This document shows positions 1 through 55,853 of a DNA stretch of 55,853 bases, in pieces. Position 1 is the first letter of the stretch; each line of letters opens with the position of its first letter. The notes under the pieces are model-generated. The model did no database searches. It had not been told where the DNA came from and saw only the letters and a program-made list of their open reading frames with translations. This DNA comes from Lachnospiraceae bacterium (lineage in GTDB: Bacteria > Bacillota_A > Clostridia > Lachnospirales > Lachnospiraceae): contig QXWX01000042.1 in assembly GCA_009911175.1 (NCBI GenBank), positions 1-55,853 on the forward strand, given 5' to 3'. Made by a program: the position numbers and the translations under genes.

Positions 1-60
1 CAGCATTGGCATAAGTGTTTTTCTTATGCAGAAATTTTGCCATTTTGCGTCAAAAAATAT

Positions 61-1254
61 TTATAAGTGGCCTAATTTGATTTCATTTGGCCAGCCGGTC
101 ACTCTTAAATACCGAAATCCCATATATGTAAAATGTGGACGGACTGTTTCTTTTCGCCCATCTGAAATATATTCAAATGTTGATTCTGCAATCGTATAAT
201 TATCATGGCAGAAATTCCCATGTTGCAATATTTCCCCACACTCAATTTTTATCCTTGTTCCTTTCGGGAAATCTGCAAAAAACTCCATATAGCCAACCAT
301 ATTTTGTCCAACATCAAGTACCGTTTCTCCGATCGGCGTATGTATGATCTTGACCGGTACGATATCTTCCTTTACTGTCAATGGAAGGCTGTATCTTTCT
401 TTCAATGGTGTTTTTTGCTTCTTTTTTACAGCCTGTTTCCATAGATTTTGTCTGTCATCCCATAATTGACGATTGATCTTTTCTCCGAAGTATATTCCAC
501 TGTCTTCAATGTCACTGCCTTTATATTTCCAATTGTCATCTGTACAGATTACTTCAATTCTGCCATCGAAATATTCAACACGGATCTCGGCTATCAGCAT
601 CATTTCATCACCAAATATTTTTTCACAGCCGTCTAATCCGAATTTTCCTATGTACCATCCCTTCCCTAATAAGAATTCAATTTTATTTTCTTTTTGTTGA
701 AAGAGCAAATCTGTAATATCATATGTTTGATACTGCAAATTATCCTTATAATCATTTATAAATGGAGCAAGATAATCATTTCCTGCTTTTTTCCCATTAA
801 TGTATCCTTCATATACTCCCAGGCCACAGCAGTACAGCCTGGCTTTTTTTATTCCATCTCTTAGATAAAATTTTTTTTGAAATACAGGATGGAATGTATC
901 CTCTTTATCCGTTCCAATCCAATCAGCTTTCCACTTGTGACACATTTTTGCTGTTTCAAAAAAAGCTGTTTCACTAGTCCCATACTCTCCATTTTCACCT
1001 TCCACATAAACCTTCCAGTAATAGGTCGTATAAGGCTTTATTTTGAAATCAGCCAATGTCCCTGTTGAATCCAGTTCTTCCCCTTCCATTTGGAAAACAA
1101 TCTCATGAAACTCCTGATCTGCCGATATGGATATCCTTGCTTTCTTCTGCTGTTTATCTTCTGTTTTACGAACTTTCCAAGAGCAGATTATCTCTTTATA
1201 TTCAAAGCCTATTGGATTCACCATACCATTTATTTTTAAATTATAAATTTCCAT
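61..1254 (-). pseudogene. GH78 alpha-L-rhamnosidase, N-terminal fragment
   Basis: The reading frame encodes about 397 residues that match the N-terminal part of bacterial alpha-L-rhamnosidases: a fibronectin-like start, then the N-terminal and carbohydrate-binding beta-sandwich regions with the typical KADWIGTD, GLGVYEGYINGKKAG, VLDVGQNMVGY and GFRYLRVTGWP stretches. Family members are roughly 850-1000 residues. This one stops at position 61 just after GWPNEIK, before the (alpha/alpha)6 catalytic domain, so the piece seen cannot be an active hydrolase. I could not find the continuation in another frame in the 60 bases left. The ATG at 1254 is preferred over an upstream GTG at 1263 because AAGGTG lies six bases before it. 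It follows the symporter gene by 57 bases on the same strand, suggesting a former rhamnoside-use operon. Whether the break is an insertion, deletion or frameshift needs the neighbouring sequence. Confidence 0.8.
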
Positions 1255-1311
1255 TTTCTTCACCTTAAAGCATCTCGGTTTTCTGCAAATTTTTCCGGTA
1301 AATCAGTTGAT

Positions 1312-2652
1312 TTATTCCTCACCATGGCGTTTTTTTAATTCTACAGTGATTTCATCATATTCATTGAACAATTTTTTGAACGGAACCAACAAAAATGTTT
1401 CTATCGCCAGCATAAGTTCAGGAATACCAAAATACACAAGTACAATTGCTACATTTACCGCGCTGTTTTGAACCTCTGCCATCCCATCAAAGCCGACAAC
1501 CGCAAGTATGAATGCCGCAATTGCAGTTCCGATCCCCATTCCAATTTTAGTTCCTACGCTTGTTCCCGAAGAATAAACTGCCGGTCTCGCTATACCGTTT
1601 TTATATTCTCCATAATCAGCCGCCATCGCATTCAAAGGGCTTAAAATCGCGCACATCGGTCCGTTAAAGAATGATGCGATCGCCGTCATAACCATTACAT
1701 AAAGCATCTTATCCGGCGCAACTATACAGAGCGTACCTGGTATGATAGTGAATATATTACATACGATAACCAGTTTCAAAATTCCAAATTTCTTACTGTA
1801 AATTGGGCCTAATGCCGTAGAGATAATACACGGTATGTATGAAACCAAGCTCAGCAGGCCAAATGCTGCAGGATTTTTTAAAATATAGATTACATAGTAA
1901 AATGTAGCCCCCATTGCTACGCCTGCTGAAATATTCGTTAATAAATAAACGATTGTTACAAGAAGAAAATACTTATTATTAAATAAAGTTACAAGGAATT
2001 CCTTTAGTGTGACTTTTTCTCTCCCCAGTTCCTCCTGACCATGCCGTTCTTTAATATTAAACCAACAAAACACCAAAATAATTGCACTGATTCCGTTTGC
2101 AATCAGACTCAGCTTAAAAAATCCGTCATTACCTAGAGCAACCGCAACATTCAATCCGAAGCCAACTAGCATCTGTACAATAAACAAAGCGGAAAATGCC
2201 CATGAACCAAGTTTAAAACGGTCATGTTCGTCTGTAGTAATTAAGTTCACAAGTGTTGGAGAGGCAACGCCGCTCATTGTTCCGAATACCGCAAACACAA
2301 GGATGTATAACACTGTTCCATAAATTATTTTTCCTGTCATTGAAAAATCAGGCGTTTTAAAAATCAGGCTGCTGCATATCATATTACCGACAGCGCCTAT
2401 CATCAGCCATGGTTTCGCTTTTCCATATTTTGTATGGGTTTTGTCAATAATGACTCCCATGATCAAATCTGAAATACCATCTGTAACCCTGCAAAGCAGC
2501 ATGATTGTTCCAACCACTGCGATGGATATTCCTACATAATCTGTCCAATAACCCGAGATAAACGAAGTTACCAGAATCCCCCCCAAGCCGGCAGCGCTTG
2601 TCAGTGCATAAGCAAGCACCTCTCTGTTCGACAATCTTTTTTCTTTGTTCAT
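1312..2652 (-). CDS. GPH-family sugar:cation symporter (MFS, MelB/YicJ type)
   Basis: A 446-residue polytopic membrane protein of the glycoside-pentoside-hexuronide:cation symporter family. The N-terminal stretch with YALTSAAGLGG, a first cytoplasmic loop with DGISDLIMGVIIDKT and the following GKAKPWL are hallmarks of MelB, XynB and YicJ proteins, which import oligosaccharides or glycosides with Na+ or H+. About twelve hydrophobic segments can be seen. The start at 2652 is chosen because AAGGAGG lies directly upstream; an in-frame ATG further out would add a basic segment without a ribosome site. It lies immediately upstream of the rhamnosidase fragment and is divergent from an AraC regulator, so a rhamnose-containing glycoside is the likely cargo. 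The cargo is inference from context; the family is clear. Confidence 0.9.
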   Translation of the reverse strand: MNKEKRLSNREVLAYALTSAAGLGGILVTSFISGYWTDYVGISIAVVGTIMLLCRVTDGISDLIMGVIIDKTHTKYGKAKPWLMIGAVGNMICSSLIFKTPDFSMTGKIIYGTVLYILVFAVFGTMSGVASPTLVNLITTDEHDRFKLGSWAFSALFIVQMLVGFGLNVAVALGNDGFFKLSLIANGISAIILVFCWFNIKERHGQEELGREKVTLKEFLVTLFNNKYFLLVTIVYLLTNISAGVAMGATFYYVIYILKNPAAFGLLSLVSYIPCIISTALGPIYSKKFGILKLVIVCNIFTIIPGTLCIVAPDKMLYVMVMTAIASFFNGPMCAILSPLNAMAADYGEYKNGIARPAVYSSGTSVGTKIGMGIGTAIAAFILAVVGFDGMAEVQNSAVNVAIVLVYFGIPELMLAIETFLLVPFKKLFNEYDEITVELKKRHGEE

Positions 2653-2690
2653 GATATCCTCCTTAACCATAATATATTTTTTATACGGAT

Positions 2691-2719
2691 ATGTTATAAA
2701 ATCCAACATTCACTTTCAA
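2691..2719 (-). promoter_or_regulatory. Predicted sigma-A promoter of the symporter gene
   Basis: On the minus strand TTGAAA (2714-2719) is followed after 17 bases by TAACAT (2691-2696), about 40 bases before the symporter start codon. The region 2653-2802 is the only intergenic space shared with the divergent AraC gene, so an activator site is expected here, but I see no clear inverted repeat. Confidence 0.55.
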
Positions 2720-2802
2720 GGATAAAAAAATATATAAAATCGGCTTTTTTCTATATGCAGTTTGTGGTATTATATTCAATAAAAATATGGAGGATTTTAA
2801 CT

Positions 2803-3897
2803 TTGAAACAGACCTGCATTTCCCGGGAAGACATTATCACATGGCTTTCAACGCCTGATAAAAGTGAAATGATTGCCAGAAAACACTATCAAGGGACGCA
2901 ATGTAATTATAGAATGGATGAATTATTTGGACTTGCTAACGATTTTGAATCATCTACTGATTTAAGAAGTATATCTGAAATTTCTGAGTTGTCAGAAGAT
3001 GGATATAAATTTACTGAAACAGACTGGATCCATCCTTTTTCCAGCCTTTCCATCCACAAACACCCACGCTATTTCCCACCTTTTGACCACTATCATTATT
3101 TCTTTGAAATCTGCTATGTAATTGATGGATTTTGTGAACATATTATTAACCCTAAGGCGGAGGCCCATCCACTTACGTTGCATTCCGGGGATTTTCTTGT
3201 AATACCTCCCGGAACCCACCATATGATTACCATGAACTCTGACAGTACGATTGTTAATATACTTATCCGTAAGACAAACTTTGAGCAGGTATTTCTCCGC
3301 AACATTCCGGAAAATAGTGTTCTCTATCAGTTTTTTGTAAATGCACTATATACACAGAGTTCCAAAAGATACATTCTTTTTCGGAGCAATAATGATTTAT
3401 CGATCAAAGAGATTTTTTATAATATGGCAGTGGAATATTGTAATAATCAATTATATTCCAATACACTTGTAAATCAGTATCTTTCCATCATCTTCACCAT
3501 ACTGTTACAGAAACACAATCAGTCAATTGAGTTTTCCAATGACTCCAGCCATACTCATTCCCTGATTCCTGCCGTTGTTCAATACATAGAGTACCATTAT
3601 GCCCACACCAGTATAGAAGATATCGCCCAGCACTTCAATATAAATGCATCGTATCTTGGAAAGGTTTTTAAAGAAAAAACAGAGCATAAGCTGATTGATA
3701 CTTTAATTAATACCCGCATCGAAAGCGCGAAAAAAATATTGTCCTCTACTTCTATCAGTATCGAACACGTTTCGGAACTTGTTGGATATAATGATACAAC
3801 ACATTTTATCCGAGTTTTTAAAAGAAAAACCGGGAAAACACCTTTGCAGTACCGGAAGTATACATGGCAGAATCAAAGATCAGTATCGCATAGGTAA
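2803..3897 (+). CDS. AraC-family transcriptional regulator (cupin + HTH)
   Basis: A 364-residue regulator. The N-terminal half contains a cupin-type sensing domain (about residues 75-145), with HYHYFFEICYVIDG, GDFLVIPPGTHH and similar strand signatures. The last 100 residues hold two helix-turn-helix motifs of the AraC/XylS class: SIEDIAQHFNINASYLGKVF and SIEHVSELVGYNDTTHFIRV, then FKRKTGKTPLQYRK. The TTG at 2803 is taken as start since GGAGG sits nine bases before it; a longer frame opens at 2755 without such a site. The gene is divergent from the symporter and rhamnosidase fragment, the common arrangement for a local, sugar-responsive activator. The inducer is unknown; rhamnose or a rhamnoside is a guess from context. 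Confidence 0.88.
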   Translation: MKQTCISREDIITWLSTPDKSEMIARKHYQGTQCNYRMDELFGLANDFESSTDLRSISEISELSEDGYKFTETDWIHPFSSLSIHKHPRYFPPFDHYHYFFEICYVIDGFCEHIINPKAEAHPLTLHSGDFLVIPPGTHHMITMNSDSTIVNILIRKTNFEQVFLRNIPENSVLYQFFVNALYTQSSKRYILFRSNNDLSIKEIFYNMAVEYCNNQLYSNTLVNQYLSIIFTILLQKHNQSIEFSNDSSHTHSLIPAVVQYIEYHYAHTSIEDIAQHFNINASYLGKVFKEKTEHKLIDTLINTRIESAKKILSSTSISIEHVSELVGYNDTTHFIRVFKRKTGKTPLQYRKYTWQNQRSVSHR

Positions 3898-4031
3898 GCG
3901 TGATAAACGCAACGCTTCCCCAGATTCCCATGGGCAGGAAGCCAACATCGTTGATTGCGCCTCCTGCTTGTTTTCATAAGCTTTGTTAGCGTTGACCGTA
4001 TTGTGGATCTATGTAAAAGGGATCTTGCTAT
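3898..4031. other. Unassigned stretch with a hydrophobic minus-strand frame
   Basis: No gene with a plausible start and ribosome site is seen. On the minus strand one frame over about 3874-3960 would encode a membrane-like segment (GFLPMGIWGSVAFITL and following residues), but a stop precedes it and no homology could be recognised. It may be a scrap of a lost gene or chance. Confidence 0.25.
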
Positions 4032-4133
4032 AAGGAGGACATTGGGAAGTATCACAACATGAAGTACGAGGTTTTTGAAGACGAGCATTATTATGTATGA
4101 CATGACGGGCGGGAATTAAGACATGGGAAATAA
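4032..4133 (+). pseudogene. Remnant of an IS1182-like transposase
   Basis: One frame reads KEDIGKYHNMKYEVFEDEHY then YV, a stop, then HDGRELRHGK and a second stop. This resembles the middle of IS1182-family transposases, where a K-x-x-I-G-K-x-x-N-M segment is followed by a tyrosine- and cysteine-rich strand and a 'C-x-x-G-x-x-L' turn. The cysteine expected at the first stop appears to have mutated. Only about 33 codons survive, and neither end of an element can be assigned. Similarity is from memory of the family, not a search, so the call is tentative. Confidence 0.4.
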
Positions 4134-4169
4134 GTCGGTAAATGACACTAAAAAGAGTCATTTACCGAC
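4134..4169. repeat. Perfect 13-bp inverted repeat
   Basis: GTCGGTAAATGAC (4134-4146) and GTCATTTACCGAC (4157-4169) are perfect reverse complements around a ten-base spacer. No T-run follows, so it is not an obvious terminator. It directly follows the transposase remnant and could be a leftover element end. A second, weaker inverted repeat (GAACTACT 4206-4213 / AGTAGTTC 4221-4228) follows. Nothing else is seen up to the promoter at 4265. Confidence 0.6.
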
Positions 4170-4264
4170 AGCTCCTATTTTCATAAAATACCAGCAAAAA
4201 AGAGAGAACTACTTATATGGAGTAGTTCCCCATGTATCAATTCTTAGAATCCGTCAAAAAAGCA

Positions 4265-4293
4265 TTGTAAAATCGTGCAAAGTTGTATATAAT
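4265..4293 (+). promoter_or_regulatory. Predicted sigma-A promoter of the sulfite/nitrite reductase gene
   Basis: TTGTAA (4265-4270), a 17-base spacer and a consensus TATAAT (4288-4293) lie about 90 bases upstream of the start codon at 4381. A second TATACT at about 4354 lacks a matching -35 box. Confidence 0.65.
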
Positions 4294-4380
4294 AAATTCG
4301 CTTTTTATGACTATGAACGAAAGAAAACAGGAAATAGACGCGATGTTCTCGGGTATACTATATAAAAAGGAGGATAAAAA

Positions 4381-5916
4381 ATGGAACAGCTGTTACAGGA
4401 ACTAAAAGGGGATCTCGCCGGCTTCCGTGAGATGACGAAAAAGTTTTATGCAGGAGAAGTCAGCCAGAAGGAATACAAAGGATTTTCCGGCGGCTTCGGA
4501 AGCTATGCCCAGAGGGGCGGGAAGGTAAGTATGCTCCGGCTCCGTCTGCCGGGGGGAAGGCTGTCGAAGGAAAAACTAAAATTTGTGGCGGATGTGATCA
4601 CCGAATATCAGGTGAAAAGGGTGCACTTTACTACATGCCAGACGATCCAGCTCCACGATCTCAGCGAACAGGATGTCTGCGAGATCATGGAAAAAGCATT
4701 TGACGCAGGGATCATCACAAGAGGCGGCGGAGGGGACTTCCCGCGAAATGTCATGGCCTCGCCGCTTTCTGGGGTGGAGGCAGGAGAGTGCTTTGACGTC
4801 ATGCCTTGTGCCATGGCAGCATCCGATTATCTGCTGGGCTTCATCAAGACCGTGAAGCTGCCCCGGAAATTAAAAGTAGGATTCTCTAATTCCCCGGCAA
4901 ATGAAACTCATGTGACCTTCCGTGACCTGGGATTTGCGGCCAGAGAGGACGGTACATTTGATGTATACAGTGCGGGCGGCCTTGGAAATAATCCGCTGAT
5001 GGGAGTACGGGTGGCAGAACAGGTGAAGCTGTCAGAGATCCTTTACTATATCAAAGCAATGGTAGATACCTTCCTCGCACACGGTAATTATGGAAGCAGA
5101 GCTAAGTCCAGGACCCGCTATATGCAGGCGGAGTTGGGTGCGGAGGGCTACAAAGCAGCCTTCCTGGAAATGCTGGAAAAAGCCAGGGAGGAAGACCTGG
5201 ATATTACCATGGAGGAAAAGCCGGTGCAAAAATCCGGAAACGGCACGACGATTTCCGGAAATCGGATCATTGCCCAGAAGCAGAACGGCCTGTATGCGGT
5301 CCGCTATCATCCGGTGGGAGGCGTACCCCGTCCGGAAAAATTTGCGGAACTATATGCAGCGGTGGAACCCATGGAGGATGTAGAGCTGCGGATCGGGCCG
5401 GATGAGGAGATCTATATCATCAACCTGACCGGAGAGGAAGCAGAGAAGATCCTGGAAGTGACCTCCGACAGCGCCCGGAACATATTCGAGACATCCGTAG
5501 CCTGCATCGGAAGCACCGTCTGCCAGATCGGGCTGCGGGATTCCCAGGGAGCATTGAAAGCAGTTCTTGACGAAGTGGAAAAATATCATTTCGGGGAGGG
5601 CGTGCTGCCCCGGATCCACATTTCCGGCTGTCCCTCCTCCTGCGGAACCCACCAGATCGGAACATTGGGATTCCACGGCGGAGTCAAACGGATCGACGGC
5701 GCTTCGGAGCCGGCTTTTACTCTCCATGTCAATGGCTCGGACACAGAAGGAAAGGAACGGTTCGGAGAGCAGTGGGGAATGATGCTCCAGAAGGACATGC
5801 CGGCATTTTTTGCGGAGCTGGGACAGGCGGTGGAGGCAGAGCAGACTACCTACGAAAAATGGTTTGACTCCGACCCGGAGAAGCTGCGGAAAATCACGGA
5901 AAAATATCTGCATTAA
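4381..5916 (+). CDS. Siroheme- and [4Fe-4S]-containing nitrite/sulfite reductase
   Basis: A 511-residue protein of the nitrite/sulfite reductase family with two ferredoxin-like half-domains and two siroheme-binding domains. The cluster ligands are visible as Cys375-x5-Cys381 (ACIGSTVC) and Cys417-x3-Cys421 (GCPSSC), which bind the [4Fe-4S] cluster bridged to siroheme. Basic residues expected for substrate binding occur in FTTCQTIQLH and SRTRYMQAELG. Enzymes of this family reduce nitrite to ammonia or sulfite to sulfide by six electrons, using ferredoxin or a partner flavoprotein in the cytoplasm. No reductase partner, siroheme or transporter gene is adjacent, so it cannot be decided whether the substrate is nitrite or sulfite. 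An ideal AAGGAGG lies before the ATG, and a promoter directly upstream makes this a single-gene unit. Confidence 0.9.
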   Translation: MEQLLQELKGDLAGFREMTKKFYAGEVSQKEYKGFSGGFGSYAQRGGKVSMLRLRLPGGRLSKEKLKFVADVITEYQVKRVHFTTCQTIQLHDLSEQDVCEIMEKAFDAGIITRGGGGDFPRNVMASPLSGVEAGECFDVMPCAMAASDYLLGFIKTVKLPRKLKVGFSNSPANETHVTFRDLGFAAREDGTFDVYSAGGLGNNPLMGVRVAEQVKLSEILYYIKAMVDTFLAHGNYGSRAKSRTRYMQAELGAEGYKAAFLEMLEKAREEDLDITMEEKPVQKSGNGTTISGNRIIAQKQNGLYAVRYHPVGGVPRPEKFAELYAAVEPMEDVELRIGPDEEIYIINLTGEEAEKILEVTSDSARNIFETSVACIGSTVCQIGLRDSQGALKAVLDEVEKYHFGEGVLPRIHISGCPSSCGTHQIGTLGFHGGVKRIDGASEPAFTLHVNGSDTEGKERFGEQWGMMLQKDMPAFFAELGQAVEAEQTTYEKWFDSDPEKLRKITEKYLH

Positions 5917-5999
5917 AGACGAAAAAGCGCAGCGGTCCCGTGCAAGTGAAAATCAGACAAAAAGCAGGTAAAAACATGGAAGGAACTGTCAGAATGCAG

Positions 6000-6029
6000 T
6001 TGACAAATCAATAGAAAAATCCATATAAT
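6000..6029 (+). promoter_or_regulatory. Predicted sigma-A promoter of the chemoreceptor gene
   Basis: A consensus TTGACA (6000-6005) and consensus TATAAT (6024-6029) are separated by 18 bases. It reads into the chemoreceptor gene at 6143 with a leader of about 105 bases. It is a vegetative rather than a flagellar sigma-D type promoter. Confidence 0.75.
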
Positions 6030-6142
6030 AACAGTTGGTGATATGATTTGTGGTTCACTAAGCTTTCAAGAAGTCTTCTGCCTCCGTCAATCCGGTTGAT
6101 TTTTTGGGAGCACTCAGGAAAAAACTAGGAGGTAAAAAAGAA

Positions 6143-8116
6143 ATGAAAAGCATTCGGACAAAAATCACCCTCTGTTTGATGGTGACGGTCCTGGCTACAC
6201 AGCTCGCTGTAGGCGCGTCCAGCATTACCCTCAATTACAACAGCACCATTTCGACTGTGGACCAAATGATGAGTGAGACTGCAACTCTGGCGGCAGAGCG
6301 TATTGAACAGGAGCTGTCTGCCTACAAGAATGTCGCTATGGACACAGGCTGCATCGCGCAGCTGCTTGACGAAGAGGTTCCATTGGATGAAAAGCGCTCC
6401 ATCATTGATGAAAGAGCCAGCATGCACAATTTCCAGAGGGGGAATATTGTGGGCGCGGACGGCATCAGTATCTTCGATGGAAATGATTATTCCGACCGCG
6501 AATATGTCAGGCAGGCCATGCAGGGCAATGTCTACGTATCCGAGCCGCTGATCAGCAAGGTGACGGGGGAACTGTCGATCATGGTGGCGGCGCCGATCTA
6601 TGAAGGAGGAGAGAAGAGTGCCGGGATCGCGGGAGTCGTTTACTTCGTGCCTAACGAAACATTTCTGAATGACATTGTTTCCTCGATCAGTGTCAGTGAG
6701 AACAGCCGGGCCTATATGATCAACAGCACCGGGGATACCATTGCAGACACCACACTGGAGACCATTACAGTCCAGAATATTGAAAATGAGGCGCAGAGCG
6801 ATTCTTCCTTAAAGGAATTGGCAGAGATCCACGCGGCCATGCGGGAGGGCAAGAATGGCTTCGGAAGCTACAAGAGTGGAAAGAAAGGGATGTTTGCGGC
6901 TTATGCTCCGGTAAACGGTACATCCGGGTGGAGCGTGGCAGTGGTTGCCCCGAAGTCGGATTATCTTTCTTCCATGTATTTTGACATTGCGGTCAATCTG
7001 GTGATGATGGTGCTTGCTATCCTGGCTTCCATCTTCGTGGCCCTGCGGCTGGCGAACAGCATCGGACGGCCTATGAAAGCATGCGCGGAGCGTATGCGCC
7101 TGCTGGTAGAAGGAGATCTGGAATCTCCGGTTCCGGAAGTGGTCAGCAGGGATGAGACCGGCTTGCTGACGGAATCCACGGCAGAGCTGGTAAACGGCTT
7201 ATCTGCCATTATCCATGACATCGGCTATCTGCTGAAAGAGATGGCAAATCAGAATCTGAATATCCAATCCCGGAACAGGGAGGCATACGTGGGGGATTTC
7301 CAGAGTATTCTGGTTTCCATGCGTAACCTGAAGGTAGAGCTGAGCGATATCCTGCGGCAGATTAATGAGTCCGCAGACGAGGTATCCAATGCCAGCGGCC
7401 AGGTGTCCTCCAGCGCTCAGAATCTGAGCCAGGGATCCGTGGAGCAGGCCAGCTCTGTACAGCAGCTGGCGGCGCAGATGAGTGAGATATCCGGTCAGGT
7501 GAAGAACACAGCGGCGGGCGCGCTGGATGTCCGTCAGCAGACTCATCATGTGGGAGAGGCTGTATCTACCTGTAACAGCCAGATGCAGGAGCTGATGAAT
7601 GCCATGACGCGGATCCACTCCAGTTCAGATGAGATCGGAAAGATCATCAAGACCATTGAGGACATTGCGTTCCAGACCAATATCCTGGCATTGAACGCGG
7701 CAGTAGAGGCGGCCAGGGCAGGCGAAGCGGGCAAGGGCTTTGCGGTTGTGGCAGACGAGGTGCGCAACCTGGCGAGCAAATCCGCGGAGGCTTCCAAGAA
7801 TACGTCCGTGCTCATTGCCCATTCTACAGAGGCAGTGCAGACAGGGGCCGAGATCGCGAAGAATACGGCGGAAGCCCTTGGAGAAGTTGTAGCAAGCATC
7901 CAGTCCATGGTAGAATCCATTGACCAGATCGCGTCAGTGTCCAACGACCAGTCGGACGCGGTTCAGCAGGTCAACGACGGGATCAACCAGATCGCTACGG
8001 TCGTACAGAGCAACAGCGCTACGGCGGAGGAAAGCGCGGCGGCCAGCGAAGAGCTTTCGGCAGAGGCTGTGGGCTTGAAGCAGCTGGTAGACCGGTTTAC
8101 ATTTGCAAAAAAATAA
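6143..8116 (+). CDS. Methyl-accepting chemotaxis protein (dCache-HAMP-MCP signal)
   Basis: A 657-residue chemoreceptor. A basic N-terminus and first membrane helix (about residues 8-30) lead into an extracytoplasmic Cache-type sensor (about 35-275, with [18 protein letters not shown] and the membrane-proximal [12 protein letters not shown]). A second helix (about 278-300), a HAMP linker and a long helical signalling domain follow. The conserved hairpin tip [20 protein letters not shown], which docks CheA/CheW, lies at about residues 505-525. It would sense a small ligand outside the cell and control CheA activity. No CheR docking pentapeptide is visible at the C-terminus. AGGAGG at 6127-6132 supports the ATG at 6143; a longer frame from 6104 has no ribosome site. 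The gene stands alone between its promoter and a strong terminator. The ligand is unknown. Confidence 0.93.
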
Positions 8117-8190
8117 AACCGAATACATAGTCAAGGCGGAGGGGCTGTCGGGAAATAACGACTTATACCCCTTATAGGTAAGAAAAAAAT

Positions 8191-8253
8191 AGTCCGGTAA
8201 AAATTCAGGCTTTCTCAAGGCCCTGGATTTTTACCGGACTGTTTCTTTCTTTT
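8191..8253. terminator. Bidirectional intrinsic terminator
   Basis: Arms AGTCCGGTAAAAATTCAGG (8191-8209) and CCTGGATTTTTACCGGACT (8222-8240) pair with one mismatch around a 12-base loop. GTTTCTTTCTTTT follows on the plus strand and an A-run precedes it, so it can end both the chemoreceptor transcript and any transcript coming from the ROK remnant on the minus strand. Confidence 0.85.
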
Positions 8254-8305
8254 AGCAGTACTTTCCACTGCCTTTGGAAGGCGGTATAAAATTAGTATGT
8301 ATCGG

Positions 8306-8566
8306 TTAATATAATAAAGTGTACGGTGAGGTTAATGAGAGCTCCCCGCCAAAGACACGCTGGAAAACAATGCTGCCTGCTCCGTACAGGGGAGCAGCAT
8401 TGCCGATTGCGGAAGGCAGGATTTTAATGTGTTTGTATCCATGGTTCAGCATATGTGAATTCATATATTCTTCCAGCTCAGGAATAAAACGGTTGATGAA
8501 CGTAGAATCAATATCTCCCAGTATAAGGATATCTGGATCATAGCTATTGGCTACAGCAACGATCAG
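8306..8566 (-). pseudogene. ROK-family protein, C-terminal fragment
   Basis: The minus strand encodes roughly the last 85 residues of a ROK-family repressor or kinase: a helix with HSLIVAVANSYDPDILILGD (compare the family pattern I-A-N-L-x-x-x-F-D-P-x-x-I-x-I-G-G) and a terminal SAIGNAAPLYGAGSIV. The sugar-binding, ATP and zinc-binding parts and the start are missing. Upstream of about 8570 the frame runs into antisense of the lyxose isomerase gene, so homology ends at the junction. It is a dead remnant, most likely of the regulator of the neighbouring isomerase. Confidence 0.75.
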
Positions 8567-8569
8567 AGA

Positions 8570-9211
8570 GTGCATCAATATCGTTTTGCAGTGCCGGAAT
8601 TTGCCCAATGGGATATTGATACTTGGAAAAAGAAAGGAGAAGAATGTAAAGAAATCAAAGACAATAAGCTTGGATGGGATATTACGGATTTTGGCTTAGG
8701 TGATTTTGACAAGGTTGGTTTTGCTCTTTTTACTATCAGAAATGGAAATATCCAGATTCCGGATAAATATCCGAAGCCATATGCTGAAAAACTGCTGATG
8801 ATGTATGAAGGCCAGTCTGCCGCAATGCACTATCATTGGAATAAAATGGAAGATATAATTAACCGCGGAGGTAATGACCTGTATTTGAAAGTGTATAATG
8901 GAGACGCGGACGGAAATAAACTGGAAACGGATGTTGAGGTTCATGTGGATGGATGCTGCTATAGAGTGCCGGCAGGGACTTCTGTATTGCTGAAGCCGGG
9001 GCAGAGTCTCACTATTTATCCTTATATGTACCATGAATTTCATGTTCCGAATACCGGAGGATTTGTATTGATCGGTGAGGTTTCTATGTGTAATGATGAT
9101 GACAATGACAATTATTTTTATGAGTCGGTCGGAAGATTTCCAGAGATTGAAGAGGACGAGAAACCATACCGTCTTTTGTGTAACGAGTATGATAAGGTCA
9201 ATACGTTTTAG
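8570..9211 (+). pseudogene. D-lyxose ketol-isomerase, 5'-truncated
   Basis: The frame encodes 213 residues of a cupin-fold D-lyxose isomerase, which interconverts D-lyxose and D-xylulose. Metal ligands of the family can be seen in MHYHWNKMED (two His and a Glu) and YHEFH. The core GEECKEIKDNKLGWDITDFG is typical. Complete members begin about 20-25 residues earlier with a helix leading into HQYxxPxFA; here homology starts abruptly at HQYRFAVPEFA and only a GTG with no ribosome site is available. The break coincides with the end of the ROK fragment on the opposite strand. The catalytic core is intact, so a product is imaginable if translation starts at the GTG, but loss of promoter and start makes a pseudogene more likely. 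Confidence 0.75.
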
Positions 9212-9275
9212 ACTGATCAATAGATACATAATTATAAAATAGTACTATATTTGGTACTCAAATTTGAATAGTTAG

Positions 9276-9530
9276 ACTGCTGACAAAGCTGAACATAACA
9301 GAGCAAGGCATGTAGAGAATCTGAGAAAACTGGATGCCGAAGGGAAAATTGAGCTTTGCGGCCCTTTCAAGGGGTATCCCGGAGTTGCCGGCATGGTCAT
9401 TTTTAAGACCCAGAGCTATGAGGAGGCCGAAGCGCTGTGCAAGCAGGAACCGCTTGTTGCCGAGGGGTATGCGTCCTATATTCTGGCAGCTTTGCAGGTG
9501 GCCGACAAGGACAACAACTATTTGTTATAA
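9276..9530 (+). pseudogene. YciI-like domain protein, 5'-truncated
   Basis: After a TAG at 9273-9275 a frame of 84 codons reads HNRARHVENLRKLDAEGKIE then LCGPF, VAGMVIFKTQSYEEAEALC and EPLVAEGYASYIL, which matches the YCII family (small ferredoxin-like alpha/beta proteins of uncertain enzymatic role; the His-x-x-x-L motif is kept). The usual first strand and start codon are missing and no ribosome site is seen. With the two preceding fragments this makes three broken genes within 1.3 kb. Confidence 0.65.
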
Positions 9531-9643
9531 AAAATGCCAGCTGTGCGGGCCTTGCCGCATGATTTCCCGCTGCTGTGAGCACCCGGTCAGGGGCTGAACA
9601 ATAACCGCCTGGCCGGGGGCTCCCGAACAAGCCCATTTTTTAC

Positions 9644-9673
9644 TTGACACATTCCTTAAATCGCTGCTATAAT
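9644..9673 (+). promoter_or_regulatory. Predicted sigma-A promoter upstream of the Rpn-family gene
   Basis: Consensus TTGACA (9644-9649), 18-base spacer and TATAAT (9668-9673). The transcript would carry a leader of about 230 bases before the start at 9910. Apart from this promoter and a weak GC-rich hairpin around 9590-9615, I see nothing in 9531-9909. Confidence 0.7.
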
Positions 9674-9909
9674 ACACCTACATATCAGGGAAAAATCTTT
9701 ATTCATCCATTTATTCAAAGATACAAATCTAAAATTTATCAATGGAATCCCCAGTATGGAAGTCACAATGAAATAAATGTTTCGTATTACATTGGAAGAG
9801 ACGGCGTGGCTGCTAAGTAAGCGGAAGAGCACTTTTGTTTACAATGAGATCTTTAGTCAGAAAACACTTGCATTTTCTCTCCAATGTCATACAATGGAAA
9901 GGAGACAAG

Positions 9910-10827
9910 ATGAAAAGAAAACTGGAACAACTAAATTTACTGGACGATTTTTTGTTCGGCAGCGTATTGGCTTATCCGGAAATCGGGGAAGAGTTCTGCA
10001 GAAGGATTTTGAAAATCCTGCTCAATGTGGATATGGACAGACTGCATGTAGTCCCTCAAAAGGTCTATTATGGCTCGGATACGGATCAGCACGGCACAAG
10101 GCTGGATGTGTATATTGAAGAGACCGGAGGGGCAGGGACCGTTTACGATGTAGAACCGGACAAAAATGACAGCGTTGAGCTGAAATGCGCATTACCCAGG
10201 CGGGTCAGGTTTTATCATTCCAAGATCGACGGAGGGAGTCTGAAAGCGGGGAACGATTACTCAAAGCTAAAGCAGGTGATTGTTTTGATGATTATGCCCT
10301 ACGATCCATTTGATAAAAACCGGATTTTATACACGATCCGCAGAACATGTGAAGAGGAGCCGGATATGGATTACGATGACGGGGCGGCAACCTATTTCTT
10401 TTATACAAAGGGAAAAAAGGGGGAACTGTCAGAAGAGGCGCGGAAGCTTCTCCGATATATGGAGGATTCCCGCGGAGACAATGCGGATAGCGCCCTGCTT
10501 GAGGATATCCACAAAATGGTAGAGACGGTCCGGCACGACAAGGAGGTGTCTTTAGAGTATATGAAGGTATATGAAAGAGAGCGGATGATTGAGAGCCGTG
10601 GAGAAGCAAGGGGAGAAGCAAAAGGTAAGATCAAAGGTGAGATACTGGGAGAAATGAAATTCATCCGAAATATGTCAAAGTCTATGAAACCGGACAAGAT
10701 TTCAGAATCCTCCGGGCTGGATCAGGAGTATATTGAAAAAATCCTTACCTACATATGGAAATATCCTGAGGAAACGGATGAGGCGGTTGCGGACAGGATA
10801 CTTGCTGCCGGGAAAAAAGAGGAATGA
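9910..10827 (+). CDS. Rpn/PD-(D/E)XK nuclease family protein (transposase-like)
   Basis: A 305-residue protein of the recombination-promoting nuclease / PD-(D/E)XK 'putative transposase' group. The nuclease core is recognisable in GTRLDVYIEE (catalytic Asp), then YDVEPDK (the E-x-D/Q strand) and the RRVRFYHSKIDG helix, with YSKLKQVIVLMIMPYDPF following. A charged C-terminal region with repeated GEAxGEAKGKIKGE is usual for the family. Homologues cleave DNA and promote RecA-independent recombination in E. coli, though the natural role is unsettled. AAAGGAG lies before the ATG at 9910; a longer frame opens at 9835 without support. Such genes are often present in many copies and move between genomes. 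It stands alone behind its own promoter. Confidence 0.8.
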   Translation: MKRKLEQLNLLDDFLFGSVLAYPEIGEEFCRRILKILLNVDMDRLHVVPQKVYYGSDTDQHGTRLDVYIEETGGAGTVYDVEPDKNDSVELKCALPRRVRFYHSKIDGGSLKAGNDYSKLKQVIVLMIMPYDPFDKNRILYTIRRTCEEEPDMDYDDGAATYFFYTKGKKGELSEEARKLLRYMEDSRGDNADSALLEDIHKMVETVRHDKEVSLEYMKVYERERMIESRGEARGEAKGKIKGEILGEMKFIRNMSKSMKPDKISESSGLDQEYIEKILTYIWKYPEETDEAVADRILAAGKKEE

Positions 10828-10860
10828 CAGAAGCATAATTGGTCAGACAAGGGAGAACAG

Positions 10861-10914
10861 CATGTGTCTGATCCTGGTCAATCATCATACAGATGGATCG
10901 GGATCAGGCACATG
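10861..10914. repeat. Large inverted repeat downstream of the Rpn-family gene
   Basis: CATGTGTCTGATCC (10861-10874) pairs with GGATCAGGCACATG (10901-10914) with one G-T mismatch, around a 26-base loop; TTGTTTATG follows. It could end the Rpn transcript or mark the border of a mobile unit. Nothing else is seen between 10828 and the promoter at 11036. Confidence 0.6.
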
Positions 10915-11035
10915 TTGTTTATGCATACGCATGCAGATTGTCCTCCAATAGAAAAGAAAAATAAAATTTGGTTCGATTTTGTTATGGAGTTACTGTGAAT
11001 AGTAACGTTATGGAATTTCGTTTTGAAAAAAAGTC

Positions 11036-11065
11036 TTGACATTTTTTTGAGTGAAGTGATAAAAT
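11036..11065 (+). promoter_or_regulatory. Predicted sigma-A promoter of the MarR-ABC operon
   Basis: Consensus TTGACA (11036-11041), 18-base spacer and TAAAAT (11060-11065). The start of transcription would lie just upstream of the four iterons, so a protein bound to them would block elongation or early promoter clearance. Confidence 0.7.
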
Positions 11066-11093
11066 ACATTTTGTGAAAAAAGTTTTATATACG

Positions 11094-11157
11094 AACAATT
11101 CGCTGTGCAAACAATTGTTAAATCAAACAATTGGCGGCGTGAACAATTGAAATCGTA
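11094..11157. repeat. Four 16-bp iterons with core AACAATT
   Basis: The heptamer AACAATT occurs at 11094, 11110, 11126 and 11142, exactly 16 bases apart each time; three of the four continue to AACAATTG. The bases between cores are not conserved. The regular spacing suggests cooperative binding by one protein, most simply the MarR regulator encoded next. A spacing of 16 puts neighbouring sites on roughly opposite helix faces. Confidence 0.8.
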
Positions 11158-11271
11158 TCCAATCAGTGCGGCAAAACCGCAAGTACATGATTTTGTAAAG
11201 GAACAGATCAAAAAGACAGCAGCCATATCCCAACGAAGAAGGAATACGCTGCAAACCAGGAGGTGAGTGGA

Positions 11272-11727
11272 ATGTGTAAATCATGCAGTATCAACGATCA
11301 GGTTGGATTTGAGATTCACCGGACGGGGCATATGATGTCCCGGAGGCTGGAGGCTCGGGTGAAGGCGGAGGGTGTCGATGAGGTAACGCTGACCCATGGA
11401 TGGATCATCCGTTTCCTCTATGAGAACCGGGCGAAGGAGATTTTTCAGAAGGATATTGAGAAGTATTTTCTGGTGGGCAGATCTACAGTGACAAACAGTA
11501 TACAGCTCATGGAGAAGAAAGGGCTGGTGCGCCGGGAATTTGTAGAGTGCGACGCAAGGCTGAAAAAAGTGCTTCTGACGGAAAAGGGAATCCGCGCCCA
11601 TGAGACCATCGAGGCAATGATCGCGGAGATGAACTGCGGACTGCTGGACGGAATTGACGAAAAAGACGTAGGGACGTTTCTTAAAGTCATCCGCAGGATC
11701 AAGGAAAATATAGAACAGCAAAAGTAA
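11272..11727 (+). CDS. MarR-family transcriptional regulator
   Basis: A 151-residue winged-helix regulator: an N-terminal dimerisation helix, a helix-turn-helix in FQKDIEKYFLVGRSTVTNSI, a wing with KGLVRREFVECDARLKKVLL and a C-terminal helix. MarR proteins are usually dimeric repressors released by small phenolic or drug-like ligands or by oxidation. Cysteines lie at the very N-terminus (MCKSCS) and in the wing (VECDAR), so thiol sensing is possible but unproven. AGGAGG at 11258-11263 fits the ATG at 11272 better than the GTG at 11263. It is the first gene of an operon with the two exporter genes, the standard arrangement for a locally autoregulated multidrug pump. Confidence 0.9.
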   Translation: MCKSCSINDQVGFEIHRTGHMMSRRLEARVKAEGVDEVTLTHGWIIRFLYENRAKEIFQKDIEKYFLVGRSTVTNSIQLMEKKGLVRREFVECDARLKKVLLTEKGIRAHETIEAMIAEMNCGLLDGIDEKDVGTFLKVIRRIKENIEQQK

Positions 11728-11780
11728 TAACATGAGCAATAATAAGAGCAATAACAAGAGCAGCAAGAAGGAGGAGCCTA

Positions 11781-13610
11781 ATGATCAGGACTTTATTAAG
11801 CGAAGTAAAAGAGTATAAGAGAGCGTCCATCGCGACACCTTTGTTCATGCTCCTGGAGGTTTTGATGGAAACGCTGATTCCGTTTCTGATGGCATCCATC
11901 ATTGATGACGGCGTTAACGCGGGAGATATCGGGCACATTTACAGGGTGGGCGGCCTCATGGTGGCTGCTGCTGCGGTGGGCCTGTTTGCCGGAATGGCAG
12001 GCGGGCGGTACGGGGCAAAGGCTTCCGCCGGATTTGCAAAAAATCTGCGGGAATCCATGTTCAACCACATCCAGACATTTTCATTTGCAAATATTGACAA
12101 ATTCAGTACAGCCGGGCTGGTGACCCGTCTGACCACAGATGTGACCAATCTGCAGAACGCGTACCAGATGATCCTGCGGATGTTCACCAGAGCGCCGGCC
12201 AGCATGATCTGCGCAATGGTTATGGCATTCAATATCAATGCAAGGCTTTCCAGCATTTATCTGGCGGCAGTTATTATCCTGGGCGTGATCCTGTTTTTCA
12301 TCATCCGCCATGCCACCGGATTTTTTCAGCAGGCATTTCCAAAGTACGATGAGTTAAATGCCTCTGTCCAGGAAAATGTATCCGCGGTCCGGGTGGTGAA
12401 GGCATATGTGAGAGAAGAGCAGGAAACAAGTAAATTTCAGCGGGCCAGCCAGAACATTTACAATATTTTCGTAAAAGCGGAATGCAACGTGATCGTAAAT
12501 GCGCCGCTGATGATGTTTACGGTGTATACCTGCATCATCCTGATCAGTTGGCTGGGGGCGAAAATGATCGTCAGCTCGGCACTGACTACAGGCGAATTGA
12601 TGAGTTTGCTGGCTTACTGTATGAATATTTTAATGAGCCTGATGATGCTGTCCATGGTATTTGTCATGATTTCCATGAGTATGGCCAGTATCCGGCGTAT
12701 TTCCGAGGTGCTTCATGAGACCAGCGACCTGGACAATCCGGCAGAGCCGGTCTATGAGGTGAAGGACGGGAGCATCACCTTCCGTCATGTGGATTTCGCC
12801 TATAAAAAGGACAGCGCCGAGCCGGTTCTCAAGGACATCAATCTGGAGATCCGCTCCGGTGAGACCATCGGGATCATCGGGGGCACCGGCAGCGCCAAGA
12901 CAAGCCTGGTCAACCTGGTGAGCCGCCTGTACGATGTGACGGACGGGGAAGTGCTGGTCGGCGGAAGAAATGTTAAAGAGTATGATATGGAGTCGCTGCG
13001 GAACCAGGTGTCGGTGGTGCTGCAGAACAACGTGCTCTTTTCAGGAAGTATTTTGGAAAACCTGCGGTGGGGTGACCCGGACGCGGCGGATGAGGAATGC
13101 GAGGCGGCCTGCCGGCTGGCCTGTGCGGATGAATTTATCCAGAGATTTCCGGACGGGTATCATACCCATATTGAACAAGGCGGAAGCAACGTGTCCGGAG
13201 GGCAGAAGCAAAGGCTCTGCATCGCCCGCGCCCTGCTGAAAAAACCGAAAATCTTGATTTTGGACGACAGCACCAGCGCTGTGGATACGGCCACGGACGG
13301 CAAGATCCGCCGGGCATTCCGGGAAGAGATCCCGGATACCACAAAGCTCATTATCGCGCAGAGGATTTCCAGCGTGCAGGATGCGGACAGGATCATCGTT
13401 ATGGAGGAAGGCCGGATTGACGGCTTTGGAACCCACGAAGAGCTGCTGGCGCAAAATGAAATTTACCGGGAAGTGTACGAATCCCAGACCCAGGGCGGCG
13501 GGGACTTTGATGAACCATCCGGAGAGGCTTCGGAGGAAAAGGCCCGTGAAAGATCCGGGGAAGCTTTGGACGAAAAGGGACGCATTGAAAGAAAGAGAGG
13601 TGAAGCCTGA
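11781..13610 (+). CDS. Heterodimeric ABC exporter, subunit with degenerate ATP site
   Basis: A 609-residue half-transporter: six membrane helices (residues 1-310) fused to an ATPase domain. The Walker A reads GGTGSAKT (about 367-374, a Gly replaced by Ala), Walker B ends in ILILDDSTSAVD with Asp in place of the catalytic Glu, and the switch histidine is Gln in IIAQRISSV. The signature VSGGQKQR is canonical. This is the pattern of the degenerate-site partner in heterodimeric exporters such as TM287/288 and BmrCD: its Walker motifs form the non-hydrolysing site while its signature serves the partner's active site. The C-terminal 40 residues are charged. AAGGAGGAG precedes the start; the stop overlaps the next start by one base (TGATG), so coupled translation is likely. 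Confidence 0.92.
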   Translation: MIRTLLSEVKEYKRASIATPLFMLLEVLMETLIPFLMASIIDDGVNAGDIGHIYRVGGLMVAAAAVGLFAGMAGGRYGAKASAGFAKNLRESMFNHIQTFSFANIDKFSTAGLVTRLTTDVTNLQNAYQMILRMFTRAPASMICAMVMAFNINARLSSIYLAAVIILGVILFFIIRHATGFFQQAFPKYDELNASVQENVSAVRVVKAYVREEQETSKFQRASQNIYNIFVKAECNVIVNAPLMMFTVYTCIILISWLGAKMIVSSALTTGELMSLLAYCMNILMSLMMLSMVFVMISMSMASIRRISEVLHETSDLDNPAEPVYEVKDGSITFRHVDFAYKKDSAEPVLKDINLEIRSGETIGIIGGTGSAKTSLVNLVSRLYDVTDGEVLVGGRNVKEYDMESLRNQVSVVLQNNVLFSGSILENLRWGDPDAADEECEAACRLACADEFIQRFPDGYHTHIEQGGSNVSGGQKQRLCIARALLKKPKILILDDSTSAVDTATDGKIRRAFREEIPDTTKLIIAQRISSVQDADRIIVMEEGRIDGFGTHEELLAQNEIYREVYESQTQGGGDFDEPSGEASEEKARERSGEALDEKGRIERKRGEA

Positions 13611-15514
13611 TGCCAGGACCGATGAACAGAGGCCCCAGAGGTATGAAGCCCCAGGTAAAGAACCCGGGAAAGCTTCTGGCACGGCTGATGAACTATGTTT
13701 TCCGGGACTATAAGATTCATTGTATTTTTGTATTTATCTTTATTTTCCTGGGCGTGATCGCCAATGTACAGGGAACCATGTTTACAAAAAATCTAATCGA
13801 CGATTATATTACTCCGTTTCTGCTGACGGATTCGCCGGATTTTTCACCCCTTGCCCATGCAATCGGCAGGGTGGCGGTATTTTATGGAGTGGGGATTGTT
13901 TCCACCTATGCGTACAACCGGATCATGGTCATGGTGACCCAGGGCACCCTCCGGGACATGCGGAACGAACTGTTTGCCCATATGCAGAAGCTTCCGGTCA
14001 AATATTTTGACACCCATGCGCATGGCGATATCATGTCGGTCTATACCAATGATATCGATACGCTGCGGCAGATGATCAGCCAGAGCATTCCGCAGATTAT
14101 CAACAGCGCGTTTACCGTGGTGAGCGTCTTTGTCAGCATGGTGATCCTGAATATCCCATTGACCATCGTCACCTTGATTATGGTAGGATTGATGCTGTTC
14201 TGTTCTCAGAAGTCGGCCGCAAACAGCGGAAAATATTTTCTGGAACAGCAGCGGAACTTAGGGGCGGTGAACGGATTCATTGAGGAAATGATGAACGGCC
14301 AGAAGGTGGTCAAGGTCTTCTGCCATGAGGAGGAGAGCAAGAAGGAGTTTAAGAAGCTCAATGACCGGCTTTTTGTAAGTGCGGATCGTGCTAATACATT
14401 TGCCAATTTCCTCGGCCCCATCAATGCCCAGCTTGGGAATATCAGCTACGTGATCTGCGCCATCGTCGGCGGCATCCTGGCCCTCAACAGGGTGGGCGGC
14501 TTCACGTTGGGCGGGCTGGCTAGTTTTCTGACCTTCAACAAGAGCTTCAGTATGCCCATCAACCAGGTCAGCCAGCAGTTGAATGCCATCGTCATGGCTA
14601 TGGCAGGGGCGGAGAGGATCTTCCAGCTCATGGATGAACCGGAGGAGGCCGACGCAGGCTATGTGACCCTGGTCAATGTGACCGAGGAAAATGGGGAGCT
14701 GAAAGAGAGCAGGGAGCGCACCGGAAGATGGGCCTGGAAGCATGTCCACCAGGCGGACCAGTCCGTGGATTATGTGGAGCTTACGGGAAATGTTGTCTTT
14801 GACGGTGTGGATTTTGGATATAACGATGAAAAGATCGTGCTCCACGATGTAAAATTATTTGCAGAGCCGGGACAGAAGATCGCCTTTGTCGGTTCCACCG
14901 GGGCAGGTAAGACCACCATCACCAACCTGATCAACCGATTTTATGACATTCAGGACGGGAAGATCCGGTACGACGGCATCAATGTCAACAAGATTAAAAA
15001 AGCCGATCTGCGCCGTTCCCTGGGGATCGTGCTGCAGGACACCCATCTGTTTACCGGGACGGTGAAGGAAAATATCCGTTTCGGCAAGCTGGACGCTACG
15101 GAGGAAGAGATTGTGGCGGCGGCAAAGCTGGCCAATGCGGACGGATTTATCCGAAGGCTGCCCAATGGGTATGATACCATGTTCACCGGGGACGGGGCAA
15201 ACTTAAGCCAGGGACAGCGGCAGCTTCTTGCCATTGCCAGGGCGGCAGTAGCAGACCCGCCGGTACTGATCCTGGATGAGGCCACAAGTTCCATCGACAC
15301 CAGGACGGAGCGGATCATCCAGGAAGGCATGGACCGCCTGATGAGCGGACGGACCACATTTGTGATCGCCCATCGGCTGTCAACCGTACGCAATTCGGAC
15401 TGCATCATGGTGCTGGAACAGGGACGGATCATCGAGCGGGGAACACACGACCAGCTCATCGAGGAGCAGGGAAAATACTATCAGCTATACACAGGAAATG
15501 CTATCAGTGCATAA
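13610..15514 (+). CDS. Heterodimeric ABC exporter, subunit with active ATP site
   Basis: A 634-residue half-transporter with six membrane helices and an ATPase domain. Walker A GSTGAGKTT (about 427-435), Walker B VLILDEATSS with catalytic Glu, and VIAHRLSTV with the switch His are all intact, while the signature is LSQGQ. Together with the upstream subunit this gives one catalytic site (this Walker pair plus the partner's VSGGQ) and one degenerate site. A linker of about 50 residues with a charged tract (about residues 355-385) precedes the ATPase domain. It would export drugs, lipids or peptides across the cytoplasmic membrane. The start ATG overlaps the previous stop. I see no strong terminator after it. 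Confidence 0.93.
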   Translation: MPGPMNRGPRGMKPQVKNPGKLLARLMNYVFRDYKIHCIFVFIFIFLGVIANVQGTMFTKNLIDDYITPFLLTDSPDFSPLAHAIGRVAVFYGVGIVSTYAYNRIMVMVTQGTLRDMRNELFAHMQKLPVKYFDTHAHGDIMSVYTNDIDTLRQMISQSIPQIINSAFTVVSVFVSMVILNIPLTIVTLIMVGLMLFCSQKSAANSGKYFLEQQRNLGAVNGFIEEMMNGQKVVKVFCHEEESKKEFKKLNDRLFVSADRANTFANFLGPINAQLGNISYVICAIVGGILALNRVGGFTLGGLASFLTFNKSFSMPINQVSQQLNAIVMAMAGAERIFQLMDEPEEADAGYVTLVNVTEENGELKESRERTGRWAWKHVHQADQSVDYVELTGNVVFDGVDFGYNDEKIVLHDVKLFAEPGQKIAFVGSTGAGKTTITNLINRFYDIQDGKIRYDGINVNKIKKADLRRSLGIVLQDTHLFTGTVKENIRFGKLDATEEEIVAAAKLANADGFIRRLPNGYDTMFTGDGANLSQGQRQLLAIARAAVADPPVLILDEATSSIDTRTERIIQEGMDRLMSGRTTFVIAHRLSTVRNSDCIMVLEQGRIIERGTHDQLIEEQGKYYQLYTGNAISA

Positions 15515-15655
15515 GAAAAATCGGGGCGAAACGGGAATTGCCCGCTTTCAGAAAATCTGCTGCCGGCAGTTTTTCCGCATACGATGGTAAAAAATTCCAA
15601 CCGTACAGGTGGAAAAAATTACTTTATAGATCGGCTGTAATGAGGAGGAGCACGG

Positions 15656-16549
15656 ATGGAATACATTCCTGCCAAAACAATCGTAACAAAGACGAAAGCC
15701 CCGTCCCAGTGGTTCGGGATTGACTATAATATGAACATTTACAAGGGCTGCTGTCACGGCTGTATCTACTGTGACAGCAGATCCGACTGCTATCAGATCG
15801 ACGATTTTGACCGTGTGCGGGCTAAAGAAAACGCACTGCAGATCATCCGGGACGACCTCCGACGTAAGACGAAAAGCGGCGTAGTCGGTACAGGCGCTAT
15901 GAGCGACCCTTATAATCCCTTCGAAAAAAAGCTGGAATTGACACGCCATGCCCTGGAGCTGTGCGACGCCTTCGAATTTGGCGCGGCGGTCGCAACGAAG
16001 AGCGCGCTGATGGAGCGGGATATCGACATATTGCAGAGCATAGCGGAGCATTCCCCGGTACTCTTAAAAGTGACGGTGACGACAGCGGACGATGATCTGG
16101 CCGGGAAGATTGAACCTCATGTTTCCCGGCCGGATGCAAGGTTCCGAATGATTGAGAAGCTGAGCAAAAACGGGCTTTATACCGGTATCCTGCTGATGCC
16201 GGTGCTGCCCTTTTTGGAGGACAGTATGAAGAACATCGGGGAGATTATCCGCCGTGCAGAAGCCTCCGGAGCCAGGTTTATCTATCCGGCTTTCGGCATG
16301 ACCCTGCGGGGAAACCAGCGGGATTGGTATTTTGCAAAGCTGGAGGAATTGTTTCCGGGGAAAGGTCTGGCAGACAAGTACTGGAAACGGTATGGCAATT
16401 ATTATGAATGCCGGAGCCCCCAGGCAAAACGGTTGTGGGAGTATTTCGCGGGGGAGTGTGAGAAGCGGGGGATTGCGTACCGGATGGAGGATATTATCAG
16501 TCAGTATAAGAGGGCTTACAGGGTGGAGCAGTTGAGACTGATTTTTTAG
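15656..16549 (+). CDS. SplB-like radical SAM protein
   Basis: A 297-residue radical SAM protein of the spore-photoproduct-lyase-like group (COG1533). The [4Fe-4S] motif C-x3-C-x2-C is seen in YKGCCHGCIYCDSR (residues about 32-40), followed by GTGAMSDPYNPFEK and KVTVTTADDDLAGKIEPH, both typical of the family. True spore photoproduct lyases repair UV thymine dimers in spores with SAM and carry a further conserved cysteine; most short relatives of this size are uncharacterised. No neighbouring gene indicates a substrate. GAGGAG lies eight bases before the ATG. It follows the exporter by about 140 bases and may be separately transcribed. Confidence 0.85.
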   Translation: MEYIPAKTIVTKTKAPSQWFGIDYNMNIYKGCCHGCIYCDSRSDCYQIDDFDRVRAKENALQIIRDDLRRKTKSGVVGTGAMSDPYNPFEKKLELTRHALELCDAFEFGAAVATKSALMERDIDILQSIAEHSPVLLKVTVTTADDDLAGKIEPHVSRPDARFRMIEKLSKNGLYTGILLMPVLPFLEDSMKNIGEIIRRAEASGARFIYPAFGMTLRGNQRDWYFAKLEELFPGKGLADKYWKRYGNYYECRSPQAKRLWEYFAGECEKRGIAYRMEDIISQYKRAYRVEQLRLIF

Positions 16550-16574
16550 AATTTACTGTGAATCGTAGTTACTG

Positions 16575-16625
16575 GTTACGCCCCGACCAATCGCTACGCT
16601 GATTGGTCAGTGTGTGACATGTAAC
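16575..16625. repeat. Nested inverted repeat (possible intergenic palindrome family member)
   Basis: GACCAATC (16585-16592) and GATTGGTC (16601-16608) form a perfect 8-bp stem with an 8-base loop, enclosed by GTTAC (16575-16579) and GTAAC (16621-16625). It begins with ACTGGTTAC, the same nine bases that lead the palindrome at 20184, suggesting a shared family. No T-run follows. Confidence 0.5.
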
Positions 16626-16635
16626 AATGTTTTTC

Positions 16636-16664
16636 TTGATATTGTTGTCTAATTGCTATATGAT
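16636..16664 (+). promoter_or_regulatory. Predicted sigma-A promoter of the 47-residue gene
   Basis: TTGATA (16636-16641), 17-base spacer, TATGAT (16659-16664), with a leader of about 105 bases to the start at 16776. Confidence 0.5.
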
Positions 16665-16775
16665 ATAAATAAGCTTAGATGTAATAGGAACTGCAGCGAG
16701 AACTATAAAAAATTGATTCCATACACACAGACGATCTGACGTATAGAAAGTTTTGGTAAAGGAAGTAGGACAAGG

Positions 16776-16919
16776 ATGAATATGACGGAAGTTGCCAGAT
16801 TTATCTTGGGTTTGAGGGCTGCCGGATGGTCAGAAAAAGAAATTAATGATTTTATGCTTTATATCGAATCAGGTGAAGAACAATACAAACCAAAACCAAG
16901 AGAAAAGAAAGCGGATTAA
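16776..16919 (+). CDS. Small 47-residue protein of unknown function
   Basis: A short frame opens with ATGAATATGACGG and encodes MNMTEVARFILGLRAAGWSE followed by a second helix (KEINDFMLYIESGEEQ) and a lysine-rich tail (YKPKPREKKAD). Two amphipathic helices with a Gly-Trp turn are predicted by eye. Support for a real gene: a purine-rich ribosome site just upstream (GGAAG, then AAGG), a promoter in range, coding-like composition and an intrinsic terminator seven bases after the stop. I do not recognise a named family, though similar 'GLRxxGWxEKEINDF' small proteins seem familiar from Lachnospiraceae genomes. Function unknown; the helix pair could bind a protein or nucleic acid. Confidence 0.7.
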   Translation: MNMTEVARFILGLRAAGWSEKEINDFMLYIESGEEQYKPKPREKKAD

Positions 16920-16925
16920 AAGACT

Positions 16926-16962
16926 GGGAAGAGCGTACTTAAAAACGTTCTTCCCTCTTTTT
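16926..16962 (+). terminator. Intrinsic terminator of the 47-residue gene
   Basis: GGGAAGAGCGT (16926-16936) pairs with ACGTTCTTCCC (16945-16955) with one G-U pair and an 8-base loop, followed by TCTTTTT. Confidence 0.85.
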
Positions 16963-17068
16963 CGCCCATCCTGCCGGCCGAACATCGAGAAGCACAGTAC
17001 AAGCTGCCGCATGAATCATAACAATAACTAAATATTTCCTAAATGTTTTCTTAACCGCCACATCGCTG

Positions 17069-17097
17069 TTTACACCACATTTCCAACATGCTACAAT
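17069..17097 (+). promoter_or_regulatory. Predicted sigma-A promoter of the barnase-barstar pair
   Basis: TTTACA (17069-17074), 17-base spacer and TACAAT (17092-17097), about 50 bases before the start of the ribonuclease gene. Confidence 0.6.
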
Positions 17098-17148
17098 ACC
17101 TTTATCAATTTCCGGTCTATGATTGGAATTTTGCAGTATGGAGGATGA

Positions 17149-17754
17149 ATGTATATGAACCGAATTTTATGGAAGCATGCAACAATGAAAAAATGGCTGC
17201 AGTATTTCCTTGTATTTTTATTGGCATTTACTTTGTCAGGCTGCGGCGCTTCGCCGGAATCTGCCGAAAAAACCGGCAATACTGCGTCGTCAGGTAAAAC
17301 TTTAGATGCAGCCCGGTCCGAAGATGAAGAAAATCCGAAGATAGATGAATCTTCCCAGGAATCCGATGATATTCCGCATCAGACTACATCAGACGAAGAC
17401 TCCGAACTGCAGGAGGACGGCGTTTACACATCCAGGGATGAGGTGGCGCAATACATCTTTACGTACGGCCATCTCCCGTCCAACTTTATCACCAAAAAAG
17501 AGGCCAAAGCCCTGGGGTGGGAAGGCGGGGGTCTGGAACCCTACGCGCCGGGCAAATGCATCGGCGGAAGCCGTTTCGGCAATTACGAAGGACTGCTGCC
17601 GGAGAAGGAAGGACGTGTTTATACGGAGTGCGACATCGACACGCTGGGGGCTGACAGGCGCGGCGCCAAACGGATCGTTTTTTCAAACGACGGACTGATT
17701 TATTATACGGAAGACCACTATGAATCTTTTGAACTTTTGTATGGAGAGGAATAA
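17149..17754 (+). CDS. Lipoprotein ribonuclease of the barnase family
   Basis: A 201-residue exported ribonuclease. A signal peptide ends in a lipobox (LSGC, Cys32), so the mature protein should be lipid-anchored outside the membrane. A low-complexity acidic, Ser-rich linker (about residues 35-90) precedes a barnase fold: VAQYIFTYGHLPSNFITKKE, then AKALGW, a GGSRFGNYEGLLP turn, GRVYTECDID and RIVFSNDGLIYYTEDHYESF. The catalytic base Glu160, Arg175 and general acid His190 match barnase Glu73, Arg87 and His102 in order and spacing. Classical barnases are secreted free; membrane tethering through a linker is unusual. GGAGG (17140-17144) serves either the ATG at 17149 or that at 17155. The inhibitor gene follows after two bases. 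Confidence 0.88.
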   Translation: MYMNRILWKHATMKKWLQYFLVFLLAFTLSGCGASPESAEKTGNTASSGKTLDAARSEDEENPKIDESSQESDDIPHQTTSDEDSELQEDGVYTSRDEVAQYIFTYGHLPSNFITKKEAKALGWEGGGLEPYAPGKCIGGSRFGNYEGLLPEKEGRVYTECDIDTLGADRRGAKRIVFSNDGLIYYTEDHYESFELLYGEE

Positions 17755-17756
17755 AT

Positions 17757-18032
17757 ATGCGTATATGTATATTAGACGGGGAAAACATCCTGAATAGAGA
17801 AATGCTGCACGACACACTGACCGCGGCTTTGGATTTTCCCGACTGGTACGGCAGGAACCTGGACGCTCTGTATGACTGCCTGACCGATCTGGCGGAGGAG
17901 ACGGAGATCCGGTTTCGGAACGAACAGGCATTGGCGGAGCATCTGGGAAATTATGCCGGGGCCCTGAAAAAAGTCATCTGCACCGCCGTGGAAGAGAATC
18001 AGAATATACAATGTATTCTGAATCATGCATGA
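17757..18032 (+). CDS. Barstar-family ribonuclease inhibitor
   Basis: A 91-residue protein of the barstar family. MRICILDGENILNREMLHDT and LDFPDWYGRNLDALYDCLTD are diagnostic: the second contains the helix-loop (Tyr-Gly-x-Asn-Leu-Asp-Ala-Leu-x-Asp) whose acidic residues plug the barnase active site. It would sit in the cytoplasm and neutralise ribonuclease made before export. The start is two bases after the ribonuclease stop with GGAGAGG inside the end of that gene, so the pair is translationally coupled. Confidence 0.92.
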   Translation: MRICILDGENILNREMLHDTLTAALDFPDWYGRNLDALYDCLTDLAEETEIRFRNEQALAEHLGNYAGALKKVICTAVEENQNIQCILNHA

Positions 18033-18076
18033 ATTGATATAAACATAACAAAGCACTGAAACCCGAAGGAGGATCT

Positions 18077-19246
18077 ATGGACTTAAACAAAGAAAACATG
18101 CGGAAAATAAGGGAACTGATCGTCTTTACGATTGTCATTCTGATCGGGCTGTGGAAATACACCCTGATCGTGGATTTCCTGGGATTCATCTTAAATATCA
18201 TCTTTCCGTTTTTGCTGGGCGGCGCGATCGCCTTTATCCTGAACGTGCCCATGAGCTTTCTGGAAAGCAAAATATTCGGAAATGACGGCAAAGACGGCAG
18301 GCCAGGTTTCAAATATGCCAGGCCCTGCAGCCTGACGCTGACAATCCTGTGTGTGATCGGCGTGATTGTCCTGGTGATGTTTGTGGTGATCCCGGAGCTC
18401 GGTTCCACCTTTATGGGCCTGGGCAAGACGATCCAGGATTTTACCCCGGCGGCCATGGCGTGGGTTGAGGAAATATTCCACAACAACCAGGGGATCATGG
18501 CGCTGCTGGAGGATTTGAACATGGACTGGGACAAGATCCTGGACGGGGTTGCGGCCTTCTTTAAAAACGGCGCGGGAAGCGTGCTGGATACGACCATGTC
18601 TGCGGCAAAAAGCATCATCAGCAGTGTGACTACATTTTTCATCGCATTCGTATTTTCATGCTACATCTTGCTGCAGAAGGAAAAGCTGCGCATCCAGGTG
18701 CAGAAAATCTTTTATGCGTATCTGCCAGGGAAGATCGTGGAGAAGATACTGGATATCTGCTCCCTGACCTACCGGACCTTTTCCAGTTTCCTGGCCGGAC
18801 AGTGCGTGGAGGCGCTGATCCTTGGGATGATGTTCCTGGTGGCAATGTGGATACTGCGGCTGCCCTATGCTCTGCTGGTGGGAGTCCTGATCGCGTTTAC
18901 GGCGCTGATCCCGATCTTCGGGGCATTTATCGGATGCGTCGTGGGGGCGTTTCTGATCCTGATGGTGGACCCGGTGAAAGCATTAACCTTTGTGGCCATG
19001 TTCCTGGTGCTGCAGCAGGTGGAAGGCAACCTGATCTACCCCAAGGTGGTAGGCAATTCCGTGGGACTTCCCTCCATATGGGTGCTGGCCGCGGTCAGCA
19101 TCGGCGGCAGCCTGATGGGCATCGTGGGAATGCTCGTATTCATTCCGCTGGTGTCCGTGGTGTATATCCTGTTCCGGGGGGATGTGTATAAAAGACTGGA
19201 GAAAAAAGGAATTGCGCTGGAAAATATGTCAGGCGAAGATCAATAA
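18077..19246 (+). CDS. AI-2E/PerM-family membrane protein
   Basis: A 389-residue membrane protein of the AI-2E transporter family (YhhQ/PerM/TqsA fold). It has several N-terminal helices, a central extracytoplasmic amphipathic region (about residues 105-180) and a C-terminal block with GQCVEALILGMMF, LIAFTALIPIFGAFIGCVVG, and QQVEGNLIYPKVVGNSVGLP, the family's most conserved stretches. Characterised members export autoinducer-2, or act as Na+(Li+)/H+ antiporters, so the substrate is uncertain. AAGGAGG lies before the ATG. It follows barstar by 44 bases and may be co-transcribed, but no functional tie is evident. A large hairpin ends the unit. Confidence 0.9.
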   Translation: MDLNKENMRKIRELIVFTIVILIGLWKYTLIVDFLGFILNIIFPFLLGGAIAFILNVPMSFLESKIFGNDGKDGRPGFKYARPCSLTLTILCVIGVIVLVMFVVIPELGSTFMGLGKTIQDFTPAAMAWVEEIFHNNQGIMALLEDLNMDWDKILDGVAAFFKNGAGSVLDTTMSAAKSIISSVTTFFIAFVFSCYILLQKEKLRIQVQKIFYAYLPGKIVEKILDICSLTYRTFSSFLAGQCVEALILGMMFLVAMWILRLPYALLVGVLIAFTALIPIFGAFIGCVVGAFLILMVDPVKALTFVAMFLVLQQVEGNLIYPKVVGNSVGLPSIWVLAAVSIGGSLMGIVGMLVFIPLVSVVYILFRGDVYKRLEKKGIALENMSGEDQ

Positions 19247-19282
19247 AAACCGCATATTACAAAAGAATTGTCGGGAAACGAG

Positions 19283-19336
19283 ATGCTCCCTTTCAGGCAA
19301 GTGAAATAAAAAGACCTGTGGCCTGGAAGGGAGCAT
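19283..19336. terminator. Long hairpin between convergent genes
   Basis: ATGCTCCCTTTCAGGC (19283-19298) pairs with GCCTGGAAGGGAGCAT (19321-19336) with one mismatch and a 22-base loop. It lies between the convergent AI-2E and TetR genes and probably ends transcription from both sides, though flanking T-runs are weak. Confidence 0.6.
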
Positions 19337-19384
19337 TTCAGAAAGAACGCTTTTCGGCAGCGGCCTTCCTGAAAAAAGCCGTTT

Positions 19385-20017
19385 TCATGGAAGACTGGGC
19401 GCAGGCAGCGTATGGGCCCGTATGATCGCGCGGATAGCATTGTAGAGATCCGGCTTCAATTCTTCGAAACTGACCGGTTCATTTTCCAATATGGTGCTGT
19501 AGCAGGCGGAACTTGCCAGCTCCGCGATCAGAAAGAGCATGGTCTCCGGGGCGCGCAGCTGGAGGGCGGGGTCCGCCTGGATCAATTGCTGGAAATAGTC
19601 CATGCTGCTCAGCTCTGCATTCAGCTCCGTATCGTCTTCGCTTTTTGTCACAGCCTGCTTAAAGACACCCCAACTCAGATTTTTCGAGACGAACCGGAGG
19701 ATGGGCTTATTCTTTTCCAGCTTGCCGATCACATAATCCACGATAAAGATCATCTTGTCCTCAAAGGACGGGATGTCGGCTTTCTGAAGCTCCTCGTGGG
19801 CCGCCAGGAACAGTTTCCTGGCGGTTTCCGCAATGAGCCTGTCCCGGATCTCATACTTATCCTTAAAGTAAAGGTAGAACGTGCCCTTTGCCACGCCGGC
19901 CTTCTGGACGATATCGTGGATGGACGTTTTCACAATTCCCTGTGATAAAAATAAATCATACGCACTGGAAAAAAGCGCGTCCAGCTTTAGTTGTTTGTTT
20001 TCTTCGACTTTTCCCAT
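19385..20017 (-). CDS. TetR-family repressor of the MMPL efflux unit
   Basis: A 210-residue TetR-type regulator. The N-terminal helix-turn-helix reads TSIHDIVQKAGVAKGTFYLY then FKDKYEI (about residues 25-52); the rest is helical ligand-binding domain. The start at 20017 has AGGAGG at the right distance; a longer frame to 20116 would run through the promoter. Its promoter on the minus strand contains a 13-bp palindrome, TGACCAAAAGTCA, and three more copies of that motif lie around the promoter of the MMPL transporter at 22048. This indicates autorepression and control of the efflux genes, although guanine deaminase lies between. The inducer is unknown; a lipophilic compound would fit an MMPL exporter. 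Confidence 0.9.
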   Translation of the reverse strand: MGKVEENKQLKLDALFSSAYDLFLSQGIVKTSIHDIVQKAGVAKGTFYLYFKDKYEIRDRLIAETARKLFLAAHEELQKADIPSFEDKMIFIVDYVIGKLEKNKPILRFVSKNLSWGVFKQAVTKSEDDTELNAELSSMDYFQQLIQADPALQLRAPETMLFLIAELASSACYSTILENEPVSFEELKPDLYNAIRAIIRAHTLPAPSLP

Positions 20018-20119
20018 AGTGTGTTCCTCCTGATCACAGACAATGTGCGCTGCAGCGGCTGCGGGCATCCGGCCCCCTGCCGTCTGGTCTGTATAGAATC
20101 CATTTTGATGATGCACATC

Positions 20120-20180
20120 ATTATAAACAAAAAATGACCAAAAGTCAATAATTTTATCGCTAAAATTCGACTTCCGGTCA
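20120..20180 (-). promoter_or_regulatory. TetR promoter with two 13-bp operators
   Basis: On the minus strand TTGACT (20143-20148) and TATAAT (20120-20125) are 17 bases apart. The palindrome TGACCAAAAGTCA (20135-20147) overlaps the -35 box. A second copy, read CGACTTCCGGTCA on the plus strand (20168-20180), lies just upstream of it. Confidence 0.75.
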
Positions 20181-20187
20181 TTTACTG

Positions 20188-20224
20188 GTTACAGTTCACG
20201 GCCGGTTAGGCCGAGAACTGTAAC
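20188..20224. repeat. Intergenic palindrome (family copy 1)
   Basis: GTTACAGTTC (20188-20197), A, CGGCC, loop GGTTA, GGCCG, A, GAACTGTAAC (20215-20224): a 15-bp stem with one A-A mismatch. The centre CACGGCCGGT(T/C)AGGCCG is shared with the palindrome at 55646, whose outer arms differ but also pair. It lies downstream of guanine deaminase and could act as its transcript end, but has no T-run. Confidence 0.75.
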
Positions 20225-20244
20225 ATTTGATGTTTGGATTTCTG

Positions 20245-21531
20245 TCAGGAAAGGAGGATCTCCCTGCCGTTTACATACTTTCCGGCCAGCCGTCCGCCTT
20301 CCTCTGCCAGATAAATATACCGTTCCAGACGTTCCTTTGTATTCAGTTCTTTTGCCGTGCGGATGCCTGAATCGTCAAGCACCAGCGCGTCCAGTTCATA
20401 GCCGTCTTCAAAGCTTCCCACTTTCCCGAAGAACGATCCGCCCCCTCTGGTGGCCAGGTAGAAGGCTTCCTCCATGGTCAGGGGCTTTTTCTCCTGGTCG
20501 ATGAGCCGCCAGTAAAGTTTGGAAACGCCCACCGCGTCGGCTATGCAGCGGAACATGGACATATTTGTCCCGCCGGCGATATCGGTTCCAAGTCCGACAG
20601 GGATTCCCGCATCCAGATATCTGCGGATGGGGGCGATCCCGGAAGAAAGGTTGGTGTTGGACTGGGGGCAATGGGCCACGTACACGCCGTTGTTCTTCAT
20701 CAGTTCCACTTCCAGATCCGAAGAATGTACACAATGTGCCATGACCGTTTTCGCCTCTTTGCCGAACAGGCCGTAATGCTCATAGACATTTCCATAGCAG
20801 GCAGACCAGGGGAACAACTCCTGCACCCATTGGATCTCCGACAGATTTTCCGACAGATGGGACTGCACCGGAAGACCATATTCCTTCTGCAGCTTACCCA
20901 GCCCTTCCAACAGGGGTCCGCTGCATGTAGGCGCAAACCGGGGGGTAAGGATGGGACGGGCATTGGGATATTTTCCGGAGGTCTCACGAAGCCATGCGGC
21001 GGTGCTTTCCAGGGATTCCCGGGCATCCGTTTCCCGCAGGTCGTCGGTACAGTTCTGATCCATATTGACCTTGCCCACATAAGTGGACAGGCCGGAAGCA
21101 TCCAGCTCCTTCATCAAAAATTCCGTGGCCGGAAGATGGATGGTGCCGAAAATCACAGCTCTTGTGGACCCGCTTTTTTTCAGATCTTCGACAAAAATCC
21201 GATAAGCTTTTTCGGCATATTCCAGATCCGAGTACCGGCTCTCCTCCGGAAAGGTATGGGTATTCAGCCATTCCAGCAGTTCCAGATCCATCCCAATGCC
21301 CCGGAAAGGGTATTGGGGGGCGTGGATATGCAGATCGGTCATGCCGGGAATGATGAGCCGGTCTCCATAGTCCTTCACCGGCAGATTCCGATATTCGTCC
21401 GGGATCACCGGATAAACGCCCCGGGAAATTCCTTCGCGGCAGACCAGATAGCCCTGCTCAGTCACCGACAGGCGGTTCTTCATCTCTGAATAACAGATAT
21501 TACCTTTTAAAATAAATGAATGTTCGCGCAT
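20245..21531 (-). CDS. guaD: Guanine deaminase
   Basis: A 428-residue metal-dependent amidohydrolase that converts guanine to xanthine and ammonia. Zinc ligands His68 and His70 lie in PGMTDLHIHAPQY, the diagnostic guanine deaminase motif. It continues with GKVNMDQNC, PRFAPTCS, QSHLSEN, MAHCVHSSD, AHCPQSNTNLSSGIAP and GLGTDIAGG, carrying the remaining metal and base-binding residues. Two ATGs lie six bases apart (21537 and 21531); the second has AGGAGG at eight bases and is preferred. The approximately 130-base leader contains a guanine-class riboswitch aptamer and a terminator that compete for the same bases (see those entries), so expression is probably induced by guanine. No other purine catabolic gene is adjacent. 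Confidence 0.93.
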   Translation of the reverse strand: MREHSFILKGNICYSEMKNRLSVTEQGYLVCREGISRGVYPVIPDEYRNLPVKDYGDRLIIPGMTDLHIHAPQYPFRGIGMDLELLEWLNTHTFPEESRYSDLEYAEKAYRIFVEDLKKSGSTRAVIFGTIHLPATEFLMKELDASGLSTYVGKVNMDQNCTDDLRETDARESLESTAAWLRETSGKYPNARPILTPRFAPTCSGPLLEGLGKLQKEYGLPVQSHLSENLSEIQWVQELFPWSACYGNVYEHYGLFGKEAKTVMAHCVHSSDLEVELMKNNGVYVAHCPQSNTNLSSGIAPIRRYLDAGIPVGLGTDIAGGTNMSMFRCIADAVGVSKLYWRLIDQEKKPLTMEEAFYLATRGGGSFFGKVGSFEDGYELDALVLDDSGIRTAKELNTKERLERYIYLAEEGGRLAGKYVNGREILLS

Positions 21532-21627
21532 ATGCATCTCCTCCTTCTGCTTTTGCTGCGGGCTGCCATTTTGAATTGCCTGGGGCAACGGGCGGCCTGC
21601 GACTGCCAATATCGCATATAAACCGAT

Positions 21628-21670
21628 AAAAAAAGAATTAACTACAACAAACGAATGTCTATGTAGTCAA
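21628..21670 (-). terminator. Riboswitch-controlled terminator ahead of guanine deaminase
   Basis: In the transcript UUGACUACA (from 21670-21662) can pair with UGUAGUUAA (21646-21638) over nine base pairs with a 15-base loop, followed by UUCUUUUUUU. The first arm is the 3' side of aptamer helices P3 and P1, so terminator and ligand-bound aptamer exclude each other. Confidence 0.75.
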
Positions 21671-21720
21671 CTCTTACGGCAGTCGGTAGAAACTCTGGGC
21701 CAATCCCCAGGATATACATA
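21660..21720 (-). promoter_or_regulatory. Guanine (purine-class) riboswitch aptamer
   Basis: Read on the minus strand: P1 UAUGUA (21720-21715) with UACAUA (21665-21660); P2 UCCUGGG / CCCAGAG with the C-A mismatch also present in the xpt riboswitch; core GUUUCUACC; P3 CGACU / AGUUG with loop GCCGUAAG; then GACUAC. The two Gs of loop L2 (GAUUGG) and the CC of L3 allow the usual loop-loop contact. The specificity base in UGACUAC is C, as in guanine/hypoxanthine binders. L2 is six bases where seven (GAUAUGG) are usual. A -10 box TATAAT (21782-21787, minus strand) lies upstream with a weak -35. The class is clear from the core; ligand selectivity is inferred from that one base. Confidence 0.85.
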
Positions 21721-21932
21721 TCAGCGATCACTGTATTTAATTCTATCTCCGCAGATGTACCGAACACCTGCATTCCATTTTATTATATACTTTTTGAAAA
21801 GGATTATCCATACATGTTTTTCACGAAAAATTCAGATTATTTTTGTGTATATCTTATAAAATATGTGTCTGGATATTTCTGGTCTGTAAGTTCCCTTGAC
21901 AGATTTTTTTAAAAGCGGTACAAAAATAAAAA

Positions 21933-22023
21933 TGACTAAAAGTCAACAATTTTTAAAAATAATATTGACTTTTGGTCATTTCTGTTATATAGTACTTTTG
22001 TAATAGAAAATGACCAAAGGTCA
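21933..22023 (+). promoter_or_regulatory. MMPL promoter with three TetR operators
   Basis: Three 13-bp palindromes: TGACTAAAAGTCA (21933-21945), TGACTTTTGGTCA (21966-21978) and TGACCAAAGGTCA (22011-22023). A promoter, TTGACT (21965-21970), 17-base spacer, TATAGT (21988-21993), has the middle operator over its -35 box, the same geometry as at the TetR promoter. The last operator lies 25 bases before the start codon. Confidence 0.8.
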
Positions 22024-22047
22024 TTCTGAAAGAAGGAGGCATTTAAC

Positions 22048-24144
22048 ATGGTGAAAGCAGGTAAAAAGATTGTGAAGTACAGGATTGTGATTCTGATACT
22101 GGGCATTCTGCTGTTGATCCCTTCTGCGTTGGGATACTTTAAAACCAGGGTCAACTACGATATCCTGTATTATCTGCCGGGCAACATCGACACAATGATC
22201 GGGCAGGACATTTTGATGGACGACTTTGGAAAAGGCGCCTTTGCGATGGAGGTCGTGGAGGGCATGACTACGAAGGAAAGCGCGGACCTGAAAGTACGGA
22301 TTGAAGAGGTGGAAGGCGTAGCGGATGTGATCTGGTACGATTCCCTGATGGATACGTCGGTTCCCATGTCCGTTCTGCCGAATAAGTTTCGGGAAATATT
22401 TAATACGGACAACGCCACTCTGATGGCAATCTTTTTTGAAGATTCTACATCGGCCGACAGCACCATGGATGCCATTCATGAGATCCGCAGTGTAACGAAC
22501 AAGCAGTGCTATCTCAGCAGCATGTCTGCTGTGGTGACGGATATCAAGGATCTTTCGGAGAAGGAGACACCGATCTACGTATTGATCGCCGTGATCCTGA
22601 CCTGCATCGTGCTTTCGGTATTTATGGACTGCTGGGTGCTTCCCATCTTCTTCATGCTGAGTATCGGAATGGCCATTGTTTACAATATGGGCACCAATTA
22701 TTTTTTAGGGGAGATTTCTTATATTACAAAAGCGCTCAGCGCTGTGCTGCAGCTGGGGGTAACCATGGACTATTCCATTTTCCTCTGGCACAGCTATCAG
22801 GAGAACCAGCAGCACTATGACGGAGACAAGGAAAGGGCTATGGCGCACGCAATTGCGAATACATTTTCTTCGGTGGTCGGAAGCTCCGTCACCACAGTGG
22901 CAGGATTTATCGCATTGTGTTTCATGAGCTTTACGCTGGGACGGGATCTGGGAATCGTTATGGCAAAGGGCGTGATCTGCGGGGTGATTAGCTGCGTAAC
23001 CATTCTGCCCTCCCTGCTTCTGGTGTTTGACAAAGTGATTCAAAAGACCACCCATAAGTCCATGATCCCGAAGATGGATAAAACGGCGGCGCTGATCACC
23101 AGGCATTATAAAGCGTTTGTGCTGGCGTTCCTGATCCTGCTGGCGCCTGCGCTTTTGGGTTACAGGAGGGCGGAAGTCTACTACAACCTGGATGCGACCC
23201 TTCCAAAATACCTGCAGAGTATTCAGGCCAATGAAAAGCTGGCGGATGAATTTGACATGAATGCCACGCACATGGTTCTGGCAGACGCAAAGCTTCCCTC
23301 GAAAGACGCCAAAGCCATGCTGAATGAAATGTCGGATGTGGCGGGCGTCAAGTTTGCTCTGGGCTTGGACAGCATTCTGGGATCCGCGGTTCCAAGGGAT
23401 TTCATCCCGGCGGAGGTGACGGAGAAACTCAAACAGGGCGACTGGCAGTTGATTCTGGTCCAGTCAGAATATAAGGTGGCCACCGATGAGGTCAATGAGC
23501 AGTGTGAAATCCTGAATTCCATCATCAAAAAATATGACAGCTCCGGGATGCTGATCGGGGAAGCGCCCTGCACCAAGGATCTGATCACCATCACGGATAA
23601 AGACTTTAAGGTAGTAAGCGCGGTATCCATAGTTGCGATTTTCCTGATCATCACTGTGGTATTCCAGTCCGTTTCCCTACCGGTGATCCTGGTGGCCGTG
23701 ATTGAATTTGCCATCTTCATCAACCTGGGAATCCCCTATTATACGGGGACGAAGATGCCGTTTATCGCATCCATCGTTATCGGGACGATCCAGCTTGGAG
23801 CTACCGTGGACTACGCGATCCTGATGACGACCCGGTACAAGAAGGAACGGGGAAACGGCAGGGAAAGACAGGAAGCGATCCGGATTGCGCTGTCATCCTC
23901 AATCAATTCCGTCATTGTATCGGCGCTGGGATTTTTCGCCGCAACCTTCGGGGTGGGACTGTATTCGGATATCGATATGATCTCTGCGTTGTGTACCCTG
24001 ATGGCACGGGGAGCGATCGTGAGTATGTTCGTAGTCATCTTCGTCCTGCCATCCATGCTGATGGTATTTGACAAGGTGATCTGCGTGACGACGAGGGAAA
24101 TGCATCAGAAAAAGGAGAAGCTGAAAACAGCGGCTACTTCATAA
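22048..24144 (+). CDS. MMPL/RND-family exporter
   Basis: A 698-residue RND-superfamily protein of the MMPL type: two repeats of one helix, a large extracytoplasmic loop (about residues 35-165 and 365-520) and five helices. The proton-relay Asp-Tyr pairs typical of the group are seen in LGVTMDYSIFLWHSYQE and LGATVDYAILMTTRYKKE. Relatives export lipids, fatty acids or drugs; Gram-positive forms work without an outer membrane channel. An ideal AAGGAGG lies before the ATG. The TetR operators upstream and the heptad-repeat secreted protein downstream make an exporter-plus-accessory unit. Cargo unknown; the TetR link suggests a toxic or lipophilic compound. Confidence 0.92.
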   Translation: MVKAGKKIVKYRIVILILGILLLIPSALGYFKTRVNYDILYYLPGNIDTMIGQDILMDDFGKGAFAMEVVEGMTTKESADLKVRIEEVEGVADVIWYDSLMDTSVPMSVLPNKFREIFNTDNATLMAIFFEDSTSADSTMDAIHEIRSVTNKQCYLSSMSAVVTDIKDLSEKETPIYVLIAVILTCIVLSVFMDCWVLPIFFMLSIGMAIVYNMGTNYFLGEISYITKALSAVLQLGVTMDYSIFLWHSYQENQQHYDGDKERAMAHAIANTFSSVVGSSVTTVAGFIALCFMSFTLGRDLGIVMAKGVICGVISCVTILPSLLLVFDKVIQKTTHKSMIPKMDKTAALITRHYKAFVLAFLILLAPALLGYRRAEVYYNLDATLPKYLQSIQANEKLADEFDMNATHMVLADAKLPSKDAKAMLNEMSDVAGVKFALGLDSILGSAVPRDFIPAEVTEKLKQGDWQLILVQSEYKVATDEVNEQCEILNSIIKKYDSSGMLIGEAPCTKDLITITDKDFKVVSAVSIVAIFLIITVVFQSVSLPVILVAVIEFAIFINLGIPYYTGTKMPFIASIVIGTIQLGATVDYAILMTTRYKKERGNGRERQEAIRIALSSSINSVIVSALGFFAATFGVGLYSDIDMISALCTLMARGAIVSMFVVIFVLPSMLMVFDKVICVTTREMHQKKEKLKTAATS

Positions 24145-24165
24145 GTGGAAGTCAGAGCATGGAAT

Positions 24166-24281
24166 AAAAAATGGATACGTAAACAAAAAATGAATTCATA
24201 AACAAAAATTGGATTTATAATAGAAAAATTGAATTTATAAATGAAAATCGGATTTATAGATGAAAATCAGAGTTATAAATG
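24166..24281. repeat. Six imperfect 19-20-bp tandem repeats
   Basis: Units start at 24166, 24185, 24204, 24224, 24244 and 24263 and follow the pattern AAAAATTGRATTTATAAAYG with drift. They fill the gap between the MMPL stop and the start of the heptad-repeat gene at 24305. The array is AT-rich and contains short out-of-frame ATG triplets. Possible roles are a protein-binding array, a curved segment or a slippage-made spacer. Confidence 0.75.
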
Positions 24282-24304
24282 GATTGAACAGGAGGTTGTG
24301 CTTT

Positions 24305-27094
24305 ATGAAAAACAGAGAAGTAAGGGTATTTATAGCAAGTATGATGTTGGTAAGCCTGGTAGCGGGAAGCCTGGATGGGGCTTGGCTTCACGCGCCGGAA
24401 AAAGGGAATGCGACAGTTACAGAAGTAGAATTTGCGGGGGCGGAAAATAAAGAAACGGCAAAAACCAATTCGGAGACGAAAGCATCGCAGAAAAAAACGG
24501 CGGAAAAGAAGGCTTCGAAAGAGACGTCATCCGAGACAGGCGCGTCCGCCGCCAAAGCTTCCGCAAAGCCCACAAAGGAAGAAACCGTATATGCAAAAAT
24601 TGACGGGAGCGGCTCCGTAAAATCTGTGACCGTGTCCGACCAGCTCAGAAACATTTCCGACCAGTCAAAGCTGGAAGATATCTCGGACCTCCAGGATATT
24701 GTAAATGTCAAGGGCGACGAGGCTTTTTCCGCAATGGGCAAACGAGTCGTCTGGGATACGTCGGACGCGGATATCTGCTACCAGGGCACCACGTCAAAGG
24801 AACTGCCGGTAGGGGTTCGGATTTCCTATAAACTGGACGGAAAGGAGATTTCCGCCGCAGACCTGAAAGGGAAGAGCGGGCATGTGGTGATCCGCTACAC
24901 ATATGAAAATAAGAGCGGAGGGAGCGGCAAGGCTTCGACCCCGTTTATGATGGCAACGGGACTGATCCTGGATGGGGAGAACTTTAAAAATGTGACCGTG
25001 GAGAACGGCAGGCTGATCTCTGACGGGGAACGGAATATGGTGATCGGTTACGGCTTCCCGTCCATGAAACACCTTCTTGGAATCGAGGAGAAGGATCTGG
25101 ATATTCCGGATTATTTTGAGATGGAAGCGGATGTGACAGAGTATGAACCGGTAGAGGGGATGACCATCGCGACCAACAGCATTTTCAATGACCTGGATAC
25201 AAACGGGTTTGACAGCCTGGATGAATTGAATGATTCCATGGGCGAACTGCAGGACGCTTCCAGCCAGCTTGTCAGCGGAAGCGGGGAACTGAAAAACGGG
25301 ATCGACACGCTGCTGGCATCCTCGGGCACGCTGACAGACGGAATCAATCAGCTTGTAAACGGAGGCGGGGAGCTGCAGTCCGGAACCAGCGAACTGGCGG
25401 ATGGAAGCAGCGAACTGCTGGACGGAAGCCATAAGCTGGCAGACGGAAGCCAGGAGCTTGCGGATGGAAACGCAAAGCTGGCAGACGGCACCGGGCAGCT
25501 CTATGACGGAACGAAGACGCTGGCTTCCGGGGCCGGGGAATTGAATCTGGGGTTGAAGACGGCGGCGGAGAAGACACAGGGGGTACTGCTTCCTGGGGTG
25601 AACGCGTTGGATGACGGGATCGGAAGCCTGCAGAGTCAGCTTGGGGAGGCGCTGCCGGCTCTTAGCGGAGCGATTGCGCAGCTAAGTACAGGAGTGAATA
25701 GTCAGGGCGGCCTTCGGGACGGGGCTGCAAGTCTGAAGGCAGGCACAGACTCATTAAAAGCAGGGGCGGATCAATTAGCGGCCGGTATTGGACAATTGCA
25801 GGAAAAGCTGGGAGCGATCAGCCAGTTGGAACAGGGACTGACGCAATTAAAAACGGCGGCAGACAGCCTTGCGTCAGGAACTACGACCAGTGCAGATACG
25901 GCGTCCGCGCAGACAGCAGAGAATATAGCAGCAAACGCAAGCGCATTGGAAGCACAGTTGGCAGCGATTGAAAGCAGTGCGAATACACCTGTAGTTATTT
26001 CTGAATCGGGCGGTGGAAATGCAGCTGCAGAATCTGATCTGAATGCGATCGCCTCTGTGCTCAGCGGAATCGTTTCAGAAGATGAGTCTGTAAACGGCGC
26101 TGTGCAAAGTGCATTGAGTTATGTGGAGAGTGCGCGCGCAAACCTCTATGCGGGGGGAGGCCAAAGCGTGGTACAGAATGATACGTCCGCCGAAACGATT
26201 GCATATGCCGAAGCGGCAATGGCAACGGCGCAGGCAATTGCCAATGATGCAAATGCGATCATTGCGGAAAGCAATACCTCATCGTACACAAATACGGCCG
26301 CTGCAGATCAGATTACAATTCTCCAGGAAGTAACCGCGCAGATGCTTGGAGAAGTGCAGAAGATAGAGAGCCAGGCTTCCGAAATTGAGCTGCTTGCAGT
26401 GGGGGCAAAAGAGCTGCAGTCCGGAATGGGGAAATTACAAACAGGAGCAGACACCTTGAATGCCGGAATCAATCAGGTGGCTGGCGGGCTGGCGGAATTG
26501 GATCAGCAAGTAAACCAGAGCGGTATGGTCAGCAAGGTGACAGAGGGAGTGAATCAGCTGAAGAACGGAACAACTGCTCTCCGCAACGGAGTAGACGGCA
26601 AAGACGGCCTGGCCAGCGGCCTGGCTCAGTTATCCGCAGGCGCTCAGAAACTGGATGCCGGAAGCGCCGAACTTTCCGAAAAAATGGGCGAAGCCAATGA
26701 GGGTGCCAGATCCGCAGCCTCCGGTGCGGCGGAATTAGCTTCCGGAGCCTCCGAGCTGAACTCTGGAGCTTCCGAACTGGCCTCCGGAGCCTCCCGGCTC
26801 AACGACGGCGCCTTGACATTAAAAGATGGTCTGAACACCCTGCAGTCTGGCTCCGGTGCCCTGATTGACGGCGTGCAGCAGCTGGATGACGGAGCGGCCG
26901 AACTCAACGACGGTATGATCCGGTTTGACAGAGACGGGATCCAGAAGCTGGTAGACGCATTCGGCGGAGACGTGGAAGATCTGCTGGATAAAATGAACGA
27001 GATGCTGGACGCTTCCAGAGCGTACAAGAATTTCTCGGGAATTTCTGATGATATGGACGGGGAAGTGAAGTTTGTATTTGTAACAGAGGAATAA
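24305..27094 (+). CDS. Secreted protein with X-X-X-Leu-X-X-Gly heptad repeats
   Basis: A 929-residue exported protein. A signal sequence (residues 1-30), a Lys/Ala/Ser/Thr-rich linker (about 40-95) and a globular domain (about 96-310, with QLRNISDQSKLEDISDL and GHVVIRYTYENKS) precede long arrays of L-x-x-G heptads such as ELADGSSELLDGSHKLADGS (about 310-420 and 690-890). Between them is an Ala-, Ser- and Asn-rich region (about 530-680) that differs in codon use and looks inserted. The heptads resemble those of YhgE/Pip-type proteins and are expected to form long helical or beta-helical rods. No sortase motif, lipobox or C-terminal membrane helix is seen, so how it is held is unclear. It follows the MMPL gene and is likely co-expressed; an accessory stalk or sheath for the exporter is inference. 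Confidence 0.8.
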   Translation: MKNREVRVFIASMMLVSLVAGSLDGAWLHAPEKGNATVTEVEFAGAENKETAKTNSETKASQKKTAEKKASKETSSETGASAAKASAKPTKEETVYAKIDGSGSVKSVTVSDQLRNISDQSKLEDISDLQDIVNVKGDEAFSAMGKRVVWDTSDADICYQGTTSKELPVGVRISYKLDGKEISAADLKGKSGHVVIRYTYENKSGGSGKASTPFMMATGLILDGENFKNVTVENGRLISDGERNMVIGYGFPSMKHLLGIEEKDLDIPDYFEMEADVTEYEPVEGMTIATNSIFNDLDTNGFDSLDELNDSMGELQDASSQLVSGSGELKNGIDTLLASSGTLTDGINQLVNGGGELQSGTSELADGSSELLDGSHKLADGSQELADGNAKLADGTGQLYDGTKTLASGAGELNLGLKTAAEKTQGVLLPGVNALDDGIGSLQSQLGEALPALSGAIAQLSTGVNSQGGLRDGAASLKAGTDSLKAGADQLAAGIGQLQEKLGAISQLEQGLTQLKTAADSLASGTTTSADTASAQTAENIAANASALEAQLAAIESSANTPVVISESGGGNAAAESDLNAIASVLSGIVSEDESVNGAVQSALSYVESARANLYAGGGQSVVQNDTSAETIAYAEAAMATAQAIANDANAIIAESNTSSYTNTAAADQITILQEVTAQMLGEVQKIESQASEIELLAVGAKELQSGMGKLQTGADTLNAGINQVAGGLAELDQQVNQSGMVSKVTEGVNQLKNGTTALRNGVDGKDGLASGLAQLSAGAQKLDAGSAELSEKMGEANEGARSAASGAAELASGASELNSGASELASGASRLNDGALTLKDGLNTLQSGSGALIDGVQQLDDGAAELNDGMIRFDRDGIQKLVDAFGGDVEDLLDKMNEMLDASRAYKNFSGISDDMDGEVKFVFVTEE

Positions 27095-27149
27095 GGGGCA
27101 TGTTATAGAGACATACGACCGGCACAGGAAATCGTGGCGGAGAGAAAAA

Positions 27150-27172
27150 GATGGCTGCGGCCGTCTTTTTTT
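27150..27172 (+). terminator. Intrinsic terminator of the MMPL unit
   Basis: GATGGC (27150-27155), loop TGCG, GCCGTC (27160-27165), followed by seven Ts. Confidence 0.8.
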
Positions 27173-27205
27173 CTTTCCGATAAAGCAGTACACAAAAAAT
27201 AGGGG

Positions 27206-27234
27206 TGTTAAAAGCCGTTGATATAAGGTATACT
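27206..27234 (+). promoter_or_regulatory. Possible promoter of the SIR2 gene
   Basis: TGTTAA (27206-27211), 17-base spacer and TATACT (27229-27234), about 35 bases before the start at 27269. The -35 box is poor. Confidence 0.4.
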
Positions 27235-27268
27235 ACATATCACAAGGCTGCAGAGGGAGCGATGGATC

Positions 27269-28114
27269 ATGAATGAATTTTATAAAAGAATTGAAGACTT
27301 AAAACAGGCGCTTGCCAGGCAAAAGCTGGTCATATTCGTCGGAGCCGGAGTATCCAGAAATTCCGGACTGCCGACCTGGGGGCAGATGGTACAGACATTT
27401 GCGGAGCGGATCGGCTATCCATCCATAGAGCGGCTTGCGATGGAGGAATACATACGGATTCCGCAATACTATTACTGTATGGATGAAAGTGAAGGCCATA
27501 AGAACTATTACCAGCTCCTTCGAGATCTGATCACTGTCGACGCGAAGTCCAATATCCTGGACGAATTGATCGTATCCCTGAATCCCAGGCATCTCGTGAC
27601 CACCAACTATGACAAACTGCTGGATCAGATCGCGGACAATTATGAGGTGATCCGCGAGGACCGGGAGCTGCTCAAGGGTACAGCGAATCAATACCTGATT
27701 AAGATGCACGGAGACATTGACCAGGTAGAAAAGCTGGTCTTTAAAGAGGAAGACTACCTCTATTACTCCGAGACTCACCGCCTGATGGAAGTGTTTTTAA
27801 AATCTCTGCTCATCGACCATGTATTTCTGTTCGTGGGGTATTCACTGAACGACTACAATCTAAAAACCTTTGTAAGCTGGATTGAGTATATTGCCCAGGA
27901 AATGCGGTTTAAGGACGGAATGCACAAGAATTATTTCGTATCCAGCAGTGTGCATGCGGAAAAAGACTATTTGCAGAAGTACTATGAAGCCAAAGGGTTG
28001 GAAGTGATCAATCTATATAACCTCCCGAAGGAGGTCAAGGATCAGACTTGGCGGGTGCCGCTAGAGGAGGATCTGGGGAGAAGGACTTATGTGGTGCTGG
28101 AATTACTGAAATAG
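27269..28114 (+). CDS. Standalone SIR2-domain protein
   Basis: A 281-residue protein formed almost entirely by a SIR2-like NAD-binding domain. The Rossmann motif is VIFVGAGVSRNSGLPTW (about residues 20-36), followed by VTTNYDKLLD (about 110-119), the catalytic-type His in IKMHGDIDQ (about 146) and FVGYSLNDYNLK (about 190-201). Zinc-binding cysteines of protein deacetylases are absent, as in prokaryotic defence-type SIR2 NADases (Thoeris ThsA, DSR, SIR2-HerA). Those carry extra sensor or effector domains; none is visible here, so the protein is either a minimal enzyme or acts with a partner. It has its own promoter and is convergent with an AAA/PD-(D/E)XK gene. NAD hydrolysis or deacylation cannot be told apart from sequence. 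Confidence 0.85.
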   Translation: MNEFYKRIEDLKQALARQKLVIFVGAGVSRNSGLPTWGQMVQTFAERIGYPSIERLAMEEYIRIPQYYYCMDESEGHKNYYQLLRDLITVDAKSNILDELIVSLNPRHLVTTNYDKLLDQIADNYEVIREDRELLKGTANQYLIKMHGDIDQVEKLVFKEEDYLYYSETHRLMEVFLKSLLIDHVFLFVGYSLNDYNLKTFVSWIEYIAQEMRFKDGMHKNYFVSSSVHAEKDYLQKYYEAKGLEVINLYNLPKEVKDQTWRVPLEEDLGRRTYVVLELLK

Positions 28115-28159
28115 CAGGCGCGTTACTGCGTAACATCAGGAAACGAATATCAGGAACAG

Positions 28160-28190
28160 AAAAAGCCGTCACTACCGAGGAATAGTGACG
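28160..28190 (-). terminator. Intrinsic terminator of the AAA/PD-(D/E)XK gene
   Basis: CGTCACTA (28167-28174) and TAGTGACG (28183-28190) form a perfect stem; on the minus strand GGCTTTTT follows. It may also stop SIR2 transcription, but there is no plus-strand T-run. Confidence 0.75.
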
Positions 28191-28217
28191 ACTCTATCGA
28201 TAGGCTATACTCTTGTT

Positions 28218-29924
28218 TCACTCTTCCCGGCAGTACACTATTCTGCAGCTTTTCTTATAACATGCAATCCCATACTTATGGATTGTCTGCATACCATCCT
28301 GCCGGAGTATCTCGGCATATCCATCCTCCTCAATCTGCTTCATTGCTTTGGCACAGGACTGCTCATATTGTCCATGCTCAGCGTATTTAACTTCAATTAC
28401 ACAGCCGATTTTTGCCGAAGGGATTTCCAATCGAATATCCGTGTATCCTACCCCGGATTCCGCGTTTGACTTCAGGCTCCAGCTTCCTTCTGCCTGCAAA
28501 AGCCCTAATATCATGCCATGATAAAAATTTTCTTTCATTTCCTTTCGCGTGAATGTATCTCGGATACTGATGGAAACAGCCATAAATTCATTAAATAAAT
28601 TCTGGAGTTCCACAGCATCTCCTGTTTTTAATGCCTCACAAAATTTTTCCCATCTGGTCGTATCGCTTGTGATTTCTGCCTGAAAACAGGAAAGAATCCG
28701 TTTTTCATAAATTCCTAATATTTCTCTGTTGGGAATCACCAGCCTGTGAATTCCATTTTCAGGTTTGCCGGCATCCGTCAGGTATCCTGCCGCGAAAAGG
28801 ACACTCCATAGATAGGTTTCACGTATACTTTTATTTTTACTGCCAAGATCCGTATAGGTCAATTCCGGAATCAGTATCTTTTCCACTGCTTCGCCGGAAA
28901 TCAGTGCTTCGATTTGGCTTTTCGTTGTTTCTGTCGCTGTCTCAAGAATGTCCTGTACAATCGCGTTGCTGCTGCTGTTCTCCCAATGCGCTTCCATGGG
29001 GGCATCTTTTGCCTCCAGAAACTTATCACATTGATTGATCACATCCCATGGACAATATACATCCGTCTGACCAAAGCGGTAACCGTCATACCATTCCTTT
29101 AGTATATCAAATTTTTCTTCCAGATTATAATATTCAAGCAACGCTTTTACTTCATCTTCTGTAAATCCAAAATACTCTGCAAAGCGGATATCTGAGATTG
29201 TCCGGACTTTAAAGTTATTAAGCCCTGTAAAAATACTTTCTTTTGCAATCCGGAGGCATCCGGTAATCACGGCAAAATATAAATTACTGTTTGTTTTAAG
29301 CACCTGGCTGAATAAAGAACGGATTAGACTGACCATATCCGGATAATAGCCGTTTTGATACGCTTTATCTAAAGGCACATCGTATTCATCGATCAAAACG
29401 ATCACCGGAATCCCATAATGCTCAAAAAGTAATTCTGTTAAAAGCCGAAGACTGGTGTGAAGATAAGCTTCTTTTTCAAACTTACCTTTCATTAAGCGAA
29501 TCATCTGTTCCTTTTCAAATGGCATCAATCTGCCGCTTTCTAAGAGAGACTTAAATCGTCTGGCTTCCCTGCTGATTTCAATCCCCAACATATCATACGC
29601 CGTCTGAAAAGTCTTTCCTTCCACATCCTTCAGACTGATGGAAATCACAGGATACTTCCCCATGTGCTGTTCACAGAACGCAGTCTCATGCGCGATCTCC
29701 AAATCATCAAAAAGGGAAGGATCCGTACCAATCTCGAAGAATGTTTTGAGCATATCCATATTAAGGCTCTTCCCGAACCGACGGGGCCTTGTAAATAAGT
29801 TTACGCTCCCCCTGGTATCTATCAGATTGCGAATAAAGCCTGTTTTATCAACATAGTAAAAATGATCTCTCTTGAAATCCCTAAAAAATTCAATTCCGAT
29901 CGGAAGCTTTTTTGTTTTTTTCAC
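28218..29924 (-). CDS. AAA-ATPase-like / PD-(D/E)XK nuclease protein
   Basis: A 568-residue protein of the AAA-ATPase-like plus PD-(D/E)XK family. The N-terminus has KLPIGIEFFRDF and YYVDKTGFI, then the P-loop-like TRPRRFGKSLNMDML (about residues 45-59) and Walker B VIVLIDEYDVPLDKAY (about 173-188). The C-terminal region has GYTDIRLEIP and IGCVIEVKYAE (about 495-520), the D...E-x-K core of the restriction-endonuclease fold. Members are abundant in Bacteroidetes and Lachnospiraceae, often in many copies; function is unproven and mobility or DNA processing is suspected. The start is GTG with GGGAGG upstream; no better ATG is near. A promoter (TTGTCA-17-TAAAAT) is seen on the same strand. Confidence 0.88.
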   Translation of the reverse strand: MKKTKKLPIGIEFFRDFKRDHFYYVDKTGFIRNLIDTRGSVNLFTRPRRFGKSLNMDMLKTFFEIGTDPSLFDDLEIAHETAFCEQHMGKYPVISISLKDVEGKTFQTAYDMLGIEISREARRFKSLLESGRLMPFEKEQMIRLMKGKFEKEAYLHTSLRLLTELLFEHYGIPVIVLIDEYDVPLDKAYQNGYYPDMVSLIRSLFSQVLKTNSNLYFAVITGCLRIAKESIFTGLNNFKVRTISDIRFAEYFGFTEDEVKALLEYYNLEEKFDILKEWYDGYRFGQTDVYCPWDVINQCDKFLEAKDAPMEAHWENSSSNAIVQDILETATETTKSQIEALISGEAVEKILIPELTYTDLGSKNKSIRETYLWSVLFAAGYLTDAGKPENGIHRLVIPNREILGIYEKRILSCFQAEITSDTTRWEKFCEALKTGDAVELQNLFNEFMAVSISIRDTFTRKEMKENFYHGMILGLLQAEGSWSLKSNAESGVGYTDIRLEIPSAKIGCVIEVKYAEHGQYEQSCAKAMKQIEEDGYAEILRQDGMQTIHKYGIACYKKSCRIVYCREE

Positions 29925-29965
29925 TGTATTATGCCTCCCTTATAAAACGATCACTCTGCCTTAAA

Positions 29966-29994
29966 ATTTTACCATATCCATTTACTCCTGACAA
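29966..29994 (-). promoter_or_regulatory. Predicted sigma-A promoter of the AAA/PD-(D/E)XK gene
   Basis: Minus strand TTGTCA (29989-29994), 17 bases, TAAAAT (29966-29971), about 40 bases before the GTG start. Confidence 0.6.
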
Positions 29995-30120
29995 CTCATA
30001 CATCACCCGTAAATGATTTTATTTAGATGTGCGGATAAGATTTTGCCGCAGGTCACACCTTGACCAGGCGTGCCCTGTAACAAGATTTTTCTTTTTTCGA
30101 AATAATTTTCCAAAAACCTA

Positions 30121-30148
30121 TTGACAAATGAGATAAAATGTCTATAAT
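30121..30148 (+). promoter_or_regulatory. Predicted sigma-A promoter of the class II aldolase gene
   Basis: Consensus TTGACA (30121-30126), 16-base spacer and TATAAT (30143-30148). The leader to the start at 30295 is about 140 bases, very AT-rich, and holds the direct repeats listed next. Confidence 0.7.
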
Positions 30149-30155
30149 TAATTAT

Positions 30156-30267
30156 ATCGAAAAAATAATAAATAAAGACAAAATAATCGGGAAAAAGCAC
30201 AAAAAATCTGATAAAAATTCAAAAATTGGTAGATTATGCCTACAAATATAATCGAAAAAATAATAAA
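30156..30267. repeat. Pair of 17-bp direct repeats in the aldolase leader
   Basis: ATCGAAAAAATAATAAA occurs at 30156-30172 and again at 30251-30267, 95 bases apart. Candidate operator pair for a looped repressor, for example the ROK protein encoded next. Confidence 0.6.
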
Positions 30268-30294
30268 CTTACGAGGGAAAGGGAGAGGAAGGAC

Positions 30295-30993
30295 ATGACA
30301 GACACAAGTACAAAGATGAGAGAGCTTGGTATTTCAAAGGAGGCTATCGAGGATGTTTTGTTTGTGGCAAAGCGGATGGATGACAAGGGACTTGTAAATT
30401 CCTTTGCGGGCAATATTTCGACAAAGAGGGACGGCAAGATCTACATCACCCCCACCGGACAGAACAAGGGGATGCTGACCCCGGAGAAGATCGCGGTCAT
30501 CAATGAAGCGGGAGAGCGGATCTGGGGCATGAAGGAGACTTCCGAGATCATCATGCATACCATGGCATACGATATCTGCGAGGAGAACGGATGGGATGTA
30601 GGCGGCGTGGTGCACAGCCATTCCAAAGTATTGACCGCGTTTTCCATGGCCTGCCGGGACATTGAGACCGGGGCGCTTCCGGAGATGATGGGCAATTTCC
30701 ACAAGATTCCATGCGCTCCCTACGGCGCGCCGGGAACAAAATACATTCTCACCATGGCAGAGCCCTATCTGGCGGAAGGCTATCGGATCGTACTGCTGGG
30801 GAACCACGGAAGCCTGGCGGTGGGTAAGACGGTGGAGGATGCCATGAACATCGTGGAGGCAAGCGAGGCCATCGCGGAGCAGATCCTGATCACGAATTAC
30901 ATTCTGGGCGGGGAAAAAGCACTTGATCAACTGGAGATCGCAAGATTCTATGAGATCTACAAGGAGAACCGTGCAAAACGGGTAAAAAAATAA
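30295..30993 (+). CDS. Class II aldolase (fuculose/rhamnulose-phosphate aldolase-like)
   Basis: A 232-residue zinc aldolase of the class II aldolase/adducin family. It shows NSFAGNISTKRDGKIYITPT near the N-terminus, catalytic Glu in TSEIIMHT, zinc ligands in VHSHSKV (two His) and GNHGSLAVG (third His). FucA and RhaD enzymes of this fold split ketose-1-phosphates into DHAP and an aldehyde; related ones act on ribulose-phosphates or 3-oxo-tetronate phosphates, so the substrate cannot be named. The ATG at 30295 has GGAAGG just upstream; a longer frame from 30226 lies in the AT-rich leader. It opens a sugar-use island with a rhamnulokinase-like kinase, which suits a 'kinase then aldolase' pathway. 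Confidence 0.87.
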   Translation: MTDTSTKMRELGISKEAIEDVLFVAKRMDDKGLVNSFAGNISTKRDGKIYITPTGQNKGMLTPEKIAVINEAGERIWGMKETSEIIMHTMAYDICEENGWDVGGVVHSHSKVLTAFSMACRDIETGALPEMMGNFHKIPCAPYGAPGTKYILTMAEPYLAEGYRIVLLGNHGSLAVGKTVEDAMNIVEASEAIAEQILITNYILGGEKALDQLEIARFYEIYKENRAKRVKK

Positions 30994-31013
30994 TCCTGTT
31001 TTCGATTTAATGA

Positions 31014-31043
31014 TTGATTCGTTCCCCTGTGAACGCTTATAAT
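31014..31043 (+). promoter_or_regulatory. Predicted promoter of the ROK regulator
   Basis: TTGATT (31014-31019), 18-base spacer and TATAAT (31038-31043). The spacer contains the short palindrome CGTTC-CCCTGT-GAACG. Confidence 0.55.
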
Positions 31044-31185
31044 TGTCTGATAAGAGTGTGCGTATTTACTGCAGGATCCATGCGAAAATGCAGGAGGTAC
31101 AAAAGACAAGCCTAATCGTAAGGGCAATTTTACTCAGCAGAATGCAGACAAGCTGCATGTGTTTCAGGAAAGGCGGACAGGACTT

Positions 31186-32409
31186 ATGGAAAATGAATCA
31201 ATTCTGGAAAGCAGAAAATACTACCAACGCAACAAGATGCTAAGTGTGATCCGGACAAACACGGACGTTTCCCGCAACGACATTCGGAAGATGACGGCCT
31301 ACAGCATGACCACCGTGATGAATACCGTGGAGGACATGATCCGGGACGGCCTGATCTACGAGGAGGAATGTGAGGAGGCAAGGGTCGGAAGAAAACCGGT
31401 CTGGCTCCGTCTGAATCCTCATGGAGGATATTTCGTGGGAGTGGAGTGGAACCGCACATGGATGCATTGCGTCGTTCTCGATTTTACAGGACAGCCGGTC
31501 CACCGGCAGAGAAAGGCGCTCGATGACGCGCATCGGTGCACGGACGGGCTGCTCGGTCTGATCAAGGACATGGTCCGGGAGGCGATCCGGGTACCCGAGG
31601 GCGGGAAAGAGAAGATCATCGGGATCGGGCTTGGCGTGCCAGGCTACAGCGACAAGACGAAGGGGATCGCGCTATCCTACACCTACTTTGAGGGGTGGAA
31701 GAATATCCCGGTGAGACAGATCATAGAAGAGGAATTTCAGATTCCCTGTTATATGGGAAATAACGTAGATGTGATGATCTACGCCTATAAATGGCTGGTG
31801 TTCCATGGCTCCTGTGACGATATGCTGTTCATATCTGTCAGAACCGGCGCCAGGGTCATGCCGGTCATCAACAACCAGGCGGTGAGCAGCAGATACGGTT
31901 TTCCAGGAGAGCTGGGCCATATCCGGGTCGGCACCGGGAGCAGGATGTGCTCCTGCGGACGCTATGGCTGTCTGAATTCCGAGGTGTCGGATGTGGCCAT
32001 TATGGGCAAGATCCGGGACGGTGTACTGGCCGGAAGATTTAAGGGGATCACGGATATGATCCATGGAGATACGGAGAAGATTACGATGGCGGTATTTCGC
32101 GAGGCGGTTCTTGCGGGAGATGAGGATTCGCTGGGGCTCCTACAGCAGACCTGCCAATATCTGGGAAAGGCTCTTGGCATCCTGGTCAATATCTTCGCAC
32201 CCAGCAGGATCGTCATGTACGGGGAGCTTGCTTCCATTGGAACTCCCTTCCTGGAACGTCTGAGAGCCTGTGTGGAACGGGACGCCATCCCGGAAAACAC
32301 GGATATATTAAATATAGAAGTTTCTGAATTTGGTCCGGACCTGGGAGCCATGGGCGCCGCGGCGCTGGTGTTGCAGGAAGCATTCGAATTTCTGGAAGAG
32401 ACCATCTAA
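31186..32409 (+). CDS. ROK-family transcriptional regulator
   Basis: A 407-residue regulator of the NagC/XylR type. An N-terminal winged helix (TDVSRNDIRKMTAYSMTTVM, about residues 25-45) is followed by a ROK sugar-kinase fold with IIGIGLGVPGYSD and the zinc site GHIRVGTGSRMCSCGRYGC (His plus three Cys, about residues 245-262). The motif ends GCLN where most family members have GCLE. The protein likely binds a sugar or sugar phosphate and represses the flanking genes. The ATG at 31186 is preferred, giving the usual short N-terminus, although its ribosome site (AGGAC) is weak. It lies between the aldolase and the kinase-transporter operon and probably controls both. Confidence 0.88.
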   Translation: MENESILESRKYYQRNKMLSVIRTNTDVSRNDIRKMTAYSMTTVMNTVEDMIRDGLIYEEECEEARVGRKPVWLRLNPHGGYFVGVEWNRTWMHCVVLDFTGQPVHRQRKALDDAHRCTDGLLGLIKDMVREAIRVPEGGKEKIIGIGLGVPGYSDKTKGIALSYTYFEGWKNIPVRQIIEEEFQIPCYMGNNVDVMIYAYKWLVFHGSCDDMLFISVRTGARVMPVINNQAVSSRYGFPGELGHIRVGTGSRMCSCGRYGCLNSEVSDVAIMGKIRDGVLAGRFKGITDMIHGDTEKITMAVFREAVLAGDEDSLGLLQQTCQYLGKALGILVNIFAPSRIVMYGELASIGTPFLERLRACVERDAIPENTDILNIEVSEFGPDLGAMGAAALVLQEAFEFLEETI

Positions 32410-32431
32410 GCAAAGAATACACTTACCAGAC

Positions 32432-32523
32432 TATACCTTGTGAAACGGCCGGATGGCCATAACGGGGTACCCTTGGGTATACCTTGTGAAACGGCCGAAT
32501 GGCCATGGTGGGATGCCCTTGGT
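32432..32523. repeat. Two tandem 46-bp repeats between regulator and kinase
   Basis: Units 32432-32477 and 32478-32523 both begin TATACCTTGTGAAACGGCCG and end in CCCTTGG; about seven positions differ. Each has a small palindrome GGCCG-R-ATGGCC. A third copy is only begun (TATGAT). Position just upstream of the kinase gene suggests duplicated regulator sites. Confidence 0.8.
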
Positions 32524-32564
32524 ATGATACATGAAACAATGATTTACATGAAAGAATATATGCT

Positions 32565-34055
32565 ATGAAGGAAAGATTGATGATTGCCGCCGATATCGGC
32601 GCAAGCGGCGGAAAGATGGCCGCCGCCGTGTTTGACGGCAGGCAGATGCACATAAATGAATATTGGGATTTCCCGAACCGCCCGGCGGATATCGGAACGG
32701 CGCTTTACTGGGATGTGTTTGGACTCTATCATTCCGTTCTGGACGGGCTCGCCCTCTTTCGGGGAAAATACGGACAGGCAGATACATTTGCCATAGACAC
32801 ATGGGGCGCCAGCTACGGACTGCTGGACGGCTTCGGACGGCTTCTGGAGCCAGTCTACCATTACCGGGATGAACGGACCTCGGGAACGATGGAGGACATG
32901 AAGCAGGTGATGGACGAGTGGGAGCTGTTTCAACTCACCGGATGCCAGTGCAACAGGACGTATACGCTTCCGCAGCTCTATTCCTATGTGGTACAGAAGA
33001 GCCGGATCCTGGAATCAGCGGAGGACATGCTGTTCCTGCCGGATCTGTTGTCCTATTTCCTGGGAGGGGAGATCAGCTGCGAGATGACCATCGCCGGAAC
33101 CTCCTGCCTTCTGGAGAACCGGCAGGAGGACTGGAGCCGCCAGGTGATGAAACGCTTCGCCCTTCCGGAAAAAATGCTGCCGCCCATCGTGGAGCCGGGC
33201 AACACGAAAGGAAGCTTCGGGGCCTGGGTGACCGAGAAGACCGGGATGCAGAAGACCCGGATCATTGCGGCAGTGAGCCATGACAGTGCCGCGGCAGTGG
33301 CGGCTATTCCGGATTTCGGAAAAGAAGATCTGTACATCAGCGTGGGAACCAGCATCAGTATGGGCATTGAGAGAGAGGACTGCCTGCTGACCAGGGAGGC
33401 CTATGAAAAGGGCTTCAAGAATACCGGAGGAATCGACCGGAGAAAGATCATTTATCGGGATTTCTCGGCAAGCTGGCATATCAATGAATTTTTGCGGACA
33501 AAGCGGGAAGAGGGAAAGGATTATACCCACCCGGATCTGATTTGGCTTGCCCAGAATACGCCGTCCCCTCGTGTTTACATTGATGTGGAGGACGCGCTGC
33601 TCGGCACCGCGGGAGGCGATACGTGCGCGAAGATCAATGACTATCTGCGGCGTACAGGTCAGCCGCTGCTGGAAAAGGACGGCGAGTTTATCCGGTGTAT
33701 CTATGAAAGCATTGCAATGAAGGCGCGGCATTATGCCTGTGCGTTCCGGGAGCTGGGAGAGCATTTTTCAAGGGTCTATGTGATCAACGGAGGTTCCAGA
33801 AACGGGCTTTTGATGCAGTTCATCAGCAACGCCCTGGATATGGAGATCCATGCGGGAATGACCTATGCCACGATCTCCGGCAATCTGCTGACACAGCTGT
33901 ATGCCCAGGGCGAGGTGACGTCGGTGGAGCAGATGCGGCAGCTCTCAAAGGAGTCCTTTGAATTGAAGGTGTATGAGCCGGAGCAGGGGGCGCGGTGGAG
34001 AGAGGAATTTGCAAGGTATCAAATATTGGAGTCCAGTCAATCAATCAAAAAATAA
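32565..34055 (+). CDS. FGGY carbohydrate kinase, rhamnulokinase-like
   Basis: A 496-residue FGGY kinase. The first ATP-binding strand reads IAADIGASGGKMAAAVFD, close to rhamnulokinase (GASSGR). DTWGASYGLLDGFGRLLEPV, YRDERT and FLPDLLSYFLGG are also rhamnulokinase-like, and the catalytic Asp is in SHDSAAAVAAIP (about residue 239). VINGGSRNGLLMQFISNALD is the late adenosine-binding motif. It would phosphorylate a ketose at C1 or C5. No aldose isomerase is encoded nearby, so the substrate is open. Either ATG 32565 or ATG 32580 (which has AAGGAAAG before it) may be the start. It leads an operon with the ABC importer: the next gene begins 12 bases after its stop. Confidence 0.87.
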   Translation: MKERLMIAADIGASGGKMAAAVFDGRQMHINEYWDFPNRPADIGTALYWDVFGLYHSVLDGLALFRGKYGQADTFAIDTWGASYGLLDGFGRLLEPVYHYRDERTSGTMEDMKQVMDEWELFQLTGCQCNRTYTLPQLYSYVVQKSRILESAEDMLFLPDLLSYFLGGEISCEMTIAGTSCLLENRQEDWSRQVMKRFALPEKMLPPIVEPGNTKGSFGAWVTEKTGMQKTRIIAAVSHDSAAAVAAIPDFGKEDLYISVGTSISMGIEREDCLLTREAYEKGFKNTGGIDRRKIIYRDFSASWHINEFLRTKREEGKDYTHPDLIWLAQNTPSPRVYIDVEDALLGTAGGDTCAKINDYLRRTGQPLLEKDGEFIRCIYESIAMKARHYACAFRELGEHFSRVYVINGGSRNGLLMQFISNALDMEIHAGMTYATISGNLLTQLYAQGEVTSVEQMRQLSKESFELKVYEPEQGARWREEFARYQILESSQSIKK

Positions 34056-34067
34056 AGGAGGAAAAAC

Positions 34068-35456
34068 ATGTTTAAGAAAATGGTAAGTGTAATGCTTGCA
34101 GGCGCTATGGTGATCAGTCTTGCGGCCTGCGGCGGAGGCAACGCGGGCGGAGAGAGCGGCAGCCAGAGCGGGGCAGACAGCGGCAGCGAGGCGGAAGGTG
34201 AAGAAAGCGGCAATGAGGGCGGCAGCAGTGAAGCGGGCGGATCCATTTCCCTGTGGACCTGGTCACCGGTGACACGTACTGCGGAAAAGATGATCGCGGC
34301 ATTTGAAAAGGAAAATTCCGATATCAAGATTGACTATACGAACTACAACTATAATCCCGAATACTTAGAGGCGATCTCCGCGGCTTCATCTGCGGACAAT
34401 CTTCCGGATATCATGGGACTGCAGCCGGGTTCTCTGACTCAGACTTATTCCGATTATCTGATCGATCTCGGAGAATATGCGAAAAAAGAGTGGGGCGATG
34501 ACTGGACATCCGTATACGACAATGTAACCCAGAGTCAGCTCCAGTTAGGAAATGAGGAGGGGGACGACAGTTACTACATTCTCCCCATTGAGACGCAGGT
34601 AATCTATATCGAGTACAACAAGACCCTCTTTGACAGTCTCGGCCTGAAGGCTCCGACCACATACGCAGAGCTGGTAGACTGCTCAAAGAAACTCAGGGAC
34701 GGCGGCTATGCTCCGTTATTCTTCGGCGGCGCTGACGGATGGCAGCATGTAAACCTGCTGATTATGTGTACCTCACAGATCGACAAAGATCTCTTCGACG
34801 CATGTCAGAACGGCGAGAAGGAATGGACCTGCGACGAGATGAAGAAAGCAATGACCAACTACAAGAAACTGTTTGACGACGGCGTGATCCAGGACGGCGC
34901 GCTTTCCTCCACAAGCTACAGCGACGGAACGACTTTGTTCCTCGCAGGCCAGGCGGGAATGATGGCTCTGGGTTCCTGGTGGGCGCAGGAATATACGGCA
35001 GAAGATGTGGCGGATGCGGTTGCGAACTGGGATTATGACTACTTTTATCTCCCGGCAATCTCTGACGATGTGGAAGACTCCAAACCCATCGGCGGCGTAG
35101 ACTTCGGATACGGCATCACAAAGAACTGCAAGAATCCTGAAGCGGCATGGAAAGCTCTGGCCAGCTTCGCGGCAGGCGCGGGCGGACAGGAGATCGCGAA
35201 CGATATGAACAACCATCTGTCCTATCCAAATATGGAGCCGGATACCAGCGCGATGATCGAGAGAGACGGCCTGCAGAATGCGGTTGACGAGTTCAACAGA
35301 TCCGGTAAGGATATCGCGGGTGGACTGGTAAACCAGCGTATCGCGGAATCCACCATCGAGACGGCGGTTCAGGAAGCAATGCAGGGACTGGTCGGCGGAG
35401 AATATGATGTAGACGCGGCAGCGGCTCACATTCAGGAAGCACAGGATGCTCTGTAA
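34068..35456 (+). CDS. Sugar ABC transporter substrate-binding lipoprotein
   Basis: A 462-residue extracytoplasmic solute-binding protein of family 1 (MalE-like). The signal peptide ends in LAAC (Cys21 lipidated), then a Gly/Ser/Glu-rich linker (about 22-60) and a two-lobed binding domain with SLWTWSPVTRTAEKMIAAFE, LPDIMGLQPGS and GKAAMMxxGSWW-type features (here GQAGMMALGSWW). It delivers an oligosaccharide or sugar derivative to the permeases encoded next. AAAGGAGG precedes the ATG. Composition and linker are usual for Lachnospiraceae sugar-binding proteins. No ATPase gene is in the cluster, so a shared MsmK-type ATPase elsewhere must drive it. Confidence 0.93.
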   Translation: MFKKMVSVMLAGAMVISLAACGGGNAGGESGSQSGADSGSEAEGEESGNEGGSSEAGGSISLWTWSPVTRTAEKMIAAFEKENSDIKIDYTNYNYNPEYLEAISAASSADNLPDIMGLQPGSLTQTYSDYLIDLGEYAKKEWGDDWTSVYDNVTQSQLQLGNEEGDDSYYILPIETQVIYIEYNKTLFDSLGLKAPTTYAELVDCSKKLRDGGYAPLFFGGADGWQHVNLLIMCTSQIDKDLFDACQNGEKEWTCDEMKKAMTNYKKLFDDGVIQDGALSSTSYSDGTTLFLAGQAGMMALGSWWAQEYTAEDVADAVANWDYDYFYLPAISDDVEDSKPIGGVDFGYGITKNCKNPEAAWKALASFAAGAGGQEIANDMNNHLSYPNMEPDTSAMIERDGLQNAVDEFNRSGKDIAGGLVNQRIAESTIETAVQEAMQGLVGGEYDVDAAAAHIQEAQDAL

Positions 35457-35624
35457 AAACAGAAAATCCATCTGGAAAGGCAGAATACTCTGTAAAAAAC
35501 AGTAAATGTAAAAAACACTAAATATATCTGAAAGGGCAGAATGCTCTTATAAAAGAAAAGTAAAAAATGTTTCTGTACTAAATTATATAAGTATGAAAAA
35601 ATCATTGATTGAGTGCCTGGATCG

Positions 35625-35650
35625 GAGGGGAGCCTTTGAGGGTTCCCCTC
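35625..35650 (+). terminator. Hairpin between binding protein and permease
   Basis: GAGGGGAGCC (35625-35634) pairs with GGTTCCCCTC (35641-35650) with one G-U pair; ATTTCTATTCC follows. The weak T-tract suggests partial termination or 3' end protection, giving more binding protein than permease. The 270-base gap also contains two copies of a 21-base stretch (at about 35471 and 35529). Confidence 0.65.
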
Positions 35651-35726
35651 ATTTCTATTCCTGGGGGCGCATAAAAGCGTCAGGCGTTTTTACACCATTA
35701 AAAATCATCGGAGAGGAGGGTGTGGA

Positions 35727-36659
35727 GTGGAGAATACAAAGATCAAGAAAAAGCAGAAGATCAACTGGATCGCATATCTGTTTATCGCTCCGGCGATGTT
35801 CTTCTTCTGTATGTATATTTTGTACCCCATTTTGTTCGTTTCGACACACAGTGTTTATAAATGGTCAACCCTGTCAAAAATGGAATTCGTCGGACTGGCC
35901 AATTATTTCAGTCTCTTAAAGGATTCTACGTTCTGGACGACCATCAAAAACTCGGCGGTCTGGATTCTGGTCACAGTACCGATACAGGCCTGTCTCGGAT
36001 TTATCCTTGCGTACATCATTGAGGAGCGGCTCGGACGGAAAAAACGCAATGGAAAAGGAATCTCGAAGATGGTATTCCGTACCATTTTTTTTATACCGGT
36101 CGTTACCTCTGTTACGGTCGTAGCGATCGTGTGGAGCAAGATTTTTCAGCCCTATCAGGGGATCCTGGGGTATTATCTGAACCAGTGGTTCAATATGTCC
36201 CCGACCATCAACGTTCTGGGCAACGCAAAAGTAGCCCTGTTCGGAGTGATGCTGGCCAATATCTGGGAGTGGACGGGATGGTCCATGATCATGTATGTAG
36301 GCGGCCTGTCGCAGATTTCCGATGATATCAAGGAAGCAGCGCGGATCGACGGAGCGACAGTATGGCAGGAGCTCAGGTATGTATACCTGCCCTCTCTGGC
36401 ATCGGTGCACAAGTCGCTGCTGATGCTGGGTGTGATCGGTTCATTGCAGACTTACGCGCTGGTGGGCGTGATGACCAACGGTGGACCGAACCATGCGACG
36501 GAGATGCCGGGAACCTACATCTTCCTCAAGGGCTTTACCCAGAACCAGATGGGCTATGCATGTACCATTTCGGTTGCGATCCTGTTAGTCGCGTTGATCC
36601 TGACCTTTATACAGGTTCGGTTCCTTGGTTCCGGTGATTTTATGAAGAAAGGAGACTGA
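35727..36659 (+). CDS. Sugar ABC transporter permease (MalF type)
   Basis: A 310-residue permease with six membrane helices. The EAA loop that contacts the ATPase reads EAARIDGATVWQELRYVYLP (about residues 205-224). The N-terminal basic segment followed by WIAYLFIAPAMFFFCMYILY is typical. Start is GTG at 35727 with GAGGAGGG at good distance. The second permease follows after two bases. Confidence 0.93.
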   Translation: MENTKIKKKQKINWIAYLFIAPAMFFFCMYILYPILFVSTHSVYKWSTLSKMEFVGLANYFSLLKDSTFWTTIKNSAVWILVTVPIQACLGFILAYIIEERLGRKKRNGKGISKMVFRTIFFIPVVTSVTVVAIVWSKIFQPYQGILGYYLNQWFNMSPTINVLGNAKVALFGVMLANIWEWTGWSMIMYVGGLSQISDDIKEAARIDGATVWQELRYVYLPSLASVHKSLLMLGVIGSLQTYALVGVMTNGGPNHATEMPGTYIFLKGFTQNQMGYACTISVAILLVALILTFIQVRFLGSGDFMKKGD

Positions 36660-36661
36660 CC

Positions 36662-37513
36662 ATGGCAAATTCAAATCAAAAATCCGGGTCTCGTCCGCAG
36701 ATGGGGCAGGCAGGATGGATTCTGCTGCTGATTATTGCGACGGTCATGACATTGCTGCCTTTGATCTTTACGCTCAGCCTGTCCTTTCGGACGCAGAATT
36801 CTATCTATGATCCGCGCCTGTTTGTGACGGAACTGACCAACGGCAATTATATCAAGGCAATGAAAGATAATCCAACCATTCCTTATAATTTCCTGGCCAG
36901 CTTTGTGATCTCTACGGTTTCCACGGTTGCGACGGTGCTGTTCGCGTCCATGGCCGTGTTCGGGTTTTCCAGGGAAAATGTGAAGGGGAAGCTGCTCATG
37001 TATAACATGATCATGTGTGCCCTGATGGTTCCGATCAGCGCGCTGGTGATTCCAATCACGCAGCTCAACAGCAGGTTCGGACTTCTGGACAATTATTTCG
37101 GGCTGATCTTTCCGTACATTGCGCTGAATATCCCCTATGCGGTGACGATCCTGCAGGGGTTTATGTCGGGAATTCCAAAGGAGCTGGAGGAGGCGGCCAT
37201 CATCGACGGCTGTTCCACGCCGGGACTGTATGTGCGGATCGTGCTGCCGCTGCTGAAATCCGGTATCGTGGTGGTTTCCATTTGGACCTTCCTGACCTGC
37301 TGGAATGAGTTTTTCCTGGCGCTGTGTACGATGACGAAGGCCACGACAAAGACCCTCCCGCTGATCGCGCAGCAGTACAAGGGCGTATACAACAGCCAGC
37401 CAGGAGTCCTGTTTGCGATTCTGATCATTATCACGATCCCGATGATCATCTTCTATTCCATTGTGCAGAAGCAGTTTGTGAAGGGTATGACATCCGGCGC
37501 GGTGAAGGGATAA
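36662..37513 (+). CDS. Sugar ABC transporter permease (MalG type)
   Basis: A 283-residue permease with six membrane helices, partner of the preceding gene. The EAA loop reads EEAAIIDGCSTPGLYVRIVL (about residues 176-195). AAAGGAG in the end of the previous gene precedes the ATG. The C-terminus KQFVKGMTSGAVKG is the usual end of this family. The stop is followed after 11 bases by the DhaK-like gene, so import and the atypical kinase are one operon. Confidence 0.94.
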   Translation: MANSNQKSGSRPQMGQAGWILLLIIATVMTLLPLIFTLSLSFRTQNSIYDPRLFVTELTNGNYIKAMKDNPTIPYNFLASFVISTVSTVATVLFASMAVFGFSRENVKGKLLMYNMIMCALMVPISALVIPITQLNSRFGLLDNYFGLIFPYIALNIPYAVTILQGFMSGIPKELEEAAIIDGCSTPGLYVRIVLPLLKSGIVVVSIWTFLTCWNEFFLALCTMTKATTKTLPLIAQQYKGVYNSQPGVLFAILIIITIPMIIFYSIVQKQFVKGMTSGAVKG

Positions 37514-37524
37514 GTGAGAAGCGT

Positions 37525-38475
37525 ATGTGGATATGGAACAGTGAAGAAACAGCGCTTAGAGAAGCGCTGGAAGGGATCCTGTATGCGGAGCCCGGAATAT
37601 ATGAGAAGCTGGATACAAAATATGGCTGCGGCCTGTTCCGGAAACATCTGCCGGAGGATCAGGTGCGGGTCATTGTAGACGGAGGAGGCGGCTATGGCCC
37701 CATGTGGGCCGGTTTCGCCCGGCAGGGGCTGGCGGATGCGGCGGTGCATGGTGAGTTCAACTGCGCTCCTAATGCCTATGTGCTCTATGAGATGGCAAAA
37801 ACAATTGACGCGGGGAAAGGAGTACTGTTTTTGTGCAATCATTTCATGGGAGATTATCTGAATAATGACATGGCGCTGGAGCTGTTGGCGCATGAGGGAA
37901 TCCGGGCAAGGGCCTGTTATATTTCCGATGATGTGTGCAGCTGTATCGGCGAGGAAAAAGAGTCAAGGGGCGGACTCCACGGCATCGCCCAGGTTGCGAA
38001 GCTGGCATCCGCAGCCGCGGGCCGGGGGGATTCTCTGGAACAGGTGTGGCGTCTGGCGAAAAAGGGCAATGAACGGCTGCGCTCTGTCACGATGAAGGTG
38101 GAGGAAGAGGGGAAGCTCCTGGTTGGACCGGGATTTTCCGGGGAGCCTCCGGTGGAGAGTGTGCCTTTTGAATCGGCGGACCAGTTGGTATCTCTGGCGG
38201 TTGACAGGCTTCTGGCGGAGCTGGAGCCTTACGGCCCGAAGGAGGTGTTCCTGTGCGTCAACCGATTGCGGCGGATGTGCTTTACCGAGGGCTTTGTGGT
38301 GCTCCGCGCGGCGGTTCGGCGTTTGCAGAAAAAAGGGATTGCCGTGTGCGGCAGCTCAGTGGGCACGTATTTTGATGTGTTTGATTCCAACGGCTGCATG
38401 ATCTCGCTGCTGGCTGTGGATGAGGAGATGAAAGCCTGCCTGGGAAAAGCATCAGGCTATGATTTTACGGTCTGA
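37525..38475 (+). CDS. DhaK-like protein lacking both catalytic histidines
   Basis: A 316-residue protein with the DhaK (dihydroxyacetone-kinase substrate subunit) fold. DGGGGYGPMWAGFARQGLAD corresponds to the DhaK motif GGGSGHEP..AGF; LFLCNHFMGDYLNNDMALEL to the NYTGDxxNF strand; and VGPGFSGEPP to GxGIHGEPG. In E. coli DhaK, His56, Asp109 and His218 act on dihydroxyacetone, His218 by a covalent hemiaminal. By this alignment they are Gly58, Asp110 and Ser205 here, so the covalent mechanism is lost while the Asp remains. It therefore probably binds another ketone or sugar, or has a regulatory role. An upstream in-frame region belongs to the permease; the ATG at 37525 gives a normal N-terminus but the ribosome site is weak. 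A DhaL-like gene follows by 14 bases. Confidence 0.82.
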   Translation: MWIWNSEETALREALEGILYAEPGIYEKLDTKYGCGLFRKHLPEDQVRVIVDGGGGYGPMWAGFARQGLADAAVHGEFNCAPNAYVLYEMAKTIDAGKGVLFLCNHFMGDYLNNDMALELLAHEGIRARACYISDDVCSCIGEEKESRGGLHGIAQVAKLASAAAGRGDSLEQVWRLAKKGNERLRSVTMKVEEEGKLLVGPGFSGEPPVESVPFESADQLVSLAVDRLLAELEPYGPKEVFLCVNRLRRMCFTEGFVVLRAAVRRLQKKGIAVCGSSVGTYFDVFDSNGCMISLLAVDEEMKACLGKASGYDFTV

Positions 38476-38489
38476 GAGAGGGGATAAGG

Positions 38490-39119
38490 ATGGGGCAGAT
38501 TAACGTAGAAACACTTCAGGAAATGTTTTTTCATGGGGCAGAGCTGATCATCGAAAAGGAACCGCGGCTGACGGAAATCGATTCGGTGATCGGGGACGGA
38601 GATCACGGAACCGGGATGAAGCGGGGATTTTCCGCAGTGAAAATGATGCTTTGCGAAAGGAAATTTCACTATGTAGATGAGCTCTGCCAGGCGGTCAGTC
38701 TGGAACTGATCAAAAGCATGGGCGGAGCTTCGGGGGTGATCTTCGGGACCATGTTCTTCGGCGGGATCGGCAGACTACCGCATGGAGACGCGGTATCAAC
38801 GGAAGAACTGGCGGATTATTTTTATGACGGCGAGCAGGCTATTGAACGCAGGGGCCGCTCAAAGCCGGGGCAGAAGACCATGCTGGATGCGTTGTATCCT
38901 GCTGTCTGTGCATTGAAGGAGCATGCGGGGACACAGGCAGGCGAAATGCTTGCGGCGGCGTATCAGGCGGCGGCAAAAGGCGCGGAGAAGAGTAAGGGCA
39001 TCCTGCCCAAGGTGGGACGCAGCAAGAACTTCCGGGAGGAGGCGATCGGGCTTCCGGATCCGGGAGCAGTGTCTGTGAGCTATCTGTTCCGGGCGTTTTC
39101 GGAGGTGCTGGGGAACTGA
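38490..39119 (+). CDS. DhaL-like ATP/ADP-binding kinase subunit
   Basis: A 209-residue all-helical protein of the DhaL family. The Mg-ADP binding aspartates are all kept in IDSVIGDGDHGTGMKRGF (Asp31, Asp36, Asp38, equivalent to Asp30/35/37 of DhaL), followed by MGGASGVIFGTMFFGG and RGRSKPGQKTMLDALYPAV, both standard. DhaL subunits pass phosphate from ADP/ATP to the substrate held on DhaK; with PTS-dependent DhaK the donor is DhaM, while stand-alone pairs use ATP. No DhaM is encoded here. Coupled to the atypical DhaK-like gene, it suggests a two-component kinase for an unidentified substrate. AGGGGATAAGG precedes the ATG. Confidence 0.87.
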   Translation: MGQINVETLQEMFFHGAELIIEKEPRLTEIDSVIGDGDHGTGMKRGFSAVKMMLCERKFHYVDELCQAVSLELIKSMGGASGVIFGTMFFGGIGRLPHGDAVSTEELADYFYDGEQAIERRGRSKPGQKTMLDALYPAVCALKEHAGTQAGEMLAAAYQAAAKGAEKSKGILPKVGRSKNFREEAIGLPDPGAVSVSYLFRAFSEVLGN

Positions 39120-39168
39120 CGCGATGTCATCGGTTGGATTTCAGGTGTAGGAGAAAGAGGTAAGGATT

Positions 39169-40020
39169 ATGTTGGAGAAGGTCAGTAATATTTTGAAGCT
39201 TGCGGATCAGTGCAATACGTCTGCGATTGCATTTATCTGTACGGATTATAATATGGTATATTCGGTCGTGACGACTGCGGAAAAGACGAATACACCAGTC
39301 ATCGTGATGCTGCTGCCGGAGCATGTGGAAATGAACAATACCATGAATGTCAGCGGATTTGCACAGATGGCAAAGGAACTGGCGGCCTCGGTGAAGGTTC
39401 CGGTGGGACTGCATCTGGACCACAGCTATGATTACAGATCTGTGATGCAGGCCATCCGCGGGGGATTTGACTCTGTAATGATCGATGCGTCCGCCCATGA
39501 GCTGGACGAAAATATCGCCGTGACCAGAAAGGTAGTGGAGACGGCGCACATTTTCGGCGTGGATGTGGAAGCGGAGATCGGGCACGTAGGACTTGCTCAG
39601 GACTGCGACGGCGACAAGAGTGATTTTTATACAAAGGCAGATGCCGCCGAACGATTCTGCCGGGAGACCGGATGTGATTCCCTGACCATTGCTATCGGAA
39701 ATGCCCACGGCGTCTATGTGGAAACGCCCCATCTGGACATTGCCCGGCTGGAGGAGATCAACGCGGCGACGGATGTGCCGCTGGTGCTTCACGGAGGAAG
39801 CGGGATCCCTCACGACCAGCTGGAGATTGCATTTACAAAAGGAATCAATAAGTTTAATGTGGGGACCGAGTTCCTGGGCGTGTACTATGACGCGGTGACG
39901 GAATATGTGAAGAAGACTGAGGGCGACGGAAGGCCGCTGAAGATGCTGGAGGTTCCCATGTTCGTGCAGGAACGGCTGGAGAAGTATCTGGAAGAGAAAT
40001 TGAAATTGTCGAAGTTTTGA
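39169..40020 (+). CDS. Class II ketose-bisphosphate aldolase
   Basis: A 283-residue zinc aldolase of the FbaA/GatY/KbaY group. The catalytic Asp and first zinc His lie in LHLDHSYD, the Gly/Ala-rich phosphate site in GFDSVMIDASAHELDEN, further zinc His residues in AIGNAHGVY and LHGGSGIP, and the phosphate-binding KFNVGTEF near the C-terminus. Such enzymes split fructose-, tagatose- or sorbose-type bisphosphates into DHAP and an aldehyde phosphate; some act on inositol or sulfo-sugar intermediates. It is the second aldolase of the island and the last gene before a strong terminator. AGGAG-type site and ATG at 39169 are clear. Its substrate probably is the product of one of the two kinases here. 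Confidence 0.9.
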   Translation: MLEKVSNILKLADQCNTSAIAFICTDYNMVYSVVTTAEKTNTPVIVMLLPEHVEMNNTMNVSGFAQMAKELAASVKVPVGLHLDHSYDYRSVMQAIRGGFDSVMIDASAHELDENIAVTRKVVETAHIFGVDVEAEIGHVGLAQDCDGDKSDFYTKADAAERFCRETGCDSLTIAIGNAHGVYVETPHLDIARLEEINAATDVPLVLHGGSGIPHDQLEIAFTKGINKFNVGTEFLGVYYDAVTEYVKKTEGDGRPLKMLEVPMFVQERLEKYLEEKLKLSKF

Positions 40021-40063
40021 GTTTAGGAACTGTATAAGCTGTTTCCGTAGAGTTCCTTAGTTA

Positions 40064-40106
40064 AAAGGATGCAAAAGCCGTGATAAGCAGATGCATCCTT
40101 TTTTTA
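40064..40106 (+). terminator. Intrinsic terminator of the sugar island
   Basis: AAAGGATGCA (40064-40073) pairs perfectly with TGCATCCTTT (40092-40101), followed by further Ts to 40105. Confidence 0.85.
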
Positions 40107-40142
40107 TTCCTGCGAAGCAATGAGCTAAGCAGACATGCTTGC

Positions 40143-40454
40143 ATGGATATTTGGCGACTGCCGCGAGGGTCAAGTCAGGAAGTAGATTTAAAAATGAAGG
40201 CCGATGTGTTATTTAAAGATTTGGGAACTGACACTACAACTGCGATCAGAAAGTTTTTGACACAGGCAGTTATGAGAAACGGTATTCCATTTGAAATCAT
40301 GCGCGTCTCAGAAGTTTCAGATAATCCATATCGGCCTTTTTCAGAAAAGGAATTATTATCCCGGCTTGATACTGCAAGAAAACATGCTGCCCAGGGAAAA
40401 TACAGAGATGCCGAAGACGCGGTTGCGGATATGAGGGCGAAATATGGACTATAA
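40143..40454 (+). pseudogene. RelB/DinJ-type antitoxin with degraded N-terminus
   Basis: From about LKMKADVLFKDLGTDTTTAI then RKFLTQAV and NGIPFEI the frame is a clear RelB/DinJ antitoxin (ribbon-helix-helix). Normal proteins begin with a short DNA-binding strand (V-N-I-R-x-D) directly before this helix; here the preceding residues are IWRLPRGSSQEVD, with no ribosome site, and a neighbouring frame contains what looks like the old N-terminus. A frameshift or small rearrangement probably destroyed the start. The C-terminal tail (YRPFSEKELLSRL and beyond) is intact. Confidence 0.65.
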
Positions 40455-40669
40455 TGTATTGAATGATTTTGAAGAAACGATTCAGAGACTGCCCTGTTAC
40501 GGCGGACAGTTTACAGGACTGCGAAAGCCCTGCATTAAAAAAGAACGGATACAAGCGGACTCATTTTTTGCGGCAGCGGTATTTTCTGCTGTATAGAGTG
40601 GAAGGTCATACTGTCTTTGCAGACCGTATAGTTTATGAATTGCAGGATTGTGAAAACAAGTTGAAATAG
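40444..40669 (+). pseudogene. RelE/ParE-type toxin, internally deleted and frameshifted
   Basis: An ATG at 40444, overlapping the antitoxin end, starts MDYNVLNDFEETIQRL, then the reading continues only after a shift into a second frame: RDCPVTADSLQDCESPALKK, THFLRQRYFLLYRVEG and YELQDCENKLK, which match the C-terminal two thirds of RelE/ParE toxins from this bacterial group. About 35 residues between the first strand and the DFEET helix appear missing. The gene is dead as read, in keeping with the damaged antitoxin. Confidence 0.6.
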
Positions 40670-40724
40670 CAGCATCATATCTTACGTAGTGTTACAGTAA
40701 TTTAGGCTTATTTCACAATACCTC

Positions 40725-40779
40725 TTGACAAATTCCTCCTTTTGTGCTTACATGAACATATGAGCAATTACTCATATGT
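40725..40779 (+). promoter_or_regulatory. Metal-responsive promoter with ArsR/SmtB operator
   Basis: TTGACA (40725-40730) and a weak -10 (TACATG/TTACAT at 40748-40754) precede a perfect palindrome ACATATGAG-CAATTA-CTCATATGT (40756-40779). This is the 12-2-12 type ArsR/SmtB operator (ATATGA-n-CA...TCATAT). It lies between promoter and the P-type ATPase gene, so metal-free ArsR (encoded at 43475) should block transcription. Confidence 0.85.
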
Positions 40780-40806
40780 ATTGCGATATCATTTGGGAGG
40801 GATACT

Positions 40807-43266
40807 ATGGGAGAATTAGCAATTCAAAATGAAGAAATCATAAAAAAAGGCAGGAAACATCGGAATCACAATCATGAGATATATGAGTCGCATGTTCAAG
40901 ACCATGGAGAACATTGCGGCTGCGGCCACAACCATGAGGAACATATTCACGAATCCCATGAGCATCATCATGACCATGGAGAACATTGCGGCTGCGGCCA
41001 TGATCATGAGGAACATATTCACGAATTCCATGAGCATCATCATGTTCACGGAGAGCATTGCGGCTGCGGCCACGATCACGGTCATGAAGGTCATCACGAC
41101 CACGAGGGCCACCACCACGAGCCGATAGAGCGCCGCCCGGTCAATCACGCGTTTGACGGTGTGAAAAAGCAGATTTACATCATCGAGAACCTGGGCTGCG
41201 CCAACTGCGCGGCGAAGATGGAGCGAAAGATCCAGGAGCTGCCCCAGGTGGATTATGCCAACCTGATCTATGCCACCAAACAGCTCCAGATCGTGACGAA
41301 TACAAGCGAGGAACTCCTTCCCGTATTCCAGGAAATCTGTGCTTCCATCGAAGACGGTGTGACTCTAACAAAGCAGGAGACCAAGCAGGCCGCGTCGGAA
41401 CGGAAGGAAGCAGAAAAGGAGAAAGCCAGAGAGAACAAAAAGGACATCTGGGAGCTCGGTATCGGCGCGGTGCTTATGGCTGCGGGAGTCGTGACAGAGC
41501 GTTATTCCGTGACGGCATCGGCAGTTCTTTTGATCATTGCGTACCTGATACTGGGCAGGCATGTTCTTTTAACAGCCGGAAAAAATCTCATAAAGGGCCA
41601 TGTGTTTGACGAAAATTTTCTGATGAGCATTGCCACCCTCGGCGCGTTTGCCATACAGGATTATACGGAAGCAGTGGGAGTCATGCTCTTTTACCGCGTC
41701 GGGGAATTGTTCGAGGACATTGCTGTTGCGCGCAGCAGAAGCCAGATCATGGATGCCGTAGACCTGCGGCCTGAGGTGGTCAATCTGGTGCATGGCGGGG
41801 AAGTACAGGTGATTCCGGCAGAGCGGGCAAAGCCCGGCGACCTTCTGCTGGTACGCCCCGGCGACCGGATCCCGTTGGACGGTACGATCGCGGAAGGAGA
41901 GAGCCGAATTGATACATCTCCTGTGACCGGGGAGCCGGTTCCTGTAGCGGCAGGAACCGGCGACAGTGTGATTTCCGGCTGTGTGAACACTTCCGGACTT
42001 TTAAAGATTCGTGTAGAAAAAGCGCTGGAAGATTCCATGGTAACGAAGATTTTGGATTCCGTGGAAAACGCGGCCGCAAGCAAACCGAAGATCGACCGGT
42101 TTATCACACGGTTTTCCAGAATCTATACGCCTATCGTGGTAGGTCTGGCGGCGGCAACGGCGATCCTGCCGTCCCTGGTGACCGGTAACTGGCAGTACTG
42201 GATCTATACGGCTTTGACCTTCCTGGTCATCAGCTGTCCGTGCGCATTGGTCCTGAGTGTACCGCTGGCCTTTTTCTCAGGGATAGGAGCTGGCTCGAAG
42301 CAGGGGATTCTCTTCAAGGGCGGCATTGCCATCGAGGCACTGCAGGATGTCAGGGCGGTTGTCATGGATAAGACCGGAACCGTTACGGAGGGGAACTTTG
42401 AACTTCAAAGAGTGATCCCGGCAAAAGGATTTACGGAAGAACAGGTACTTGCGCTGGCAGGAACCTGTGAACAGAACTCGACCCATCCCATCGCGGCCAG
42501 CATTATGGCGGCGGCAGAACAACAGGGGATCACATGCCCCCGCCCGGACTCTGTCAAGGAAATTGCGGGAAAGGGTGTGGAAGCAGTCACGGAAGCCGGT
42601 ACACTTCTCTGCGGAAGCAGGTCCCTTCTCGTGGAGGATGGCATCACACTGGAAGAGGGGCAGGTAGGCAGCTATGGAACCGAGGTGCTTCTGGCAGTCA
42701 ATGGAAAGTATGCCGGATGCCTGGTCATTGCGGATACGGTGAAGGAAGACGCGAAGCCTGCGGTTCAGGCAATGAAGCGGCAGGGGATCGCGACCGCCAT
42801 GCTGACCGGAGACGCGGCGGAAACAGCCCGCGCGGTTGCGGCTGAGACAGGGATCGATGAAGTCCACGCGAAGCTGCTTCCGGAACAAAAGGTTCAGGAG
42901 CTGACCCGCATCCGCAGCACACACGGCAGTGTGATGTTTGTCGGGGACGGCATCAACGACGCGCCTGTACTGGCCGGGGCCGATGTGGGAGCGGCTATGG
43001 GAAGCGGAGCGGACGCGGCAATTGAAGCGGCGGATGTGGTGTTCATGACCTCCGCTATGAATGCGATCCCGCAGGCGTTGTCCATCGCCAGGGCAACCGG
43101 ACGGATCGCGCGGCAGAATGTGATATTCGCCCTGATCATCAAGGCAGCGGTCATGGTGCTGGGCCTGGCAGGCCTGGCAAATATGTGGATGGCGGTCTTT
43201 GCGGATACAGGCGTGGCGATGCTGTGCATCTTAAATTCCATCCGCATCCTCTACCAAAAACAGTAA
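40807..43266 (+). CDS. Zn/Cd-type P1B ATPase with His-rich N-terminus
   Basis: An 819-residue heavy-metal pump. Residues 15-105 form three imperfect repeats of the type HGEHCGCGHDHEEHIHE, rich in His and Cys. A heavy-metal-associated domain follows with NLGCANCAAKME (about 128-139). The membrane CPC motif is Cys477-Pro-Cys479 (SCPCALVLSVPLAF), the phosphorylated Asp521 lies in DKTGTVTEGNF, and the HP motif is in STHPIAASI. This combination is usual for Zn2+/Cd2+/Pb2+ exporters (P1B-2). The His-rich arm may buffer or sense zinc. GGGAGG lies before the ATG, and an ArsR operator sits in the promoter. The direct repeats in the DNA of the His-rich arm create long antisense frames that are not genes. 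Confidence 0.94.
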   Translation: MGELAIQNEEIIKKGRKHRNHNHEIYESHVQDHGEHCGCGHNHEEHIHESHEHHHDHGEHCGCGHDHEEHIHEFHEHHHVHGEHCGCGHDHGHEGHHDHEGHHHEPIERRPVNHAFDGVKKQIYIIENLGCANCAAKMERKIQELPQVDYANLIYATKQLQIVTNTSEELLPVFQEICASIEDGVTLTKQETKQAASERKEAEKEKARENKKDIWELGIGAVLMAAGVVTERYSVTASAVLLIIAYLILGRHVLLTAGKNLIKGHVFDENFLMSIATLGAFAIQDYTEAVGVMLFYRVGELFEDIAVARSRSQIMDAVDLRPEVVNLVHGGEVQVIPAERAKPGDLLLVRPGDRIPLDGTIAEGESRIDTSPVTGEPVPVAAGTGDSVISGCVNTSGLLKIRVEKALEDSMVTKILDSVENAAASKPKIDRFITRFSRIYTPIVVGLAAATAILPSLVTGNWQYWIYTALTFLVISCPCALVLSVPLAFFSGIGAGSKQGILFKGGIAIEALQDVRAVVMDKTGTVTEGNFELQRVIPAKGFTEEQVLALAGTCEQNSTHPIAASIMAAAEQQGITCPRPDSVKEIAGKGVEAVTEAGTLLCGSRSLLVEDGITLEEGQVGSYGTEVLLAVNGKYAGCLVIADTVKEDAKPAVQAMKRQGIATAMLTGDAAETARAVAAETGIDEVHAKLLPEQKVQELTRIRSTHGSVMFVGDGINDAPVLAGADVGAAMGSGADAAIEAADVVFMTSAMNAIPQALSIARATGRIARQNVIFALIIKAAVMVLGLAGLANMWMAVFADTGVAMLCILNSIRILYQKQ

Positions 43267-43364
43267 GCTCGCTAAAACCTCGCTAACTGTTTCTTGACGC
43301 ATCGCGCGTAAGCGGATAAAGAACATCCGCTAAGTGCTCATAGCTACCAAAAACAGTAAGCTCG
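43251..43364. repeat. 21-bp direct repeat at the ATPase 3' end
   Basis: CTACCAAAAACAGTAAGCTC plus G occurs at 43251-43271, spanning the last codons and stop of the ATPase, and again identically at 43344-43364. The second copy lies 93 bases downstream in noncoding DNA and looks like a partial tandem duplication. Confidence 0.75.
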
Positions 43365-43387
43365 ACAGGAAATGTGAAAAAGATATG

Positions 43388-43420
43388 AAAGCCGCGGTTG
43401 GAAAAAGCCGCGGCTTTTCT
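43388..43420 (+). terminator. Intrinsic terminator after the His-rich ATPase
   Basis: AAAGCCGCGG (43388-43397) pairs perfectly with CCGCGGCTTT (43408-43417), then TTCTT. It directly abuts the -35 box of the next promoter. Confidence 0.8.
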
Positions 43421-43448
43421 TGACCCGCCTGCGTATTTCACGTATAAT
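43420..43448 (+). promoter_or_regulatory. Predicted promoter of arsR and the second ATPase
   Basis: TTGACC (43420-43425), 17-base spacer, TATAAT (43443-43448), 26 bases before the ArsR start. No ArsR-type palindrome overlaps it, so this unit may be constitutive while the first ATPase is regulated. Confidence 0.7.
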
Positions 43449-43474
43449 AAAAACTTGTAAAGGAGATTACAACT

Positions 43475-43834
43475 ATGGATAAGATAGAAGTGGAGCATTG
43501 TGACTTTGTGCATGTTCATGAAGACATTGTGAAGGATGTCAGGGAGCATATGCCGGATACGGAGCAGCTGCAGGCGCTGGCGGATTTTTACAAGGTGTTC
43601 GGAGATTTTACGAGAATCCGTATCCTGTGCATCCTGCTCCGGGGCGAAATGTGTGTCTGCGATCTGGCGCAGACCCTGGACATGACCCAGTCCGCCATTT
43701 CCCACCAGCTCCGTGTGCTGAAGCAGATGAAGCTGGTGACGAACCGGAGGGAAGGCAAGACTGTCTTCTATTCCCTGGCGGACGGACATATCAGGACGAT
43801 CATCAATCAGGGTATGGAGCATATACAGGAGTAA
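43475..43834 (+). CDS. ArsR/SmtB-family zinc-sensing repressor
   Basis: A 119-residue winged-helix repressor. The recognition helix is MTQSAISHQLRVLKQM (about 70-85). The alpha-5 metal site is complete: Asp103, His105, His116 and Glu119, with the exact D-x-H-x10-H-x2-E spacing of SmtB/CzrA zinc sensors. Additional cysteines in GEMCVCDLA (60 and 62) are the alpha-3 position used by CadC/ArsR, and His/Cys residues lie at the N-terminus (HCDFVHVHED), so Cd/Pb sensing by a second site is possible. Zinc binding should release the operator at 40756. A ribosome site (AAGGAG) is present, and the second ATPase starts three bases after its stop. Confidence 0.93.
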   Translation: MDKIEVEHCDFVHVHEDIVKDVREHMPDTEQLQALADFYKVFGDFTRIRILCILLRGEMCVCDLAQTLDMTQSAISHQLRVLKQMKLVTNRREGKTVFYSLADGHIRTIINQGMEHIQE

Positions 43835-43837
43835 GGA

Positions 43838-45709
43838 ATGTCAAAGGAAATAAAGATCAGGCTTGTCGAGCTTGCCGCCGGTTCCGTACTGTATCTTGGC
43901 CTTCTGATCGGAGGGCGGTATGATTACTGGAATCTGGCAGTCACGAAAGAGATGGAGCCGGTACTGTTTATGGCTGCATACGTGATACTTGCGGCAGACA
44001 CATGCTGGCAGACAGCAAAAAAGCTCAGGCATTTGCTGCTCTTTGATGAAAATCTGCTCATGCTGTTTGCAACCGGCGGTGCGCTGTACTTGGAAAAACA
44101 TACGGAAGCAGCAGCTGTGATGCTGATCTTTCATATCGGAAAGCTGATCGAGTCGCAGACTTTGGATCATACCAAGCGGTCCATCGCGAAGTTTATGGAC
44201 ATCCGGCCAGCCTTCGCGAACCGGAAGCGGGGGCTGGGGGAAGAGACAGTCAGCCCGGAGGAGCTCCGGATCGGACAGATCATCGTGATCCGGCCAGGGG
44301 AGAAGATTCCGGTTGACGCGGTGGTCATGCGGGGCCTCGGCAATATTGACGAAAAGGCGCTGACAGGAGAATTTCAGCCCAGAAGCGTCAGCATGGGCAG
44401 CAGGATCTACAGCGGCAGCATCAACATGGACGGTGTTTTGGACGCCCGGGTGACCCGGGTTTATGAGGAGTCTACGGCTGCAAAGATTCTGAGTATGGTG
44501 GAAGACGCAATGAGCAATAAAGGGGAAAGCCAGAGTTTGGCGGAAAGGTTTACCCGATTCTACAGCCCCATTGTAACAATACTTGGAATCCTGGTGATGC
44601 TCCTTCCGCCTGTGCTGCTTTCAGGACAGGAGCCGGAGACATGGTTCTATCGGGGATTGATATTTCTGGCGGCTGCCTGCCCCAGCGGGCTGCTGGCCTC
44701 GGTGACCGTTGCGTTTCTGGGAGGCCTCGGCGCGGCATCCAGGCAGGGAGTTCTGATTAAGAGCGGCAGCTATCTGGAAGCGCTGTCTCAGACAGACACA
44801 TTTATTTTTGATAAGACAGGGACGCTGACGGAAGGGACATTTGGCTTAAAAGAAATCTGTCCCAAGGGAATCACTGCGGCCCAGCTTCTGGAGATCACAG
44901 CCTACGCAGAAGCCTATTCCAGCCACCCTATCGCGCTGTCTCTCCGGGATGCCTACGAAAAAGGAATTGATACGTCCAGAATTGGCTACATACAGGAACG
45001 CTCCGGGCTGGGGATTGAGGCTGTGATCGACGGGATGCGGGTCTATACCGGCAACGTCAGGTTCATGGAAGCGCTGGGGATTCAGACGCAGAAGGTGAAG
45101 GGCAGCGGTACAGCGGTTCATGCTGCCGTGGGCAGGAGATATGTGGGCTATGTGCTGATCTCGGACCGGGTCAGAGGAGACGTCAACGATACGATCCGGT
45201 GGCTGCGTCAGCAGCGCATGGAAGTGATGATGCTGACGGGAGACAACGAGCATGTGGCAAATGATGTGGCAAGGTCACTCGGTATTGAATATGTCTATGC
45301 GAATCTGATGCCCCAGGATAAGGTTGCCCAGCTGGAAGAGATCATGAGCGCTCAGCTGGAATCGGAAAAGCTGGCATTTGTGGGGGACGGGATCAATGAC
45401 GCTCCGGTGCTTGCGCGGGCGGATATCGGGATCGCCATGGGCGGCCTGGGATCGGACGCGGCTCTGGAGGCGGCAGATATCATCCTGATGGAGGATGAAC
45501 CCTCGCGGATCATCAATGCCATCCGGATTTCACGGGGGACGGTCCGGGCGGTGAAAGAAAACCTGTACTTTTCCCTTTTCATCAAAGTGATCCTGCTGGG
45601 ACTTGCATTTTTCGGAGGAGTTACTATGGGAGACGCGGTGATCGTCGACGTGGCAGTCCTGGCGATCGGCCTGCTGAATTCGTTCTGGGTATTGAAATTT
45701 CCGGAATGA
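43838..45709 (+). CDS. P1B-type ATPase with CPS motif
   Basis: A 623-residue metal-transport P-type ATPase without any N-terminal metal-binding domain. The actuator motif is LTGEFQP where most have TGES. The membrane motif is Cys281-Pro-Ser283 (AACPSGLLASVTVAF) instead of CPC. The catalytic Asp325 is in FDKTGTLTEGTF, the HP motif in YSSHPIALSL, and the hinge in FVGDGINDAPVLARADIGIA, so it should be active. Loss of the second cysteine changes the metal site, so selectivity may differ from that of the His-rich pump 5' of it. It is the second gene of the arsR unit, its ATG three bases after the ArsR stop. Confidence 0.9.
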   Translation: MSKEIKIRLVELAAGSVLYLGLLIGGRYDYWNLAVTKEMEPVLFMAAYVILAADTCWQTAKKLRHLLLFDENLLMLFATGGALYLEKHTEAAAVMLIFHIGKLIESQTLDHTKRSIAKFMDIRPAFANRKRGLGEETVSPEELRIGQIIVIRPGEKIPVDAVVMRGLGNIDEKALTGEFQPRSVSMGSRIYSGSINMDGVLDARVTRVYEESTAAKILSMVEDAMSNKGESQSLAERFTRFYSPIVTILGILVMLLPPVLLSGQEPETWFYRGLIFLAAACPSGLLASVTVAFLGGLGAASRQGVLIKSGSYLEALSQTDTFIFDKTGTLTEGTFGLKEICPKGITAAQLLEITAYAEAYSSHPIALSLRDAYEKGIDTSRIGYIQERSGLGIEAVIDGMRVYTGNVRFMEALGIQTQKVKGSGTAVHAAVGRRYVGYVLISDRVRGDVNDTIRWLRQQRMEVMMLTGDNEHVANDVARSLGIEYVYANLMPQDKVAQLEEIMSAQLESEKLAFVGDGINDAPVLARADIGIAMGGLGSDAALEAADIILMEDEPSRIINAIRISRGTVRAVKENLYFSLFIKVILLGLAFFGGVTMGDAVIVDVAVLAIGLLNSFWVLKFPE

Positions 45710-45859
45710 TGAGGAGATCATTGGATATCCATACGAAAACATATAAACCGCAAAAGCGATTCCCATTGCCGTCGGGCTGTTTTTATGGGACTGCGGAGTA
45801 TCTGCGGAGGTACTGAGCAGATACGATCAATCATGGTATCAATAGAAGGAGTTGTGTAC

Positions 45860-46444
45860 ATGAGCACTGGAAAAATAAAATATCTGGTTTTGTCGATTGC
45901 GTCAGTCTGCCTCCTGACAGCCTGTTCCAAAAACCTGATCAAGGAAGGGACAGAACAGCTGGAGCAGGGAGACTATGAAAAAGCAGTCACCGCCTTTGAG
46001 CAGGCGGCAGAGGACGCGGAAAAAGAGGGAGACCGGGCACCGGAAGCCTACCGGGGGATCGGAATGGCCTGCTATGCTCAGGAGGATTATGAGGGGACGC
46101 GTCAGAATCTTCAGAAGGCTCTGGATGAGGGCGGCCTGGAAACGCCTGTGATCTATAATCTGATCGGAGTCAGTTCCATGAAGCTGGAAGATTACGACGG
46201 CGCGCTTGCCGCATTCAGTAAAGGGATCGAGCTGCCGGAGAGCGGAACTGTTTCCCGGGGAACGAAGCAGGAGACGGAGGCGGATTACAGCGAGGTCATC
46301 CGGGAAATGAAATTCAATCGGGTTGTCTGCTTCGAAAAGAAGCTGGACTGGGAAAATGCGAAGGCGGCCATGGCAGAGTACGCAAGCCAGTATCCGGATG
46401 ATGCGGAGGCGCAGAAGGAAGCGGAATTTCTTAGTACACGTTAA
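45860..46444 (+). CDS. TPR-repeat lipoprotein
   Basis: A 194-residue lipoprotein: signal peptide ending LTAC (about Cys22), then tetratricopeptide repeats. Recognisable units are EGTEQLEQGDYEKAVTAFEQ, APEAYRGIGMACYAQEDYEG and VIYNLIGVSSMKLEDYDGAL, each with the alternating small and aromatic residues of TPR helices. It should sit on the outer face of the membrane as a protein-protein scaffold; partner unknown. AAGGAG (45846-45851) supports the ATG at 45860. The genes either side give no clear functional link. Confidence 0.85.
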   Translation: MSTGKIKYLVLSIASVCLLTACSKNLIKEGTEQLEQGDYEKAVTAFEQAAEDAEKEGDRAPEAYRGIGMACYAQEDYEGTRQNLQKALDEGGLETPVIYNLIGVSSMKLEDYDGALAAFSKGIELPESGTVSRGTKQETEADYSEVIREMKFNRVVCFEKKLDWENAKAAMAEYASQYPDDAEAQKEAEFLSTR

Positions 46445-46504
46445 GGAACTCTGCAAAATAACTTTCATTACGGTCACGAAACTGGCTGAAAAGGACAATA
46501 TAAT

Positions 46505-47068
46505 ATGAAGAGATCATATCAGATCACGGAGTTCTGCCGCCGTTTCCTGCAGGATTATATCGCGGAGAATGACTGTTGTGTGGACGCGACGGCAGGAAAC
46601 GGCAATGACACAGAGTTTTTATGCCGCATGACAGGGCCGGGCGGTAAGGTTTATGCATTTGACATTCAGGAAGAAGCACTGGAGCATACCAGGAACCGGC
46701 TGGAGACTGCCGGACTGCTTCCATGCGCCGTCCTGATCCGGGACGGACACGAGCACATGCAGGATTATGTAAAAGAGCCCGTTTCGGCGATCGTATTTAA
46801 TTTCGGCTATCTGCCGGGCGGCGACCATCGTATTTCCACACGGCCGGAGACAAGCATCCGGGCGGTCAGCCAGGGTCTGGAGCTGCTAAAGCCGGGTGGT
46901 GTCATGAGCCTGTGTATTTACAGCGGCGGGGATACCGGATATGAAGAGCGGGACGCGCTGCTTGAGTTTTTAAAGGAACTGGATTCCGGAAAATGGCTGG
47001 TCATCGTCAGCAGCTACTACAACCGCGGAAATGATCCGCCCCTTCCGGCTTTTATCATACGGCTCTGA
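46505..47068 (+). CDS. mnmM: MnmM (YtqB)-like tRNA methyltransferase
   Basis: A 187-residue class I SAM-dependent methyltransferase. Motif I is VDATAGNGNDTEFL (about residues 26-39), the acidic ribose-binding strand VYAFDIQEEAL (about 49-59) and the family signature FNFGYLPGGDHRISTRPETS (about 98-117), which matches YtqB/MnmM of Bacillus subtilis. MnmM methylates nm5s2U34 of tRNA to mnm5s2U, refining codon reading. The match is by eye to known members. It follows the TPR lipoprotein by 60 bases and precedes hflX, a translation-related GTPase, by about 108. Confidence 0.82.
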   Translation: MKRSYQITEFCRRFLQDYIAENDCCVDATAGNGNDTEFLCRMTGPGGKVYAFDIQEEALEHTRNRLETAGLLPCAVLIRDGHEHMQDYVKEPVSAIVFNFGYLPGGDHRISTRPETSIRAVSQGLELLKPGGVMSLCIYSGGDTGYEERDALLEFLKELDSGKWLVIVSSYYNRGNDPPLPAFIIRL

Positions 47069-47176
47069 GGTAAGGCGCTGTAATTTAGGTATTGCCGCAT
47101 CTTGCTTATCTGAATCAGTGCCGAATGCAGGAAAATATGCCGAGCGCTTGCCGCTTGGATAAGGGAGAATAGAACC

Positions 47177-48424
47177 ATGGAACTATATGATTTGAAACAG
47201 GAGGAAGAGCGCTTCATCCTGGTGGGGATCCAGCTGGGTGACAATGAGCTTGCGGAGGAATCTCTGGACGAACTGGAGGCGCTTGCCAGGACGGCAGGGG
47301 CCGCGGCCGCGGGACGGCTGATCCAGAACCGGGAGGCCATGCATCCCCAAACCTATATCGGAAAAGGAAAAATAGAAGAGCTGAAAGACCTGATCTGGGA
47401 GGAGGACGCATCCGGCATCATCTGCGACGACGAGCTTTCTGCGGCGCAGCTCAATCATCTGCAGCAGGAGCTGGAGTGCAAGGTCATTGATCGGACACTG
47501 CTGATTCTGGATATCTTTGCCGCGCATGCGGTTTCCGGAGAAGGCAAGATCCAGGTAGAGCTGGCCCAGCTCCGTTACCGGTCGGCACGGCTCACCGGAC
47601 TCGGCAATTCCCTTTCACGTCTGGGCGGCGGGATCGGGACGAGAGGCCCGGGAGAGAAAAAGCTGGAGATGGACCGGCGGCTGATCCGGGAGAGGATCAG
47701 CCGTTTAAAACGGGAGCTGAAGGAAGTGGAGCAGCACCGGGAACTGATCCGCGCCCAGAGGAAGCGCTCCAACATGAAGGTGGCGGCACTGGTTGGTTAT
47801 ACCTCTGCGGGGAAGAGCAGTATGGAAAATGTCCTGACAGACGCGGGGATTCTGGAGGACGCGATGCTGTTTTCTACGCTGGACACCACCACCCGGGTTC
47901 TGGAGCTGGAAGGAAAGCAGAAGATTTTGCTGACCGATACGGTAGGATTTATCCGGAAGCTGCCTCATCACCTGATTGAGGCATTTAAGAGTACACTGGA
48001 GGAGGCCAGGTACGCGGACATCATCATTCACGTGGTGGATGCCTCCAATCCTCAGATGGACACCCAGATGTATGTGGTTTACGACACCCTGCGCCAGCTC
48101 GGAGTAGAAGGAAAGCCGGTGATCACGCTGTTCAACAAACAGGACCTGCTTGCTGAGCCGGGGCATTTCCGGGATTTTCAGGCAGATTACACGATATCCG
48201 CGTCTGCCAGGACGGGGCAGGGGCTGGAAGAACTGAAAAGAGCCCTGTCGGAGATTCTTCAAAAAGACCAGGTTTATATCGAACGGCTGTATCCCTTTGA
48301 GGACGCGGGAAAGGTCCAGGTGATCCGCGCCAGCGGACAGCTTTTGGAGGAAGAATATACTCCGGAAGGAATTGCCGTCAAGGCATATGTACCGAAAGAA
48401 ATCTATCTGTCAGGGAGAGTCTGA
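47177..48424 (+). CDS. hflX: Ribosome-associated GTPase HflX
   Basis: A 415-residue GTPase. The N-terminal HflX domain has PQTYIGKGKIEELKDL and the nucleotide-binding GLGNSLSRLGGGIGTRGPGE; the G domain has G1 VGYTSAGKSS (about residue 209), G3 DTVGFIRKLPHHLIEAFKST, G4 NKQD and G5 SARTG. G1 carries YTSAGKSS where most HflX have YTNAGKST, a mild change. HflX binds the 50S subunit and splits stalled 70S ribosomes under heat or antibiotic stress. The C-terminal extension (about residues 355-415) is usual. The ATG at 47177 follows GGGAG. Confidence 0.94.
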   Translation: MELYDLKQEEERFILVGIQLGDNELAEESLDELEALARTAGAAAAGRLIQNREAMHPQTYIGKGKIEELKDLIWEEDASGIICDDELSAAQLNHLQQELECKVIDRTLLILDIFAAHAVSGEGKIQVELAQLRYRSARLTGLGNSLSRLGGGIGTRGPGEKKLEMDRRLIRERISRLKRELKEVEQHRELIRAQRKRSNMKVAALVGYTSAGKSSMENVLTDAGILEDAMLFSTLDTTTRVLELEGKQKILLTDTVGFIRKLPHHLIEAFKSTLEEARYADIIIHVVDASNPQMDTQMYVVYDTLRQLGVEGKPVITLFNKQDLLAEPGHFRDFQADYTISASARTGQGLEELKRALSEILQKDQVYIERLYPFEDAGKVQVIRASGQLLEEEYTPEGIAVKAYVPKEIYLSGRV

Positions 48425-48534
48425 GGAAGAGAGAAGAGAGTTACGAATGAGTCACCATCCCGGTGAGGGGAAAACGGAGTCCGTGAGTTACCGATTACGG
48501 ATTTACTATATGAAGATTCGAGGTAGAAAAACTC

Positions 48535-51500
48535 ATGCTATCAAAATTCAGTGTTAAAAAGCCATATACCGTAGTGGTTGCGGTGGTCCTGGTTCTGATC
48601 CTGGGCTATGTGTCCTTTGACAAGATGACGGTAGACCTGCTGCCGGACATGAACCTGCCCTATGCGGTGGTTATGACGACCTATCCGGGAGCCAGCCCGG
48701 AGGAGGTGGAGGCCACGGTGACAAGGCCGGTGGAGCAGGCCATGGCGACCATCAGCAACATCAAGAATGTGAGCTCTTCCTCCATGGAAAACGCGTCTAC
48801 AGTCATATTGGAATTTGAACAGACCTCTAATATGGATTCCGTGACCATTGAGATGCGGGAAAGCCTGGACCAGATCAAAGGGTACTGGCCGGATACGGTG
48901 GGAAATCCCATTATCATGAAACTGAATCCCACCATGCTGCCCGTGATGGTTCCCGCAGTCAGTGTGGAAGGAGCGGACGCGGCGGAGACTACCCGGATCA
49001 TCAAGGAGGAGGTCCTGCCTGAGCTGGAAAGTCTGGAAGGCGTGGCTTCGGTCAACATGTACGGGGATGTGGAGGAGACTATCCAGGTGACCATCAAGAA
49101 GGCCAAGGTCAGCAGCGTGGACGCCAGTGTTCAGAACCAGCTGGACCGGCAGTTCCAGGAAGCGGAGGATGCGCTGGCCGAGGCCAAAGCCCAGGTCGAG
49201 GACGGCAAGAACCAGATGGAGGCCGGAGCGGGAGCGGCGGCAGGCCAGCTTGGCGCGGCAGAGCAGCAGATCGCTCAGGGAGACGCGGAGCTGACGCAGG
49301 GCCGGCTGGAGATCAAGGAAAAGAAAAGCCAGCTGGAGCTTGCCCGGACGACTCTTCAGATTGCGGCGGCGGGGCTGGATGCCAGCGAACAGGCACTGAA
49401 TGAACAGAAGCAGGAGCTGGAGGATTTTAACAGCCGGAGAGGTGAGATCGAAGCGGAATACCAGCAGGTGCAGAAGGAGATCCAGGAGCTGCTGGCCTCT
49501 ATGGGACAGGTTCCCCCGGCTGACGGCTCAGGAAATGGGGATGCCTCCGGGGACGGCACCGGGAATCCGGGAGCGGGAGGAGACGGAAGCGTGACACCGG
49601 GAGCAGGCGGAAGCGGGACAGGCAGCTCGGGAGCAGACGGGACCGGAACGATCAACCCGGGTGCAGGCGGAAGCGGCACGATCAATCCGGGAACAGGCGG
49701 AAACGGGACGGGCGGAAGCGGAGCGACGGTCCCGGGCGGAAATATTCCGGATTTCTCCCAGGGAATCGGCGGCACGGAGATTACCCTGCCGGACGGCACC
49801 ACCATCACGATCCCCAATATCAACCTGCCGGGCGGGATTCCTGACATTTCCGTACCGGACGGCACCGATCTGGAGAAGCTGGCTCAGCTGCAGCTTGCCC
49901 AGGCGGCCCTGGCTTCCCAGCTTGCGTTGCTGGACCAGTACGATTCCACTATGGGGATGATCAACGAAGGACTGGGACAGATTGGAGCAAACCGCCAGAT
50001 CATTTCGGACAAGCAGGCCGAGCTGGATATGGCCCAGACGATGCTGGATCAGGCGGAAGAGCAGCTGAACGCGGGGACGTTGTCTTTGGCCCAGGCAAGA
50101 GCCCAGCTGGGAGCGGCCCAGCTGACCGCGGCCCTGGAGATGAGCAGCGTATCCGCCCAGCTTGCGGTGGGAGAATCGGCCATCAAGGCACAGGAGGAGG
50201 AACTCAAAAAAGCAAAGGACACGGCCAGCGCTGCCGCGGACATGGAAGCCATGCTGACGGCCGAGACCGTACAGACGCTGCTGACGGCGCAGAACTTCAA
50301 CATGCCCGCGGGCTATGTGAAGGAGGACGGAATTGATTACCTGATCCGGGTAGGCGATAAGTTTTCTTCCATAGAAGAGCTGCGCAAGCTGGTACTGGTA
50401 GAGCGGGAAGGGATCAATCCCATCCGGCTTTCCGACATCGCGGATGTGGAGCGGAAGGATAATTCGGACGAAACCTACGCCAAGATCAACGGGGAGAACG
50501 GGATCCTGTTCCAGATCCAGAAGCAGACTGGATACTCCACCGGGGACGTAACAGACCGGGTGCTGGACCGCCTGGAAAAGATCGAGAAGAACAATCAGGA
50601 CATCCATACCGTAGTGCTGATGAACCAGGGCGTCTATATCGACATGGTGATCGGCTCCGTGCTGCAGAACCTGGTGTTCGGCGCGGTGCTTGCGATCCTG
50701 ATCCTTTTGGTATTCCTGCGGGATATCCGGCCGACCTTCGTTATCGCATGCTCCATCCCGATCAGTATCCTGACAGCCATCGTTCTGATGTATTTCAGCG
50801 GGGTGACCATGAATGTCATCTCCCTGTCCGGACTGGCTCTGGGCGTGGGGATGCTGGTGGACAACTCCATCGTCGTGATCGAAAACATTTACCGGATGCG
50901 CAATGAGGAAGGAGCATCGGCCAAAAAAGCGGCGATCCAGGGCGCAAAGGAAGTGGCGGGCGCCATTGCGGCCTCCACTCTGACCACGGTGTGCGTATTC
51001 CTTCCTATTGTATTTACGGAAGGCATCGCGAGACAGCTGTTTGTGGATATGGGACTGACCATAGGCTATTCTCTGCTGGCCAGTCTAGTAGTGGCGCTGA
51101 GTCTGGTGCCTATGATGTCCGCGGGGCTTCTGCGGAAGACCCAGCAGAAGGAGAGCCGCCTGTATGCGGGAATCCAGAATGTATATGAGAGGCTGCTCCG
51201 GATTGCGTTGAAAGGAAAGATCGTCGTACTGGCAGGAGCGCTTGCCCTGTTTTTCTTAAGCGGTGCACTGCTGTTCGCCCGGGGGACCCAGTTCATGCCT
51301 TCCATGCAGAGCACGGAGATCAGCATGAGTGTTTCCACGCCGGACGGAACTCCGCTGGCAGAAACAGCCCGGGCCGCGGATGCATTTGCCGAACAGATCG
51401 GGGAGATCGCCGATGTGGAGGACGTGGGCGGAATGGCAGGAGACTCCGGGGGACTTGGAATGGGCTCTTCCTCTACCAATGAGGTACAGTTTTACGCTCT

Positions 51501-52773
51501 GGTCAGCGAGGACCGCACCATGTCCGACCGGAAGCTGCAGAAGGAGCTGGAAAAAGCCGCGCGGGACCAGGGGCTGGAGATCAATGTAAGCATGTCCAAT
51601 ATGGATATGAGCGCCCTGGGAAGCTCCGGCATTTCCGTACAGATCAAGGGAAATGAGCTGGATACCCTGCGCAGGATCGCCGGAGAAGTGGCGGAGATCG
51701 TGTCAAATGTAAAAGGGACCCAAAACGTGTCCGACGGGATGGAGGAGGTGACCAGAGAGTTTCGGATCGTGGTGGACAAGGCGAAGGCTATCGCCCACAA
51801 TCTGACGGTGGCTCAGGTTTATCAGGATCTGGCGGCAAGGCTGCGGGACCAGACCTCCTCCACCAATCTGGAGATGGATACCGCCACCATCGGGATCGTG
51901 GTGGCGGAGCAGAAGAATCAGGAGCTGACAAGGGAGGAGATCCAAAACCTGGTGCTGGATGTGAAAAAGGAAGACGGGACGACGGAAAAGCTGGCGCTTA
52001 AGGACGTTGCGGTATTTGAGGACGGCGAAGGGCTGCAGGCTATTTCCAGGGATGCCCAGAGCCGGTACATCAATGTCAGCGCCGAGGTGGCGGAGGACGA
52101 CAACGTGGGGCTGGTCAGCAACCGGATCCAGAAGGAGCTGAATAAATATCGGATCCCGGAGGGCTATACGGTGAAGATGACCGGGGAAGACGAGACCATC
52201 CGGGAAACGATGATCGAGCTTTTGAAAATGCTGGCCCTGGCCGTGGTGTTCATGTACCTGATTATGGTGGCGCAGTTCCAGTCCCTGCGCTCCCCATTCA
52301 TCGTCATGTTTACGGTGCCGCTGGCATTTACCGGGGGATTCCTGGGACTGCTGGTCTCCGGAAGCCTGATGAGCGTGATCGCCATGATCGGATTTGTTAT
52401 GCTTTCCGGGATCATTGTCAACAACGGGATCGTATTTATCGATTATACGAATCAGCTGATATCTGCGGGATACGAGATGACGGAGGCGCTTGTGGAGGCC
52501 GGAAGGACCAGGCTTCGGCCCATCGTTATGACGGCGCTGACCACGATTCTGGGATTGTCTACGATGGCGCTGGGAGTGGGATCCGGCGCGGATATGGTAC
52601 AGCCCATGGCGGTGGTCACGATCGGTGGCCTGACCTACGGCACGATTTTGACCCTGTTCGTGGTGCCCTGTATATACGGATTGTTCCGAAAGAGGGAAAA
52701 GGCAAGACTGAAAGAAGGAATGGAAGACAGCTTAGAGGATTACATGGAAGAGATCCATGAGGAAGAGGAGTAA
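48535..52773 (+). CDS. RND efflux transporter with long inserted coiled-coil and Gly-rich domain
   Basis: A 1412-residue RND (AcrB/SwrC-like HAE1) transporter, roughly 350 residues longer than usual. The extra mass lies in the first extracytoplasmic loop: from about residue 200 to 325 a coiled-coil rich in Gln, Glu and Ala, then a Gly/Ser/Thr low-complexity tract with repeats such as NPGAGGSGTINPGTGGNGTG (about 325-405), then a second coiled-coil (about 440-585). The membrane core is canonical: LPYAVVMTTYPGASPEEVE, ALGVGMLVDNSIVVIENIYR in helix 4 and the second-half counterparts. A Gram-positive has no outer membrane duct; the insert may act as a built-in adaptor replacing a membrane-fusion protein (inference). 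The ATG at 48535 follows GAGGT at 11 bases. The SAH gene follows after 17 bases. Confidence 0.9.
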   Translation: MLSKFSVKKPYTVVVAVVLVLILGYVSFDKMTVDLLPDMNLPYAVVMTTYPGASPEEVEATVTRPVEQAMATISNIKNVSSSSMENASTVILEFEQTSNMDSVTIEMRESLDQIKGYWPDTVGNPIIMKLNPTMLPVMVPAVSVEGADAAETTRIIKEEVLPELESLEGVASVNMYGDVEETIQVTIKKAKVSSVDASVQNQLDRQFQEAEDALAEAKAQVEDGKNQMEAGAGAAAGQLGAAEQQIAQGDAELTQGRLEIKEKKSQLELARTTLQIAAAGLDASEQALNEQKQELEDFNSRRGEIEAEYQQVQKEIQELLASMGQVPPADGSGNGDASGDGTGNPGAGGDGSVTPGAGGSGTGSSGADGTGTINPGAGGSGTINPGTGGNGTGGSGATVPGGNIPDFSQGIGGTEITLPDGTTITIPNINLPGGIPDISVPDGTDLEKLAQLQLAQAALASQLALLDQYDSTMGMINEGLGQIGANRQIISDKQAELDMAQTMLDQAEEQLNAGTLSLAQARAQLGAAQLTAALEMSSVSAQLAVGESAIKAQEEELKKAKDTASAAADMEAMLTAETVQTLLTAQNFNMPAGYVKEDGIDYLIRVGDKFSSIEELRKLVLVEREGINPIRLSDIADVERKDNSDETYAKINGENGILFQIQKQTGYSTGDVTDRVLDRLEKIEKNNQDIHTVVLMNQGVYIDMVIGSVLQNLVFGAVLAILILLVFLRDIRPTFVIACSIPISILTAIVLMYFSGVTMNVISLSGLALGVGMLVDNSIVVIENIYRMRNEEGASAKKAAIQGAKEVAGAIAASTLTTVCVFLPIVFTEGIARQLFVDMGLTIGYSLLASLVVALSLVPMMSAGLLRKTQQKESRLYAGIQNVYERLLRIALKGKIVVLAGALALFFLSGALLFARGTQFMPSMQSTEISMSVSTPDGTPLAETARAADAFAEQIGEIADVEDVGGMAGDSGGLGMGSSSTNEVQFYALVSEDRTMSDRKLQKELEKAARDQGLEINVSMSNMDMSALGSSGISVQIKGNELDTLRRIAGEVAEIVSNVKGTQNVSDGMEEVTREFRIVVDKAKAIAHNLTVAQVYQDLAARLRDQTSSTNLEMDTATIGIVVAEQKNQELTREEIQNLVLDVKKEDGTTEKLALKDVAVFEDGEGLQAISRDAQSRYINVSAEVAEDDNVGLVSNRIQKELNKYRIPEGYTVKMTGEDETIRETMIELLKMLALAVVFMYLIMVAQFQSLRSPFIVMFTVPLAFTGGFLGLLVSGSLMSVIAMIGFVMLSGIIVNNGIVFIDYTNQLISAGYEMTEALVEAGRTRLRPIVMTALTTILGLSTMALGVGSGADMVQPMAVVTIGGLTYGTILTLFVVPCIYGLFRKREKARLKEGMEDSLEDYMEEIHEEEE

Positions 52774-52790
52774 TAAGGGAGGTCCGGGAT

Positions 52791-53381
52791 ATGTTTCAGG
52801 AGGCAGTGGAGTTTGCGACGAAGGCGCATGAAGGGCAGGTACGGAAAGGAACAAGGAAACCATATATCGTCCACCCGATCGAGGTGGCGGAGATCGTCAG
52901 GGCCATGACATCGGATGAGGAGGTGCTCTGTGCCGCGGTCCTGCATGATACGATTGAGGACTGCACAGGGGTAACGGAGGAAATCCTGCGCAGCCGCTTC
53001 GGAGAACGTGTGGCAGAACTGGTCGCGGGGGAAAGCGAAGACAAATCCAAAACCTGGGAGGAACGCAAAAGCACGACGATACGGCATTTAAAAACAGAAT
53101 CCAGAGAGCTGCAGATGATCGCCCTGGCGGACAAGCTGTCCAACATGCGGGATATTGACCGGGACTATCCGGTCCTGGGGGAAGGCCTGTGGATGAAGTT
53201 TCGGATGCACAGCAAGCAGGCCATCGGCTGGTATTATAAGGGCGTCATGGAAGCGCTGCAGGAAGACTTTCAGGATGTTCCGGCATTTCAGGAATATTGC
53301 CGTCTGGTGAGAAAACATTTCGGAGACGCGCCGGCATCTCTGGAGTGGAAAGAGGAAAAGAAAAGGAGGGGAGGCAAGTGA
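52791..53381 (+). CDS. Small alarmone hydrolase-like HD protein (RelA/SpoT hydrolase domain)
   Basis: A 196-residue HD-superfamily protein matching the hydrolase domain of RelA/SpoT and the MESH1/SAH group. His28 in YIVHPIEVA, the His52-Asp53-x-x-Glu56-Asp57 signature in LHDTIED, and LADKLSNMRDIDRDY (about 112-126, metal and base-binding) are all present. Such enzymes remove the 3'-pyrophosphate of (p)ppGpp with Mn2+, lowering the stringent signal. There is no synthetase domain. AAGGGAGG precedes the ATG. It is embedded in a tight operon between the RND transporter and a ParA gene, which is an unusual setting; its stop overlaps the next start. Confidence 0.88.
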   Translation: MFQEAVEFATKAHEGQVRKGTRKPYIVHPIEVAEIVRAMTSDEEVLCAAVLHDTIEDCTGVTEEILRSRFGERVAELVAGESEDKSKTWEERKSTTIRHLKTESRELQMIALADKLSNMRDIDRDYPVLGEGLWMKFRMHSKQAIGWYYKGVMEALQEDFQDVPAFQEYCRLVRKHFGDAPASLEWKEEKKRRGGK

Positions 53382-54181
53382 GCGGTACAAACGTCATCTG
53401 TTTTGCAAATAACAAGGGCGGGAGCGGGAAGTCCACCACATGCTCCAACATCGGCTACGGCCTGTCGGTCCTGGGGAAAAAGGTGCTCCTGGTGGACGGA
53501 GATATGCAGCTGAACCTGTCGCTGTCCCTGTTTGAGGAGGATCAGGTGCTGAACTTCGCGCGCAGTGAGAAGAACCTTTACGAAGGGATCCGCAGACAAT
53601 CCGACCTGACGGATTTTATCGTGCGTTCCCCCTTTGAAAACCTGGATCTGATCCCCTCATCCACTCTGATGTGCTCCATCGAATATGAGCTGTTTACCAA
53701 ATGGCAGAGGGAATATATCCTCAAAAAATGTCTGGCAAATATCATGTCCTCCGGGGAATACGATTATATCCTGATCGACGCGCCGCCCACTCTGGGCGGA
53801 TGGGTGATGAACATCCTGTGCGCTTCGGACGCGGTGATCATCCCGGTAGAGTCCAGTCCATGGGGCATGTTCGGCCTGGCAAATATGTTCGAATTTTTGG
53901 GCGAGGTCCGGCAGATCGCTCCGGAGCTTCGGACGGGCGGCGTGGTGATCACAAAGGTAGATACCCGGAAAAGCTATTTTCGTCAGACCTTGGATACGCT
54001 GAAAGAGCTGGACGGGGTGAAGGTATTTGACACCTATATCCGGGTGGACAGCGGAGTGGAATGGTCCCAGGACAACCACGTGCCGATCATGGCTTATAAG
54101 AAAAACAGCCGCAGCGCGAAGGAGTATATGGAATTGACGGAGGAGATCGCGCGAAGATTCGAGGGAGGACACGGAAAGTGA
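53378..54181 (+). CDS. Solo ParA/MinD-type ATPase
   Basis: A 267-residue deviant-Walker ATPase. The P-loop is NNKGGSGKSTT with the signature Lys13 and Lys18, then LLVDGDMQLNLSLSL (Walker A') and YILIDAPPTLGG (Walker B region). ParA proteins dimerise on ATP, bind DNA non-specifically and move plasmids, chromosomes or protein clusters. No ParB, parS or replication gene is near, so an orphan role such as placing a complex (for example chemoreceptors or the adjacent pump) is possible. The start is GTG at 53378 with GGAGGGGAGG before it, overlapping the previous stop by four bases; a longer in-frame extension lies inside that gene. The C-terminal DNA-binding basic residues (YKKNSRSAKEY) are kept. 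Confidence 0.87.
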   Translation: MSGTNVICFANNKGGSGKSTTCSNIGYGLSVLGKKVLLVDGDMQLNLSLSLFEEDQVLNFARSEKNLYEGIRRQSDLTDFIVRSPFENLDLIPSSTLMCSIEYELFTKWQREYILKKCLANIMSSGEYDYILIDAPPTLGGWVMNILCASDAVIIPVESSPWGMFGLANMFEFLGEVRQIAPELRTGGVVITKVDTRKSYFRQTLDTLKELDGVKVFDTYIRVDSGVEWSQDNHVPIMAYKKNSRSAKEYMELTEEIARRFEGGHGK

Positions 54182-54200
54182 TACAACGGAGCCAGAAGAT

Positions 54201-55175
54201 ATGCATCAGGATTTGATCAGGGAATTATCAGTCATCACGGAAGAAGAGCAGAGTATTTTGGACGGGCGGCAGGGCATCGACCAGCAGCTTTACACGGAGA
54301 AAAAGGAGCTGGTCGTAGATAGCGAGAAGCTGCTCAAACGGGGAAAGCTGATCGAGGTGAGACCCCACACCCGTTTCGTAAAGTTTCCCCGGCACCGGCA
54401 TAATTATGTAGAAGTGATCTACATGTGCCAGGGGACTACGACACATTATATTGACGGAAATGAGGTCGTTCTGGAACCAGGCGACCTTTTGTTTCTGAAC
54501 CAGAATTCGGAGCAGGAGATTCTGCCCGCCGGGGAAGCGGATATTGCGGTGAACTTCATCATCCTGCCCGAGTTTTTCAATATGGCATTTTCCATGATGG
54601 GAACAGAGGAAAATACACTGAGGGAATTTCTGGTGGGGACACTCTGCGGCAAGAATGACCAGACCTCGTATCTGTATTTCCATGTAGCGGATGTCCTGCC
54701 GATCCAGAACCTAGTGGAAAATATGGTCTGGACGGTCTTTTACGGCATGGGAAATAAGCGCAGCTGCAACCAGATCACCATGGGGCTGCTTCTGCTGCAG
54801 CTTTTGAATTATATGGATAAGATGGAGACCGGAAGCTCACGCTTTGATACGGAGCTGACCGGAAATGTACTGAATTATATCGAGGAGCACTATAAGGACG
54901 GCAGTCTTTCCGATCTGGCAGAGAGCATGAATTTTGACCTGTACTGGCTCAGCCGGGAGATCAGGAAACGTACCGGCAGAACTTACAAGGAGCTTCTCCA
55001 GGCAAAGAGAATGAACCAGGCGGCTTATCTGCTCACCAGCAGCCGGCTGCCTGTAGCGGATATCATAGAGTCCGTGGGGTATGACAATACGAGTTATTTT
55101 TACCGGAAGTTCAAAGAAAGATATGGAGTCAGCCCGAAGGAGTACCGGAAAGAAGGAGGGGCTTGTTCACAGTAG
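54201..55175 (+). CDS. AraC-family transcriptional regulator
   Basis: A 324-residue regulator with an N-terminal cupin domain (about residues 50-150; KFPRHRHNYVEVIYMCQGTT and VLEPGDLLFLNQNSEQE) and a C-terminal AraC helix-turn-helix pair: SLSDLAESMNFDLYWLSREI and PVADIIESVGYDNTSYFYRK, followed by FKERYGVSPKEYRK. It begins 19 bases after the ParA stop on the same strand and may belong to the same transcript. The set RND-SAH-ParA-AraC has no evident sugar link, so the effector is unknown. Confidence 0.9.
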   Translation: MHQDLIRELSVITEEEQSILDGRQGIDQQLYTEKKELVVDSEKLLKRGKLIEVRPHTRFVKFPRHRHNYVEVIYMCQGTTTHYIDGNEVVLEPGDLLFLNQNSEQEILPAGEADIAVNFIILPEFFNMAFSMMGTEENTLREFLVGTLCGKNDQTSYLYFHVADVLPIQNLVENMVWTVFYGMGNKRSCNQITMGLLLLQLLNYMDKMETGSSRFDTELTGNVLNYIEEHYKDGSLSDLAESMNFDLYWLSREIRKRTGRTYKELLQAKRMNQAAYLLTSSRLPVADIIESVGYDNTSYFYRKFKERYGVSPKEYRKEGGACSQ

Positions 55176-55268
55176 TTCTTTCAGGCTTGATTTTATTGAA
55201 ATTCTGCTTTACAATAAGGAATATGTAGTTTGGGGAAGTCCCCGACAAAAAAACAGGGAGGCGGCTGT

Positions 55269-55628
55269 ATGCAGAGACGTATTTTGGTAGTAGATGATGA
55301 TTCGATGAATTTGGTAAGAACGAAGATGATCCTGGGGAAGTATTATGAGGTGCTTCTTGCGGAATCAGGAATAGAGGCGCTTGATAAGCTGAGGAATGAG
55401 GAGGTCGATCTGGTCCTTCTTGATATAGAGATGCCGGGTATGAAGGGGATGGAGGTCTTTGAACGCATGAAGAAGAACTCGATCAATATCCCTGTGATTT
55501 TCCTGACTGCGTCGGGAGACGAGGATGACGTCATGAGCGCGATCAAACTGGGGGCGGTGAATTACCTGAAAAAGCCATTTATGCCGCAGGAATTGATGAA
55601 GCGGGTTGCCCAGGAGCTGCAGCAGTAA
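55269..55628 (+). CDS. Stand-alone CheY-like response regulator receiver
   Basis: A 119-residue single-domain receiver. The acidic pocket is VVDDDS (Asp9-11), the phosphorylation site Asp52 in LVLLDIEMPGMKG, the switch Thr/Ser in FLTASGD and the conserved Lys in NYLKKPFMP (about 101-107). No output domain follows. Such proteins act in phosphorelays or bind partners directly, as CheY does at the motor. No kinase gene lies in the window. AGGGAGG supports the ATG at 55269; a frame extension to 55230 is unlikely. It follows the AraC gene by about 90 bases. Confidence 0.92.
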   Translation: MQRRILVVDDDSMNLVRTKMILGKYYEVLLAESGIEALDKLRNEEVDLVLLDIEMPGMKGMEVFERMKKNSINIPVIFLTASGDEDDVMSAIKLGAVNYLKKPFMPQELMKRVAQELQQ

Positions 55629-55645
55629 GGAGAAAAGAAAAAAGC

Positions 55646-55686
55646 TTATTGCAATTCACGGCCGGTCAGGCCGTGAATTGCAATAA
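55646..55686. repeat. Intergenic palindrome (family copy 2)
   Basis: TTATTGCAATTCACGGCC (55646-55663), loop GGTCA, GGCCGTGAATTGCAATAA (55669-55686): a perfect 18-bp stem. The core CACGGCCGGTCAGGCCGTG is nearly identical to the palindrome at 20188, while the outer arms differ and still pair. It follows the response regulator and could end its transcript, with AAAACA rather than Ts after it. Confidence 0.8.
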
Positions 55687-55693
55687 AACAGTG

Positions 55694-55722
55694 TTGGCAA
55701 AGCAGAGGGAATACGTTATAAT
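55694..55722 (+). promoter_or_regulatory. Predicted sigma-A promoter reading out of the window
   Basis: TTGGCA (55694-55699), 17-base spacer, TATAAT (55717-55722). A leader follows with TCGGTGTAT (about 55730) and ATACGCCGA (about 55757) that can pair with G-U steps, then a second TATAAT near 55794. No start codon with a ribosome site is seen before 55853. Confidence 0.6.
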
Positions 55723-55853
55723 AAAAAAGTCGGTGTATCTGACAGATAGGAAAGAATACGCCGATTATTCGATATTACAGAAAGCTTCCTGTATAATATA
55801 AAGTGCAAAGGGAGTTGATAAAAAAAGATACCTCGTGTATAGTTGAATTATTA

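Follow-up and report, generated by a model that had tools for sequence, protein, structure and literature searches.

Dihydroxyacetone kinases are regarded as selecting short carbonyl compounds by means of a histidine that binds the substrate covalently, a hallmark of these enzymes; in DhaK of Escherichia coli, His218 is the covalent residue, His56 assists, and Asp109 acts as the general base. The window analysed here, a stretch of 55,853 nucleotides from a Lachnospiraceae bacterium (contig QXWX01000042.1), raises the question of what a DhaK-like protein may do without these histidines, when the DhaL-like kinase subunit encoded beside it appears competent. A first-pass annotation had proposed either a two-component kinase for a different substrate (a tetrulose, ketopentose or sugar acid) or a sensor pair.

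The DhaK-like/DhaL pair and its operon

Both genes of the pair lie on the + strand in the reading frames and at the coordinates originally assigned to them (Table 1). The product of the first matches Dak1 (PF02733) with 184.2 bits, above the Pfam gathering cut-off of 31.4, and falls below the cut-off of every one of the four NCBIfam models that it matched. These include TIGR02363, DhaK of dihydroxyacetone kinase (159.8 bits, equivalog cut-off 406.25), TIGR02362, the DhaQ coactivator (88.8 bits, equivalog cut-off 413.25), and NF011049 / PRK14479, dihydroxyacetone kinase family protein, which gave the top score (201.3 bits) and yet has a cut-off far above it (492). In sequence alignments with the DhaK of the PTS-dependent E. 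coli pair, Ser205 occupies the position of His218 (GPGFSGEP versus GVGIHGEP) and Tyr57 that of His56, with Gly58 in place of Glu57 (GGGGYGPM versus GGGSGHEPM, aligned without gaps); Ser80 is replaced by Ala81 and Lys104 by Asn105, and Asp110 is the aligned equivalent of Asp109, as had been claimed. The two histidines had been equated with Gly58 and Ser205: the assignment of Ser205 stands, and that of Gly58 has to be moved to Tyr57. With Ser205 at the covalent position, the hemiaminal mechanism would be closed to the pair, in agreement with the earlier reading.

The partner matches Dak2 with 159.2 bits (Pfam) and exceeds the equivalog cut-off of TIGR02365 (150.8 versus 138.3 bits). Its Asp31, Asp36 and Asp38 align with Asp30, Asp35 and Asp37 of E. 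coli DhaL, the Mg-binding triad, which proved invariant in 39 of 39 aligned DhaL proteins, a set that covers partners of His-less as well as canonical DhaK. The aspartates are thus kept as originally noted and, since the nucleotide residues are intact, the partner is predicted to be competent.

The pair belongs to a run of nine genes on the + strand, in which it sits between importer and aldolase genes. The region holds 14 promoter-like sites such as the one upstream of the operon, compared with 10.8 in shuffled sequences. No dhaM was found among the operon genes identified from ORFs, Pfam and NCBIfam, nor a DhaS- or DhaR-like gene among those named by Pfam and NCBIfam; an importer and an aldolase, and no dhaM among these identified genes, set the operon apart from E. 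coli DhaK-DhaL.

A second kinase-aldolase couple in the same operon consists of the rhamnulokinase-like FGGY gene and the FucA-like aldolase gene, both under the NCBIfam cut-offs. At the left edge of the window (61-1263), an alpha-L-rhamnosidase-like ORF, identified by eye, adjoins an MFS glycoside transporter-like ORF and may bear on the rhamnulokinase-like gene, which lies 30 kb from it. Two P-type metal ATPase-like ORFs surround an ArsR-like regulator at 40807-45709, the first of which has a long N-terminus rich in His (all by eye).

Table 1. Coordinates of the operon features in the window, and of N-type DhaK genes in their own loci
Feature	Position	Strand	Evidence or remark
Promoter-like site, 12/12 consensus letters, upstream of operon	30121..30148	+	consensus match only
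Class II aldolase/adducin family protein (FucA/OtnC-like)	30295..30993	+	PF00596 117.3 bits; no NCBIfam cut-off reached
ROK family regulator-like protein	31159..32409	+	PF00480; NagC/Mlc-like, under NCBIfam cut-offs
FGGY kinase, rhamnulokinase-like	32565..34055	+	PF00370/PF02782; TIGR02627 278.7 bits, cut-off 527.95
ABC solute-binding protein	34068..35456	+	PF01547
ABC sugar permease, MalF-like (named by eye)	35727..36659	+	ORF; conserved in L001-L004
ABC sugar permease, MalG-like (named by eye)	36662..37513	+	ORF; conserved in L001-L004
S-type DhaK, His-less DhaK-like substrate-binding subunit (Tyr57, Gly58, Asn105, Asp110, Ser205)	37525..38475	+	316 aa
DhaL, nucleotide-binding kinase subunit (Asp31/36/38 kept)	38490..39119	+	209 aa; TIGR02365, PDB DhaL matches
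Window-type aldolase, class II fructose-bisphosphate-aldolase (FBA)-family protein	39169..40020	+	PF01116 260.4 bits
N-type DhaK (Asn at covalent His position)	L122:7972-8979; L133:8067-9083; L150:8008-8997; L151:7994-9010; L152:7940-8968		

Conservation and distribution of the His-less DhaK

Proteins with Ser or Ala at position 205 (numbering of the window protein) were defined as His-less, or S-type, and amount to 132 of 180 Dak1 rows. Among these, position 205 is Ser in 129 and Ala in 3; position 57 is mainly Tyr (57), Asn (22) or Arg (12), being His in a single row; and Gly fills position 58 in 121 rows, with His there in 4. Ala81, Asn105 and Asp110 are invariant, the last supporting the retention of the putative general base, and positions 58, 81, 105, 114 and 205, all different from canonical DhaK, are nearly frozen. 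No replacement histidine is conserved, the richest column of the 132 rows having 38% His (50 rows). After thinning at 80% identity, an unrooted tree of 116 Dak1 rows sets the His-less proteins apart behind one branch with 100/99 support, so that the phylogeny asked for in the first-pass annotation returned a single clade. The dN/dS of the window DhaK was 0.12 against L002 and 0.22 against L004; the values for DhaK and DhaL are above those of the aldolase and the permease, which counts against the kinase reading developed below. Judged by these patterns, the His-less DhaK is a conserved family and no decayed copy.

One pattern scan of a genome collection, with at least 100 pattern matches, yielded at least 38 S-type loci, distributed among Lachnospiraceae, other Clostridia, Synergistota and one Treponema, with Oscillospiraceae also named as hosts. 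Among the matches listed, the genome record nearest to the window is a contig of an uncultured Lachnospiraceae, whose DhaK is 97% identical to the window copy; that of Schaedlerella arabinosiphila is 83% identical. When 150 genomes were sampled evenly from the family of Blautia schinkii (G002), 38 had a match to the window DhaK, and among the higher-scoring matches His-less proteins occurred in three genomes (G002, G003 and G123), already represented by L004, L012 and, apparently, L024. When 398 genomes were drawn evenly from the whole phylum (alignment A1, E 1e-70, at most five candidates scored per genome), the seed genome G002 alone matched. The family therefore looks rare. Furthermore, all 590 plasmid records with a Dak1 match showed less than 60% identity, and PHROGs gave no match.

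No account of a His-less DhaK was found in the titles and abstract openings of the open-licence literature, and no relevant paper on apiose was found in the literature search. The His-less Dak1 branch is real, well conserved, and undescribed within the open-licence literature searched.

Gene neighbourhoods and the linked aldolase

Downstream genes were counted by tblastn in those 35 of the 38 loci where the sequence continues for over 1.5 kb beyond the S-type DhaK gene (it ends earlier in the other three), taking as window-type those aldolases with identity above 50% to the window copy or either of two close forms of it. DhaL comes after DhaK in 34 of the 35 loci and a window-type aldolase lies downstream in 33, being absent from L013 and L027, the latter lacking DhaL as well. 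At least one importer gene of the RbsA/RbsC or MalF/MalG kind is present within 7.5 kb in 37 of the 38 loci; in L008, only a 33% permease match was seen. As control, we used 20 regions around other Dak1 genes, two of which (L122 and L133) turned out to be of the N-type described below, leaving 18 canonical genes. At 50% identity, the aldolase was near none of these, versus 33 of 35 S-type loci; distant FBA matches (33-38%) occur near two, L117 and L123. Co-location is correlative, and speaks for a shared pathway and not for a reaction.

Other candidate kinases are frequent around the S-type DhaK, with at least one within 7.5 kb in 31 of the 38 loci. PfkB proteins are present in 18 loci (15 tagatose-kinase-like, 5 ribokinase-like and 2 others, several on the opposite strand) and FGGY proteins in five, among them L012, which also has a 36% 1-phosphofructokinase-like match. 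A canonical DhaK pair is present in nine, with both histidines in the eight read far enough. The seven loci without another kinase are short of sequence on one side in all cases except L027, and with this recount we abandoned the argument that many loci hold DhaK-DhaL as sole kinase. One of these enzymes might instead phosphorylate the sugar, and our confidence in the ketose-1-kinase reading developed below is lower for it; the FGGY kinase and second aldolase of the window operon and the two loci without the window-type aldolase likewise count against that reading. The S-type pair is consequently proposed as the constant kinase of these loci, not as the only one.

In five loci (L022, L023, L024, L032 and L037), tandem diverged His-less DhaK copies precede a single DhaL gene, followed by the window-type aldolase and a ribokinase-like gene, an arrangement that suggests a heterodimer or two specificities. 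Long antisense ORFs were observed at the DhaK genes of L020, L029, L034 and L038.

The residues of the aldolase were read in 34 copies located near S-type DhaK genes (more than 50% identity, open, at least 255 residues), L006:3841-4656 being left out as no aldolase. All 34 keep the catalytic Asp, the metal ligands and the DHAP-side residues of FbaA. None has Ser at the position of FbaA Ser61, and none has Arg at that of Arg331, the residue contacting the C6 phosphate, the window copy having Leu. The equivalent Arg is kept in E. coli KbaY and GatY, and absent from YdjI, annotated as a ketose-1-phosphate aldolase. An FBA-family protein that lacks the C6-phosphate Arg and retains the DHAP side should cleave a ketose-1-phosphate; since the Dak active site phosphorylates the hydroxyl beside the carbonyl carbon, the S-type DhaK-DhaL pair would be the natural source of such a substrate.

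Proposed reaction, alternatives and related lineages

The S-type proteins are most likely non-covalent ketose-1-kinases, and we consider it probable that the window pair is a two-component ketose-1-kinase working without a covalent intermediate, whose ketose-1-phosphate product is split by the window-type aldolase. An imported ketose, probably of five or six carbons, would be held non-covalently by DhaK, in a pocket where Ser205 takes the place of the covalent His and further changes are Ala81, Asn105 and Asn114; Asp110 would activate the C1 hydroxyl as general base, and phosphate would be transferred from the Mg-nucleotide of DhaL. The aldolase would then yield DHAP and an unphosphorylated aldehyde. 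The histidine is possibly dispensable because ring closure has already made C2 of a cyclic ketose a hemiketal, tetrahedral like the His-bound triose, so that the ring oxygen may take the place of the His nitrogen in the dihydroxyacetone adduct. From the residue replacements, conservation, clade, gene order and aldolase pattern, all read from sequence, we infer the catalytic activity, C1 as its site, the kind of sugar and the hemiketal rationale. The earlier proposal of a kinase for another substrate gains support from the relatives, the gene neighbours and the aldolase residues. Among the substrates suggested, a ketopentose fits these residues, as would a ketohexose; the fit is poor for a plain sugar acid and for a tetrulose, whose cleavage would release formaldehyde.

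The logic of this scheme resembles fructolysis, in which ketohexokinase, aldolase B and triokinase carry out C1-phosphorylation, cleavage to DHAP and an aldehyde, and phosphorylation of the aldehyde; however, the first two enzymes are unrelated to the S-type pair and its aldolase, and the bacterial system is ABC-fed. The canonical DhaK pair of nine loci could correspond to triokinase and phosphorylate the released aldehyde. E. coli YdjH-YdjI also combines a kinase with an FBA-family aldolase that lacks the C6-phosphate Arg and is annotated for ketose-1-phosphate, but YdjH is a sugar kinase of the PfkB family, unlike DhaK-DhaL. FakA-FakB sets a precedent for a kinase of the DhaL kind that serves a ligand bound by the DhaK fold: according to a passage in PMC9136124, its kinase domain, which resembles DhaL, transfers phosphate to a ligand bound by a protein of EDD fold. 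That ligand is a fatty acid, and sequence identity is about 12%.

If the proposed reaction is true, the conserved His-free branch would illustrate a re-tooling of the Dak fold for larger sugars and would correct the automatic name 'dihydroxyacetone kinase subunit DhaK' now carried by such proteins. It is also a pointer to a pathway for ketoses, so far undescribed, in gut Lachnospiraceae, Oscillospiraceae, Synergistota and one Treponema.

Alternatively, the pair might phosphorylate the aldehyde released by an aldolase (glyceraldehyde, glycolaldehyde or lactaldehyde), with an FGGY, PfkB or other protein as the sugar kinase. The FGGY kinase and class II aldolase couple of the window operon, and the other candidate kinases of most S-type loci, are in line with this arrangement, and triokinase activity exists in the Dak family, human triokinase phosphorylating glyceraldehyde according to a passage in PMC6429413. 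We nevertheless judge it unlikely, if by no means negligible, given that the other kinase varies in family between loci and, in several of them, lies on the opposite strand, while DhaK, DhaL and the aldolase are constant, that the canonical pair, where present, is better suited to the aldehyde role, and that the pocket has shifted away from one that binds small aldehydes covalently.

It is quite improbable that the S-type DhaK is an ordinary dihydroxyacetone kinase of low affinity: the title of PDB entry 3pnq describes E. coli DhaK H56N with Dha, and Asp110 is kept, as non-covalent binding of dihydroxyacetone would have it, but the non-canonical positions are nearly frozen in 132 relatives and the operon enzymes include no obvious source of dihydroxyacetone. 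Marginally more doubtful still is a sensor or regulator pair without metabolic flux, of the sort represented by DhaK-DhaR in E. coli and DhaQ-DhaS in Lactococcus. DhaQ is paralogous to DhaK and, according to PDB titles, binds Dha, and the structure matches of the window protein include DhaQ and DhaR(N)-DhaK complexes; conversely, its score lies far below the TIGR02362 cut-off, no DhaS- or DhaR-like gene accompanies it among the named operon genes, and the DhaL nucleotide residues are intact and invariant. The sensor option of the first-pass annotation also loses ground from the ROK or DeoR-like regulators already present in these operons and from the location of the pair between importer and aldolase. 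Least probable is a decayed or moonlighting pseudo-enzyme, which the loss of two catalytic-type residues might suggest; the single clade, the invariant sites, a dN/dS well below 1 and the conserved operon position speak against it.

A second lineage, the N-type, provides an independent check on the ketose-1-kinase reading; it has Asn at the covalent His position and was found in five genomes (Table 1). In all five loci, DhaL and a 1-phosphofructokinase-type gene lie within 3 kb on the same strand, one other gene intervening in L151 and L152. The five 1-phosphofructokinase-type proteins pass the TIGR03168 subfamily model, and three of them the TIGR03828 equivalog; a gene of this type is present within 5.5 kb of none of the 18 canonical and none of the 38 S-type genes, the match mentioned above for L012 being 6.2 kb away. 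RbsA/RbsC genes occur near four of the five loci, with none seen at L122. Three of the four N-type-linked aldolases read have Thr61 and Lys at the Arg331 place, a bisphosphate-like pattern; the one at L133:7180 lacks it, and the surroundings of the L122 and L152 N-type genes showed no aldolase, two observations that count against the ketose-1-kinase reading. If these proteins are true 1-phosphofructokinases, they need a ketose-1-phosphate and, with an ABC importer present, the visible source of this compound is DhaK(N)-DhaL; the N-type loci probably encode a ketose-1-phosphate pathway, ABC-fed in four of the five.

The N-type joins the unrooted tree on the branch between S-type and canonical proteins and has Ala81 in common with the S-type; with these two observations we no longer assume that the covalent His was lost twice independently, and a single loss is possible. 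Extending the ketose-1-kinase proposal to both lineages, we tentatively suggest, just short of an even call, that a branch of triose kinases lost the covalent His, perhaps once, and came to phosphorylate cyclic ketoses at C1 without a covalent bond. The products of this change would be two-component 'ketohexokinases' of bacteria, in which the hemiketal ring of the substrate would replace the hemiaminal, the S-type feeding a ketose-1-phosphate aldolase and the N-type a 1-phosphofructokinase and bisphosphate aldolase.

Relatives of the window-type aldolase also occur outside S-type loci, with 12 in 150 genomes, of which ten regions were examined. The neighbours in these ten are kinases of the PfkB or FGGY families or a member of the ADP-dependent sugar kinase family (recognized by domain scan in L104, L108 and L109, and by similarity or eye in the rest); the kinase slot linked to this aldolase is thus filled elsewhere by other kinases. 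In three of the regions (L104, L106 and L110), two FBA-family aldolases, a D-lyxose isomerase and an ABC importer accompany the ADP-dependent sugar kinase family protein, whose PF04587 domain was identified by a scan of L104, a gene set that perhaps represents another undescribed ketose-phosphate route in Lachnospiraceae.
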